Shown: positions 1 through 64,000 of the stretch, one piece after another
Layout: the number at the start of each line of letters is the position of its first letter
How positions within the stretch are numbered: the stretch's first letter is position 1
DNA from: Lachnospiraceae bacterium
Lineage (GTDB): Bacteria > Bacillota > Clostridia > Lachnospirales > Lachnospiraceae
Length of the DNA stretch: 64,000 nt
Direction of reading: 5' to 3'
NCBI GenBank assembly: GCA_016281335.1
Contig: JAEEIK010000103.1
Span: forward strand, 1 to 64,000
Notes under the pieces: generated by a model
Database searches by the model: none
Told to the model about the DNA's origin: nothing
The model's input: only the letters and a program-made list of their open reading frames with translations
Translations under genes and position numbers: made by a program

Positions 1-47
1 TCCATCTCGATTAATATGTTAATCCGGGGATATTCCCCATTTTATAA

Positions 48-1085
<1,038 letters not shown>

Positions 1086-1090
1086 AACTT

Positions 1091-2389
1091 ATGATGAGAT
1101 CCGGCAGGACAACCAAGCAATCGTTTGCGAAACCGGTAAATCAACTGGTGACGGCATGTTTTGCCGTCACCTTTCTTGTAGTATATATACTGACAGTAGT
1201 ATTGCTTTTTCGTATCGCGGATGATATGAATAAGTATTATATAGGCGCCGGCGTTTTTCTCGTGATTTATCTGCTGATATATATATTCGCGTCGCTGTAT
1301 GTGACCGGGAAGATCACTGCCATGTTTGCGCCGATAGACAGAGTAAGTTACGGGCTCATGAAAGGCAGGTCAAAAGGCGGGGACGAAAAGAAAGACCTGA
1401 AATATCTGGCCGAATCCTTAAGGGAACAGAACGACCATATCCGTGAGATAAGCCGGGAACTGCAGGATGCCAGGGAAGACCTTGATAATGCATTTAATGA
1501 AAACAGGATAAGCAAGGAAGGAGCAAGGCTTAAGGAACAGAAATATCTTAGTGAAGTAAAAAGACTGAGCGACAGACAGGAAGGCATCAGTGAGATGAGC
1601 AGCCGTATGGAGGAGAGCCTGGAAAAGACCATTCCTCTGCAGGGACTGCTTAATGAGAAGAAAACAAAGGTCTACGATGAGACAAAGAGCCTGAATGAAG
1701 CGATCAATGAAAATGCAAGGCTGATGGAAGACAGCAGCGCATCCTTTGACTCAATGAATGAAGGTTTTGATCTCTTGGACGGGATCACGGACTCGGGTAC
1801 TTCACTGCTTGAGAGCATGTATAATGAGATGACGCTGATACAGTCGGTTGCGGCCCAGCTTAATCTCTATGCGATGAACACCTCACTGGACATGGCAAGA
1901 GCAGGAGTCATGAATATCCAGGTATCGGGAGCTCTTGATGAGATAAAGCAGCTTTCGATGAAAATGAGCGAAAAAACCGATGAGGTGATGCTTCAGATCA
2001 TACAGATCAGAAACACCATGAAGCTCACAAAAGACCAGACCGATGACTGCAGGGACAGAAGCCGCGAATGCAGGGAAAATAATGACAGGCTTGATGAAAA
2101 CTTTAATGCCATATCCGAAAGCATACGCAAGCTGGTGGAAAACAACGAAGACATGGCAAATGATATAGCACAGCTGACTAACAGCGTGTATGATATGATG
2201 CTTCTTGAACAGAAGAGGACAAGAGAGGAACAGAAGCTTTCCGATTCCATTAAGGAATACGGAAATGCCGTTAATCATATAAATAAAAAACCGGAGGAGA
2301 AAAGAAATGGGAATGACAATGACTCAGAAGATCCTGGCGGCAGGCGCGGGATTAGACAAGGTGGAGGCCGGACAGCTCATAATGGCTAA
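1091..2389 (+). CDS. membrane protein with degenerate methyl-accepting chemotaxis-like coiled-coil signalling domain
   Basis: Two N-terminal TM segments, long coiled coil, MCP-hairpin-like stretch [19 protein letters not shown]; 3' end overlaps leuC by 83 nt. Confidence 0.7.
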
Positions 2390-3560
2390 ACTCAACCTGG
2401 TGCTCGGTAATGATATTACCTCACCGGTAGCCATACATGAAATGGAGAAATTTAACAAAAAGGGTGTCTTTGACAAAGATAAGATAGCTCTGGTCCCCGA
2501 TCATTTTGTGCCCAATAAGGATATCAAGAGCGCGGAGCATTGCAGATGTGTAAGGAATTTCGCTAAGGAAAATGAGATAAGCAATTATTTCGAAGTAGGC
2601 GAGATGGGTATAGAGCATGCGCTGCTTCCCGAGAAAGGTCTGACCGTACCCGGAGATGTGATAATAGGCGCTGATTCCCATACCTGTACCTACGGAGCTC
2701 TCGGGGCTTTCTCCACAGGCGTGGGATCTACGGATATGGCTGCAGGCATGGCAACGGGTGAAGCCTGGTTTAAGGTGCCTTCGGCAATAAAGTTCGTGCT
2801 TACGGGCAAGCCTGCAAAGTGGATCAGCGGTAAGGACATAATCCTGCATATCATAGGAAAGATAGGTGTGGACGGAGCGTTGTATAAATCCATGGAATTT
2901 GTGGGTGACGGCTTACAGTATCTGAGCATGGATGACCGTTTCACGATCGCCAACATGGCTATCGAAGCAGGCGGAAAGAACGGCATCTTCCCTGTAGATG
3001 AGAAGACAGAAGAATACCTTAAAGAACATACCACACGTGAATATAAGGTATATGAAGCTGATGCCGATGCGGTATATGATGAAGAATACGTGATAGAGCT
3101 GGATAAGCTGAAACCTACGGTTTCTTATCCTCATCTTCCGGAGAATACGCATACCGTGGATGAGGCGGGAGATATCACCATAGACCAGGTGGTGATCGGA
3201 TCCTGTACAAACGGACGTATGGAAGATATGCGCATTGCGGCTGAGATACTTGAAGGAAAGCATATAGCAAAGGGAATGCGCTGCATAGTGATCCCCGCTA
3301 CCCAGGCCATTTATCTTGAATGCATGGAGAAGGGCTATCTTAAGACCTTTATAAAAGCAGGCTGCGTGGTATCAACACCTACCTGCGGCCCCTGTCTCGG
3401 CGGATATATGGGAATACTCGGTGACGGTGAGAGATGCGTGTCCACCACTAACAGAAACTTCGTCGGACGTATGGGACATATCAATTCCGAGATCTATCTT
3501 GCATCACCCGCGGTGGCTGCAGCCAGTGCGATAGCAGGCAGGATAGTGGCTCCGGAATAA
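2307..3560 (+). CDS. leuC: 3-isopropylmalate dehydratase large subunit
   Basis: [23 protein letters not shown] and GSCTNGR, CxxC Fe-S ligands ([10 protein letters not shown]); RBS ggagga before ATG 2307. Confidence 0.96.
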
Positions 3561-3583
3561 AGGACAGAGAGGAGATAAGATAA

Positions 3584-4072
3584 ATGGAAGCAAAAGGAAG
3601 AGTATTTAAATACGGTGACAATGTGGATACGGACGTTATCATACCTGCAAGGTATCTGAATTCTTCGGATCCGAAGGAGCTGGCAACCCACTGTATGGAA
3701 GATATAGATAAGGATTTCGTTAACAAGGTAAAGCAGGGCGATATAATGGTGGCTAACAAGAACTTCGGCTGCGGCTCATCCCGTGAGCATGCCCCGATAG
3801 CCATCAAGGCTGCAGGTATTTCCTGTGTCATAGCCGAGACCTTTGCAAGGATATTCTACAGAAACTCAATAAACATCGGACTTCCGATCATTGAATGTCC
3901 CGAGGCTGCAAAGGAGATCAATGCAGGGGATGAAGTCAGCATTGATTTTGACAGCGGTGTGATCACCGACAATACCACGGGCAAGAGCTATCAGGGACAG
4001 GCTTTCCCCGAGTTCATGCAGAAGATAATACAGGCAAACGGTTTGATAAATTATATAAATGAAAAAGGCTGA
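3584..4072 (+). CDS. leuD: 3-isopropylmalate dehydratase small subunit
   Basis: [28 protein letters not shown] motifs; directly follows leuC. Confidence 0.96.
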
Positions 4073-4427
4073 TAAGATACTGCTGACGGTGATAACACTG
4101 TCAGCAGTATTGATACTTGCAGGCGGTTTTATATACAGGAGTTGCTGCAAAAGAGCATCTGCCGTTGAAGTATGGGTAAGTGATGAAAAAATGCAGAGCT
4201 ATCCGCTTGATATGGATGGAGTATATGAGATCACAACTGCGGAAGGTCATAATACGCTGAAGATAGAAAAGGGCGAAGCAAGGATCATTGATGCGGACTG
4301 CCCGGGCGGAGATTGCATGAAGATGAAGATCGACCAAAACGGCGGGAGCATCATCTGTCTGCCTCATAAGTTGTCGATAATTCCGGACAGAGTCGCAGCG
4401 GAGGGGACGGATGCAGTCACAAGATAA
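4059..4427 (+). CDS. NusG domain II-containing membrane-anchored protein
   Basis: N-terminal TM then short beta domain with [14 protein letters not shown] and [10 protein letters not shown], typical of the NusG_II family. Confidence 0.8.
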
Positions 4428-4974
4428 AAGCGGGGCAGCAAAACTTGCTAAGCTCGGACTGATGCTTGCCCTGGCTGTGATAATGGGATATGTTGAACTG
4501 CTGATTCCCATAAGCTTAGGCATGCCCGGGATCAAAGCGGGCTTCGCAAACATAGTGATCCTGTTCGTGCTGTATACTTTCGGCTTTAAGGAAGCTTTGA
4601 TGATAAGCGCTTTAAGAACACTTATCATCGCGTTTCTGTTTACTTCTCCGGCCATGCTGCTCTATTCATTTACTGCTTCAGTTGTAAGCACTGCGATAAT
4701 GAATGTATATAAAAGAAAAAGCTGTTTTTCGATATACGGGATCAGCGCTTTGGGCGGAGTTGCACACAATATCACACAGTTTATTGTAGCTCTCATCATA
4801 GCTGCATTCGGCAACAGGAATGCTTTGGGCTTTATGCTTTCTTTTTATCTGCCGTTGCTTTTGCTGGCAGGCGAAGCGGCAGGGATGATAAATGCGGTGA
4901 TAGTGAACGGAATTATGAGGAGGGTAGGGCCCCCTCATCAGAAGGGGAAGGATAGTTTATGTACGCATACATAA
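4411..4974 (+). CDS. Gx transporter family membrane protein
   Basis: Hydrophobic; LGLMLALAVIMGYVELLIPISLGMPGIKAGFANIVIL typical of the Gx / heptaprenyl diphosphate synthase component I-like family. Confidence 0.82.
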   Translation: MQSQDKSGAAKLAKLGLMLALAVIMGYVELLIPISLGMPGIKAGFANIVILFVLYTFGFKEALMISALRTLIIAFLFTSPAMLLYSFTASVVSTAIMNVYKRKSCFSIYGISALGGVAHNITQFIVALIIAAFGNRNALGFMLSFYLPLLLLAGEAAGMINAVIVNGIMRRVGPPHQKGKDSLCTHT

Positions 4975-5552
4975 AAGGGATACTGGCAGCCAAGAAGGCC
5001 GACAGGATAATAGTGGAAGCAGGAGGGATAGGTTATAACGTATTCTTTCCGGCGGGAAGGATAATGCTGCTTCCGAAAAACGGAAGTGAGATAACCGTCT
5101 ATACCTACACTTCGGTCAGAGAGGATGCGATAAAGCTGTACGGCTTTGCTTCGGAGGACGATCTGGAACTTTTCATCCAGCTGACCGGTGTAAGCGGTGT
5201 GGGGCCTAAAGCAGCCCAGGCTCTGCTTTCGGAACTGACTGCATCGGAGATAAGGATAGCCATACTCGGTGAGGATACCAAGACGCTCTGTAAAGCTCAG
5301 GGTGTAGCCAAGAAGACTGCCGAGAGGATAATCGTAGACTTAAAGGGCAGAGTGAGCGTGGAAGATGCAGTAGGCCTTGAAATAGCGGATATGAAAGAAG
5401 AAGCGACAGATGATGCCGTCGTGGAAGCGGTGGAAGCTCTGACGGCTCTCGGTTACAGCGCGAAAGAAGCAAGAGCCGCAGCCTTAAAGGCAAAGGAGGA
5501 CGGAGCAGACGGAAGCGAAGCAGTGCTCAAAGGCGCGCTACGCTATCTGTAG
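4959..5552 (+). CDS. ruvA: Holliday junction branch migration protein RuvA
   Basis: MYAYIKGILAAKK start, TGVSGVGPKAAQALLSEL and GVAKKTAERIIVDLK HhH motifs; followed by ruvB. Confidence 0.97.
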   Translation: MYAYIKGILAAKKADRIIVEAGGIGYNVFFPAGRIMLLPKNGSEITVYTYTSVREDAIKLYGFASEDDLELFIQLTGVSGVGPKAAQALLSELTASEIRIAILGEDTKTLCKAQGVAKKTAERIIVDLKGRVSVEDAVGLEIADMKEEATDDAVVEAVEALTALGYSAKEARAAALKAKEDGADGSEAVLKGALRYL

Positions 5553-5561
5553 GAGGGTGTT

Positions 5562-6563
5562 ATGCAGAAGAGGATGATAGAGACCAGTTTCACGGAAGAG
5601 GATCTGAAGATAGAAAATACTTTAAGACCGCAGTTCTTAAAGGACTATATAGGCCAGGAGAAGATCAAGGATAATCTGAAGGTCTTTATCGCAGCGGCAA
5701 AAGAAAGAGGTGAAGCACTGGACCATGCACTGTTTTACGGACCTCCCGGACTGGGCAAAACAACTCTTGCAGGTATCATAGCCAATGAGATGGGGGTAGG
5801 CATCAAGATCACCAGTGGGCCGGCAATAGAAAAGCCCGGCGATCTGGCGGCCATACTCAACAATCTGAAAGAAGGCGACATACTCTTCATTGATGAGATA
5901 CACAGGCTGTCAAGACAGGTGGAAGAAGTGCTGTATCCGGCTATGGAGGATTTCGCCATAGACATTATGATAGGTAAAGGCAGCGGAGCCAAGTCCATAA
6001 GGCTTGAACTGCCGTCATTCACACTGATAGGAGCGACCACAAGGGCCGGTATGCTGACAGCGCCCTTAAGGGACAGATTCGGGCTGGTACAGAGACTTGA
6101 GTTCTATTCGGTTCCCGAACTTAAAAAGATAATAATCAATTCCGCTAAGAAACTATCTGTTAAGCTGGAGGAAGAAGGAGCGGAAGAGATGGCAAGACGA
6201 AGCCGCGGAACGCCGAGACTGGCAAACAGGATGTTAAAACGTGTAAGGGACTTCGCTCAGGTAAAGTTTGACGGAGTGATAACCAAAGAAGTTGCAGAGT
6301 ATGCACTGGACCTTATGGATGTAGACAGGCTGGGGCTTGATCCTTCCGACCGGCGGCTGCTTTTGATGATAATAGATAACTACGGAGGCGGCCCTGTGGG
6401 AGTCGAAGCCCTGGCTGCTTCTCTTGGCGAGGATGCCGGGACTATCGAGGATGTATATGAGCCCTACCTCTTACAGAACGGGCTGTTGCTTAGGACAGGC
6501 AAGGGAAGAGTGGCCTCGGAAGCGGCATATCTCCACTTAGGGCTTGAAAAACCGCAGGATTAA
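5562..6563 (+). CDS. ruvB: Holliday junction DNA helicase RuvB
   Basis: [32 protein letters not shown] Walker A, DEIHRL Walker B. Confidence 0.98.
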
Positions 6564-6615
6564 GTGTATACTGTTTGGAGCAACTGTCACCGGGGGAGAA
6601 AAGGAAAACAGTTTT

Positions 6616-7065
6616 ATGGCCGAGAAAAAAGTAATAAAAGTTCTGATAGCCGGCAAGGTTATGACCATGAGCGGCTACGAGAGCGAAGAATATATGCAGC
6701 AGGTAGCCAACTATATCAATAATAAGATAGCCGAGTACGATAAGGCAGATTCTTTCAGGCTGGCTAATGATGATGTAAAGCACCGCATACTGGAGCTTAA
6801 TTTTGCGGACGATTACTTTAAAGAGAAGCTTAAGGCGCAGGAGCTTTCGGAACAGCTCAAGGACAAGATCAATGAGCTTGATGAGATGAAGCATGAATGT
6901 GTGAACAATAAGGTCAGGATCGAGAATCTCCAGAAGGAACTGGAAAAACAGCAGGGCAACCTGAAAGAGTACGAGAAGAAGATAGTTGAACTGCAATCGG
7001 AACTTCGAAGCGGAGAGAAGCAGCTGGCTGAGATGAAAGATAAGATGAAGAGCGGAAAAAGATAA
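6616..7065 (+). CDS. zapA: cell division protein ZapA
   Basis: VKVLIAGKVMTMSGYESEEYMQQVANYINNKI; start placed at ATG 6616 rather than the track's 6544, which overlaps ruvB. Confidence 0.85.
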   Translation: MAEKKVIKVLIAGKVMTMSGYESEEYMQQVANYINNKIAEYDKADSFRLANDDVKHRILELNFADDYFKEKLKAQELSEQLKDKINELDEMKHECVNNKVRIENLQKELEKQQGNLKEYEKKIVELQSELRSGEKQLAEMKDKMKSGKR

Positions 7066-7087
7066 AACAGCCTTTCGGGCTGTTTTT
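7065..7087 (+). terminator. intrinsic terminator after zapA
   Basis: AAACAGCC-TTTCG-GGCTGTTTTT perfect stem with T tract. Confidence 0.85.
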
Positions 7088-7104
7088 AACTGTCAGGGGA
7101 TAGG

Positions 7105-9231
7105 ATGAAGAAACCGGAACTGCTGTTGCCGGCAGGTGAGAGTAAAAGCGTATATATGGCCTTTAATGCGGGGGCGGATGCCGTGTATCTGGGTGCGCCT
7201 CTTTTTTCTGCGCGTTCTTATGCGAAGAATCTTGAGACCGCTGAGATCATCGAAGCCCTTGATTATGCGCATCTGTTCGGAAAGAAGATCTACCTTGCCT
7301 GCAATATACTGGTCAGAAATGAGGAATTCGAGCTGTTGCCCGGTATCATGGATCCGCTTTATGAACGCGGGCTGGACGGCGTTATAGTACAGGATATCGG
7401 TGTGCTTGAATATTTCGGAAAGCGCTATCCTTATCTCCCGCTGCATGCCAGTACCCAGATGAGCATATTGAGCGTTGAGGGCTGTGAATGGCTGAAAAAG
7501 CATAAGGTCACACGGGTGGTGCCCGGAAGAGAGCTGTCCCTTGAAGAGATAAAGGCGCTTAAGGAGACAGGGCTGGAAGTGGAGTGTTTCATTCACGGAG
7601 CTATGTGCTATTCCTATTCCGGCAGATGTCTCTTAAGCTCACTGGCAGGCGGAAGGAGTGGTAACAGGGGAAAATGCGCAGGCCCCTGCAGGCAGAGATA
7701 TACCGCAGAGAACGGGAAGAACGGATATTTCTTAAGCATGAAAGATATGAACTCCGTTGATGCGATACCCGAACTGATCGATGCGGGAGTGGATTCCTTT
7801 AAGATAGAAGGACGCATGAAAGCTCCGGAATATGTGGCAGGCACTGCCGAGGTATACAGAAAATGCATAGACAGCTATGTGGAAAGCGGGCAGATGCATA
7901 TAAGCAGACAGGACCGTGAGATGCTGGATAAGCTCTATATAAGGAGTGAAAGACAGGAAGGCTATCTGCATAAGCATAACGGAGCGGATATGGTATCGAT
8001 ATCATCGCCGGCATATTCTAAGGTGTCTGAGGAATGCAAACAAAAACTTGCGGAAAAATACGAGGGCAGGAAACTTAAGCTGACTGCAGATATGAAACTC
8101 GTGTTAAGAAAAAATGAAGAAGCCGGGCTTGTTGTCAGCTGCAAAGGAAAAGAAGCAGCTGTAACGGGTGCTGTTGTGCAGGAGGCAAGGAAGGCGCCTC
8201 TGTCTGAGGAAGAGACAATATCCAGACTTAAAAAGACCGGAGATACTCCCTTTGAAGCCGGGAGGATCGAAACGGATATTGATGAGGGTATATTTATGCC
8301 CGTATCTGCGATAAATGAACTTCGAAGAAAGAGTCTGGACAGACTTGCAGGAGAAATGCTTGCGGCATATATGCGCAAAACCGAGCCTGAAGCAGATACG
8401 GAGGCTGAAACAGAGAGAAGCGTATCGGCAAAGCAGCCCTATATTTCAGTAACACTTAATACAGGAGAGCAGCTGTCTGCGGTACTTGATAACTTCAGGG
8501 CAGACAGGCTGGTATTGCCTTTTGAGCTTTTCGAAGATAAGTCAGCAAGAGACAGGATAAGGCAGAGCGGCGCAGAGCTGTATATGGCCATGCCTGAGAT
8601 CGTCAGGCAGAAGGATATTAAATATATAAAAGAAATGCTGGATAAATATGCAAATGAAGCCGATGGCGCAGTTGTAAGCAGTATTGATGCTCTTAATCTC
8701 GCAAAAAAGTATTTTAAGCGCAAACAGATACATGCGGATTCTTCTGTTTATGCGATGAATGATCTGAGCGCGGGGATGATACTTGAAGAATGCGCATCCT
8801 TTGGTTTATGTACCGAACAGAATCATAAAGAATACAGGGAAATGGCTGATGCCAATCTGGCAGAACTCAATATATACGGCAGGACGCCGGTGATGATAAG
8901 CGCGGGCTGTGTACTCATGAATACACAGGGCTGTGACAGAAAGAAAGATACAACAGTTCTGCGTGATGACAGCGGGAGGAGCTTCCCTGTTCTGTTAAAG
9001 CATAAAATGTGTTATAATATAATTTTGAATTGCGTTCCGCTGTCCCTGCACAAAGAGTTTTTCAGGGCTTATGCCGACAGGGAATACGGAGGCTTTGGCT
9101 TAAGGTTTACGACGGAGAGCAAAAGCGAGACAGTAAGCGTATTGAGACTCTTTGAGGAAGCTATGGCCGGAAGAAGCGCGGAATGTACATATGATTTTAC
9201 AAGAGGCCATTACAGACGGGGTGCCGAATAG
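7105..9231 (+). CDS. U32 family peptidase (collagenase-like) with DUF3656-like C-terminal part
   Basis: ELLLPAGESKSVYMAFNAGADAVYLG; FIHGAMCYSYSGRCLLSSLAGGRSGNRGKCAGPCR signature. Confidence 0.93.
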   Translation: MKKPELLLPAGESKSVYMAFNAGADAVYLGAPLFSARSYAKNLETAEIIEALDYAHLFGKKIYLACNILVRNEEFELLPGIMDPLYERGLDGVIVQDIGVLEYFGKRYPYLPLHASTQMSILSVEGCEWLKKHKVTRVVPGRELSLEEIKALKETGLEVECFIHGAMCYSYSGRCLLSSLAGGRSGNRGKCAGPCRQRYTAENGKNGYFLSMKDMNSVDAIPELIDAGVDSFKIEGRMKAPEYVAGTAEVYRKCIDSYVESGQMHISRQDREMLDKLYIRSERQEGYLHKHNGADMVSISSPAYSKVSEECKQKLAEKYEGRKLKLTADMKLVLRKNEEAGLVVSCKGKEAAVTGAVVQEARKAPLSEEETISRLKKTGDTPFEAGRIETDIDEGIFMPVSAINELRRKSLDRLAGEMLAAYMRKTEPEADTEAETERSVSAKQPYISVTLNTGEQLSAVLDNFRADRLVLPFELFEDKSARDRIRQSGAELYMAMPEIVRQKDIKYIKEMLDKYANEADGAVVSSIDALNLAKKYFKRKQIHADSSVYAMNDLSAGMILEECASFGLCTEQNHKEYREMADANLAELNIYGRTPVMISAGCVLMNTQGCDRKKDTTVLRDDSGRSFPVLLKHKMCYNIILNCVPLSLHKEFFRAYADREYGGFGLRFTTESKSETVSVLRLFEEAMAGRSAECTYDFTRGHYRRGAE

Positions 9232-12144
9232 TTGATAAAAGCAATACTGGAAATATTCAGATACGCATATATAGTTGTCATGGGGCTTTATGTTCTCGGG
9301 GCTTTTTTGACATGGAGAAAAAGTGTCGGTACCGAGAAGAAGGCCGGTTTTATCTTTATGGAATTCCTGACCTACATCTTTCTGGTCATGGGCATGGTAG
9401 GACTTGCTCTTTCGAGATATGATAAAGGTGATGAAGATTCCCTGTATCTGATAGCGGGTCTTAGCGCCGCGGAACTTTTTATGATGTTCATAGTAAAGCG
9501 CGTGATGCATCTGATATACAAGCATTGCGATGAACTCCTGCTATGTAATATGAACATGTTGCTTTCGGTAGGTTTTGTGGAGCTGGCCAGACTTAACAGC
9601 GTTCATGCCAGAAAGCAGCTGACGATAATCCTGGCATCCATGGCGCTGTTTCTGATCATACCGGCCCTGATAAGACATCTTTCGTTTCTTAAGAGCATAT
9701 GGCCCTTATACGGTATGGCCGGTGTGGCGCTTTTACTTGTGGTGCTTGTGGGAGGAAGCACGGTATACGGAGCAAAGATCAACATCAATGTGCTGGGAGT
9801 TACGTTCCAGCCATCGGAAGCTGTAAAACTGATCTTTGCCTTCTTTATCGCCGGGCTTTTATACAAGACTACGGAAATGAAGCGCATATATCTGTCAGCA
9901 GGAATGGCGGCTGTTTACGGGCTGATCCTTGTGGCTTCAAAAGATCTGGGAAGCGCTCTTATATTCTTTGTTATGTATATGACCATGCTGCATATAGCAA
10001 GCGGGAAGAGACGCTATCTTTTTGCGGGAGTGCTGCTGATGGCAGCTGCGGGAGTATTGGCATATCTTTTGTTTTCACACGTGAGGGTAAGAGTAGATAC
10101 CTGGCTGGATCCCTGGGCGGATATCGACAACAAGGGATATCAGCTTACCCAGTCTCTTTTCGGCATAGCTACGGGCGGCTGGTTTGGCATGGGACTCGGA
10201 CACGGTTCACCCAAGACCATTCCCTTTGTCGAGGATGATTTTGTGTTTTCGGCAATAGCTGAAGAATTCGGAGTTTTCTTCGGCTTGCTGCTGATCCTTT
10301 TGTGTCTGAATATAGTGCTTTCCATATTCAGACTTTCCAGCAGGCTGCATGACGGTTTTTACAGGATAGTGACTGCGGGACTTGCTGCAGCATACGGAAC
10401 CCAGGTGGTACTCACCATAGGCGGAGGTACAAGATTTGTGCCGCTTACCGGTGTAACGCTTCCGCTTGTCAGCAACGGCGGTACATCAGCGCTGTGTTCC
10501 ATAGTGATGTTTGCCATACTTCAGGGAGTATGGTTTCTGGATGCGGATGAAGGAAGGGAAAAAGAAGAACGCGTGCTGGAACGCCGCAAAATACTAATGA
10601 GTGTTAAGGCTCAGGCAGCAAAAGAAAAAAAGAGCCTTGATGATATCTTCGACATAATGGAGGAAGAAGATCCGGATACTTATGAGCTGCTTTTCGGTGA
10701 TGATGAGGATATAACGGATGATGAGACGCGGACTAAGCAGAATCGGGAGATGTCGGTCTGTTATATCATCTATGCTGTGGTCTATCTGTGCATGTTCTTT
10801 AATATAGCGGCGCTTATAGTTTTCCACAGGGATGAGGTGGTGCCGAATTCCTATAACGGTAAATTACTTGCCATTCTTGCTGAAGACAATTCCAGGGGAA
10901 TCATAATCTCATCCGACGGGGAGCTGCTGGCATACAATCAGGAAGATGATGAAGGAACACAGAGAGTATATCCCTACGGACAGGTTTTTGCACATGCAGT
11001 GGGGTATGCAAGCCACGGAGGCATGGGAGTAGAATCCCTGGCAAATATGTATCTGCTTACTTCGGATATCAGTCTATACAACAGGATACAGAATGATCTG
11101 GAAGGGAAAAAGGATCCGGGCAACAATGTGTATACAACCCTTGACGCAAGTCTGCAGAAGGCAGCTTATGATGCGATGCAGAACAGAAGGGGAGCAGTGA
11201 TAGCAACAGAGATATCAACAGGACGGATACTCTGTATGCAGTCAAATCCGGGTTTTGATCCCGAGGATATCGATTTCCTCTGGGACAGGCTGATAAAAGA
11301 GGATGACAGCGGCAGATTGTTAAACCGCGCCACTCAGGGACTGTACCCGCCGGGATCGACCTTTAAGCTGCTGACTGCCCTTGAATATATCAGGGAGAAT
11401 CCGGATGATTATGATGATTTTGAATTCGACTGCAGCGGAAGCTATACAAAAGACGGCGCTGTCGTAAACTGTTTTCACGGTACGGTTCACGGAGAGCAGG
11501 ATCTGAAAACCGCTTTCGCCAATTCCTGTAATTCGGCTTTTGCGGATATAGGCCTTCAGCTTGATACGGGTAAATTCGGGAAGAGCATTTCGGATTTTTA
11601 CTTTGATGAAAAACTTCCGGTAGATATGCTATCCAGCATAAGCCGCATAGAGATGAGTGAGGATATGAATACCAATGCCGTCATGCAGACTGCCATAGGA
11701 CAGGCGCAGACAATGGTAAGTCCCCTGCATCTTAATATGATCACGGCAGCGTTAGCAGCCAAGGGAACTATTATGAAACCCTATCTTCTTGACAGTGTGG
11801 TATCTGCTGACGGCAGTGTGATAAAGAGCTATAAGCCCAAAGAACTTAAGAAGGTAATGACGGAAAATGAATGCGATATACTGACCGGGCTTATGGAGGA
11901 AGTAGTCAATACCGGCACGGGCAAAGTATTGAATGACAGAGAATATAAAGTGGCCGGCAAAACGGGATCGGCGGAGTATTCCGATTCCGATAAAAAACTG
12001 TCACATGCGTGGTTCACGGGTTTTGCACCTTATGATGATCCGAAGATCGCGGTGACGGTGATACTGGAAGGCGGCGGCAGCGGAGGAACAGCAGCAGCGC
12101 CCGTTGCAGGAGCCGTCCTGGATGAATATTTTAGGGAGAAGTAA
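9232..12144 (+). CDS. SEDS (FtsW/RodA-type) glycosyltransferase fused to class B penicillin-binding transpeptidase
   Basis: N half: multi-TM, FQPSEAVKLIFAFF, KDLGSALIFF, LGHGSPKTIPFVEDDFVFSAIAEEFG, GVTLPLVSNGGTSALCS; C half: PPGSTFKLLTALEY (SxxK), NSCNSAFADIG (SxN), AGKTGSAEY (KTG). TTG start. Confidence 0.93.
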   Translation: MIKAILEIFRYAYIVVMGLYVLGAFLTWRKSVGTEKKAGFIFMEFLTYIFLVMGMVGLALSRYDKGDEDSLYLIAGLSAAELFMMFIVKRVMHLIYKHCDELLLCNMNMLLSVGFVELARLNSVHARKQLTIILASMALFLIIPALIRHLSFLKSIWPLYGMAGVALLLVVLVGGSTVYGAKININVLGVTFQPSEAVKLIFAFFIAGLLYKTTEMKRIYLSAGMAAVYGLILVASKDLGSALIFFVMYMTMLHIASGKRRYLFAGVLLMAAAGVLAYLLFSHVRVRVDTWLDPWADIDNKGYQLTQSLFGIATGGWFGMGLGHGSPKTIPFVEDDFVFSAIAEEFGVFFGLLLILLCLNIVLSIFRLSSRLHDGFYRIVTAGLAAAYGTQVVLTIGGGTRFVPLTGVTLPLVSNGGTSALCSIVMFAILQGVWFLDADEGREKEERVLERRKILMSVKAQAAKEKKSLDDIFDIMEEEDPDTYELLFGDDEDITDDETRTKQNREMSVCYIIYAVVYLCMFFNIAALIVFHRDEVVPNSYNGKLLAILAEDNSRGIIISSDGELLAYNQEDDEGTQRVYPYGQVFAHAVGYASHGGMGVESLANMYLLTSDISLYNRIQNDLEGKKDPGNNVYTTLDASLQKAAYDAMQNRRGAVIATEISTGRILCMQSNPGFDPEDIDFLWDRLIKEDDSGRLLNRATQGLYPPGSTFKLLTALEYIRENPDDYDDFEFDCSGSYTKDGAVVNCFHGTVHGEQDLKTAFANSCNSAFADIGLQLDTGKFGKSISDFYFDEKLPVDMLSSISRIEMSEDMNTNAVMQTAIGQAQTMVSPLHLNMITAALAAKGTIMKPYLLDSVVSADGSVIKSYKPKELKKVMTENECDILTGLMEEVVNTGTGKVLNDREYKVAGKTGSAEYSDSDKKLSHAWFTGFAPYDDPKIAVTVILEGGGSGGTAAAPVAGAVLDEYFREK

Positions 12145-12145
12145 A

Positions 12146-14578
12146 ATGAAGATCAAACGAAGATTTCTGTCAATGCTCATGACTCTGGTGATAAGCATAA
12201 CGGCTTTCAGCCCGGAGGCAGCATATGTCAGAGCAGATGCAAAGGAAGAAAAGGGAAGCATATCCGGAAACGAAAGCGTGTCAGCCGATACGTCGATCTC
12301 CGATGATGTGGTCACCGAAGAAAGTCAGAGCATAAGCACTGATACCGTCAGTGAAGATGTGGTATCGGACAATGAGCCTGATATAGTCGAACCTGAGAAG
12401 ACCGTATGGGAAAAAGACATGCTAAATTATGACGGGACTCCGGGATACTGGGTGGCAGGACTTGAAAAGGAAGGCTATACATATACCGGAAAAGCCATTA
12501 AACCTGAAGTGCGTCTTTATTACGGAACAAGAAGACTTTGGCCGGGACGTGATTATTCCGTAAGTTATAAGAATAACAAGAATGCATCATCCTGTGATGA
12601 CGAAACGCTTTATACTACAGAAGCAGCAATGAAAAAAAGCAGTGCTCCGTACGTGAAGTTTACGCTCAAGGGGCAGTATAGCGGTACTATCATCAGGAAT
12701 TTCAAGATAAGTAAGAAGAGTCTTTCGGATAACGATATCAGAATAATCACCGTATACGGTAAGCAGGGGAAAAAGGCATTAAAGCTTAAACCGCTTGTAT
12801 TTCTTAACGGAATAAGAATGCCGGCGTCCTCTTTTAAATATGATTACGGTCAGTATGACCAGGGACTGACGGAAGCGGGCGTATATGATGTGACGCTTTA
12901 TGCAAAGGATAAGAGCAATTTCGCGGATACGGCAGTCGGAAAGGCTGTAGTATACAATGCTGCGGGCATGATCAATGTGGCAAAACTTAAGGCTAAGACA
13001 GCTGACGGGAAGAAGAGCTATGATCATACGGGAAACGCGATAGAACCGATATACGAACTGTATAAGGGTAAGCAGCCGGCAGGTCTTAAGGTCGGCGAGG
13101 ATGTGCTGATAAGCTTTGAAAACAATGTACAGGCTGGAACTGCAAGAGTGCATATAAGCGCGGTTCCGGGTTCGACCAAATGCTACGGACACAAGAGCGT
13201 TACTTTTAAGATCAAAAAAGCAAAAACAGATCTTGCTGCTGCGGATACCTCGCTGGTATTCATAGATGATAAGGGTGATATAAGCGAAAGCTATACAGCT
13301 GTATATACCAAGAACGGTACCAGGCCCGCTGTCAGCGTATCATGTAACGGTACCAGACTTGTATACGGCACGGACTACAGCATCAGCTACAAGAATTACA
13401 AGAAAGCCGGTGTGACGGCGACTGTCACGATCAAAGGAAAAGGAAGTTACAAGGGTAAGTATTCCAGGGATTATCAGATAGAGAAAGCCTCCCTTGACGA
13501 TATGTTCTTCCTGGCCGGAGATGTCAGCTATTCAACGAAGAAATATGCCTACCAGAAGACCACGATCATATTCGAGGACAGTTACGGTAAGGTTATGAAA
13601 GCGGGAAGGGATTATGAGTCTTATAAAAAAGGCGCTTCCTCTCACGGAACAGTTTTTGAAGCACCCTCCGAAGCGCCTGTTGCGGATTCCCAGATAAAGC
13701 TGACACTCAAAGCCAAAGAGAACGGTAACTATACCGGAACCGTAAGCGCCAACTATAAGGTAATCAGCAAAAAGAAGAATATCTGCAATGCAGAGGTGAG
13801 CCTTGTAAAGAAACCCGATAATAACGGGGGTAAAGTTTCTGATTTCTATCCGAAGGAACTAAAGGTCAGACTGAACGGTAAGAAGCTGACAACGGATGAT
13901 TACGAGATCATCAGATATGACAGCATCGTCAAGAGTGGCGGAAAGATAATAGTGATAATACGCGGTAAGGGCGAATACGGCGGTATCAAAAAGACTGTGG
14001 TGGATCTGGCGCCAAAGCCCGAACCTCCGAAGGAAGAGGATCCGGAACCTGAACCCGAACCGGAATATGATCATGACAGGATCATATGGAATGCCCTTTA
14101 CGCGCTCTGCGGGAACAATGCCTACGGCGCTGCAGGACTCATGGGCAATCTGTATGCAGAGTCATCCTTAAAGGAAACCAATCTGCAGAATTCCTGCGAA
14201 AGCAGACTCGGCATGAATGATGCGGCATATACCGCAGCTGTGGATAACGGGACATATACCAACTTCGTTCATGACAGCGCAGGCTATGGTCTGGCCCAGT
14301 GGACCTATTATACCAGGAAGCAGGGACTGTATAACCATGCAAAATCAACTAGCAGATCCATAGGAAATCTGAACATGCAGCTGGAATTCCTGAGTATGGA
14401 GCTCAACCAGAGCTACAGGGGAGTGCTGGCAGGCCTCAGGGGAGCAGGCTCGGTTGAGGATGCTTCGTATATAGTGCTGACCCAGTTTGAAAAGCCGAAA
14501 AATCAGGGGGCTTCTGTTCAGGCACTCAGAGCGCAGTATTCAAGAACGTTTTACGCGAGATATGCTAATGCACAATAA
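12146..14578 (+). CDS. secreted protein with Ig-like repeat domains and C-terminal phage-tail-lysozyme-like domain
   Basis: Signal peptide MKIKRRFLSMLMTLVISITAFSPEAAYVRADA; repeated GxDYSxSYKNxKxAG modules; C-term NNAYGAAGLMGNLYAESSLKETNLQN...GYGLAQWTYYTRKQGLYN. Confidence 0.8.
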   Translation: MKIKRRFLSMLMTLVISITAFSPEAAYVRADAKEEKGSISGNESVSADTSISDDVVTEESQSISTDTVSEDVVSDNEPDIVEPEKTVWEKDMLNYDGTPGYWVAGLEKEGYTYTGKAIKPEVRLYYGTRRLWPGRDYSVSYKNNKNASSCDDETLYTTEAAMKKSSAPYVKFTLKGQYSGTIIRNFKISKKSLSDNDIRIITVYGKQGKKALKLKPLVFLNGIRMPASSFKYDYGQYDQGLTEAGVYDVTLYAKDKSNFADTAVGKAVVYNAAGMINVAKLKAKTADGKKSYDHTGNAIEPIYELYKGKQPAGLKVGEDVLISFENNVQAGTARVHISAVPGSTKCYGHKSVTFKIKKAKTDLAAADTSLVFIDDKGDISESYTAVYTKNGTRPAVSVSCNGTRLVYGTDYSISYKNYKKAGVTATVTIKGKGSYKGKYSRDYQIEKASLDDMFFLAGDVSYSTKKYAYQKTTIIFEDSYGKVMKAGRDYESYKKGASSHGTVFEAPSEAPVADSQIKLTLKAKENGNYTGTVSANYKVISKKKNICNAEVSLVKKPDNNGGKVSDFYPKELKVRLNGKKLTTDDYEIIRYDSIVKSGGKIIVIIRGKGEYGGIKKTVVDLAPKPEPPKEEDPEPEPEPEYDHDRIIWNALYALCGNNAYGAAGLMGNLYAESSLKETNLQNSCESRLGMNDAAYTAAVDNGTYTNFVHDSAGYGLAQWTYYTRKQGLYNHAKSTSRSIGNLNMQLEFLSMELNQSYRGVLAGLRGAGSVEDASYIVLTQFEKPKNQGASVQALRAQYSRTFYARYANAQ

Positions 14579-14579
14579 A

Positions 14580-14640
14580 CCCCTCATCAGTCAGCCTTCG
14601 GCTGGCAGCTTCTCCCCAGAGGGGAGAAGCCGGAGGGGGA
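14580..14640 (+). repeat. short palindromic interspersed repeat (REP/MITE-like)
   Basis: Outer CCCCTC/GAGGGG pair enclosing CAGCC-TTC-GGCTG and CTTCTCCCC-AGA-GGGGAGAAG hairpins. Confidence 0.6.
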
Positions 14641-14663
14641 CACGGGAGAAATCAAAAAAATGC

Positions 14664-14692
14664 TTGCAAAATAAGGGGCTTAGTGGTATCAT
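14664..14692 (+). promoter_or_regulatory. predicted sigma-A promoter for nusA operon
   Basis: TTGCAA (14664-14669), 17-bp spacer, TATCAT (14687-14692). Confidence 0.6.
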
Positions 14693-14704
14693 TGCAGGAG
14701 TAAC

Positions 14705-14732
14705 AAGAGTAGGTCGCAAGCCTACTCTTTCT
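14705..14732 (+). promoter_or_regulatory. terminator-like hairpin in nusA leader (candidate attenuator)
   Basis: AAGAGTAGG-TCGCAAG-CCTACTCTT 9-bp perfect stem followed by TCTT, downstream of predicted promoter and upstream of nusA RBS. Confidence 0.5.
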
Positions 14733-14784
14733 TATGGATATCATGATGGGGCGCAAAGCCTTACAAAAATGGAGGAATATCAAG

Positions 14785-15936
14785 ATGAATAGCGAACTTA
14801 TGGAGATCCTGGATGTGCTTGAAAGAGAGAGGGATATCAGCAAGGCAGCCATAATAGAGGCGATCAAGAACTCTTTGGTCACTGCCTGCAGAAATCACTT
14901 TAAATCCGCGGACAACATTAATGTTGATTTCAATGAGGAAACCTGCGAGATGCATGTTATCGCCACCAAGGAGGTAATAGAGCTTGCGGATGATGTAATG
15001 GATCCTGCCATAGAGATCAGTCTTGATGAGGCAAGAGAGATAAAGGAAGATGCAAAGCCCGGTGATTTTGTTGAAGTAGAGATCAATTCAAAAGAATTCG
15101 GACGCATCGCCACACAGAATGCAAAGAACGTTATCACCCAGAAGATACGTGAAGAAGAGAGAAATGTGGTATACAACCAGTTCCTTGAGAAGAAGAGGGA
15201 CGTTATCACAGGTACAGTACAGAGACGTGTCGGAAGAGGTTATTCCATTAACCTTGGCAAAACAGATGCGCTGCTTCCCGATTCGGAGACTGTTCCCGGC
15301 GAGAGACTTAAGCAGGGCGGACGCATTAAGGTATTTGTTATAGATGTTATCAATACCAATAAGGGCGCAAAGATAACTGTGAGCCGTTCACATCCCGAGC
15401 TTGTAAAAAGACTTTTTGAAGCTGAGGTGACCGAGATCAAGGACGGTACCGTAGAGATAATGAACATAGCAAGAGAGCCCGGAAGCCGTACCAAGATGGC
15501 TGTAAGGAGCAACAATCCCAATGTTGATCCTGTGGGCGCTTGTGTAGGTGTAAACGGAAGCAGGGTAAATGCCATAGTCAGCGAGCTCTTCGGCGAGAAG
15601 ATCGATATCATCAACTACAGTGAGAATCCCGGTGAGCTTATCCAGAACGCTCTGTCTCCTGCTAAGATAGTGAACGTTTTCGCTGATCCCGATGCACAGA
15701 CAGCAAATGTCGTGGTTCCGGATTCACAGCTTTCGCTTGCTATAGGCAAGGCAGGCCAGAACGCAAGACTTGCTGCTAAGCTTACCAACTACAAGATCGA
15801 TATCAAATCCGAGACTCAGGCCCGTGATGCATACGGCTTCAGGATCGAGGATTACTATGAAGACGAAGACGGTGAATATACCGATGAGTATGTAGAGGAA
15901 GAGTATGCCGGTGATGGAGACGGACAGGATTCTTAA
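14785..15936 (+). CDS. nusA: transcription termination/antitermination factor NusA
   Basis: MNSELMEILDVLERERDISKAAIIEAIK; S1/KH motifs VDPVGACVGVNGSRVNAIVSEL; start moved from 14734 to 14785 (RBS ggagga). Confidence 0.95.
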   Translation: MNSELMEILDVLERERDISKAAIIEAIKNSLVTACRNHFKSADNINVDFNEETCEMHVIATKEVIELADDVMDPAIEISLDEAREIKEDAKPGDFVEVEINSKEFGRIATQNAKNVITQKIREEERNVVYNQFLEKKRDVITGTVQRRVGRGYSINLGKTDALLPDSETVPGERLKQGGRIKVFVIDVINTNKGAKITVSRSHPELVKRLFEAEVTEIKDGTVEIMNIAREPGSRTKMAVRSNNPNVDPVGACVGVNGSRVNAIVSELFGEKIDIINYSENPGELIQNALSPAKIVNVFADPDAQTANVVVPDSQLSLAIGKAGQNARLAAKLTNYKIDIKSETQARDAYGFRIEDYYEDEDGEYTDEYVEEEYAGDGDGQDS

Positions 15937-16225
15937 GCTGCTGGGGCTTGCAAAGCGAGCAGGAAGGCTTAAAAGCGGAAGCTTTCAGACAGAGGAAGCA
16001 ATAAAGGGCGGTAAGGCAGTACTGGTGCTTATCACCGCGGATTCCTCCGAGGCATCAAAAAAAGGCTGGATCGATATGTGTACGTTTTATGAGACGGAAT
16101 ACAGGATATTCGGCAGCAAAGAAGAGATGGGGCATGCGCTTGGAATGGAGTACAGAGCAGTGGCAGCCCTGACAGACGAAGGGTTTGCGAAGAAGATATT
16201 AAGTATTATAGATGAAACTAATTGA
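15914..16225 (+). CDS. ylxQ: YlxQ-like L7Ae/L30e ribosomal-family protein
   Basis: ILKLLGLAKRAGRLKSGSFQTEEAIKGGKAVLVLITADSSE; position between nusA and infB. Confidence 0.85.
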   Translation: METDRILKLLGLAKRAGRLKSGSFQTEEAIKGGKAVLVLITADSSEASKKGWIDMCTFYETEYRIFGSKEEMGHALGMEYRAVAALTDEGFAKKILSIIDETN

Positions 16226-16244
16226 GGAAAGGTAAGGCGGTTTT

Positions 16245-18995
16245 ATGGCAAAAAGAATCAGTTTATTTTCAAAGGAATTTACGGGTAGCGACGGTAATGC
16301 GCCCAAGAATGCCCTTATTATCGAACTGTTAGCTAAGCATGGCATTGAAGGCAAGACAGCCTCAAGCAACATAAGCGACGAGGAAGAGACCATGATAGCT
16401 GCAGAGCTTAAAGCCCAGGGCTTTAAGAGGGCAGGGGAAGCCGAAGCTGCTCCGGTGAAGACTCCCGAGAAAAAGCCGGAAGCCGCAGAAGAAAAGAAGG
16501 AAGCTGCGCCTATGCCTGAAAGCGTAAAAGCGCCCCAGCCCGAAAAGAAGCCGCAGCCGGCCCCTGCAGCAAACCAGGGACAGCCTCCAAAGAAGAAGAG
16601 GAGCATCATAATCGTCGGCGGAAACAGCGGACATTCACAGCAGCAGAGACCGGGGGCTCCTCAGAGATCGTCAAGCGCGCCTCTTAACAGGGGGCCGATA
16701 CGTCCGAGGGATAATCTGATAGACAGAGCTGGAGCTATATCCAATCGTCGCGAAGCTGAAGAAGCAAGGATAAGAAATGCCGAAGAGGCTAAGATACGTG
16801 AGCAGGAAGCTGCTGCAAGAGAACAGGAGAGCAAGGCTGTTGCCGAAAAGCCCGCAACTGCTCCTGCAGTTCAGCCCGTAAGAGAGCCTGCAAGACCGCA
16901 GACTCAGACTCAGAACAGACCTGCAGCGCCGTCAGGGCAGGGAGCTGCAAGGCCTGCAAGACCTGATTTCAGAAACAATCAGGGACAGAGGGATCAGAGA
17001 GGCTTTAACAACCAGTCAAGACCCGGCGGAGGCAGACCTGCACCCGCTGCAGCAAATAGTCCCCAGCCCCAGAATAACGACAAGGGCGGAAGGAAGCATA
17101 ACAATAAGGATAAAGACAGGGATAAGCGTGACAGAAGAGATGCGATGTTTGATGAGGACGGAGCAGTTGGACACGGCAGAAACAGCAACGCCGGACGCTT
17201 TATCAAACCTGTTGCAAAGAAAGTTGAGGTACCCGAGGACGATATCAAGGTGATAGTTCTTCCGGAGAAGCTCACGATCAAGGAACTTGCGGATAAGATG
17301 CGCGTGGTTCCGGCTGAGATAGTAAAGAAGCTCTTTATGCAGGGCGAGATGGTGACGGTCAACCAGGAGATCAGCTTCGAAAAGGCCGAAGAGATCGCCA
17401 TAGATTATGAGATCATGTGTGAAAAAGAAGAGAAGGTGGATGTGATCGCCGAACTCCTTAAGGAAGATGAGGAAGATGAGAACAAGCTTGTTCCCAGACC
17501 TCCCGTTATCTGTGTTATGGGTCATGTCGATCACGGTAAGACTTCCCTGCTTGATGCAATAAGGAAGACCAATGTTACCGATAAGGAAGCCGGTGGTATT
17601 ACCCAGCATATCGGTGCATATATGGTTAAGATCAACGACCGCGAGATCACTTTCCTGGATACGCCGGGACATGAGGCCTTTACTTCAATGCGTATGCGTG
17701 GCGCCAATTCCACGGATATCGCAATACTGGTGGTAGCTGCGGATGACGGTGTGATGCCTCAGACCGTAGAGGCTATCAACCATGCCAAAGCTGCAGGAAT
17801 AGAGATCATAGTAGCAGTCAATAAGATAGATAAGCCCGGAGCAAATATTGACAGGGTTAAGCAGGAACTCACGGAATACGAACTTGTAGCGGAAGACTGG
17901 GGCGGTTCCACGATATTCGCGCCCGTATCCGCAAAGACCGGCGAGGGCATAGAAGACCTGCTGGAAATGATACTGCTTACTGCCGATGTGCTTGAACTTA
18001 AGGCTAACCCGAGAAGAAGGGGAAGAGGTCTGGTAATAGAGGCAGAGCTGGATAAGGGAAGAGGTCCCGTGGCTACGGTACTTGTACAGAAGGGTACCTT
18101 GAGAGTCGGAGATTTCATATCAGCAGGAGCTGCTCACGGTAAGGTCAGGGCCATGGTGGATGACAAGGGACGCAGGGTAAAGGAAGCAGGACCTTCCACA
18201 CCTGTTGAGATCCTGGGACTTGACGATGTGCCCAATGCAGGCGAGATATTTATCTGCCATGCAAATGAGAAGGAAGCAAAGAACTTTGCCGATACCTTTA
18301 TTGCACAGAACAAGGAGAAGCTCTTAGAGGATACCAAGGCTAAGATGAGTCTTGACGACCTGTTCAGTAAGATACAGGAAGGCAATCTGAAGGAACTGAA
18401 CCTGATAATAAAGGCCGATGTACAAGGTAGCGTGGAAGCCGTGAAACAATCGCTTACCAAGCTGTCCAATGAGGAAGTAGTTGTCAAGGTGATCCACGGC
18501 GGCGTAGGAGCCATCAATGAATCGGATGTTGTACTTGCAAGCGCGTCCAATGCGATAATCATAGGTTTTAACGTACGTCCCGATGCGATGGCCAAGCAGA
18601 CTGCAGAGCGCGAGGGCGTGGATGTAAGACTTTACAAAGTCATTTACCAGGCTATTGAAGATATAGAAGCTGCAATGAAGGGTATGCTGGATCCGGTATT
18701 CGAGGAGAAGATCATCGGACATGCGGAGGTAAGGCAGATATTCAAGGCTTCTGCAATAGGAAATATCGCAGGTTCCTATGTGCTTGACGGTGAGTTTAAG
18801 CGCGACTGCAAGATCCGTATCAGGAGAGGTGACGAACAGGTTTATGAAGGCAGCCTGTCTTCGCTCAAGAGATTCAAGGACGATGTTAAGGAAGTCAAGG
18901 CAGGATACGAATGCGGTCTTGTATTTGACGGATACGACGGCATGCAGGAACTGGATATCGTCGAAGCATACATTATGGTTGAGGTGCCGAGGTAA
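16245..18995 (+). CDS. infB: translation initiation factor IF-2
   Basis: IF2_N domain, Pro/Ala/Gln-rich linker, [27 protein letters not shown]. Confidence 0.98.
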
Positions 18996-19382
18996 GTGAG
19001 AAAGAACAGCGTTAAAAATATTAGGATCAATTCCGAAGTACAGAAGATATTGTCCGAACTCTTAAGATCCGAGATCAAGGATCCCAGGGTGCCCGAATTC
19101 ACTTCAGTGACTGATGTGGAAGTGGCGCCGGATCTGAAGACCTGTAAGGTCTATATCAGCACGCTCGGAGGCGAAGAGGAAGAAGCGGGGGCACTGGAGG
19201 GCCTTAAGAATGCAGAGGGCTTTCTTAAGCGAGAACTGGCCAGAAGCCTGAATTTAAGAAATACTCCGGAGCTAAAGTTTTATGCGGATCACTCGATATC
19301 TTACGGCAATCACATGTCACAGCTGATAGATTCCGTAAGTAAACAGGACCATGAGATGCAGAAGAAACGCGGAGAAGAGTAA
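18996..19382 (+). CDS. rbfA: 30S ribosome-binding factor RbfA
   Basis: RINSEVQKILSELLRSEIKDPRVPEFTSVTDVEVAPDLKTCKVYIS; GTG start. Confidence 0.94.
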   Translation: MRKNSVKNIRINSEVQKILSELLRSEIKDPRVPEFTSVTDVEVAPDLKTCKVYISTLGGEEEEAGALEGLKNAEGFLKRELARSLNLRNTPELKFYADHSISYGNHMSQLIDSVSKQDHEMQKKRGEE

Positions 19383-20344
19383 TGAGTTTTGATCTCTTAA
19401 GGGAAATAGGAGAAGCAAAAAGCATAGGGATAACAGGACACATAAAGCCGGACGGGGACTGTATAGGTTCTTGTCTGGCACTTCTTATGTATCTGAGAAA
19501 AGTTTTTCCGGAAAGAAATATCGAGCTTTTTCTTGAAAAGATCGCGCCCTGCTTTAAAGATATTCCCGGTAGGGAACTGATCATTTCCGATTTTCCGGAC
19601 AGAGCTCCTTTTGATGTCTTTATAGTCTGTGATACAAACAAAGAACGTACCGGAGATGCGGAAAAGTATTTTGACTGCGCAGTTAAGACGATAAATATCG
19701 ATCACCATATCAGCAATAAGGACGGATGTGCCATGGTGAATCATGTGGAACCGGATGCATCTGCAGCAGGTGAAGTTCTTTTCAAACTTATGGATAAGCA
19801 ATACCTTGACACTGATATCGCAAAGCTTTTGTGCATGGCCATAGCCCATGATACCGGTGGATTCCATTATTCCAATACTACGCCCGATACCCACAGGATC
19901 GCCGCAGAACTGCTGGAATACGGTTTTGATTATGCGGGTATGATGGATGAGACTTTTTACTTCAAGACTTATAAGCAGAATAAGCTGATAAGCGAAGTGG
20001 TCATGGAATCAAGACTCCATCTGAATGGGAAGGTAATAAGCGGAACTCTGACTCTGGACCGTATGCATAAACTGGGTGTGACAAAAGATGATACGGACGG
20101 CATAGTTAACCAGCTGCGTATCACGGAAGGCGTGGAATGCGCGATGTTCGTATATGAGAAGAAACCGGGAGTGTTCAAGGCCAGCCTCAGGGCTTCCACC
20201 GATAACATCGACGTGTCAAAGCTAGCCGAACATTTCGGAGGCGGAGGTCATGTGAGGGCTTCCGGCTGTGAGAGGGAAGGCGTGACGATAGAAGAGTTTG
20301 TGGATGAACTGGTAAAAGAGGCGGCGCTGCAACTTGATGTATAA
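19382..20344 (+). CDS. nrnA: DHH/DHHA1 phosphoesterase, bifunctional oligoribonuclease/PAP phosphatase NrnA-like
   Basis: GHIKPDGDCIGSCLAL, NIDHHISN, HDTGGFHYSNT, FGGGGHVRASG. Confidence 0.92.
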   Translation: MSFDLLREIGEAKSIGITGHIKPDGDCIGSCLALLMYLRKVFPERNIELFLEKIAPCFKDIPGRELIISDFPDRAPFDVFIVCDTNKERTGDAEKYFDCAVKTINIDHHISNKDGCAMVNHVEPDASAAGEVLFKLMDKQYLDTDIAKLLCMAIAHDTGGFHYSNTTPDTHRIAAELLEYGFDYAGMMDETFYFKTYKQNKLISEVVMESRLHLNGKVISGTLTLDRMHKLGVTKDDTDGIVNQLRITEGVECAMFVYEKKPGVFKASLRASTDNIDVSKLAEHFGGGGHVRASGCEREGVTIEEFVDELVKEAALQLDV

Positions 20345-21230
20345 CGGGATCATTAATATATATAAAGAAAAGGGCTTTACCTCTTTTGATGTGGTGGCTA
20401 AGCTACGGGGGATGCTGCATCAGAAAAAGATCGGACATACGGGAACTCTGGATCCCGATGCCGAAGGCGTGTTGCCGGTATGTCTCGGACAGGCCACAAA
20501 GCTCGTAAGTATTCTTACGGATAAGACCAAAGAATATATCTGTGAACTGCGTCTGGGTGTACGCACGGATACCGAGGATATGAGCGGAACAGTGCTTGAT
20601 GCTTCCGAAGTTATCCCGGAGGAAGAGGAAGTAAGAAAGGCCATAAATTCTTTTATCGGTGAGATAGATCAGATACCACCCATGTATTCAGCGATAAAGC
20701 AGAACGGGAAACGGCTCTATGAGCTGGCAAGGGCAGGGGAGATTGTTGAAAGGCCGGCACGCAGGATAATCATATACGGAATAGAGATATTAAAGTTTGA
20801 ACTTCCGCTTGTCACCATGGTTGTCAGCTGCGGCAGCGGTACCTATATCAGATCATTGTGCAGGGATATAGGTGACAGCTTAGGCTGCGGCGGTGCCATG
20901 CAGAGTCTGGTGCGTACACAGAGCGGTAATTTCTTTATTAAGGATGCCCTGAAACTCAGTGATGCGGAAGAGCTGCTTAAAGAAGGAAAACTGGAAGAAA
21001 GACTTGTAAGAATAGAGGATATATTTGAAACATATCCTTATGTAAGGGTAAGGTCAGAAGCCGAAAAGAAATTAAAAAACGGCAATGCGCTCAGTGTTGA
21101 AGAAACGGAGGGCATTGATCCAGGATATAAAGGAAAGTGCCGCATGTATGACTATAGCGGCAGCTTTACCGCAGTGTATGAGACTGACGGAAGAATGATG
21201 AAGTGTTTTATGTATTTTGGGGAGGCCTGA
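20337..21230 (+). CDS. truB: tRNA pseudouridine(55) synthase TruB
   Basis: GIINIYKEKGFTSFDVVAKLRGMLHQKKIGHTGTLDPDAEGVLPVCLGQATK. Confidence 0.96.
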   Translation: MYNGIINIYKEKGFTSFDVVAKLRGMLHQKKIGHTGTLDPDAEGVLPVCLGQATKLVSILTDKTKEYICELRLGVRTDTEDMSGTVLDASEVIPEEEEVRKAINSFIGEIDQIPPMYSAIKQNGKRLYELARAGEIVERPARRIIIYGIEILKFELPLVTMVVSCGSGTYIRSLCRDIGDSLGCGGAMQSLVRTQSGNFFIKDALKLSDAEELLKEGKLEERLVRIEDIFETYPYVRVRSEAEKKLKNGNALSVEETEGIDPGYKGKCRMYDYSGSFTAVYETDGRMMKCFMYFGEA

Positions 21231-21252
21231 CGTTTCCCCGGGTAGAACGTAT

Positions 21253-22173
21253 ATGAAGATAATAAAGCGTATCGAAGATATAATCCTTGATGATCCCACG
21301 GCTGTGGCCCTGGGGAAATTCGACGGTGTACATGCTGGACACCGTAAACTCCTTAAAGAACTCTTAAGCGCAAAGGAAGACGGGCTGAAGGCTGTCGTTT
21401 TTACTTTTGACCCTTCACCGGATACCCTCTTCGGAAAGGGCGGTTATAAGCAGCTTTCGACCATGGCCGAGAAAGAATACATACTCGAAGAACTGGGAGT
21501 TGATGTGCTGATAGAGTATCCGCTTACCAGGGAAAGCGCAGCCATAAAGCCGGATGATTTCGTGGAAGAATTTCTGGTAAAAAGCCTGAATGCAAGGCTT
21601 ATTGTTGCAGGAGCGGACCTCTCTTTCGGCGCAGGCGGGAAGGGGGACTTTGCCCTGCTGAACGCCCTGAGAAATACTTACGGATATGAGACCATAGAGA
21701 TTGAAAAGATGATCTTCTGCGGTAAGGCTATAAGCTCCAGCCGTATCAGATCCATGATAGAGGGTGGAGCAATGGAGGAAGCGGATGCCTGCCTCGGAAG
21801 ACCGTATTCCATACTCGGAATAGTTAAGGAAGGCAAGATGCTCGGAAGAGAACTGGGCTTTCCTACGGCTAATATGGAGATACCCGATGAAAAAGTGATA
21901 CCGCCTTACGGGGTATATTTTTCGACCGCTTATCATCAGGGACAAAAATACCCGGCGATAAGCAATATCGGTTTACGTCCCACGGTGGAGGGAACCGGCG
22001 TGCCGAGGTTAGAGACTCATATACTTGGATTCGATAAAGATATCTATGATGAAGAGCTTCTTGTGGAGCTTGAACATTTCCACAGGCCCGAGCGGAAATT
22101 TGCGTCGGCAGAAGAGCTGAAAACGCAGATAGAGGCTGATCTTGAGGCCTTCAGGACTATATATAGTGGTTGA
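21253..22173 (+). CDS. ribF: bifunctional riboflavin kinase/FAD synthetase
   Basis: ALGKFDGVHAGHRKLL, VEEFLVKSLNARLIVAGADLSFGAGGKGD, GRELGFPTAN. Confidence 0.95.
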   Translation: MKIIKRIEDIILDDPTAVALGKFDGVHAGHRKLLKELLSAKEDGLKAVVFTFDPSPDTLFGKGGYKQLSTMAEKEYILEELGVDVLIEYPLTRESAAIKPDDFVEEFLVKSLNARLIVAGADLSFGAGGKGDFALLNALRNTYGYETIEIEKMIFCGKAISSSRIRSMIEGGAMEEADACLGRPYSILGIVKEGKMLGRELGFPTANMEIPDEKVIPPYGVYFSTAYHQGQKYPAISNIGLRPTVEGTGVPRLETHILGFDKDIYDEELLVELEHFHRPERKFASAEELKTQIEADLEAFRTIYSG

Positions 22174-22199
22174 CAGAATATAGTTATTTCAATTAAAAT
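22170..22199 (+). promoter_or_regulatory. predicted sigma-A promoter
   Basis: TTGACA (22170-22175), 18-bp spacer, TAAAAT (22194-22199), overlapping the ribF stop. Confidence 0.55.
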
Positions 22200-22206
22200 T
22201 ATCCAT

Positions 22207-23385
22207 ATGCGAAGGAAGGAAGACAGGATAAGTCTTATAAGTATGCTTATCATGGCTGCATTGTTCATTGCGGTTTTCTTTTTGCTGTTTCCGGGCTTTA
22301 TGTCTACTGCCGGAGAGAGTGACGACAATGACGGGACCCAGGAAGAAACAGGGATCACTGATTTCGCAGCCGGCGCCGGAGAGGTGATCGAACTTGACGG
22401 CGGTGGCGTACTCTCATATCAGAGCGTTGAATTCTCCGAAGATGTGAATATAAATGAAGCGCTGGAATCGGGCCTGCTGGTCTGTGCAGGCGCGGAAAGG
22501 GGCATTAACGAGGCAGCCCAGAGCGCCGAACCTCTTGATGAGCCTCCGAAGTATTACGGTTATTATAATCTGGGCGTTGCCAATGTCAGCAATCACCTGA
22601 ATATAAGGGAAAAGCCGGTGGACGGCAAGCTGGTGGGCAAGATGTCCAACAAGGACGGCTGCGAGATACTCAGTGTGGAAGATGGCTGGGCTCATGTGAA
22701 ATCGGGCAAGGTTGAGGGCTATGTCAGTATGGAATACCTGCTGGACGGAGCTGCTGCCCTTGCGGTTGCCAATCAGGAAGCCAAGCCCATAGCAACGGTT
22801 ACAACTGATGCGCTGAGAGTCAGGGAACAGCCTAACACTGACTGCCCGGTGGTTACAACCGTGGCAAAGGGTGAAGAGCTGATTGCGGTGGAAGAGAGTG
22901 ACGGCTGGGTCAAGCTGGACCTGGACGGCGATGATGCTTATGTTTCGGCTGAGTACGTAAATATAGAAAAGAGGCTGTTTACGGCAATTACCATAAACGA
23001 GCTTCTCTATGGAGCCGGAGTATCGGATGCCAGAGTGGATATGTGCGAATATGCAAAACAGTTCATCGGTAACCGTTATGTCTGGGGAGGTACCTCCCTT
23101 ACCAAGGGTGTCGACTGTTCCGGTTTCACCATGCAGATATATAAGAGATACGGCATAAGCCTGCCTCATCATGCAGCTACCCAGGCAGGTTACGGCAAGA
23201 AGATCAAGGCTTCCCAGTTAAAACCCGGAGACCTGGTATTCTATGCAAAGGGCGGACGCATTAATCACGTTGCGATCTATATCGGTAACGGACAGGTGGT
23301 ACATGCTTCTTCGCCGAAGACGGGTATCAAGATATCCAATTACAACTACCGTGCTCCGGCTAAGATGATATCTCTTCTGCCCTGA
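22207..23385 (+). CDS. SH3-domain NlpC/P60 (C40) cell-wall hydrolase
   Basis: Two SH3_3-like modules (NIREKPVDGKLVGKM..., RVREQPNTDCPVVTTV...) and catalytic RYVWGGTSLTKGVDCSGFTMQIYKRYGISLPHHAATQ ... GRINHVAIYIGNGQVVHAS. Confidence 0.93.
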   Translation: MRRKEDRISLISMLIMAALFIAVFFLLFPGFMSTAGESDDNDGTQEETGITDFAAGAGEVIELDGGGVLSYQSVEFSEDVNINEALESGLLVCAGAERGINEAAQSAEPLDEPPKYYGYYNLGVANVSNHLNIREKPVDGKLVGKMSNKDGCEILSVEDGWAHVKSGKVEGYVSMEYLLDGAAALAVANQEAKPIATVTTDALRVREQPNTDCPVVTTVAKGEELIAVEESDGWVKLDLDGDDAYVSAEYVNIEKRLFTAITINELLYGAGVSDARVDMCEYAKQFIGNRYVWGGTSLTKGVDCSGFTMQIYKRYGISLPHHAATQAGYGKKIKASQLKPGDLVFYAKGGRINHVAIYIGNGQVVHASSPKTGIKISNYNYRAPAKMISLLP

Positions 23386-23401
23386 TATTTATAGTGCAAG
23401 T

Positions 23402-23422
23402 TCACACAAAGTGTGATATAAT
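23402..23422 (+). promoter_or_regulatory. ppdK promoter -10 with adjoining palindromic operator candidate
   Basis: TCACACAAAGTGTGA palindrome (23402-23416) abutting TATAAT (23417-23422). Confidence 0.45.
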
Positions 23423-23469
23423 AAATTTTAGCGTTTCTTTTGCTAAAAAAGTTGAGAAGGAGGCCGAAA

Positions 23470-26100
23470 ATGGCAAAAAAATGGGTTTATCTTTTTAACG
23501 AAGGCTCCGCTGACATGCGGGAGTTACTCGGGGGTAAGGGGGCGAATCTTGCAGAGATGACTAACCTCGGATTACCGGTACCGCAAGGTTTCACTATTAC
23601 TACAGAGGCCTGCACACAGTATTATGAGGATGGCCGTCAGATCAATGACGAGATCATGGCTCAGGTCAATGAATATGTTGCAAAGCTCCAGGAGATCACC
23701 GGCAAGAAGTTCGGTGACAAGGAGAATCCTCTCCTGGTTTCCGTACGTTCGGGCGCAAGAGCTTCAATGCCCGGTATGATGGATACCATACTTAACCTCG
23801 GACTTAATGAGGATGTGGTAGCCGTACTTGCTGAGAAGTCTCAGAATCCCCGTTGGGCATGGGACTGCTACAGACGTTTCATACAGATGTATTCCGATGT
23901 CGTAATGGAAGTAGGTAAGAAGTATTTTGAGCAGCTCATCGATAAGATGAAGAGCCGCAAGGGCGTTAAGCAGGACGTTGAGCTTGATGCAGACGATCTC
24001 AAGGAACTGGCTAACCAGTTCAAAGCAGAATATAAGAATAAGCTGGGAGAGGATTTCCCTACGGATCCTCAGGTACAGCTGGTAGGCGCTATCAAGGCCG
24101 TATTCCGTTCATGGGATAACCCCAGGGCAAACGTATACAGAAGAGACAATGATATCCCTTATTCATGGGGAACAGCCGTAAACGTACAGTCCATGGCATT
24201 CGGTAACATGGGTGATGACTGCGGTACAGGTGTTGCTTTCACACGTAACCCGGCTAACGGTGAGAAGGGCCTCTTCGGTGAATTCCTTACCAATGCACAG
24301 GGCGAGGACGTGGTTGCAGGTGTACGTACTCCCATGAAGATAGCGGAAATGGAAGAGAAGTTCCCTGAAGCATTCGAGCAGTTTGCGGATGTATGCCAGA
24401 AACTCGAGTCACATTACAGGGATATGCAGGATATGGAGTTCACTGTTGAGCACGGAAAGCTCTACATGCTGCAGACACGTAACGGAAAGAGAACGGCTCA
24501 GGCTGCTCTTAAGATAGCCTGTGATCTTGTTGATGAAGGCATGAGAACCGAGGAAGAGGCTGTTGCGATGATAGATCCCCGTAACCTCGATACACTGCTT
24601 CATCCTACTTTTGACCAGAGCGCTATCGTGCGCGCGCGCCTGATAGGCAAGGCTCTCGGCGCAGCTCCCGGCGCAGCTTCCGGTAAGATAGTATTTACCG
24701 CTGCAGACGCAGAGGACTGGGCAGCAAGAGGAGAGAAAGTCGTACTCGTACGTCTTGAAACCTCACCCGAGGATATCACCGGTATGAAAGTATCACAGGG
24801 TATACTGACAGTACGTGGCGGTATGACCAGCCATGCAGCCGTTGTTGCGCGTGGTATGGGTGCATGCTGTGTATCCGGCTGCGGTGACATCATCATGGAT
24901 GAAGAAAACAAGAAGTTTACCCTTGCCGGCAAGGAATACCACGAAGGCGATGTCATCTCCTTTGACGGTACCACCGGTAATATATATGACGGCGCGGTTC
25001 CTACCGTGGACGCACAGATAGCAGGCGAGTTCGGACGCATCATGGCATGGGCCGACAAGTATCGTACACTGAAGGTACGTACCAATGCCGACACACCTCA
25101 CGATGCAAAGAAGGCAAGAGAGCTCGGCGCAGAAGGCATAGGTCTCTGCCGTACCGAGCACATGTTCTTCGACGAAGACAGGATCGAAGCTTTCCGTGAG
25201 ATGATCGTTTCCGATACCGTTGAAGAAAGAGAAGCAGCTCTTGAGAAGATCGAGCCTCTTCAGCAGGGCGACTTCGAACAGCTCTTCGAAGCTATGGAAG
25301 GTAACCCCGTAACCATCCGTTTCCTGGATCCTCCTCTTCACGAGTTCGTTCCCAGGACACCCGAAGATATCGAGAAACTTGCCAAAGCAAAGGGCAAGAC
25401 CGTTGAACAGATCAAAGCGCGCATCGAAGGCCTCGTAGAGTTCAACCCGATGATGGGTCACCGTGGTATCCGTCTGGATGTCACCTATCCCGAGATTGCT
25501 AAGATGCAGACTATCGCAGTCATCCGCGCTGCAGTCAATACCAAGGCTAAACATCCCGACTGGACCGTAGTTCCCGAGATAATGATCCCTCTTGTAGGTG
25601 ATGCCAAGGAGCTCAAGTTCGTTAAGGATATTGTTGTAAAAGCAGCTGACGAAGAACTGCAGGCGCTTAAGAGCGACCTCAAGTACGAAGTAGGTACCAT
25701 GATCGAGATCCCCCGTGCGGCTCTTACCGCTGATACCATTGCAAAAGAAGCTGAATTCTTCTGTTTCGGTACCAACGACCTCACCCAGATGACCTACGGC
25801 TTCTCACGTGATGATGCCGGCAAGTTCCTGCAGGCTTACTACGAGAGAAAGATCTTCGAGAACGACCCGTTTGCGCGTCTCGACCAGGACGGTGTCGGCG
25901 AGCTCATGGATATGGCCATCAAGAAGGGCAAGAGCGTACGTCCCGAGATCCACTGCGGTATCTGCGGCGAGCACGGCGGAGATCCTTCCTCCATCGAGTT
26001 CTGCCACCGCATCGGACTCGACTATGTATCCTGCTCTCCTTACCGTGTGCCCATCGCAAGACTCGCGGCGGCACAGGCAGCCATCGCAAACAGAAAGTAA
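23470..26100 (+). CDS. ppdK: pyruvate, phosphate dikinase
   Basis: KWVYLFNEGSADMRELLGGKGANLAEMTNLGLPVPQGFTI; GGMTSHAAVVARGMG; start moved from 23440 to ATG 23470. Confidence 0.98.
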   Translation: MAKKWVYLFNEGSADMRELLGGKGANLAEMTNLGLPVPQGFTITTEACTQYYEDGRQINDEIMAQVNEYVAKLQEITGKKFGDKENPLLVSVRSGARASMPGMMDTILNLGLNEDVVAVLAEKSQNPRWAWDCYRRFIQMYSDVVMEVGKKYFEQLIDKMKSRKGVKQDVELDADDLKELANQFKAEYKNKLGEDFPTDPQVQLVGAIKAVFRSWDNPRANVYRRDNDIPYSWGTAVNVQSMAFGNMGDDCGTGVAFTRNPANGEKGLFGEFLTNAQGEDVVAGVRTPMKIAEMEEKFPEAFEQFADVCQKLESHYRDMQDMEFTVEHGKLYMLQTRNGKRTAQAALKIACDLVDEGMRTEEEAVAMIDPRNLDTLLHPTFDQSAIVRARLIGKALGAAPGAASGKIVFTAADAEDWAARGEKVVLVRLETSPEDITGMKVSQGILTVRGGMTSHAAVVARGMGACCVSGCGDIIMDEENKKFTLAGKEYHEGDVISFDGTTGNIYDGAVPTVDAQIAGEFGRIMAWADKYRTLKVRTNADTPHDAKKARELGAEGIGLCRTEHMFFDEDRIEAFREMIVSDTVEEREAALEKIEPLQQGDFEQLFEAMEGNPVTIRFLDPPLHEFVPRTPEDIEKLAKAKGKTVEQIKARIEGLVEFNPMMGHRGIRLDVTYPEIAKMQTIAVIRAAVNTKAKHPDWTVVPEIMIPLVGDAKELKFVKDIVVKAADEELQALKSDLKYEVGTMIEIPRAALTADTIAKEAEFFCFGTNDLTQMTYGFSRDDAGKFLQAYYERKIFENDPFARLDQDGVGELMDMAIKKGKSVRPEIHCGICGEHGGDPSSIEFCHRIGLDYVSCSPYRVPIARLAAAQAAIANRK

Positions 26101-26124
26101 TTGTCTCCTACGGGAGTGTATCGG

Positions 26125-26156
26125 AACGGCAGGCTTATCAGCCTGCCGTTTTTTTT
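26125..26156 (+). terminator. intrinsic terminator after ppdK
   Basis: AACGGCAGGC-TTATCA-GCCTGCCGTT followed by TTTTTT. Confidence 0.92.
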
Positions 26157-26166
26157 GCTAACGTAC

Positions 26167-26352
26167 GCTTCCCGCAGGGAGCAAATAAAGCCACGCCTGG
26201 TCGCTATGCACTAAGCTCGGACTTCGCAGCAAAACGATCCTGCTTCTCGAAAACGTCTTCGCTTCGCGAAGATTTTCTCAAAGCGGATCTGCTGCTCGTC
26301 CTCACTAAGTGCTCCGCTCAGGGCAGCTGCTTTATTACTCCCTGCGGGAAGC
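26167..26352. repeat. long imperfect palindrome
   Basis: GCTTCCCGCAGGGAG...AATAAAGC at left pairs with GCTTTATTACTCCCTGCGGGAAGC at right; arms continue to pair to an apical GAAAAcgTCTTCGC-TTCG-CGAAGATTTTC. Confidence 0.7.
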
Positions 26353-26582
26353 TGACAGGAGAAGAAAAACGGATTAGCGGTTTGGTAATATGACTTGTAT
26401 TCAGAAAAAATATATGATATATTGCTTTTTGAAGCGTAGCAAATTCTATTAATTCGATAATCTTTTATCTGTAACATCTGAATCTCCTATGCTTTTTATC
26501 ACATTTTATTTATTTGAGCAGGGGATGAGGATGATAATACGTTCAGAGTTCTCTGTATCATAAAGAATCAAGAGGGCTGTGA

Positions 26583-27194
26583 ATGGGAAAAAACAACAAC
26601 GTTATAATTAATTTTCTTTCGGACAAGAGAAGATTTGCCGACATGATAAATGCAGAACTTTACGGTGGATATCTGCTGTGGGTTTACCATGGTGAAGAAG
26701 AATGGGATGGTCCCAGGACTCTGAAAGATATGATGGATTTTGGGGATGATCATGATGGCTTCAGTAAGGTATTCAGGAATTATGAACCGCAGCTGCTGTG
26801 TATTAATGAGATGCATGATACGGAAAAGTATCAGACAGAGCTTAAGGCTTTATTTGAACTATTAAGACTACGTTCCGATAAAAAAGCATTAAAGAACCTG
26901 GTAACGGAGGATGAGCGATATAATAAGCTTGATCAAGAAACATATGAGACTGCAGCGGTGCTGATGAATGCACCGTCACTTCTTAAGAAGAAACAGGAAT
27001 ATTCAGATAGCGAAGGGAGGGCATACAATATGTGTAAAGCATTAAGAGACTGGGAAGCAGAGATACGTGAAGAAAGTGCCGAAGAAATAAAAAAGAAAGA
27101 TGCGGAATTGGAAAAGCAAGCCGAGGAACTCGATGCTTTGGAAAAAGAAAACGCCATGCTGCGTGCCAAGCTTGAGGCTGCGGGATTGGAATAG
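26583..27194 (+). CDS. Rpn-family (recombination-promoting nuclease / YhgA-like putative transposase) protein lacking its nuclease core
   Basis: N-term FLSDKRRFADMINAELYGG joins directly to Rpn downstream motif EEEWDGPRTLKDMMDF; C-term RAYNMCKALRDWEAEIREE plus coiled-coil tail. Confidence 0.6.
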   Translation: MGKNNNVIINFLSDKRRFADMINAELYGGYLLWVYHGEEEWDGPRTLKDMMDFGDDHDGFSKVFRNYEPQLLCINEMHDTEKYQTELKALFELLRLRSDKKALKNLVTEDERYNKLDQETYETAAVLMNAPSLLKKKQEYSDSEGRAYNMCKALRDWEAEIREESAEEIKKKDAELEKQAEELDALEKENAMLRAKLEAAGLE

Positions 27195-27211
27195 TGTGTT
27201 CGTTAAAGTGG

Positions 27212-27246
27212 GCCGCGTCAGGCAATTAAAGACGCGGCTTTTTTTA
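27212..27246 (+). terminator. intrinsic terminator after Rpn-like ORF
   Basis: GCCGCGTC ... GACGCGGC followed by TTTTTTT. Confidence 0.85.
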
Positions 27247-27391
27247 TTCCTTGCGGGAAGCAGACAATGCGTGTTGTATTTGTAAAAATGCAATAAGTGC
27301 TGTATAATATTTCAGTTAGGTCGGAGGGCGGAAAGCTGAGATGGAGTCAATCAGAGAACCGTCCCGCTGATCAGAAATGGAGGAAGGCTTT

Positions 27392-30300
27392 ATGAAGCGC
27401 AGATTAAGAGGAAGAAAATACATTTTAAGGAGCATACTGTCACTGATACTGACGGCGGCTCTTGTTCTTGATATGCTGCCTTTTGTGCCGACGGGGCTGA
27501 AGGTAAGGGCAGACGGATATACAAGTGTGGGTTCCCTTGACGCGTTGAATGATGCTTTAGCCGGTACCGGAAATAAGTATATAAAGCTGACAGCCGATAT
27601 CACTGATCCCCGGGAAGATGGGGATCTGCAGATAGGTACAGGAACGAACGTTGATCTGGATCTGAACGGACACAGTCTGACGGTTAATTTGATTCTTGTT
27701 ACAGGGAGATTAACCGTCAGTGATAAGACCGAGGCTCATAACGGAGCAGTTAATTCACGATCAATTGTATGTGGTTTTCCTTATGTGGAAAATCAGACAG
27801 AGGATAATAATCTGGTGCTTGAAAGTGGTCTGTTAGATGTCGAACAAGGTATTTCTGTTACAAAAAACTGGAAGTTTTTAATGACCGGCGGGACAATAAC
27901 CGGAAAGGTGAATAATCAAGGAACCTTTACCATGTCCGGAGGTTTTATAAGTACTAATAGCGGGTGCGCAGTTGATGTCAATGATAATACAGCTGTATTT
28001 ACGCTGTCCGGCGGCGAGATAAGCGGTAATACTGACACAAATGCAAGCGGAGCTGTTTGCGTGCAATATGGTGCGAGCTTTGTAATGGATGGCGGAAAAA
28101 TCTGTGATAACAAGACCAGAGGAGTATCTGTATGGGATAATTCTACTTTTACGATGAATGACGGCGAGATAAGCGGTAATTCAAAGAACGATGGGGGCGG
28201 AGGCGGAGTATATGTAAACGATTTAGATTCATCATTTGTAATGAACGGAGGAATGATTGCAGGAAATACTGCTTCAGCAGGAGGGGGAGTTTATGCCTGG
28301 AATTTTACGATGAATGGCGGTAAAATATGCGGGAACAGTGCAACACAATACGGTGGCGGAGTAGATTGCTCAGGCTTTGTAATGAACGGGGGAGAGATCA
28401 CCGGCAATACCGCAGGAGAAAACGGCGGAGGATTTAGTGGGTGTTTTAGCAGCATAAGCGGTAATTCTGTAATTAAAGATAACGTAAAAGGCGGTGAGTT
28501 CATCGATGGTGTACTTACGGGTGGAACGACAAATAACTCGTATCCACTAAGCATTTTTACTGTGACGGGAGCGCTCACCGAGGGGGCATATATAGGCGCA
28601 ACAAAGGATAATACTGAATGGCGGAATGGTGATGTAGTGATGGAGGCTGCCGAAAGCTATAACGGTGGCAGGCTGACACAGACTGATGTGGAAGCCATAG
28701 TCAGTGACAGCGGGGATTTCTTTGTAGCACTTAATGATGAGGGCAAGGGAGTATATATAAAAGGTTACCCCGTAAACTTTGACAGTGACGGGGGAAGCAG
28801 CGTTTATAAACAGTATATCGCAGAGAACGGAACGGCCGAAATACCTGAGCATCCTGTAAAGGAAAACTGCTTGTTTGCAGGCTGGTATGAGGAAATAGAC
28901 GGAGAGCTTTCCGAAAATCCCTATGATTTTACGGCTCCTGTTACAGCGCCTGTTAATCTCAAAGCAAAGTGGGCAGAGATTTCTCTGGATATTGAGGACA
29001 GAATCTACGGAGATGCTGCGAAAGCGCCCGTGATAAATAAGCCCGAAGGAAGCGGTGAAGTTACATATACCTATTATACTGATGAGAATTTAAGCGTAAA
29101 GACCGTTTCAGATAACGGAGCAGAGGGCGGAGTTCCGAAGAAGGCAGGCACTTACTATCTGAAAGCAGAGATAGAGCAAAACGATGCTTACGGCCCTGCT
29201 ACCCTGGTAAAAGCCTTTAGCATTAATCCCAAAACCATAGGAATAGAGTGGAGCAATACTGCCTTTACCTATGACGGAAATGAGAAGAAGCCTGCTGCAG
29301 TGGCGACGGGCCTGCTTGAAGGAGATGAATGCATACTCAGTGTGACCGGCGGCGGAGTGAATGCCAATGCAGAGGGTGAACACTACACTGCGGGAGTGGA
29401 GTCACTTTCCAATCATGATTATGTCCTGCCGGAGACAGGCATCACTCAGGATTTCACCATTGCTAAGAAGGATGTAACGATAAAGGCTAAGGATCAGACC
29501 GTTAAAGTGAACGGAAGCATTGATAGCTCTGTCGATCAGGCTGAAATGAGCGGAGCCATTGAAGGTGATATGCTGAAGGAGATAAAGCTCACGGCAGACA
29601 GTACGGCCAATGTTACCGATAAAGGCAGCATCACGCCCTCGGAAGCTAAAATAGTAAACGGAGAGATAGATGTTACGGCAAATTATAAGATAAGCTATGA
29701 AAACGGTGTACTGACTGTGATAAAGGGTGAAGAACCGACACCGGAGCCTCAGCCGGAACCCAAACCTCAGCCGGACCCCGAGCCGACACCTGAACCGACT
29801 CCTGAACCGACTCCCGAACCTACACCTGAGCCTGAACCGGAAGTTGTTATAGGAATACAGATAATGTTTGATCCGGAGAGCATCTCAATGAATGCAGCAG
29901 GTGAGTATGAGACGGTATATACCGGCGGAGACATTGAGCCTGATGTGATCGTTAAGAATAACGGAAAGCTGCTGATCCAGGATAGTGACTATACTCTTCA
30001 GTACAGTAACAATATAAATACAGGTAACGCAAGTGTTGAAATAAAAGGCAAGGGTATATTTACTTTTAAGGAAACCCTTAAGTTTAAGATAGCGGCAAGG
30101 GATATCGCAGATGTAGCCGTGATAGCAGGGAATACTGTATATAAGGCAGGGAATGAGCCGGCACCTGTGTTGAGCTTTGCCGGAGAAGAACTAAAATATG
30201 GCAGGGATTATACCGTGGCTGTCGAAGGTAATAAGGCGCATATTTCAGGTAAAATCAACTTTACCGGAGAAAGATATGCAGAACTCACAGAACTGGATGA

Positions 30301-31342
30301 AAATGCATACAAGGCTTCCCGTATCAGAGTCACTCTGTCAAATGTGAGCCGCGTATACAACGGTGAAGCCCAGACACTCACTGCCGGGGAGTTAACAGTT
30401 AAGGATGCAAAGGGTACGCAGCTAAGCGAAGGTAAGGATTACCTTGTAAGCTACTCGGATAATGTCAATGCGGGAACCGTGGAAGTCTGCGTAGTGGCCT
30501 GCGGAACATACAGCGGAAAGGAAAAAAAGAGCTTTAAGATATCTCCGAATAGGAAAGCAAGTTTTACGGTAACTCTTGATAAGAATGAATATGAATTTAT
30601 CAAAACCGGTGTTAAACCTGAGCTCAGCGTGAAACTCAGTAATAAAGGAACGCTGCTTAAGGAAGGCGTGGACTATAAGATAACATTTTCCTCAAATAAA
30701 AAGGTCGGTAACGGTAAGTTTAAAATCACATTCAAGGGTAACTATAAAGGAGCAAAGTATAAGGGGACTAATACTTTCAAGATCGTAAAGGAGAAGGCTT
30801 ATACTGGGAATACGACAGTAGTTGTCGGGGACATGATCTATAAGAAAAAAGCAAAATATCAGCCCCAGGTCTATGTGATAGTAAACGGTGAACTGCTCAC
30901 AAAGTCGGATGTAAAGGTGGAATACTCCGAAAAGAAAAAGATAGAAGGACCTAAGGATAACTTGAATATAACTGTCAAATGCAAAGGCAAGAAATATGAG
31001 AGTAAGGAAACAAGTGTAAGCGTAAGTTATAATGTTGTTGCTGCGGAAGGAAGGACCGATATCAGTAAAGCAAAGGTCAAACTTATGAAGGGTAATAAGG
31101 AGATTAAGAGCGTAAACTATACAGGAAGGGAGATAGTCTTTGATCCCGCGGATAAGGATTCGCCTCATTTAAGACTTAAGGTCGGAGGCACCCTGCTTTC
31201 CGAAGAGGAGACCGCGGCAAACTTTGATGTTTATTATGCTGACAATGTGGAGGGCTCAAAGATGACGGTGATCCTGAAGGCGAAGAGCTCCTCAAAGTAT
31301 GCCGGCGCTGTGAGCACTGCGATCAAGATCGGTAAGCAGTAG
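27392..31342 (+). CDS. large secreted surface protein: beta-helix-type Gly-rich repeats, InlB-type B-repeat, MBG-like domains, Pro/Glu linker, C-terminal Ig-like repeats
   Basis: Signal peptide; repeated MNGGxIxGNTAxxGGGVY; VNFDSDGGSSVYKQYIAENGTAEIPEHPVKENCLFAGWYEE; PTPEPTPEPTPEP linker; YNGEAQTLTAGELTVKDAKGTQLSEGKDYLVSYSDNVNAG modules. Confidence 0.85.
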   Translation: MKRRLRGRKYILRSILSLILTAALVLDMLPFVPTGLKVRADGYTSVGSLDALNDALAGTGNKYIKLTADITDPREDGDLQIGTGTNVDLDLNGHSLTVNLILVTGRLTVSDKTEAHNGAVNSRSIVCGFPYVENQTEDNNLVLESGLLDVEQGISVTKNWKFLMTGGTITGKVNNQGTFTMSGGFISTNSGCAVDVNDNTAVFTLSGGEISGNTDTNASGAVCVQYGASFVMDGGKICDNKTRGVSVWDNSTFTMNDGEISGNSKNDGGGGGVYVNDLDSSFVMNGGMIAGNTASAGGGVYAWNFTMNGGKICGNSATQYGGGVDCSGFVMNGGEITGNTAGENGGGFSGCFSSISGNSVIKDNVKGGEFIDGVLTGGTTNNSYPLSIFTVTGALTEGAYIGATKDNTEWRNGDVVMEAAESYNGGRLTQTDVEAIVSDSGDFFVALNDEGKGVYIKGYPVNFDSDGGSSVYKQYIAENGTAEIPEHPVKENCLFAGWYEEIDGELSENPYDFTAPVTAPVNLKAKWAEISLDIEDRIYGDAAKAPVINKPEGSGEVTYTYYTDENLSVKTVSDNGAEGGVPKKAGTYYLKAEIEQNDAYGPATLVKAFSINPKTIGIEWSNTAFTYDGNEKKPAAVATGLLEGDECILSVTGGGVNANAEGEHYTAGVESLSNHDYVLPETGITQDFTIAKKDVTIKAKDQTVKVNGSIDSSVDQAEMSGAIEGDMLKEIKLTADSTANVTDKGSITPSEAKIVNGEIDVTANYKISYENGVLTVIKGEEPTPEPQPEPKPQPDPEPTPEPTPEPTPEPTPEPEPEVVIGIQIMFDPESISMNAAGEYETVYTGGDIEPDVIVKNNGKLLIQDSDYTLQYSNNINTGNASVEIKGKGIFTFKETLKFKIAARDIADVAVIAGNTVYKAGNEPAPVLSFAGEELKYGRDYTVAVEGNKAHISGKINFTGERYAELTELDENAYKASRIRVTLSNVSRVYNGEAQTLTAGELTVKDAKGTQLSEGKDYLVSYSDNVNAGTVEVCVVACGTYSGKEKKSFKISPNRKASFTVTLDKNEYEFIKTGVKPELSVKLSNKGTLLKEGVDYKITFSSNKKVGNGKFKITFKGNYKGAKYKGTNTFKIVKEKAYTGNTTVVVGDMIYKKKAKYQPQVYVIVNGELLTKSDVKVEYSEKKKIEGPKDNLNITVKCKGKKYESKETSVSVSYNVVAAEGRTDISKAKVKLMKGNKEIKSVNYTGREIVFDPADKDSPHLRLKVGGTLLSEEETAANFDVYYADNVEGSKMTVILKAKSSSKYAGAVSTAIKIGKQ
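29738..29848 (+). repeat. tandem (P[TQE]PEP)n-encoding low-complexity repeat
   Basis: Iterated cctgaaccgact-type 12-mers. Confidence 0.8.
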
Positions 31343-31356
31343 GGAAGGAGATATGT

Positions 31357-31611
31357 ATGGGCTGGTTATTCAAAAGCAGGTATGAGACCGAACTGGACGG
31401 GATAGTGAATAAGATGGTGATGAATCTGTCCAACAATTATAAGGACAATGCCCAGTCGGATCTTAAAGACCTTATAGAGACTTTTGAGGAGTTCAAGGCT
31501 AAAGGAGTTTTAAAAGAAAAGACTCTGAAAAAGTATGAGGATATCATAGATACTTATAAGGAGCGGCTAAAAGGCTACGGACATAAAGATCAGAAACCAT
31601 TCTGGACTTAA
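31357..31611 (+). CDS. small hypothetical helical protein
   Basis: 84 aa ORF with RBS (ggaaggag) closely following the surface protein gene and preceding the MCP. Confidence 0.6.
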
Positions 31612-31630
31612 ATATAAGGAGGGAAAGAAA

Positions 31631-33640
31631 ATGAAGAAAAGGAATTCATTGAAGAAAGCTTTGCTGCTTGAGATCATCTTTTTTGCGGTAGTAATGATGC
31701 TCATCATTTCCATCGTGAACATCAAGAGGCAGTCGGATGAGATAACGGACTTAAGCAACACGATACTTGCGGAAGAGTCGGTGTCCTATTCCGACGATGT
31801 CTACAGCTGGTGGCACAGCATTGAAGACAGGACGGAACAGATAGCCAATATATATAAAAACATTCCGGCTATGAGCCATGAGGATACACAGGCCATGCTG
31901 ATGAAGCTTACCGAACTGGATCCGGATTCGCAGGATATCTATATGGCCATCGGGACCGAGAATCTGTTCCTTGACGGTACGGGCTGGATCCCTGATGAAG
32001 GCTGGGATTTTACTACACGTGCCTGGTATGAGGGGGCCATGTCCGCAGGCGGCAAGCTGACATTTACTGAGCCTTATGTGGATGTCATAACAGGAAAGAC
32101 CTGTATTTCATGTTCACTTCTGGTAAAAGATAAGACGGTCCTTTCCAGCGACATTACCTTTGATAAGGTTGCCGACAGACTTAACAACTTCAGTTCAAAA
32201 GCTACGGGTGTCGACCACTATATAATCAATAAGGATACCGGAGATATACTGGTCAGCAGTGTTCCCGAACTTCTCGGTCAGAAGCTGGGAGAGTGCGAAG
32301 ACGTAAAGATAAAAGCGCTGGAAACAGTTTTTGAATCACTGAAGACAGATGCAACCTCAGATCCGGAGCGTGTAGTATCCGTAAAGAGCGCAGCAGGAAA
32401 GATACTGTTTACATCCACAGGAATACAGAGCACTCCCTGGGTAGTGGTAAGCGCAGTGCCCGGCAGTTTCATCAGTGATAATATCAAGCAGAATATCCTT
32501 GCTTCCGTTGTGGCAGCTGTGATACTGCTGGTGATCCTTGCAGTGATCATGTATGTGATGATCAACAGATACATCAATCCGGTAACGACAGTGACAGAGA
32601 GGATCAATGATATAAGTGGCGGTGACTTCACGGTGAAGATAGTTCCCGAAGGAAATAACGAGATCACCACTCTGAGTGAGCATCTCGGAGAGTATATAGT
32701 AAGCATGAGAAGCATGCTTTCAAATCTTGCGGAAGTATCGGGAGAGATGAATAACAATGCAGGAGAATGCGCGGATGTATCCGCAGTGCTTGCTTCCTCA
32801 AACCAGACTCAGGGAGATTCCATCAGGAAGCTTAATGATACGCTTTCTTCAATGTCCCAGTCTATAGACGCGCTTTCAAACGGAGCCATGGATCTGGCCA
32901 CGACTTCCGGCCAGCTGACTCAGAATGCCAGCGATGTTAAACAGCTTTGCATGCAGACCATGGAATCATCCAAGAGCGGCAAGGATGAGATGAGTGGCAT
33001 GACCACCAATGTAAGCACGCTTAACGATACGATCATGGAACTGACCGCGATAATCAAGAAGACTGCGGAATCGGTAAAGGAGATAACAGGAATTACCGAT
33101 GCCATAACAGCTATATCGGAGCAGACCAATCTGCTTTCACTCAATGCCAATATAGAGGCAGCCAGAGCAGGAGAAGCAGGACGCGGCTTTGCCGTGGTTG
33201 CTTCGGAAGTTGGTTCCCTGGCAAAACAGTCTGCGGAGGCTACGGAGACCATACAGAAGCTTATAGAGGATATCACGAACAATATCGAGGATATCAACAG
33301 AAAAGCTGATACCTGTACCGCGGATATGGAAGCCTGCATGTCGGGAGTGGAGCGGGCGAACGCTTCCTTCAATGCGATATATGAGGATGTGGCAAAGGCT
33401 ACTGACGGTATAGTTGAGATTACCGGAGGAGTGGAGCGTATCAATGATGTAGCTACGAACAATGCTGCTACCACTCAGGAGCAGGCATCCACGATCACCG
33501 AGATAGTACAGCTTTCCGATATGATACTTGAAGAGAGCAATAAGATACTTGCTGAGACTGATAATGTCAGCAATGTGTCGGTGAACTTAAACCGCTGTTC
33601 TGAGATGATCAGGAACGATCTGGATAAATTCAAGTTATAA
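31631..33640 (+). CDS. methyl-accepting chemotaxis protein with dCache sensor and HAMP
   Basis: N-terminal TM, dCache-like region [11 protein letters not shown]...[11 protein letters not shown], second TM + HAMP, canonical [40 protein letters not shown]. Confidence 0.93.
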
Positions 33641-34429
33641 GCTGAATGACCTGATCTTGGCGGAAATATCGAGGGAACGGTAGATATCGTTATATTCCTC
33701 GGTACTGAGATTTTCGATATAGTTACGCTGATAGTTTTTGTCAAAACCTCTTGATCTTAATATGTCGGCAGCTTTGTTGTAGGCTATAGCGGCTTCGGTC
33801 TCGCTTTCATAATCGCCTACGATGAAGTTGCCGTTTATATGTATGACCGCACGGTAAAGCGTGCGGCCCTTTTTAAACCTTTTGATGACGCCGGTATAAC
33901 GGTTGATGATCTCCAGGTTGGAAAGGCGGAAATCCAGGGGATCCCCGTTTCTGAAGATATAATCACGGCCTTCCACGGCGTGATTTTTAATGCCGTAGCG
34001 GTTAAGGATATTGACCTGGGAACCGTAATCGGCGGCAAAATAGTGTCCGCCACGGACCATTATCTTATGTGAAGAATAGTAGAAGAGTTCCTCGGCATCA
34101 AATTTAAGTATCTCCGTCGGGGACAGGTAATAATTGAACATCTTCTTGTATATGTAGATTGGATGAGAGATGTATAAGCCGTTGTCGCGGAAATTTATCA
34201 GACTTACCCATTTTTCAAAACTGAGAGAAGAGCTGGCGGTATAATCGAGTATGCCTTTTTCGTGATCCCGGAGAAGCAGGCCGGCTTCGATATAGGCCCG
34301 GTGCGCAGAAGAAGCATCCCCGAAGCTGCCGAGGCTGATATGTTTTCTTTTAAAGGTGACGGAAGCGCGGTAATATAAGCTGCCGTCTTTTTTTCTCGAA
34401 GGGTAGACCCCGGCATTTTCTCGTTTCAT
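33635..34429 (-). CDS. AP2-like/HNH-like DNA-binding protein
   Basis: Two AP2-like modules ([43 protein letters not shown] and [45 protein letters not shown]) flanking a degenerate HNH-like [17 protein letters not shown]; start placed at ATG 34429. Confidence 0.65.
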
Positions 34430-34533
34430 GCCGATATTGTAGCATGCGCTTATGAACATGACAAATCTTGACTATATATTGTGTTATAGGATATAATATA
34501 TCGATATATTTGCAGAAGTCTATGGAGAATGAT

Positions 34534-35418
34534 ATGGACGGTTTTTTAAGTAAACTTGAGAAAAAGATAGGGAAGTATGCGATACCGAGACTTCCTCTGT
34601 ATATGATCATGTGCTATGCTGCGGGATATATACTCAGCATGGTCAATCCGAATATTATCTATTATATATCCCTTGATCCCTATGCAATACTGCATGGTGA
34701 GGTATGGAGACTGGTGAGCTGGCTTTTGATACCGCCCGATACCAGCAATATCTTCTTTACCCTGATAACTCTGTATTTCTATTATTCCATAGGTAATACG
34801 CTGGAGAGGACCTGGGGGACTTTCTATTTCAATGTATATATCTTCTCGGGACTGATATTTACGCTTATCGGAGCCTTCCTTATGTATGCCTTTGTGATAC
34901 TGGGTGAAGGCAGGAGCTGGAGCGAGAACGAGCTTATCTATAATTTCAGGATGCTGAGTCTATTCTATTCGACTTATTATATAAGCATGTCCATATTCCT
35001 GGGCTTTGCGGCGACTTATCCGGATATGGAAGTGCTGCTGATGTTCATACTTCCGATAAAAGTGAAGGTGCTGGCTGTCATATATGTGGCAGTGCTGGTA
35101 TGGGAAGGCTATCATATGGGCATAATGGGCCTGTTCGTGATAGGCGCTTCATTGCTTAACTTTATCGTATTCTTTATAAGCACGAGAAAGAACCTGCGGC
35201 GGCCTCACAGGATGACTGCGCAGCAGAAAGCATTCAGACGGGAAGTGAGCCAGGCTCCGCCTAAGAGGATAGCAAAGCATAAGTGCGCGATCTGCGGCAG
35301 GACAAGTGAGGAGTATCCTGATCTGGAATTCCGTTTCTGCTCGAAATGCGAGGGGAATTACGAATTCTGCCAGGAGCATATTTTTACGCATAAGCATTTT
35401 AAAAGGGACGGACAGTAA
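34534..35418 (+). CDS. rhomboid-superfamily membrane protein (apparently protease-dead) with C-terminal zinc ribbon
   Basis: GEVWRLVSWLLIPPDTSNIFFTLITLYFYYSIGNTLERTWGTFYFNVYIFSG; no GxSG; CAICG...CSKC at C-terminus. Confidence 0.7.
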   Translation: MDGFLSKLEKKIGKYAIPRLPLYMIMCYAAGYILSMVNPNIIYYISLDPYAILHGEVWRLVSWLLIPPDTSNIFFTLITLYFYYSIGNTLERTWGTFYFNVYIFSGLIFTLIGAFLMYAFVILGEGRSWSENELIYNFRMLSLFYSTYYISMSIFLGFAATYPDMEVLLMFILPIKVKVLAVIYVAVLVWEGYHMGIMGLFVIGASLLNFIVFFISTRKNLRRPHRMTAQQKAFRREVSQAPPKRIAKHKCAICGRTSEEYPDLEFRFCSKCEGNYEFCQEHIFTHKHFKRDGQ

Positions 35419-35420
35419 AG

Positions 35421-36152
35421 ATGGGTGAAGTAAGAGAAGACGGCTTTCTGGAGAGGCTCTCGTCACTTAAAGAAGCCGGGATAATGAATGGCGGCTATGT
35501 CAGCGAAGAAGAGATAGTAAGCTTCTTCCCGGAACTGTCGGAGCATCAGAGGGATGCTTTAAAGTCATATTTAAAAGATAATAATATCGGCATAGGCGAA
35601 GCTCTTTCCGATAAGGAGATACTCGGGGAAGAAGATTCCGTAAGTCTTAAGCTGTATCTCGAAGAACTGGCCGATAATGAAAAGGCAGACGAGGACATGA
35701 AGCGTGTGCTGATAATGAACGCGCTGAACGGAGATAATAATGCCAGGGAGAAGCTGATCAAAGCATATCTTTCCGACGTGGCTGATATGGCCAAACTCTA
35801 TGCGGGACAGGGTGTGGATGTCATTGATCTGATAGGAGAGGGCAATGTGGCTCTGACCGTTGCCATAGGCATGCTTGAAAGCATAGAGGAGCCGAAAGAC
35901 TGTGATGAGATGGTGGTAAAGAGCGTTATGAACGCGATGGAAGCCATGGTAGGCAGCGAGAATGAAGAAACGGAGATGTTAAAGAAGACCTTTGCAAAAG
36001 TCGCTAAGATAGCGGATAAGGCAAAGGAACTCTCGGAGGATTACAGGAGAAAGGTCTCTGTGGCCGAACTTGCGGGAGAAGGAATTGACGAAGAGGAAAT
36101 ATACGAAGTCTTAAGGCTGTCAAAAGGGCTTACCGAGTATATTGCGGTCTGA
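35421..36152 (+). CDS. sigma-70-like protein retaining regions 1.2/2.1-2.2/3-like but lacking 2.3-2.4 and 4
   Basis: DSVSLKLYLEELA...ALNGDNNAREKLIKAYLSDVADMAKLYAGQGVDVIDLIGEGNVALTVAIGMLE. Confidence 0.65.
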   Translation: MGEVREDGFLERLSSLKEAGIMNGGYVSEEEIVSFFPELSEHQRDALKSYLKDNNIGIGEALSDKEILGEEDSVSLKLYLEELADNEKADEDMKRVLIMNALNGDNNAREKLIKAYLSDVADMAKLYAGQGVDVIDLIGEGNVALTVAIGMLESIEEPKDCDEMVVKSVMNAMEAMVGSENEETEMLKKTFAKVAKIADKAKELSEDYRRKVSVAELAGEGIDEEEIYEVLRLSKGLTEYIAV

Positions 36153-36153
36153 T

Positions 36154-36546
36154 ATGGAAAACAATAAGGATAATGATTATAAATACGTTATACAGGAAGT
36201 GTCGAAGACCATGATAGGGGCAAGATATACCTTTGCCGAGATCATGGAGAACGACCGTGTTCCCTTTAAGTTCCAGACTATCATAGACAGGCTCATACTT
36301 GAGTATTCGGAGCCTGACAGGATGATAGGGGAAGAGCTGATGAGGCTGAAAAAAGGGGATAAGAATTACAGGATATTCGAGAACCTTAAAGTAAAGATAG
36401 CCTGCTATGTTAAGGATAAAGACGGATATAAAGATAAGAGTTTCAGAATTGAGGAACTGAGCTCGCTTGATGAGGAAACAAAAAAAGAACTGATGGTCCA
36501 TGAAGTGACCATATCGAATCTGGCGCTGATGGCGTTCAGGATGTAA
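36154..36546 (+). CDS. hypothetical protein
   Basis: ORF with 1-nt gap to preceding gene; start placed at ATG 36154. Confidence 0.6.
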   Translation: MENNKDNDYKYVIQEVSKTMIGARYTFAEIMENDRVPFKFQTIIDRLILEYSEPDRMIGEELMRLKKGDKNYRIFENLKVKIACYVKDKDGYKDKSFRIEELSSLDEETKKELMVHEVTISNLALMAFRM

Positions 36547-36560
36547 GGAAAGGAGTAAAC

Positions 36561-39482
36561 GTGGATATCAATAAACTTAGTGCTTATGAGCTGATCGAAA
36601 AACATCATTCCGAAGATCTTAAGTCGGAGGCTTATGTGCTGGAACATAAGAAGAGCGGCGCGCGTATAGCGGTACTGGAGAATGATGATGAGAATAAAGT
36701 ATTCTATATAGGCTTCAGGACTCCGCCCGAGGACAGCACCGGGGTGGCGCATATAATCGAACACAGCGTACTCTGCGGTTCCAAACGCTATCCTTTAAAG
36801 GATCCCTTTGTGGAACTGGTCAAGACCTCAATGAACACTTTCTTAAATGCCATGACTTATCCGGATAAGACGGTCTATCCCGTGGCATCCTGCAATCAGC
36901 AGGACTTCAAAAACCTGATGGCTGTATATATGGACGCAGTGCTGGAACCGAATATCTACAAGGAAGAAAAGATATTCAGGCAGGAAGGCTGGCATTACGA
37001 ACTTGAGGATAAGGATGCCGAGCTTAAGATAAACGGCGTCGTATACAACGAGATGAAAGGAGCCTTTTCATCTCCCGATGACGTACTCTCAAGAGAGACC
37101 TTCTCCTCGCTTTATCCGGACACGGCTTACGGAGTGGAGAGCGGAGGAGATCCGGAGGTGATCCCCGAACTTACTTATGAAGCTTTCCTTGATTTCCACA
37201 GAAGATATTATCATCCTGTCAATTCCTATATTTATCTCTACGGTGATGCGGATATGGCGGAAAGACTGGAATGGCTCGATAAAGAGTATCTGTCAAAATA
37301 CGAGCGCATAGAGATAGACTCTTTCCCCGGAAAGCAAGAAGCTTTTGACAAGCCCCTTGAGCTTGAAAAAGAATATCCCATAAGCGAAGACGAGAAAGAA
37401 GAGAATAATACCTATCTTACATACAATGCGGTTATCGGCAAAGTTACCGACAGGGAGCTCTATACCGCTTTCCAGATGGTGGATTATGCTCTTATATCGG
37501 CTGACGGAACGCCTTTATGGAAAGCTCTGGTGGATGCCGGCATCGGTACCGAAGTCTATGCTACTTTCGAGAACGGCATATATCAGCCTTTTTACAGCAT
37601 AGTTGCAAAGAATGCGAATGCAGAGGATCATGACAGGTTCGTGACTATCGTGGAAGATACCCTTAAGCAGGTCGTAAAGGAAGGCTTTTCGGAAGATGCG
37701 CTTACAGCCTGCCTCAATTCCATGGAATTCAGATACAGGGAAGGGGATACGGGACGTTTCCCCAAGGGCCTGCTCTACGGCCTTAATGCCCTGGACAACT
37801 GGCTTTATGACAGGGACAATCCCTTCAAGCATATAGAGCAGCTGGAGAACTATAAAAACTTAAGGGAGAAGATAGGCAGTTCCTATTATACGGATCTGGT
37901 ACAGAAATACCTTATCGATAATCCCCATAAGACCATACTCACACTGAAGCCTAAGAAGGGACTGACTTCCGAAAAAGATAAGGCTCTGGCTGACAGACTC
38001 TCTGCATATAAGAAGGGATTAAGCGAGGCACAGATCGAAGAAATCGTAAAGAAAACCGCAGAGCTGAAAGCCTTCCAGGAGGCTGAGGATCCGAAGGAAG
38101 CATATGACTGCCTGCCCAAGCTGAAGCTCTCGGATATGAAGAAAACAGAGCCGCCTTTTATCAATGAGGAAAGAAGCATAGACGGCATAAAGACTTATTA
38201 TCATGACGTGGAGACCAACGGCATACTGTATGGCGCAATATATTTCGACATGAGCCGTCTGCCTTACGAGCTCTATCCTTATGCAAATGTGCTGTCAAGC
38301 GTATTCAGGAGCGTGGATACGGCGGACCACAGCTACGAGCAGCTGGGTTATGAGATAGATAAGTATACCGGAAGTCTTGTCCTTGTTCCGCTGGTATTCC
38401 CCATGTATGATAACGTGGACAGCTTCGGAAAGTATTTCGCGATCCATATAAGTTCACTTAGGGAGAATGCTTCCAGGGGATTTGAACTGGTAAGGGAGAT
38501 ACTTAAGACTTCTAAGATCGATGATAAGAAGAGACTTAAAGAGATAATAGCCGAAAGCCGCAGCCGTATGCAGGGCGCCGCAATGAGCGCCGGACATATG
38601 GTGGCTTCGGGAAGGGCGCTGTCCTATGATTCGGAGTACGGCTGCGCCAAAGAGCTGTTGTCGGGACTTTCGCAGTTCTGGTTCCTCTGCGATATGGAAA
38701 AGAACTTTGATGATAAAGCAGACGAACTCGTTGCAAAGCTTAAAGAAGTCGCAGAAATAATCTTTACCAAAGAGGGACTGGTGCTGGATATTACCGGCGA
38801 TAAGGAGACCTATGCGGTATTTGAAAGCGAAGCATCAAAACTGCTTAAGGAATTTGCGGATAAGCCGCCTGTGACCGAAGTGAAGAAAGCCGTTCCCGAG
38901 AAGAAGAACGAAGGCCTTACCAATTCGGCGCAGATACAGTATGTATGCAGAGCCGGTAACTTCGCAAGGCACGGACTTAAGTATAACGGAGCCTTAAGGG
39001 TGCTGAAGACAATACTCGGTTATGATTATCTCTGGACCAATGTGAGAGTAAAGGGCGGAGCTTACGGCTGCATGAGCGCATTTATGCCGGACGGCCAGTG
39101 CTATTTCGTAAGCTACAGGGATCCCAATCTGGAAGCTACTGTTGATATATTTGAGAAGGCCGTGGAGTATGTTGAGAATTTTGATGTGGATGAAGAGAAG
39201 ATGAGCGGCTATATAATCGGCACCATGAGCGAGCTGGATATGCCTCTGACACCCAGAAGCCAGGGAGCAAGATCTTTTATGGCAGCCATGACCGGCAGGA
39301 CTATTGAAGCTGCCCAGAGAGTAAGAGATGAGATACTGGGGACCGACGCCGCAGGCATAAGGAAGATGGCAGAATATGTCAAAGCCTTCATTGATGACGA
39401 TCTCTTCTGCGTGGTCGGAAACGAGGATAAGATAAAGGCTGCTTCCGAACGCTTTACCACAGTTAAGGGGCTGTTTGAATGA
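36561..39482 (+). CDS. M16 (insulinase/PreP-type, M16C) peptidase
   Basis: GVAHIIEHSVLCGSKRYPLKDPFVELVKTSMNTFLNAMTYPDKTVYPVAS; GTG start after aggag RBS. Confidence 0.95.
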   Translation: MDINKLSAYELIEKHHSEDLKSEAYVLEHKKSGARIAVLENDDENKVFYIGFRTPPEDSTGVAHIIEHSVLCGSKRYPLKDPFVELVKTSMNTFLNAMTYPDKTVYPVASCNQQDFKNLMAVYMDAVLEPNIYKEEKIFRQEGWHYELEDKDAELKINGVVYNEMKGAFSSPDDVLSRETFSSLYPDTAYGVESGGDPEVIPELTYEAFLDFHRRYYHPVNSYIYLYGDADMAERLEWLDKEYLSKYERIEIDSFPGKQEAFDKPLELEKEYPISEDEKEENNTYLTYNAVIGKVTDRELYTAFQMVDYALISADGTPLWKALVDAGIGTEVYATFENGIYQPFYSIVAKNANAEDHDRFVTIVEDTLKQVVKEGFSEDALTACLNSMEFRYREGDTGRFPKGLLYGLNALDNWLYDRDNPFKHIEQLENYKNLREKIGSSYYTDLVQKYLIDNPHKTILTLKPKKGLTSEKDKALADRLSAYKKGLSEAQIEEIVKKTAELKAFQEAEDPKEAYDCLPKLKLSDMKKTEPPFINEERSIDGIKTYYHDVETNGILYGAIYFDMSRLPYELYPYANVLSSVFRSVDTADHSYEQLGYEIDKYTGSLVLVPLVFPMYDNVDSFGKYFAIHISSLRENASRGFELVREILKTSKIDDKKRLKEIIAESRSRMQGAAMSAGHMVASGRALSYDSEYGCAKELLSGLSQFWFLCDMEKNFDDKADELVAKLKEVAEIIFTKEGLVLDITGDKETYAVFESEASKLLKEFADKPPVTEVKKAVPEKKNEGLTNSAQIQYVCRAGNFARHGLKYNGALRVLKTILGYDYLWTNVRVKGGAYGCMSAFMPDGQCYFVSYRDPNLEATVDIFEKAVEYVENFDVDEEKMSGYIIGTMSELDMPLTPRSQGARSFMAAMTGRTIEAAQRVRDEILGTDAAGIRKMAEYVKAFIDDDLFCVVGNEDKIKAASERFTTVKGLFE

Positions 39483-40396
39483 GTGAGGATATAAAGAGCA
39501 GGTCGGGCTTTGCGGCTCTGATAGGAAGGCCGAATGTGGGGAAATCCACGTTGATGAATCATCTGGCCGGACAGAAGATCGCAATTACCTCTCCGAGACC
39601 GCAGACCACCAGAAACAGGATAAGGACCATATATACGGACGAGCGGGGACAGGTGGTCTTCGTTGACACACCGGGCATACATAAGGCCAAAAACAAGCTC
39701 GGGGACTATATGATGAAGACCGTAAACCGTTCCATAAATGATGCGGATCTGGTACTCTGGCTTGTGGAACCCGTAAGCCGCATACCTGATAAGGATATGG
39801 AGATCGCCTCACAGCTTAAGGGTCTTAAATGCCCGGTGATACTGGTGATCAATAAGGTGGATACGGTAGAGAAGGGCTTTATACTCAAGGTCATAGATGC
39901 ATACAAGGATCTGTGTGATTTTGATGAGATACTTCCTGTATCGGCGCTTAAAGAGACGAATCTTGATGAACTGCTGAACGTGGTATTTGAACATCTGCCT
40001 TACGGACCGCATTATTTTGATGATGATGCGGTGACGGATGAGCCGATACGCGCCATAGCAGCGGAACTGATAAGGGAGAAGGCCCTGAGACTCTTGAATC
40101 AGGAGATTCCCCACGGCATAGCGGTGCTTATCGATAATATGGAGTACCGTAAGGGTAAAGGCGGCGGTATTTATGATGTGGATGCCACCATAGTCTGCGA
40201 GAGGGATTCCCATAAGGGAATAATTATAGGCAAGGGCGGAAGCATGCTTAAAAAGATCGGCAGCCAGGCCCGGCCCGAGATAGAGGAACTGCTGGAAGCA
40301 AAGGTCAATCTGAAACTGTTTGTAAAAGTCAGGGAAAACTGGCGGGATATGACAAACTATATCAATGACTTCGGCTATAAGGATGAAGATAAGTGA
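39479..40396 (+). CDS. era: GTPase Era
   Basis: SGFAALIGRPNVGKSTLMNHLAGQKIAITSPRPQTTRNRI, DTPGIHKAK, KH domain at C-term. Confidence 0.97.
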   Translation: MSEDIKSRSGFAALIGRPNVGKSTLMNHLAGQKIAITSPRPQTTRNRIRTIYTDERGQVVFVDTPGIHKAKNKLGDYMMKTVNRSINDADLVLWLVEPVSRIPDKDMEIASQLKGLKCPVILVINKVDTVEKGFILKVIDAYKDLCDFDEILPVSALKETNLDELLNVVFEHLPYGPHYFDDDAVTDEPIRAIAAELIREKALRLLNQEIPHGIAVLIDNMEYRKGKGGGIYDVDATIVCERDSHKGIIIGKGGSMLKKIGSQARPEIEELLEAKVNLKLFVKVRENWRDMTNYINDFGYKDEDK

Positions 40397-41046
40397 TGCA
40401 GCCGTTACTTAACGTGACCGGCATGGTGCTGAAGACCGAGCCTGCCGGTGAATATGACAGACGCGTGGAGATACTTACGGTATCACAGGGGAAGATAAGC
40501 GCCTTTGCTAAGGGAGCGAGAAGGCAGACCAATCACCTGATGGCAGCTACGGATCTGTTTGTGTTCGGCGATTTTAAGCTTTATCCTGGCAGAAGCTCAT
40601 ATACCATGACAGATGCCAGCGTTAAGAATTTTTTTTCGGAATTGAGGAACGATTATACTGCGGCAATGTACGGGATGTATTTCCTTGAAGCTGTTTCATA
40701 TGTTACAAGGGAGAATTCGGACTCCCGTGAAGTGCTGAAACTGCTGTATCAGGCCTTGAGGGCATTGACTCATGAAGCATACGAGCCGGAGCTGGTGCGG
40801 GCAGTATTTGAGCTTAAGCTGGTAATGTGTGAGGGTGAATTCAACAGGGATGCATATAAAGAGGGCTATGATAAGACCACTTTATATGCGCTGGATTTTC
40901 TCCTTGCAACAGCGGCCGAGAAAGTATTCTCTTTCAGGCTTAAAGATATAGCGTTTAAGGAGCTAAAGGGTATAGCCCATAAAGAGATCAAAAAAATGAA
41001 TGGCGGACATGAATTTAATTCATTGGCAATGATTGATGAAATGTGA
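40396..41046 (+). CDS. recO: DNA repair protein RecO (no zinc finger apparent)
   Basis: NVTGMVLKTEPAGEYDRRVEILTVSQGKISAFAKGARRQTNHLMAATDLFVFGDFKLY; overlaps era stop (TGATG). Confidence 0.88.
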   Translation: MQPLLNVTGMVLKTEPAGEYDRRVEILTVSQGKISAFAKGARRQTNHLMAATDLFVFGDFKLYPGRSSYTMTDASVKNFFSELRNDYTAAMYGMYFLEAVSYVTRENSDSREVLKLLYQALRALTHEAYEPELVRAVFELKLVMCEGEFNRDAYKEGYDKTTLYALDFLLATAAEKVFSFRLKDIAFKELKGIAHKEIKKMNGGHEFNSLAMIDEM

Positions 41047-41072
41047 TATAATATATTGTCGATTTTGAATAA

Positions 41073-41092
41073 AAAGATCCCCGTGGATCTTT
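41073..41092. other. hairpin in recO/lipoprotein intergenic region
   Basis: AAAGATCC-CCGT-GGATCTTT 8-bp perfect stem. Confidence 0.5.
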
Positions 41093-41108
41093 GGGAGAGA
41101 GATAAAAG

Positions 41109-41684
41109 ATGAAAAGTTTTACCAGAGTATTGTTGACGGCCGGGTTATTGCTGCTTGCCGGCTGCGGAGCGAAGTATGATGAAGCCGATGGGGCAGTAAA
41201 AGGACGACTGGTTATACATTCCGACGGGCAGGTGGATGCACATGTCTGCGGCGAGTTTTCAAAGGATTATTACAGTGAAGACGAACTGGTGCAGATGGTA
41301 AATGAAGAGATAAGCGCATATGAAGGCAGGATAAGCCTTGCCGGACACAGCAGCGGAAACGGGGAAGTGGCTCTGGATCTGTCCTTTAGCGATTGTGATA
41401 CCTACGAGGATTATATGACGATGAAGCTTTTCTGCGGCACGGTGCAGGGGGCATATGACAAGAGCTATGATTTTAACCGTGTGCTTAAAAGAGCGGGAAA
41501 TCCCGACGAGATCATAAGCAAGGAACAGCTGAACAATATGGCTGATTCAAAGATAATCATATTTGAAGGCGCTCAGACCTGTGTTTGCCCCGGAAATATC
41601 AGGTATTATTCACAGGAACTGAAGCTGATCAACCAGAACACTGTGCAGTCCGTAGAGGACGGCATGTATTATATCATCTATTAA
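41109..41684 (+). CDS. putative lipoprotein
   Basis: Signal peptide with lipobox LLLLAGC. Confidence 0.75.
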
Positions 41685-41698
41685 ATACGGAGGAAGCT

Positions 41699-43099
41699 AT
41701 GGAAAAGACACTTGATACGATCAAAAATCTTTGTAAAGGCAGGGGATTCATATATCCAGGTTCTGAAATATACGGAGGTCTGGCAAATACCTGGGACTAC
41801 GGTAATCTGGGTGTGGAGCTTAAGAATAACGTAAAGAAGGCATGGTGGAGGAAGTTTATCCAGGAAAACCCTTATAATGTGGGCGTTGACTGCGCGATAC
41901 TGATGAATCCGCAGACCTGGGTGGCAAGCGGACACTTAAAGAGTTTTTCCGATCCTCTTATCGACTGCCGTGAATGCCATGAGAGATTCAGGGCCGACAA
42001 GGTGATAGAGGACTGGGCTGCAGCAAACAATGTCAAACTTGAGAGCAGTGTGGACGGCTGGAGCGCGGAAGAGATGATGGACTACATCAAGAAGAATGCC
42101 ATCGCCTGTCCTACCTGCGGTAAGCATGATTTCACGGATATCAGGCAGTTCAATCTGATGTTCAAGACCTTCCAGGGCGTTACCGAGGACGCTACGGCTA
42201 CTGTATATCTGCGCCCCGAAACAGCCCAGGGTATATTCGTTAACTTCAAGAATGTACAGAGATCTTCCAGAAAGAAGATACCCTTCGGTATAGGACAGAT
42301 AGGAAAATCTTTCAGAAACGAGATAACTCCCGGTAATTTTACCTTCCGTACAAGAGAATTCGAGCAGATGGAACTGGAATTCTTCTGCGAGCCCGGAAGC
42401 GACCTGGAATGGTATGAGTACTGGAAGAAGTTCTGCAAGGACTGGCTGCTTTCGCTTGGCATGAAAGAAGAGGAATTAAGATTCAGAGAGCATGATCAGG
42501 CTGAGCTTGCTTTCTATTCAAAGGGAACCATGGATATAGAGTATCTGTTCCCGACTATAGGCTGGGGCGAGCTCTGGGGCATCGCAGACAGGACCGATTA
42601 CGACTTGACCCAGCATCAGAACGTGTCAAAGCAGGATATGAGCTACTTTGATGAGACGAAGAATGAGAAGTATATCCCTTATGTTATCGAGCCTTCACTG
42701 GGCGCAGACCGTATGGTGCTTGCTTTCCTCTGTGCTGCATATGATGAGGAGAATCTCGGTACTGAGGATAAGCCTGATATGAGAACCGTTCTCAGATTCC
42801 ATCCGGCCATAGCTCCCGTTAAGATCGGTGTGCTGCCGCTTTCCAAGAAGGTGGGTGACGGAGCAGAGAAGATATATCAGGAACTTTCAAAGAAGTATTA
42901 CTGTGAGTATGACGACAGAGGAGCGATAGGAAAGCGTTATCGCAGACAGGACGAGATAGGTACCCCGTTCTGCATCACCTACGACTTTGATTCCGAGGAG
43001 GATCACAAGGTGACTGTCAGATACAGAGATTCCATGGAGCAGGAGAGAGTGGCTATAGACGAGCTGGATGCTTTCTTTGCGGATAAGTTTGATTTCTGA
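41699..43099 (+). CDS. glyS: glycyl-tRNA synthetase (dimeric type)
   Basis: [55 protein letters not shown]; start moved from 41585 to ATG 41699. Confidence 0.97.
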
Positions 43100-43101
43100 T
43101 A

Positions 43102-43974
43102 ATGGCAGATAGCGGTAAAAAGAGCTTTGATGAATTATCACCCGAGATGCAGAAGCTGGTGAGGGAAGAACTGGTCCGCCGTGAAAAGCGGCACAGACTT
43201 CTTATCATCGTGCTGGCACTCATCATGTTCCTGGGCTTCGGAGGTTATGCGGTCTATTATTTTACTGCGGGAAAGACTCAGGACGGCTATGATACCATAG
43301 CAAAGCTCAAAGGCTCAAAAGCCCTTGCAAATATGAAAGAAGGCGAGGGCGTGGTGACGGCTACCCTGGAAAACGGGGAAGAGATCACCCTGGAAATTCT
43401 GGACGAATATAAAACTTTATACAATAAAAGTAAAAAAAAGCTTATAGGATGGCTAAAAATTGACGATACTATTATTGATTACCCGGTAATGCAGGGAAGC
43501 GATAATGAATTCTTCTTAAGCCATAACCTGGAGGGCAACGAAGACAGGGCCGGTGCATTGTTCATGGACTGTGCCTGCGACGTGGTGCACGGAAGCGACA
43601 ACTATATAATATACGGTCATCACCTTACCAGCGGAAGGATGTTTTCCTCCCTGGAGGAGTATGAGTCGGAGAAGTATTATGAAAAGCACCCGTACATATT
43701 ATTCGATACCATATATGAGAAAGGCAGATATCAGGTGATGTATGCCTTTCGTTCGCGTGTTTATGACTCGGACCAGATAGTATTCAAGTATTACCAGTTC
43801 ATAAATGCCGAGAGCGAGGAGGAATTCGAATACAATACGGAGCAGATGGCAGCCCTGGCATTTTATGATACGGGAGTAAAGGCAAACTGGGGAGACCAGT
43901 TATTGACACTTTCAACTTGTGATTATCAGGAGAATAACGGAAGATTTGTGGTAGTAGCCAAGAGAATCGATTAA
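43102..43974 (+). CDS. class B sortase
   Basis: LIGWLKIDDTIIDYPVMQGSDNEFFLSHNLEGNEDRAGALFMD, YGHHLTSGRMFSSL, LLTLSTCDYQENNGRFVVVAKRI. Confidence 0.94.
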   Translation: MADSGKKSFDELSPEMQKLVREELVRREKRHRLLIIVLALIMFLGFGGYAVYYFTAGKTQDGYDTIAKLKGSKALANMKEGEGVVTATLENGEEITLEILDEYKTLYNKSKKKLIGWLKIDDTIIDYPVMQGSDNEFFLSHNLEGNEDRAGALFMDCACDVVHGSDNYIIYGHHLTSGRMFSSLEEYESEKYYEKHPYILFDTIYEKGRYQVMYAFRSRVYDSDQIVFKYYQFINAESEEEFEYNTEQMAALAFYDTGVKANWGDQLLTLSTCDYQENNGRFVVVAKRID

Positions 43975-44023
43975 GTTTAAACAGCCGGAGGGAAAAAGGG
44001 CCGGCAAAACGGGAGGAACCAAC

Positions 44024-47000
44024 ATGGCTGAAAAGGGAAAAGATTCAAGACAGCGCGGAAGACAGCAGGGGAAAGCGCAGCAGAAAAAAAGCGGCATGAG
44101 CTCAAAGATGAAGAGGAACATACGGTACAGCCTGGCCGGTGTGCTTCTTGTTTCGGCTGTTGCCATAGCTGCCATGCCTTCGGACAGGTCCGGAAAGGCC
44201 AAAGCCGCCACTCCGAATCCGGCCATGAACTACTCAACGGATGCTACGCTTCAAAGAAACAAAGATGTGGATGCGGATGCATCTCTGGTATATGATGCTC
44301 TTACAGCCGAGGATGTTTCTTCTTTTTCCATAACCAATAACGGAACTTTCTTTGAACTTACCCAGCAGTATAAAGCATATAAGAAGCCGGGCATGGCCTC
44401 GGACTGTATAATTTACGGTCATGATGCCGATGATACCACTTCGAATCTTGTGATCCCCAGATCCCTGCCCACAGGCTATAAGATGCTGAAAGAAGATGTC
44501 TTTACGACCTACAGGGATGATACGCTTCATACCCTTGACTTTGTGGTGACACCTCATGAGAGCACCGTCAGCATCAGCCAGAATAATCTTGCTGCAGGAA
44601 CCTTGCCGTTCAACGATCTCAAGACCTATTTCCCGAATGAATGCGCAGAGATAGAAGCATCTGCCGAAGATGCTCCGAAGGTGATCCTTCACGGTTCCAA
44701 TATGCGTGATGACCTGAAATACAGATATTACTGTGAATACGGCAGCGGTGATAATTCCCTTAAGGGCTGTACGCTGGTGAGAGTACAGAACCGTGCCATA
44801 GGAAAGCTTAAGGATGCGGGGGGCGCTGATCTTCCGTACAGTAACGATGATTTTGTACTTGCTGCCCAGAAAGTAAGTTTCAGCGGCGAGTCCGCCACCA
44901 ACGATATCAACGGCTTTGTCCTGGACGGCTTCAAGACCGTGGCCGGTATAGCCAGCCGAGCTTTTACCGGTATGCAGGGCAGATACGTGGAATCCGTAAC
45001 GCTTCCCGACACGGTGACCGGAGTCGGTGATGAAGCCTTCATGGGCTGCCCGCTGCTTAGCAGTGTACAGATGGATAAGGTAAGCTTTATCGGCAACCGT
45101 GTGTTCCAGGGCTGTACATCCCTGACTACGGCAAGTCTTGCAAAGAATACTCAGACCATAGGCCGTGAAGCTTTTGAGGGCTGTCAGAGACTGGTGTCCA
45201 TCAAGTTCCCCGGAAACGTTTCTGATATCGGCTTCGGCGCCTTTGCAAACTGTTCGGCGCTGTCTACCGTAGACTTCACCGAAAACCTGGGCGTTACCAT
45301 AGGCGAATATGCTTTTTATAATACTCCGGTACTGAATGTACAGTTCAACAATGCCGCAACCTACGGACTGGGCAAGGCAGCCTTTGCTCTTGATTCCCCG
45401 ATGGCAGGCATGGAGACATTCAGCTTCCCGAATCTGATCACTCCTTATGTGAGCGCAGTGTATGACCAGGCAGAAGATGGATATATAGGTACTGAAAATC
45501 CCGGTGATAACGGCGGATACAGACTGTATAAGTATGACGATAACACTCATGATTCATCCATAGGTGATTACCTGCTGGCAGGAAGAAGCGGACTTAAGAC
45601 CGTATATATGTCATCTGCTTTCGGTACCACGGTTGAAGAACATCTGCCGAGAAATACTTTCTCGGGCTGCACAAATCTCGGCGCTCTGGAACTGGGAAGC
45701 CAGTCCAACAGATATCTGACCTTTGATCCCGATATCTTCAGGGATGTTGAAAACCATGATATGTATGTATACGGACCGGAGTATATTCCTACCGGTGACA
45801 ATCCTCCGGCAAGACCGAGAGAGTGCACCTGGGCTGCCGAGACCGCTGTTGAAAAATATGTGCCTTACATTTACGGCGGAACCAGTTCAAAGGATATAAA
45901 CAACAATCATTTTGAAGTCGGTGTTGCTGAAGAAGTTGACGGAGCAGGTAATGTGACCAAGGGTTACAGATTTGACCTGCAGACTTCGGATACAGGAAAT
46001 GCTTCTATAAGACTTGTAAGCTTCATAGGCGCGGTACCCGATGCCATAGAGGAGTTCAGCATACCTTCAAGTGTTGCAGGATATAATGTTACCACACTTA
46101 TGGATGCCTGCCTCGATCCCATAAAGGATAAGGTTGTAAACCTTGTTGTGCCTGACGGCTCCCTTACCGAGATCGGCGAAAAGGTATTCTATAAAGCAGG
46201 CAAACTGGAAAGCGTTAATATCGGTTCATCCGTGACCAAGATAGGTGAGTCTACCTTTGCGGCCTGCGAGGATCTGAAGAAAGTGGTCATCGGACCTAAC
46301 GTAAGTGAGATTGGAGCTACCGCCTTCGGTTCCAGCAGTAAGCTTGAGCATATCTACTGGACCGGCAATACAGCTACCCAGCCGGATATCACCATAGGTA
46401 AGGATGCTTTCGCCACAGGCGGTACAAAGCTGTATTTCTACGGCGATGTGGCTGAAGATTTCAAGCCTTTCACTTATGCGATGGAAGACAATGTCAGACT
46501 GTATGATAATGCAGCCGAAAGGATCTGCTATGTATATCCTTCGCCGCTGTCCTACAGTGAGGCTTTTGCAAGAGGTACCAGAGTCAACGCGGCCGGAGAT
46601 ACCGAAGTGATCCCCAGTGCTGCAAATCTCAAGACTCTGGATGCTTATCCTCATTACAAGATAATCCGCGATGATGCAACCGGTCTTGCAACACTGATCG
46701 ATTATCCTCAGTTCAGGGATCTGCCCATAGAGGTCAAGAAATACTGGTTAGGCGCAGACGATGCTCCTGCCAGTCTGGGACCCAATGACCTTGCGCTGAT
46801 CGATTCCACGATATACATTAATGTGCCTGAGGCAGTTAAGTCCATAGATGTATATTCATATATCAACAGTAATGCCAATGCCGGAAATCTTCACTATTTC
46901 GGAAATGAAGGCATAGACGGCACCACCATGAAGGAAGTCGATGTTTACGGACAGGTTTCGGATAACAGCGCAGACGGTCTGCATTCCGGACTCTTCTCGG

Positions 47001-49354
47001 GCTATACGCTTGAGACCGATAAACTGGCTTCACCAAAGAATGAGGACGGCGGTGTAGAGGAAGAGACCAAGGGTAATGACTGGGTGAAGGCCATTAGCCT
47101 GCCCGGTGTCATCAGCATACCCGATTATGCCTTTGACAGCTGTGAGAGACTGGAGAGTCTGATCATATCCAAGGATACTACGAGTATAGGAGCATCAGCA
47201 TTCCAGGGCTGCACCAACTTACAGACTATCGGCACCAACGGCAATCCCAAGTATGTCTGCGAGAACTGCATACTTTATGAAATGAAGGATGACGGCGTAG
47301 AACTCAATACCTGTCTGACTTACAGAGGAAACGGCGGAACTCCTCAGATAATAAACGTTACCACGGATCCCATGCTTGCAAAGCTTACTTCGGTAAAAGA
47401 CGGGGCCTTTGCAGGCTGCAAGAATATCACTGATGTGGATCTCAGAACGGATCAGACCCTTAATTCATACAATGGCGTGATAGAGACCATACCGGCTAAC
47501 TGCTTTAACGGCTGTAAGAAACTTTCACAGCTGACACTTCCTGAATCCGTGAGATTTATCGGTGAAAAAGCCTTCCATGACACCAATGATCCCATAAGAG
47601 TGATACTGCCTGAATTTGCAAGTATAGAGAGTGATGCTTTTGATGACGGCAAGGCCAGGATATATTCCTACTGGGATGATAAGGAGAAGGGAACGATCAA
47701 GAACCAGGCCTATGGCAAGGCTCATAATATAGATGTGTTCCCTCTTGAAGGAGTCGTCAGAGTTACCTTAAGACTTGATGATGACTATACCGTTTACCGT
47801 ACGCTTACTGTTGGCGCGCCTACGGATATCATCTCGCTGCCCGGCACCACGGATATGGCAACGGTGGATTCAAAAGAGTATCCCGGACAGGGTTATGTAT
47901 TCAAATGCTGGAGATATATAGCTTCCGACGGAAAGAAGTATTCTTCGGATACAGATTATAAGTTCATGACCGAGAATATCACCGATGACCGTACTTATAA
48001 GGCTGTATACGGACCGGCTTCGGACTATACCATTACGTATTATGATTCCGACGGTGATGTATATGACAGCTTCAGCTTAGCTGCAGGCAAGACCATAGGC
48101 AACAGAAAGCCTGCGCCGCCCACGGGGTATATGTGGGTATATACCTATCCCGTAGGTTTTGATGACAGTCAGCCCGTTAATTCAAACGTAACGGCTATGG
48201 CTTATCCCGATCCGGATTATAAGCCTGACGATAATAATAACGGCAGCACGCCGACTCCTACACCGGATCCCGATGCAACGATAGTGCCTACACTTGAGCC
48301 GGAAACCACGGCTACACCTACGGCAGAACCTACAAGAGATCCTAACAACACACCGACTCCGACACCGGGAGCTAACCAGACACCGACACCTACACCTATA
48401 GGCTTTGTTCCCACACCGACACCGATAGGACCTGTTACGGGCGGTTATCTGGTTACCGTTGAAAACGGCGCCGGCGGAGGATATTTCAAGGCGGGTTCGG
48501 TAGTTACGATCACTGCTTATTCACCTGCGGCAGGACAGCAGTTTGACCGCTGGACTACATCAAATACTGATATAGGCTTCTCAAATGTTAATGCTGTTTC
48601 TACAACCTTTATTATGCCCAGTCATAATGTAAAGGTAACGGCTACCTACAAGAAGCAGACTACCAGCGGAAATGCAACACCGGCTTCAAGTCCGAATACC
48701 AGCAACAGCGGGGATAACACAAAGAAATCCCAGAACAAGGGAAGCACCGATGTGATAATAACCACCGATACCATCGATAACAATAATAAGAACCGCGGAA
48801 CAGCAACGGTTGCAGGCTCTACCGATAATTTTGTCCTGAAGATAACCGATTCGGCTGCGGCCAGCGCAGCAGTGGAACAGGCTCTCAGAAATATGTACGG
48901 CGAGAGATTTGCAAATATCAATTATGCTGCATTTGATATATCACTGTATGACAGTACCGGAACCAATCTGATAAGCAATGCAAACGATCTGGCAGTGACG
49001 GTGACCATGCCCATACCTGATGCGCTTACACAGTATGCCGGCAATAACAGGGCAGGAGCGGTGGTTAACGGACAGCTGCAGGAACTGTCGGTCAAGTTCG
49101 TAAGTCTTGACGGTGTACCCTGCATGAGATTTACGGCTACACACTTCTCGCCTTATACCATATTCGTTGATACTCAGAATGTGGTAAGGGGAATCAGTGA
49201 TACCACACCCAAGACAGGTGACGGAATAGCACCCAAGTGGTTCCTGTCGGCAGGTATGCTTTCGCTCTCGGCAATACTCTTCCTGTGGAGAGATAAGAAG
49301 CCTGAGATGGCGAAGGCGATGGAGGAGAAGAAGAGGAAAAAGAGAAGCCGTTAA
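44024..49354 (+). CDS. large BspA-like leucine-rich-repeat surface protein with cell-wall sorting-like C-terminus
   Basis: Many LRR_5 repeats (e.g. ITDVDLRTDQTLNSYNGVIETIPANCFNGCKKLSQLTLPESVRFIGEKAFHD), TPTPTP linker, C-term TPKTGDGIAPKWFLSAGMLSLSAILFLWRDKK...KKRKKRSR. Confidence 0.9.
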   Translation: MAEKGKDSRQRGRQQGKAQQKKSGMSSKMKRNIRYSLAGVLLVSAVAIAAMPSDRSGKAKAATPNPAMNYSTDATLQRNKDVDADASLVYDALTAEDVSSFSITNNGTFFELTQQYKAYKKPGMASDCIIYGHDADDTTSNLVIPRSLPTGYKMLKEDVFTTYRDDTLHTLDFVVTPHESTVSISQNNLAAGTLPFNDLKTYFPNECAEIEASAEDAPKVILHGSNMRDDLKYRYYCEYGSGDNSLKGCTLVRVQNRAIGKLKDAGGADLPYSNDDFVLAAQKVSFSGESATNDINGFVLDGFKTVAGIASRAFTGMQGRYVESVTLPDTVTGVGDEAFMGCPLLSSVQMDKVSFIGNRVFQGCTSLTTASLAKNTQTIGREAFEGCQRLVSIKFPGNVSDIGFGAFANCSALSTVDFTENLGVTIGEYAFYNTPVLNVQFNNAATYGLGKAAFALDSPMAGMETFSFPNLITPYVSAVYDQAEDGYIGTENPGDNGGYRLYKYDDNTHDSSIGDYLLAGRSGLKTVYMSSAFGTTVEEHLPRNTFSGCTNLGALELGSQSNRYLTFDPDIFRDVENHDMYVYGPEYIPTGDNPPARPRECTWAAETAVEKYVPYIYGGTSSKDINNNHFEVGVAEEVDGAGNVTKGYRFDLQTSDTGNASIRLVSFIGAVPDAIEEFSIPSSVAGYNVTTLMDACLDPIKDKVVNLVVPDGSLTEIGEKVFYKAGKLESVNIGSSVTKIGESTFAACEDLKKVVIGPNVSEIGATAFGSSSKLEHIYWTGNTATQPDITIGKDAFATGGTKLYFYGDVAEDFKPFTYAMEDNVRLYDNAAERICYVYPSPLSYSEAFARGTRVNAAGDTEVIPSAANLKTLDAYPHYKIIRDDATGLATLIDYPQFRDLPIEVKKYWLGADDAPASLGPNDLALIDSTIYINVPEAVKSIDVYSYINSNANAGNLHYFGNEGIDGTTMKEVDVYGQVSDNSADGLHSGLFSGYTLETDKLASPKNEDGGVEEETKGNDWVKAISLPGVISIPDYAFDSCERLESLIISKDTTSIGASAFQGCTNLQTIGTNGNPKYVCENCILYEMKDDGVELNTCLTYRGNGGTPQIINVTTDPMLAKLTSVKDGAFAGCKNITDVDLRTDQTLNSYNGVIETIPANCFNGCKKLSQLTLPESVRFIGEKAFHDTNDPIRVILPEFASIESDAFDDGKARIYSYWDDKEKGTIKNQAYGKAHNIDVFPLEGVVRVTLRLDDDYTVYRTLTVGAPTDIISLPGTTDMATVDSKEYPGQGYVFKCWRYIASDGKKYSSDTDYKFMTENITDDRTYKAVYGPASDYTITYYDSDGDVYDSFSLAAGKTIGNRKPAPPTGYMWVYTYPVGFDDSQPVNSNVTAMAYPDPDYKPDDNNNGSTPTPTPDPDATIVPTLEPETTATPTAEPTRDPNNTPTPTPGANQTPTPTPIGFVPTPTPIGPVTGGYLVTVENGAGGGYFKAGSVVTITAYSPAAGQQFDRWTTSNTDIGFSNVNAVSTTFIMPSHNVKVTATYKKQTTSGNATPASSPNTSNSGDNTKKSQNKGSTDVIITTDTIDNNNKNRGTATVAGSTDNFVLKITDSAAASAAVEQALRNMYGERFANINYAAFDISLYDSTGTNLISNANDLAVTVTMPIPDALTQYAGNNRAGAVVNGQLQELSVKFVSLDGVPCMRFTATHFSPYTIFVDTQNVVRGISDTTPKTGDGIAPKWFLSAGMLSLSAILFLWRDKKPEMAKAMEEKKRKKRSR
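48247..48435 (+). repeat. Thr-Pro-rich low-complexity linker coding repeat
   Basis: Iterated acaccgact/ccgacacct units encoding TPTPTP. Confidence 0.75.
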
Positions 49355-49373
49355 GGCAGAAAGGAGGCAGTAT

Positions 49374-50873
49374 ATGAGGAAGAAGATACTGATAGTTTTA
49401 CCGGTGTCTGTACTCGTGCTGTCTCTTTTGATAGGCGGCATAATAAAAAGCCGGGCCGAAATACATGAGATATATAATATTAAGGACGGAGTGCTGATCT
49501 CTTATGAGGGAAGCGAAGCTCATGCATCGATACCCGGAGGAGTCAGTGTCATAGGGCGTCAGGCCTTTGAGAATAACAGAACACTTAAATCGGTAACGAT
49601 ACCGGGCAGTGTTACCCGCATTGAATATGCTGCATTCGCAGGCTGCGATTCGCTGCAGAGCGTTGAGATTCCGGATAGTGTGAACGAATTGGAAGATTCG
49701 GTATTCAGGAGCTGCAAATCCCTTTCCTATGTCAAACTCGGTAAAAATGTCAGTGAAATGGGCGCCGGAGTATTCGGTGACTGTGATATGCTTTCGGGCC
49801 TTGATATAGACAGTGGTAACAGCGAATTTGCAATGTACAGCGGCGGGCTGTATGACAGCAAGTTTAAAAAACTCTACCAGTTCTTCAGCGGCAGCGCGGA
49901 TACTATCTTTAATGCACCTACAACTTTAAAAGAGATCGGACGTTATGCTTTCTGGGGAGCAGATTATCTCGAGATGATCGCTGTCCCGGCGGTGGACAGG
50001 ATCAATGATTATGCCTTTTCCAATGCATCGGGATTAAGATTTGTTACGATACAGACACCTACCAATGAGATAGGCGTTAAGGCCTTTGAAGACTGTGTAA
50101 GGCTTGAACAGATAGTAACTCCGATATCCTTAAGAAGCATACATGATACGGCTTTTGACGGCGTGCCTAAGAGCGCGATATTTGTGTGCGAGAATACTTC
50201 GGCAGCATGTAAATGGGCTGTTGAGCACGGCTTCCTTCAGTCAGAAAATGCCAGGGAAGTACTGGTAGTACAAAGCAGGCCGGCAACTGTTCCTACGCCC
50301 ATAGAGTTTGCGGAAACAACGCCTTTAAGTGTTGCGGATGACAGTACAGCAGCGCAGACACAGGCGGATACAAGGGACGGTGTGCTGCTTGGCGGTACTA
50401 CTGTGGTTACCGACAGAGCTTATGTGGATGTTAATGGTTTAAAGGTCAATGAGGGAAGTGCCAAGCCTACACCGGCGCCTTTTAACGGTATTATTCCCGC
50501 CTATGTTCATTATCAGGATGAAAGCCTGATCAAGTATGCATTTGAAGATTTTGACGGTGTAGTCAAGATAGGAGATTTCGCTCTGGCAAGAAGCAGTGTT
50601 TCGGAAGTGACGATACCGGAAGGAACGACAGAGATAGGTAAAGGCGCTTTTTATCATTGCGATAATCTCGCTGTCATTACCATACCCGCAAGCGTTACTA
50701 AGGTCGGCGCCAATGCCTTTGACCACACTCCCTGGTATAAAGCATGGGAAGCGGATAAGAGCGCAGGTGATTGGCTGATAGTAGGGGATGGCGTGGCTGT
50801 CGGATATAAAGGAAAAGAGAGCGCGCCGAAGATACCGGATGAAGTGAAAAGCATTGCTGAGGGTGTTTTATAA
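49374..50873 (+). CDS. BspA-like leucine-rich-repeat exported protein
   Basis: N-terminal signal/TM; LRR_5 repeats NRTLKSVTIPGSVTRIEYAAFAGCDSLQSVEIPDSVNELEDSVFRSCKSL. Confidence 0.88.
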   Translation: MRKKILIVLPVSVLVLSLLIGGIIKSRAEIHEIYNIKDGVLISYEGSEAHASIPGGVSVIGRQAFENNRTLKSVTIPGSVTRIEYAAFAGCDSLQSVEIPDSVNELEDSVFRSCKSLSYVKLGKNVSEMGAGVFGDCDMLSGLDIDSGNSEFAMYSGGLYDSKFKKLYQFFSGSADTIFNAPTTLKEIGRYAFWGADYLEMIAVPAVDRINDYAFSNASGLRFVTIQTPTNEIGVKAFEDCVRLEQIVTPISLRSIHDTAFDGVPKSAIFVCENTSAACKWAVEHGFLQSENAREVLVVQSRPATVPTPIEFAETTPLSVADDSTAAQTQADTRDGVLLGGTTVVTDRAYVDVNGLKVNEGSAKPTPAPFNGIIPAYVHYQDESLIKYAFEDFDGVVKIGDFALARSSVSEVTIPEGTTEIGKGAFYHCDNLAVITIPASVTKVGANAFDHTPWYKAWEADKSAGDWLIVGDGVAVGYKGKESAPKIPDEVKSIAEGVL

Positions 50874-50903
50874 GCCCCATAAAAAAATAAAGGAGATATT
50901 GAA

Positions 50904-52109
50904 ATGAGCAAGATTGTGATGAAGACGCCGTTAGTAGAGATGGACGGCGACGAGATGACCAGAATACTCTGGGGAATGATCAAGGAGGAGCTGATCGAGC
51001 CGTATATCGAACTGAAGACGGAATATTACGACCTGGGATTAAAGAACAGAAACGATACGGATGATAAGGTAACGGTGGACAGTGCCGAAGCCACCAAGAA
51101 ATACGGAGTAGCTGTAAAATGTGCGACCATCACTCCCAATGCGGCAAGAGTAAAAGAATATGATCTGAAAGAAATGTGGAAGAGCCCCAACGGTACCATA
51201 AGAGCAATACTTGACGGTACGGTTTTCAGGGCTCCGATACTCGTTAAGGGCATAGTTCCTTATGTGAAAAACTGGACAAAGCCCATCACCATCGCGCGTC
51301 ATGCTTATGGTGATGTATATAAGAACGTAGAAATAAAAGTGCCCGGAAAAGGCAAGGCTGAGCTTGTATTCACGGCTGAGGACGGAAGTGAGATAAGAGA
51401 GACCATACATCAGTTTGACGGCTCCGGCATCATACAGGGCATTCATAACACTGATGCTTCCATTACTTCATTTGCGCATGCCTGCTTTAAGTATGCGCTT
51501 GATACCAAGCAGGATCTGTGGTTTTCAACAAAAGACACCATATCCAAAAAGTATGATCACAACTTCAAGGATATCTTCCAGGATCTGTATGATAATGAGT
51601 ATAAAGCAGACTTTGAAAAAGCAGGGATCGAGTATTTCTATACACTGATCGATGATGCGGTTGCCAGAGTTATACGTTCGGAAGGCGGCTTTATCTGGGC
51701 CTGCAAGAATTACGACGGTGATGTTATGAGCGATATGGTGGCTACGGCATACGGAGATCTCTCAATGATGACTTCGGTGCTGGTATCTCCCAAGGGAGTA
51801 TATGAATATGAGGCAGCCCACGGAACCGTACAGAGACATTATTACAAGCATCTGAAGGGCGAAGAGACTTCTACCAATTCCATTGCAACTATATTTGCGT
51901 GGACCGGGGCACTCAGAAAAAGAGGAGAGCTTGACGGAATAAGCGAACTTGTGGAATACGCTGATAAGATGGAAAAGGCTTGTGTTAAGACCGTTGAAGA
52001 CGGCAAAATGACCAAGTCACTTTCCCTGATCTCCACCTGTGAGAATCCCGTGATCCTCAATTCCATGGATTTCATCAAGGCTATAAGGAATACCTTTGAC
52101 ACAATGTAA
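50904..52109 (+). CDS. icd: NADP-dependent isocitrate dehydrogenase, eukaryotic-like homodimeric type
   Basis: [79 protein letters not shown]. Confidence 0.95.
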
Positions 52110-52120
52110 GGGAGGGCAGG

Positions 52121-52726
52121 ATGTCCAGGACCGACGATATATTCAGACCTGCACTGGCCGGTAAAAAGATCCCGATCATCTCTTTGGACAACAAATGGTA
52201 CAAACTGATGGCGGGCATAGAGCATACTCCGGAAATGAAAGAGCTTGAAGACAAGCTTAAGGAACTGCTGAAACGCCAGGGTAAGATCAACAGCGAACTG
52301 AAGGAAATAAAGAAACAGAAAGCCAAACTCATGGAGGACATCGTGGGTGTGATGGATTCCGAGAACGGTGACGAAAAGCAGGAAGAATATAAGAAAAAGA
52401 TAGATGAATGCAATGCGCGGATGGATAAGTATCAGGACGAGCTGCTGGATCTTCCGAAAGAGATCAATGAGGTCAATATGGAACTGATGCTTGATACCAT
52501 GGAGATCTGCTATGAAGTGATACAGGAAAATACGGATAAGATAAAGGAGATAGCCGACTGGATAACAAATGTCCGTATTGAACTCAAGAAAAACGTTGTC
52601 AGGAAACAGGAGTGCGAACTGAAAAATCAGCAGATGTACTCTTATATGCATGATATTTTCGGGGCGGAGGTCATCGATATCTTCGACATGAAGTATAATC
52701 CCGAAGAAAATCCGCTGAAAGCATAA
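52121..52726 (+). CDS. coiled-coil hypothetical protein
   Basis: ORF with good RBS between icd and alr; long Lys/Glu-rich helical region. Confidence 0.65.
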   Translation: MSRTDDIFRPALAGKKIPIISLDNKWYKLMAGIEHTPEMKELEDKLKELLKRQGKINSELKEIKKQKAKLMEDIVGVMDSENGDEKQEEYKKKIDECNARMDKYQDELLDLPKEINEVNMELMLDTMEICYEVIQENTDKIKEIADWITNVRIELKKNVVRKQECELKNQQMYSYMHDIFGAEVIDIFDMKYNPEENPLKA

Positions 52727-52744
52727 CTGTTCGGGAGGAAAGAT

Positions 52745-53872
52745 ATGCACGAGGAAAGAGTCTATGCTGCGGTAGATCTTTCAAACATAAGACATAATAT
52801 CGCTGAGATATACAGACATACAAAGGGCTGTAGTCGTATAATGGCCGTAATAAAGGCTGACGGTTACGGACACGGCGCAAAAAGGATAGCCGAAGCATTG
52901 CTGAATGCCGATGAGGTATTCGGCTTTGCTGTTGCTACCATTGATGAGGCGCTGGAACTTAGCGCGATGCCCGTAAAGAAGCCGGTGCTCATACTCGGTT
53001 ACTGTTTTCCCTCGGGCTACAGGGAAGCGGTGGAGAATGATATAAGGCTTACAATATTTGACAGGAAGAGTGCGGAACAATTAAATGCCGCGGCTGCCGG
53101 ACTCGACAAAAAGGCCAAGATACACATCAAGCTTGATACAGGTATGGGACGTATCGGCATTAAACCTGACAGTGAAGGCCGTGAGCTGGTAAGAGATATA
53201 GCAGGCCTTGAAAACATCGAAATAGAAGGTATCTTTACTCACTTCGCAAGGGCCGATGAAGCCGACAAGAGCTATGCTAATAAGCAGCTTCAGGTTTTTA
53301 AGGATTTTGTTGAAAGTCTCAGGGATTTCGGTATAGAGATACCTTATCCTCACTGTGCCAACAGCGCTGCCATCATGGAAATGCCGGATACCTGGTTTAA
53401 GCTGGTCAGAAGCGGGATCATAACTTATGGAATGATGCCTTCCGATGAAGTGAAGGCCGGTGATCTTAACTTGAAACCTGCCATGGAAATAAGGTCCAGC
53501 GTGATCTTTGTTAAGGATGTACCTGCAGGAACTGCCATAAGCTACGGCGGCACATTTGTGACAAATGCGCCTTCGCGTATAGCAACGGTTTCGGTAGGCT
53601 ATGCGGACGGTTATCCGAGAAGCTTGTCAGGTAAGGGAGAAGTACTGATACGAGGGCACAGATACCGGGTAGCCGGTCGTGTCTGTATGGATCAGATGAT
53701 GGTGGACATTACAGGCAATACCGATATAGAAGCCGGTGATCCGGTTACTATAGTAGGCCGTGACGGAGACGACGAGATAAGCATGGAAGAGTTTGCGGCA
53801 ATGAGCGGACGCATAAATTACGAGGCAGTATGCGATATAGGAAAGCGCGTGCCGCGCGTATATCTCACATAA
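52745..53872 (+). CDS. alr: alanine racemase
   Basis: VYAAVDLSNIRHNIAEIYRHTKGCSRIMAVIKADGYGHGA (PLP Lys), RVCMDQMMVDI. Confidence 0.96.
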   Translation: MHEERVYAAVDLSNIRHNIAEIYRHTKGCSRIMAVIKADGYGHGAKRIAEALLNADEVFGFAVATIDEALELSAMPVKKPVLILGYCFPSGYREAVENDIRLTIFDRKSAEQLNAAAAGLDKKAKIHIKLDTGMGRIGIKPDSEGRELVRDIAGLENIEIEGIFTHFARADEADKSYANKQLQVFKDFVESLRDFGIEIPYPHCANSAAIMEMPDTWFKLVRSGIITYGMMPSDEVKAGDLNLKPAMEIRSSVIFVKDVPAGTAISYGGTFVTNAPSRIATVSVGYADGYPRSLSGKGEVLIRGHRYRVAGRVCMDQMMVDITGNTDIEAGDPVTIVGRDGDDEISMEEFAAMSGRINYEAVCDIGKRVPRVYLT

Positions 53873-53884
53873 ACAGGAGTATTA

Positions 53885-54694
53885 ATGGGACTATTCGGAT
53901 TTGGAAAAAAAGATGATACCGGCAAAGAACAGGAGATCATCGCCATGGTCAATGAAGGCCAGGAAAAGGGTGAGATAGAACCGGAAGAAGCGGAGATGAT
54001 CGCCAATATCTTTGAGTATTCTGATAAAGAAGCGGCGGATATCATGACTCACAGGAATCATATACAGGCTTTTGAAGACAGCTGCAAGCTTAAGGATGCG
54101 ATCAGCGAGATACTGAACGGGAGCTTTTCAAGATTTCCCGTATATCATGAGGATATAGATCATATAGTCGGTATATTGCATCTGAAGGACGCCTTCAGGG
54201 TATATTATAATGCGCCGAAACAGAATCCGCCCCTGTCCGAGATAAAGGGACTGTTAAGGGAGACGGATTTTGTGCCTGAGACAAAGAATATAGACGATCT
54301 TTTCAGAGAAATGCAAAAGAATAATGAGCAGATGGTCATAGTCGTTGACGAGTATGGCCAGACTTCCGGGCTGATAGCCATGGAAGATATACTTGAAGAG
54401 ATATTCGGAAATATACGGGATGAGTATGACGAAGAAAAGGATATGATCGTAGCTTCCGATAATGAACAGACTTTTCTTATAGAGGGACTTGCAAAGCTGG
54501 AAGATCTGGAGGAAGAACTGGGCATAGATTTCGGTGAGACCCAGACACAGACCATAAACGGTTATCTGATAACTCTAATGGAAAAGATACCTGAAGAAGG
54601 GGAACACTTCGAGACAGATATAGGCGGATACCATGTCAGAGTCGAAGAGGTCGAAGACAAGAAAGTCAAAACTGTAAGATTCACAAAAGTATAA
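53885..54694 (+). CDS. CBS-domain/CorC_HlyC hemolysin-like protein lacking the membrane domain
   Basis: ADIMTHRNHIQAFE, FSRFPVYHEDIDHIVGILHLKD, VVDEYGQTSGLIAMEDILEEIFGNIRDEYDEE. Confidence 0.9.
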   Translation: MGLFGFGKKDDTGKEQEIIAMVNEGQEKGEIEPEEAEMIANIFEYSDKEAADIMTHRNHIQAFEDSCKLKDAISEILNGSFSRFPVYHEDIDHIVGILHLKDAFRVYYNAPKQNPPLSEIKGLLRETDFVPETKNIDDLFREMQKNNEQMVIVVDEYGQTSGLIAMEDILEEIFGNIRDEYDEEKDMIVASDNEQTFLIEGLAKLEDLEEELGIDFGETQTQTINGYLITLMEKIPEEGEHFETDIGGYHVRVEEVEDKKVKTVRFTKV

Positions 54695-54725
54695 GTTTGC
54701 AATTTACATAATATAATGATGCTAA

Positions 54726-54855
54726 GGTCAAATGGGCATACGATCTTCGATCGTATGATCATGATGCAGAATAAATCGCTCTGGCAAGCTGGCTTGCCGA
54801 GACGATTTTTTATGCATCATATCCAAGCGGCTATGCTGCTTGGAACCATTTGACC
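54726..54855. ncRNA. four-armed palindromic (cloverleaf-foldable) intergenic element, candidate structured RNA or cruciform DNA
   Basis: Closing stem GGTCAAATGG/CCATTTGACC; arm CATACGATC/GATCGTATG; arm ATGATGCA...TGCATCAT extended by AAATCG/CGATTT and GGCAAG/CTTGCC; arm CCAAGCGGC/GCTGCTTGG. Confidence 0.55.
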
Positions 54856-54878
54856 AATTTAACATAAAATGGTAAAAT
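54850..54878 (+). promoter_or_regulatory. predicted sigma-A promoter of yebC family gene
   Basis: TTGACC (54850-54855), 17-bp spacer, TAAAAT (54873-54878); -35 lies in the 3' strand of the cloverleaf closing stem. Confidence 0.6.
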
Positions 54879-54907
54879 ACTACATATTGTTTTAAGGAGA
54901 GAAGATT

Positions 54908-55639
54908 ATGTCAGGACATTCTAAATTTGCCAATATCAAGCATAAGAAGGAAAAAAATGATGCCGCAAAGGGAAAGATCTTTACGATACTCGGTCGAGAG
55001 ATTGCGGTTGCGGTAAAGGAAGGCGGTCCGGATCCGACAAGCAACTATAAGCTTGCTGCCGTGATAGCAAAGGCTAAGGCCAACAATATGCCTAACGATA
55101 CCATAGACAGGGGCATTAAGAAAGCTTCCGGCGAAGCAGGCAGCGTCAACTATGAGCATGTAGTATATGAGGGCTACGGCCCCGGCGGAACGGCCATAAT
55201 AGTTGAAGCTCTGACGGACAACAAGAACAGGGCTGCTGCTAATGTAAGGAATGCATTTACCAAAGGCCAGGGAAGTATAGGAACCCAGGGCTGTGTGTCC
55301 TATATGTTTGATACCAAAGGCCAGATCATCATAGATAAAGAGGAATGTGATCTGGATGCGGATACTTTAATGGAAAAGGCATTGGATGCCGGAGCAGAGG
55401 ATTTTAACGAAGAGGAAGACAGTTTCGAGATATTGACGGATCCGGCAGGTTTTGACGAGGTATTTAAAGCCTTTACGGATGAAGGCATACCCATGGTAAG
55501 CGCCGAGGTTACAAGATTACCGCAGAATTATGTTGAACTGACAGATGAAGAAGCAATAAAGAACCTGACCAGAATACTCGATCTTTTAGATGAAGAGGAC
55601 GACGTTCAGAATGTCTACACGAACTGGGATGAAGGCTAA
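54908..55639 (+). CDS. YebC/PmpR family DNA-binding regulatory protein
   Basis: MSGHSKFANIKHKKEKNDAAKGKIFTILGREIAVAVKEGGPDPTSNYKLA. Confidence 0.96.
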   Translation: MSGHSKFANIKHKKEKNDAAKGKIFTILGREIAVAVKEGGPDPTSNYKLAAVIAKAKANNMPNDTIDRGIKKASGEAGSVNYEHVVYEGYGPGGTAIIVEALTDNKNRAAANVRNAFTKGQGSIGTQGCVSYMFDTKGQIIIDKEECDLDADTLMEKALDAGAEDFNEEEDSFEILTDPAGFDEVFKAFTDEGIPMVSAEVTRLPQNYVELTDEEAIKNLTRILDLLDEEDDVQNVYTNWDEG

Positions 55640-56609
55640 ACTGGCCATTGTAGTACCGTGTTATAACGAAGAAGAGATGTTCCCGACCAGCAGGAGCACT
55701 CTTTGTGCTGTAATTAAGGATCTTGCGGGAAAAGAAAAGATCGCTTCGGACAGTTTTGTTCTGTTCGTTAATGACGGAAGTACCGATAAAACCTGGGGGT
55801 TAATAAGCGAAGCGGCGGAGAATGATGCGAGTGTCTGGGGCATATCACTTACAAGAAACTGCGGACACCAGTCGGCTCTGCTGGCAGGTCTTATGGAAGC
55901 AAGGAAATATGCTGATGTCACAGTTTCCATAGATGCTGATCTGCAGGATGATGTCAATGTCATCGAAGAGATGATGGACCGGTATTATGAGGGCTGTGAT
56001 ATCGTATATGGTGTAAGAAGCGGACGCAAGACCGACAGCTTCATGAAGCGGAGCACGGCCCAGTTATATTATAAACTCCTGGAAAAACTCGGAGTAAAAT
56101 CCGTTTATAATCATGCGGATTTCAGGCTGATGTCAAAAAAAGCAGTGGATGAGCTGGCCAGATACAAGGAAAGCAACCTTTATTTAAGAGGACTCATACC
56201 GCAGCTCGGCTTTAAGACTGCTTCGGTTTATTATGAACGCAAGGAAAGAATGGCAGGTGAATCAAAGTATCCTTTTTCCAAAATGCTTAACCTGGCCATT
56301 AACGGTATCACTTCTTTTTCAAACAAGCCCATCAAGATGGTCATGCATTTCGGCTTTTTCGTTATGCTTGTCTGCCTTGCTGCAGCTGTATATGCTTTCG
56401 TATCATATTTTAACGGAGATGTTGAAAGAGGATGGACTTCGGTGATACTGTCCATCTGGTTTCTCGGGGGTGTTCAGCTGATATCCTTCGGCATAATAGG
56501 AGAATATATCGGCAGGATATATACAGAAGTTAAAGGCAGGCCTTTGTACAGTATAGAAGAATTTATATCTCATGGGGAGGAGAACGGAGATGTTCGGGAA
56601 AAAGAATAA
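55629..56609 (+). CDS. family 2 glycosyltransferase (GtrB/ArnC-like) with two C-terminal TM helices
   Basis: LAIVVPCYNEEEMFPTS, FVNDGSTDKTW, SIDADLQDD; start ATG 55629 overlaps yebC stop. Confidence 0.92.
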   Translation: MKAKLAIVVPCYNEEEMFPTSRSTLCAVIKDLAGKEKIASDSFVLFVNDGSTDKTWGLISEAAENDASVWGISLTRNCGHQSALLAGLMEARKYADVTVSIDADLQDDVNVIEEMMDRYYEGCDIVYGVRSGRKTDSFMKRSTAQLYYKLLEKLGVKSVYNHADFRLMSKKAVDELARYKESNLYLRGLIPQLGFKTASVYYERKERMAGESKYPFSKMLNLAINGITSFSNKPIKMVMHFGFFVMLVCLAAAVYAFVSYFNGDVERGWTSVILSIWFLGGVQLISFGIIGEYIGRIYTEVKGRPLYSIEEFISHGEENGDVREKE

Positions 56610-57264
56610 ACCAATCGACCTTCAGGAAGATAAAGCGAGAAAAGACGCTGAACTGGCGGCTTTGGAGGCATCTCTTGATTTTCTGAAAAGACCGCAGGTG
56701 CAGGAAACAGATGATACCGAAAGCGGTGACGGTGAGAAGCAAAGCGAGATCGTGACTGCTGCTGACAGGGCAAGAGCCATGAAATTCGGAAGGCGGATGG
56801 ATTACAAGACCGCTGTGGTTAAACGCGGTGAGAATAATCAGGAAGAAGTAGAAAAAACTTCTGAAGATGATAACGATAAGACTGCTGAGGAAATAAAACC
56901 GGATGAGTCTGCACAGCAGATCATCGAAGCTGAAAGTTCGGAAATGCCTGCAGAGACAGTAGAAGAAAACACTATTGCAGTGACAGCAGAAGCAGAGGAA
57001 CCCGTTCCTGCAAAAAGCAATGAAGATGAGACTCAAGCCGCAAAGGATGAAAAGCCTGCAGCAGAAGAATCTAAAGGCATAGTGATAGCTGAGGCGCCCG
57101 TTCCCGATACCGGCGAGACAGAGGAACCGCAGCTTATCGAGAATCCGCTTCCCACACCAAAGAAGCATGTACCTAAAGAAATGGATTTTGATATTGAACC
57201 CGATCCGGATCATATGCATTTTGACGTTGTGGACCTTAAGGGAAAAGACTATTTTGACATATAA
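56590..57264 (+). CDS. hypothetical acidic low-complexity protein
   Basis: Glu/Ala-rich ORF between GT2 and ftsK; start placed at ATG 56590. Confidence 0.6.
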   Translation: MFGKKNKPIDLQEDKARKDAELAALEASLDFLKRPQVQETDDTESGDGEKQSEIVTAADRARAMKFGRRMDYKTAVVKRGENNQEEVEKTSEDDNDKTAEEIKPDESAQQIIEAESSEMPAETVEENTIAVTAEAEEPVPAKSNEDETQAAKDEKPAAEESKGIVIAEAPVPDTGETEEPQLIENPLPTPKKHVPKEMDFDIEPDPDHMHFDVVDLKGKDYFDI

Positions 57265-57275
57265 GAGGTAAGATC

Positions 57276-60077
57276 TTGGCATCAGGCAGTACCGGAAACA
57301 GAAAACGGAAAAGTACGGGAAATACCCGCAGGAAGAGTACTACAACAAGAAGAAGCACTACAGCAAAAAAGAGTACCGCACGAAAGAAAAGCGCAGAGGA
57401 ACAGGCTTTTTTGGCAGAGATACTGTATCTTGCGCTGTTTTGTGCTATCCTTGTTATTTTTTTGTGTGTCACCGGATTGGTAGGCGGAGCATTCGGACCC
57501 GGCGTGAAAAAGTTTTTCATCGGGCTTATGGGGCTCATGGCTTATATTCTTCCTCCCGCCATCATGATCAGCATGATCTATTATATCTTAAGTAAAAGAG
57601 AAGCGGGGAAACTGAAGATCATCTCCACGGTATTCATAGTGTTGTGCCTGGGAATGCTGATGGCATTCTTTGCAGGTACTGATTTTGATGCATTGCTTTC
57701 CGAAAAAGGAGGGCGGGTTAAAGCCTTGTATGAGATGCAGGGAGGCGGCGGAGCATTTTTCGGTCTGCCGGCTCTGCTTTTTTTCAGCCTTTTCGGTAAA
57801 GGCGGTTCATATCTGATACTCTTTATTCTTTTGCTGATTTCCGTTCTGCTCTTCCTGGGCAAAAGCTTCATTGCTTCATTTGCCGAATTGCTCAAGAATA
57901 TGGGAAACGGTATTGCAGAAGGTTATACGGAGGTTAAAAACAGCGCCGGTGAATTCAGAAACAGAATGGAAGCCGAAGATGAGTACTATGATGAAGAAGA
58001 TGAGCCTGAGACTATTGAGGCCTTTGACAGGGAAAGGGAGAGGGCAAGAAATAAAAAGTTCAGCCGGGATATGATGAATTCCCAGGATGAAAAGCGCAGA
58101 CGAAGGGAAGAAAAAGAACTCAGAAGACGCGAAGAACTTGAAAGAAAAGATGATGAGCGTATCTTAAGTACTTCCGGAAATAAGCGTAAAAGTCTGAAAT
58201 TACAGCAGGAAGAAGGACCCGGCAGTCTTGATGATATACATGAGATCACGCTTCTTTCAGATACACAGAAGCTGCTCTTCCAGCAGGAAGCACGTATACA
58301 GGATGAAATGATCGAACTGACCGGAGGGGATAATGATGACTCTGAACTGCCGCCGCCTCCCGAAGAATACAGATATAGCGAAGAAGTTGCAGAGCAGGAA
58401 GAGGAGCTTAATGATCTTCCTCCCGAAGTGGTATATGTTGAAGAACCTGAGATCGAAAGTATAACGAAAGAGCCGGAAGTAGAAGCAGCACCAAAGGAGA
58501 TAAGTCCAAAAACGGATGAAAATGCAGTGTTAAGCAATATGCCGACTCCGGTTACGGAAAGAAGTCATAAGCTTGAAGATACCGGCAATATAAAACCTGC
58601 ACCTAAAAAGAAAAGCGGAAAATATACGCCGCCTTCTCTTGATCTGCTTGAAAAGAATGATAAGAATTCCGGGGGCGACAGCGACAGACAGCTGCAGGAG
58701 ACAGCTGCCCTGTTACAATCTACGCTTGCCAGTTTCGGCATAACCGTCGAGGTGAAGGAGATAAGCCAGGGACCTTCGGTTACGCGTTTTGAACTGCAGA
58801 TGCCGGGAGGCGTAAAGGTACAGAAGATAGTAAATCTTGCGGACGATATCAAACTGAACCTGGCGGCTCAGGATATAAGGATAGAGGCTCCGATACCCGG
58901 TAAATCAATGGTTGGTGTGGAGATACCCAATAAAGAGAGACAGACGGTAAAGATCCGTGATCTTATAGATTCAAGAGAGTTTAAGAGAGCGGAATCAAAA
59001 CTGTCCTATGTTGTAGGTAAGGATATAAGCGGGCAGATAATCATCTCGGATATAGCTAAGATGCCTCATATGCTGATAGCAGGTTCCACAGGCTCAGGTA
59101 AGAGTGTGTTTACCAACTCAATAATAATGAGCATACTTTACAAGGCGAATCCGGATGAAGTCAAGCTGATACTGATCGATCCCAAGATCGTTGAGTTCTC
59201 GGTATATAACGGAATTCCCCATCTGCTGCTCCCGGTCGTTACCGATCCCAGACAGGCCAGCGCGGCTCTTGCCTGGGCAGTGGCTGAAATGACCAGAAGA
59301 TATAAGCTCTTCGCGGATGCCAATGTCAGAGCGATCACTGCATATAATGAGTTGAGCGAAACAGGTGAAGAAGAAAAACTGCCTCAGATAGTGATAGTCG
59401 TGGATGAGCTTGCTGATCTGATGATGGTGGCTTCCAAAGAAGTGGAAGAGTCCATCTGCCGTCTTGCTCAGTTGGCAAGAGCCGCAGGCATACATCTGAT
59501 AATCGCAACCCAGCGTCCCAGCGTTGATGTCATAACAGGTCTGATCAAAGCCAATATGCCGAGCCGTGTAGGTCTGAAAGTGGCCAGCGGTATAGACAGC
59601 CGTACGATACTGGACATGGTGGGGGCCGAAAGACTGCTTGGCAACGGCGACATGCTCTTCTATCCCCAGGGTATACCCAAGCCTTTACGTGTGCAGGGAG
59701 CCTTTGTAAAGGATACGGAAGTGCAGAGAGTCGTGGAAGCTCTTAAAGCGCAGAGCGGAGATGATGTATACGATAAGGAGATCGTAGAAAAGATCACCAA
59801 TCTTGCTGTTGGTGATAAGAACACGGAAAGCGACAGTGAAGCAGCAGGAGGAAGCGATACCGACAGTCTGTATGCGGATGCCTGCAGATTCGTGGGTGAG
59901 AAAGAAAAAGCGTCCACCAGCATGATACAGAGAGTTTTCAAAGTGGGCTTCAACAGGGCTGCCAGGATGCTGGATAAGATGGAGCAGGACGGTGTGGTAG
60001 GACCCGAAGACGGCACCAAGCCCAGAAAGATACTGATGAGCAGGATAGAGATAGAGAACTATATAGCCGGATTATAA
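57276..60077 (+). CDS. ftsK: DNA translocase FtsK/SpoIIIE
   Basis: Lys/Arg/Thr-rich N-term, 4 [44 protein letters not shown]-terminal winged-helix gamma domain; TTG start. Confidence 0.95.
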
Positions 60078-60093
60078 AAAAGGAGCGGATGAT

Positions 60094-61761
60094 ATGAAGA
60101 GTGATATTGAGATCGCGCAGGAAGCGAAGCTGTTACCCATCACGGAAGTAGCAAAGGCTGCCGGTATACCTGAGGATGCTTTAGAGCTTTACGGAAAATA
60201 TAAGGCAAAACTCTCACCGGAATATCTGGAGAGCATCAAAGCCAATAAAGCAGGAAAACTGATACTGGTGACAGCCATCAATCCGACTCCCGCCGGAGAA
60301 GGTAAGACGACCATCAGCGTTGGCTTAAGCCAGGCTTTTGCAAAGAGGGGAAAAAAGGCAGTGCTTGCTCTTCGCGAACCTTCACTCGGGCCCTGTTTCG
60401 GTGTAAAAGGCGGAGCTGCCGGTGGCGGATATGCCCAGGTAGTGCCTATGGAGGAGATCAATCTTCATTTTACCGGGGATTTTCATGCTATAACTTCAGC
60501 AAACAATCTTCTGGCAGCTATGTTAGATAATCATATACAGCAGGGAAATGAACTCAGGATAGACACAAGGCGCATACTTTGGAAACGCTGTGTGGATATG
60601 AATGACAGAGTTTTACGAAACGTGGTGGTGGGCTTAGGCAGCAAAAATGACGGCTTTGTCAGGGAAGAGCATTTCCAGATAACCGTTGCCAGCGAGATAA
60701 TGGCTATATTCTGTCTGTCAAAGGATCTGAAAGACCTTAAAAAGAGACTTTCTGAAATAATAGTTGCCTACGATATGGACGGGAAAGCCGTGACGGCCGG
60801 TGATATAGGCGCTGTGGGGGCCATGACGGCACTGTTAAAGGACGCGATAAGACCTAATCTGGTGCAGACACTGGAGCATACGCCTGTGCTGATACACGGC
60901 GGGCCTTTTGCAAATATCGCACATGGCTGCAACAGTATAATAGCCACGGAGGCCGCAAGGCACATGGCTGATTACTGTGTGACGGAGGCCGGCTTCGGTG
61001 CGGATCTGGGAGCGGAGAAATTCCTTGATATCAAATGCAGAAAGGCAGGCTTTAATCCCGATGCGGTAGTTATAGTAGCTACCATAAGAGCGCTTAAGTA
61101 TAACGGCGGTATAGCAAAGACTGAGCTTGGTAATGAGAATGTGGCAGCACTTGAAAAGGGAAGCGCCAATCTTAAGAAACATGTTGAGAACATAAAGTCC
61201 TATGGGCTTCCCGTTGTGGTAACCATCAACAGATTTGCCCAGGATACAGATGCTGAAATTGAAAAGCTCAGCAGCATATGCAAAGAATGCGGCGTACCCT
61301 TTACCGTGTCGGAGGTATTCACCAAGGGCGGCGAGGGCGCTGTGGAGCTGGTAGACGAGCTGGTTAAACTTACCGAAGATAAGCATGAGTTCAAGCCTTT
61401 ATATCCGGATGATCTGCCTTTAAAAGAAAAGATAGAAACCGTAGCAACGAAGATATACGGCGCTGAGGGCGTGGATTATTCAAAAGAAGCGCTTACGGAG
61501 CTTGACAGACTTGAAAAGGAAGGCTTCGGTAAAATGCCGGTATGTATGGCAAAGACTCAATACTCGCTTTCCGATGATCCGAAAAAGCTCGGACGTCCGG
61601 AGGGCTTCAGGATCACGGTGCGTGAGGTGTATATCTCCGCAGGCGCCGGTTTTGTGGTGGCTATCAGCGGAAGTATAATGACTATGCCGGGACTGCCTGC
61701 AAAACCTGCAGCGCTTAATATAGATGTTGATGACAACGGTAATATAACAGGACTGTTCTAA
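60094..61761 (+). CDS. fhs: formate--tetrahydrofolate ligase
   Basis: [60 protein letters not shown]. Confidence 0.98.
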
Positions 61762-61774
61762 GGAGGAGAAAAAA

Positions 61775-62614
61775 ATGGCTATGCTGATAGACGGTAAGAG
61801 AATTTCACAAGAGATAAAGGATGAGCTTAAGGAAAAGGCAGCTGAGCTTAAGGCAGCCGGTAAAGAGCCTTGTCTGGCAGTGATTCTGGTCGGTGAAGAT
61901 CCTGCATCAAAAGTATATGTCGGCAATAAGAAAAAAGCCTGCGAATATATAGGAATACGTTCCGAATCCTATGAATTGCCGGAAAGCACAAGCGAGAGCG
62001 AGCTGCTTGAGCTGATAGAAAGACTTAATAAAGATGATAAGGTAAACGGCATTCTCGTACAGCTTCCTCTGCCTTCACATATCAACGAGAAAGCAGTGAT
62101 AAGGAGTATATCTGCGGCAAAGGATGTTGACGGGTTCCATCCCGAAAATGTCGGGGCCCTGCTGATAGGCGAAAAGGGCTATGTTTCCTGTACACCGGCC
62201 GGCGTTATCGAATTGCTTAAAAGGTCGGGAATAAGCATTGAAGGAAAAGAATGTGTCGTGATAGGCCGAAGCAATATAGTAGGAAAGCCCATGGGAGTGC
62301 TGCTGCTCCGTGAAAACGGAACAGTTACCATATGTCATTCAAGGACACAGGATCTCAAGACTGTCTGCAAAAGAGCTGATATACTGGTAGCAGCAGTTGG
62401 TAAACCTAAGATGATAAACAGGGAATATATCAAAGAAGGCGCAGTAGTTATTGATGTAGGCATCCATAGGATGGAGAACGGAAAGCTCTGCGGCGACGTT
62501 GATTTCGCCGATGTGGAAGATATGGTTTCTGCCATTACTCCGGTTCCCGGAGGTGTAGGCCCCATGACCATCGCAATGCTGATGAAAAATTGTATTGAGT
62601 CTGTTGAGGCATAA
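61775..62614 (+). CDS. folD: bifunctional methylenetetrahydrofolate dehydrogenase/cyclohydrolase
   Basis: AVILVGEDPASKVYVGNKKKACEYIGI, VQLPLPSHINEKAVIRSISAAKDVDGFHPENVG. Confidence 0.98.
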   Translation: MAMLIDGKRISQEIKDELKEKAAELKAAGKEPCLAVILVGEDPASKVYVGNKKKACEYIGIRSESYELPESTSESELLELIERLNKDDKVNGILVQLPLPSHINEKAVIRSISAAKDVDGFHPENVGALLIGEKGYVSCTPAGVIELLKRSGISIEGKECVVIGRSNIVGKPMGVLLLRENGTVTICHSRTQDLKTVCKRADILVAAVGKPKMINREYIKEGAVVIDVGIHRMENGKLCGDVDFADVEDMVSAITPVPGGVGPMTIAMLMKNCIESVEA

Positions 62615-62616
62615 AG

Positions 62617-64000
62617 ATGATCTGTCAGAAATGCGGCAACGAAATAGATGAAGGAAAGCTTATCTGTGAGAAGTGCGGATCGGACGTACAGCTCATCCCT
62701 TCTTTTGAACCTGAGATAGAGCGTGAGATCAGTGATGCTCTGTCAAATCCTTATGTGGATGACGATGAAGAGGAAGCTTATTACGAAGATGATCAGGCTT
62801 ATTATGATGATGAGCTTATTGATGAAGCTGAGCCGGAATACTATGATGATGCTGAATACAATGATGACGAAGCCGCATATTATGAAGATGAAGCCATATA
62901 CGACGAAGAATACAGAGATGAAGATTATAACGATTATGAAGAGCAGGAATTTGACGAGGAATATGACGGCGAACTTCTCGATGAACTTGACGACCTCGAA
63001 GATGATGAGGGAAATGTATTAAGGCAGATAGCCCTTGCCATAAGACAGAGCCGTTTCAGACCGGTTTATATGATCTTAGGCGGTATACTGGTAATAGCCA
63101 TAATAGTATCTGTTATTTATATAGCCGGCGTTGTGGTTCATGACAATTCCAGTGAATACCAGGCCAAGATGGGTATGGAAGCCTTTGATACGGGAAATTA
63201 TGAAGCGGCCATTACCTATATGGACAGGGCGCATACCCTGGATTCAAGCAATGCGGATATAACATACAAGCTTGCGGAATGTTATCTTGCAGCCGGAGAA
63301 GATGAAAATGCACTCGGTATGCTCTGGGAACTCGGCACCACCCAGGCTTATCAGCTGATACTGGGATATTACATAAAGAATGAGGATTTTGACCAGGCAA
63401 AGCTGATACTAGAAAACTGTGAGGATGAGAACATAAAGCTGCAGTATCAGTCCTATATGGCCAATCCGCCTGCTTTCAGCGAACCCGAAGGCAGTTATAC
63501 GGAAAAAGTAACCCTCAAGATCTCGTCAAATACTAACGGAACCATCTACTATACGATGGACGGAACCGAACCGAACAAATACAGTAATATTTATACCACG
63601 CCTCTTTCGCTTGAACGCGGTGTCTACGAGATAAGAGCCGTCTTCGTTAACGAATACGGAATGAGATCGGATGAAGTATACGGAAAGTATTCGATCAACC
63701 TGAATGTGCCTGATATGCCTTATGTAATGCCTGCAGGCGGAATGTTCTTAAAGCCGGAGCTGATCAATGTTAAAGTTCCTGAAGGCTGTACCGTATACTA
63801 TACTACAGACGGCACTGAGCCTGATGCTACAAGCCAGGAATATACAGGACCCGTTCCCATGCTTTTGGGTTCCGCTCATATGATCTTTGTGGCTATCAGT
63901 GAAGATGGCATAGCCGGACCTACTGCGGAGAGGGAATACAATCTGAACATTGCCAGCCTTGTGGATCTGAACACTATTCCGCTGCTGATGGCCCAGTACA
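62617..64000 (+). CDS. zinc-ribbon, acidic-linker, single-TM, TPR and chitobiase C-terminal-like domain protein (incomplete at window edge)
   Basis: My own translation from ATG 62617: MICQKCGNEIDEGKLICEKCGSDVQLIP...(D/E/Y-rich)...FRPVYMILGGILVIAIIVSVIYIAGVVV...GTIYYTMDGTEPNKYSNIYTTPLSL...CTVYYTTDGTEPDATSQEYTGPV; open to position 64000, absent from the supplied ORF track. Confidence 0.85.
   Translation, partial: MICQKCGNEIDEGKLICEKCGSDVQLIPSFEPEIEREISDALSNPYVDDDEEEAYYEDDQAYYDDELIDEAEPEYYDDAEYNDDEAAYYEDEAIYDEEYRDEDYNDYEEQEFDEEYDGELLDELDDLEDDEGNVLRQIALAIRQSRFRPVYMILGGILVIAIIVSVIYIAGVVVHDNSSEYQAKMGMEAFDTGNYEAAITYMDRAHTLDSSNADITYKLAECYLAAGEDENALGMLWELGTTQAYQLILGYYIKNEDFDQAKLILENCEDENIKLQYQSYMANPPAFSEPEGSYTEKVTLKISSNTNGTIYYTMDGTEPNKYSNIYTTPLSLERGVYEIRAVFVNEYGMRSDEVYGKYSINLNVPDMPYVMPAGGMFLKPELINVKVPEGCTVYYTTDGTEPDATSQEYTGPVPMLLGSAHMIFVAISEDGIAGPTAEREYNLNIASLVDLNTIPLLMAQY

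Follow-up and report, generated by a model that had tools for sequence, protein, structure and literature searches.

The non-coding element between the genes for a CBS/CorC_HlyC protein and for YebC/TACO1 (Pfam) in the window, i.e., the whole stretch of 64,000 bp of Lachnospiraceae DNA analysed in this study, is one copy of a dispersed palindromic repeat, which probably represents a non-autonomous, MITE-like mobile element that was spread by a transposase, whose stems are largely maintained by template switching, and which now takes part in a hybrid promoter of yebC. In our best reading, the repeat family is new and conserved in structure, and belongs to a kind that is already known, the MITE-like palindromic repeats. 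It would add a new, widespread, and patchily distributed family of small mobile elements to a major gut clade.

Based on the limits of the covariance model, the window copy comprises 134 bp without coding capacity (Table 1). A check of the letters at 54726–54855 agreed with the sequence and the four stems given in the preliminary description, and RNA folding of positions 54715–54865 resulted in a four-way cloverleaf with a minimum free energy of −72.8 kcal/mol (shuffles −35.4 ± 3.6, n = 200; z = −10.4), with none of the 200 shuffles being as stable. The reverse strand folded equally well (z = −9.8), so that the claimed cloverleaf was confirmed with a z-score of about −10 on both strands. With inverted-repeat ends and three hairpins between them, A and C being short and B long, either DNA strand or a transcript would fold into this four-way shape. 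Rfam revealed no match at the gathering score for the whole window and none at E ≤ 1 for positions 54650–54920. Likewise, no tRNA or tmRNA match was found with ARAGORN, no match to the repeat in plasmid and phage collections, and no site inside the window copy in a terminator scan. The TATAAT outside the left end had been described as lacking a convincing -35 box, and both points held, as no good -35 was found upstream. A motif like TATAATATGATG lies just outside the ends of some copies (window 54710–54723; L076, L081, L231, and L232); it may belong to a longer end repeat, or insertion may favour sites after -10 boxes.

Table 1. Positions of the window copy of the cloverleaf repeat, its parts, and the neighbouring promoter elements.
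Feature	Positions	Strand	Basis
Window copy, entire repeat in A-B-C orientation	54724..54857	+	Fold; covariance-model match of 136.8 bits
Left inverted-repeat end, 5' side of the closing stem (GGTCAAATGG, 10 bp)	54726..54735	+	Fold; pairs covary across copies
Arm A hairpin, CATACGATC-TTC-GATCGTATG	54737..54757	+	Sequence, fold; loop orientation varies between copies
Arm B, the long central hairpin, conserved at its tip GGCAAGCnnGCTTGCC	54761..54820	+	Sequence, fold, covariation
Arm C hairpin	54822..54844	+	Sequence, fold, covariation
Right inverted-repeat end, 3' side of the closing stem (CCATTTGACC)	54846..54855	+	Sequence, fold, covariation
TTGACC, proposed yebC -35 from the right end of the repeat	54850..54855	+	Pattern scan; congener -35 at equal spacing
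TAAAAT, conserved native yebC -10	54873..54878	+	Congener comparison, pattern scan
TATAAT outside the left end, putative -10	54712..54717	+	Sequence; similar motif by some other copies

A search of the host genome (G000) by blastn and then with a covariance model revealed 15 full and 2–3 shortened copies, all intergenic and scattered at unrelated places. The preliminary description had asked for such a count, and the 15 full copies identify a dispersed repeat. Among 34 congeners searched with the covariance model, genome G047, from a sister species, harbored 10 copies, and the others showed nothing or only weak matches; those inspected (G001, G002, G007, G019, and G040) were plain long hairpins without a cloverleaf and were discarded. 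The repeat was also present in the rumen Lachnospiraceae MAGs RUI374, RUI274, and Tb.RUG.499. A blastn search with the element over 40 relatives, a sample without G047, gave nothing outside the host genome. Matches to the arm-A pattern in two Christiangramia records reached at most 14 bits and were taken as chance, and a single match on a viral contig was not the repeat. At the xth-rpiB site, G047 carries an internally deleted copy (L121), in which the 5' half of arm A is fused with the 3' half of arm C; this deleted derivative suggests that the insertion predates the separation of the G000 and G047 species. Several further sites occupied in G000 contain no recognisable copy in G047. Copies of the window lineage diverge from each other by 15–25%. 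Copies of the repeat often show internal deletions or partial tandem duplications. In the flanks of L088, L089, L084, L073, and L055, the closing strand and arm A are partly tandem-duplicated beside full copies, and the L088 copy is surrounded by remnants of an older element.

At yebC, the upstream regions of 28 congeners were read and none of them (0/28) contained the repeat. Many congeners possess their own promoter of the form TTGCA(A/C)-17-TAAAAT/TATAAT, which in G047 is TTGCAA-17-TAAAAT. In the window, the TTGACC of the right end is separated by 17 bp from TAAAAT, and the earlier prediction that it serves as the yebC -35 is thus supported by the congeners, many of which have a -35 of their own at the same spacing. 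The simplest reading is that the yebC -35 was taken over by the insertion, the repeat seeming to supply part of the promoter, as far as can be judged from the sequence. The window copy would have landed at the yebC -35 and substituted the TTGACC of its own end, and yebC would now be transcribed from a hybrid promoter consisting of the -35 of the repeat and the native -10. In this case, a conserved gene seems to have received a new -35 through an insertion. Across copies, no excess of -10 boxes was found 16–18 bp from the ends, so that the yebC promoter is a particular case and not a family-wide feature. The spacer of the yebC promoter in G047 contains TAGGTCAAA, which may be there by chance or may be what is left of a lost copy.

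Strong covariation was found in all four stems. In 27 aligned copies, pairing was found in 93.5% of cells and two-sided changes in 38 of 47 pairs, including 8 of the 9 pairs of the closing stem, whose starts among the copies read GGTCAAATGG, GGATACGATG, GAGCAAATAGG, or TCTCGTCAAAAGG, each with its own complement. None of 500 shuffles reached any of the covariation measures, and the signal was lost when partner columns were slid by 1–3. The preliminary description had set two outcomes against each other, covariation pointing to a non-coding RNA and many copies to a simple MITE; this either/or fails, since both are true of the repeat.

The same shape was also found in other genera, where a broadened covariance model was used and was needed because the sequence is not conserved between genera. 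Multi-copy cloverleafs with unrelated stem sequences were detected in the genomes G364, G472, G572, G675, G623, G051, and G509 from other Lachnospiraceae genera, and ten or more Lachnospiraceae genomes besides the host contain versions of this shape with a different spelling. The nearly complete genome G364 contains about 16 copies, which, when aligned alone, revealed two-sided changes in 33 of 37 predicted pairs; for the aligned copies of G472, G675, and G623, this was the case in 37 of 50. At its foot, the closing stem reads GTCAAA(A/T)G in several genera, and the AAAAG/CTTTT of this foot is invariant in the aligned copies of the latter three genomes. The arm tips (CGATCnnnGATCG and GGCAAGCnnGCTTGCC) are best conserved. 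Since conservation is concentrated in the repeat ends and tips, selection on them is likely as well, and the strong conservation of the tips and of GTCAAA could also point to a host function. Several matches of an order-wide search (L136–L145) were rejected as long terminator-like hairpins or chance. The hairpins at these loci, from other Lachnospiraceae and relatives in the order, are very long, two-way, and terminator-like, with the tip GCAAGCnnGCTTGC and often flanked by small hairpins; they may be related to arm B or represent its parent class. Our literature searches turned up no account of cloverleaf repeats in Lachnospiraceae. It is conceivable, though rather doubtful, that the four-way junction shape itself is the inherited trait, with the stems being rewritten by template switching and a structure-reading enzyme of host or element spreading the cloverleaf independently of the transposases whose MITEs carry it. 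If true, this would be a family-wide class of Lachnospiraceae mobile elements inherited by shape.

The clearest traces of movement come from two of these genomes. In G572, the cloverleaf forms the core of a MITE of about 194 bp with 18-bp terminal repeats (TTGAGTTTCCCCATTTTT), six copies of which are 93–99% identical over this length at unrelated sites and are flanked by target duplications of about 8 bp, i.e., direct repeats such as ATGACAGG, GCTTAACA, and AGCTCCTTAG. The terminal-repeat pattern occurred 109 times, compared to once in the control. A core-less form of 61 bp, which shares the terminal repeats and has target duplications of its own, was also identified (L258 and L271; beside copies in L243 and L244); as these forms move, movement in G572 does not require the cloverleaf, which may be cargo there. 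In G051 (L253, 7381–8125), the cloverleaf lies at the centre of an imperfect palindrome or foldback of about 735 bp with a 9-bp target duplication (CAAAAATGA on both sides). Terminal repeats and target duplications in G572 and G051 indicate that the cloverleaf was moved there by a transposase, and it can thus travel as cargo or core of a MITE, at least in relatives.

The outer repeats of G572 and G051 differ from the ends of the G000 copies, and no target duplication stands out in the flank comparison of the window lineage. With G572 and G051 left out, the longest direct repeat in the flanks measured 4.58 over all sets, versus 4.37 ± 0.13 for swapped flanks. Some copies of the window lineage show TA outside both ends, no more than a hint of a TA duplication. 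The end pattern CCCATTTGANC gave 18 matches in the host genome, 17 of them at repeat copies and the other at C127:92009; among the matches at copies, no autonomous element with the ends of the repeat was seen. In G572, no long pair of terminal inverted repeats was found among the limited number listed. The assemblies are fragmented and orphan MITEs are common, so that the lack of a visible partner IS makes membership in the MITEs less likely and still leaves it tenable. The repeat shares with MITEs its short, non-coding, and dispersed copies, its inverted-repeat ends, and empty sites in close relatives. In the window lineage, too, the element would have been spread by a transposase, one that acts on its end repeats in trans.

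RNA structures are conventionally proven by compensatory change, and a functional RNA strand is expected to tolerate G.U more than A.C. In our alignment, G.T and A.C mismatches (14 vs. 8) revealed no clear strand bias at these small counts. The arm-A loops TTC and GAA are about equally frequent; 69 pairs of loops were reverse complements and 60 identical, with 21.6 expected in a test that ignores relatedness. The same test, with the same limit, gave p = 0.004 for arm C and no significance for arm B. At a site shared by G000 and G047 (L085 vs. L068), arms A and C are swapped between the species and the orientation of arm B is apparently retained (85% vs. 82% identity, a small margin in a highly palindromic arm). 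Template switching at hairpins is known to yield two-sided stem changes and loop flips (PMC8794818, PMC8604942). The missing strand preference, together with both orientations of the arm-A loop, indicates that covariation is probably kept up at the DNA level, at least partly, and we infer that this upkeep is a main source of it. During DNA replication, template switching across the hairpins would copy changes from one side of an arm to the other, flip loops, and keep the pairing. Strong covariation in a dispersed DNA repeat calls for caution in RNA discovery, as it may arise at the DNA level, and the cloverleaf repeat offers a natural system in which template switching can be tested.

Three options had been left by the preliminary description, of which the palindromic mobile repeat is borne out by the dispersed copies, the empty sites, and the target duplications of like-shaped elements elsewhere. 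A multi-copy structured RNA, i.e., a small RNA or 5'-UTR element with a cloverleaf selected as RNA and acting on the adjacent gene or in trans, is possible and less likely than a MITE-like repeat; on the whole, we regard it as unlikely. It would explain the very strong two-sided covariation and the structure kept across genera, and about seven copies are indeed located 18–27 nt upstream of a start codon. In addition, the C102 copy of G000 lies directly after TTGACG-18-TATAAT and would thus be transcribed, and a TATAAT immediately precedes the window copy. However, both strands pair equally well, the mismatches favour neither strand clearly, the arm-A loops are found both ways round, and the orientation in same-strand gene runs differs by species, being mostly sense in G000 and mostly antisense in G047. 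Moreover, most congeners are devoid of the element and no Rfam family corresponds to it.

Even less probable is a DNA cruciform or two-way terminator or insulator used by the host, in which a protein would bind the junction or tips, or arm B would stop transcription both ways. The conserved arm tips, the alike folding of both strands, and the long hairpins of relatives that resemble terminators and share the arm-B tip would fit, but the terminator scan detected no site in the window copy, and copies located at unrelated genes and patchy between species are unlike a fixed host site. The third alternative, a REP-like palindrome moved by a hairpin-reading Y1 single-strand transposase (IS200/RAYT type), is suggested by the central hairpins, the intergenic location, and two Y1 matches in the host genome, and yet hardly deserves belief. 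Y1 does not track the repeat, as it is missing from the carriers G364 and RUI374 and present in congeners without the repeat, so that the link was rejected. Furthermore, target duplications accompany the forms in G572 and G051, which is not expected from IS200/IS605 single-strand transposition. A MITE-like element remains our preferred reading.

Compared to known prokaryotic MITEs (Correia, RUP, QMITE, and MITEAba12, among others; PMC10969869), the cloverleaf repeat is likewise short, non-coding, intergenic, strongly folding, and dispersed with inverted-repeat ends, and its G572 and G051 versions share target duplications of about 8–9 bp. Some of these MITEs carry promoter parts (PMC10969869), as the window copy seems to do. 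Unlike them, it possesses three internal arms at a four-way junction and stems that are rewritten between copies and genera with pairing kept, while the window lineage shows no target duplication above swapped flanks and no partner IS was found. BOX, RUP, and SPRITE of Streptococcus pneumoniae also comprise several dispersed, folded, and clade-limited families, of which BOX and RUP have end repeats that pair with each other and SPRITE resembles a terminator (PMC3049150); they belong to another clade, and in that report we came across neither covariation nor compensatory change. REP and REPIN sequences with RAYT transposases (PMC2817692) are similarly palindromic and intergenic with hairpins in a central role, but the cloverleaf repeat is much longer and four-armed, and G364 with its about 16 copies has no Y1 transposase. 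Finally, template-switch mutation at quasipalindromes (PMC8794818, PMC8604942) explains both two-sided stem changes and loop inversion without RNA selection, though it is a mutation process and not an element.
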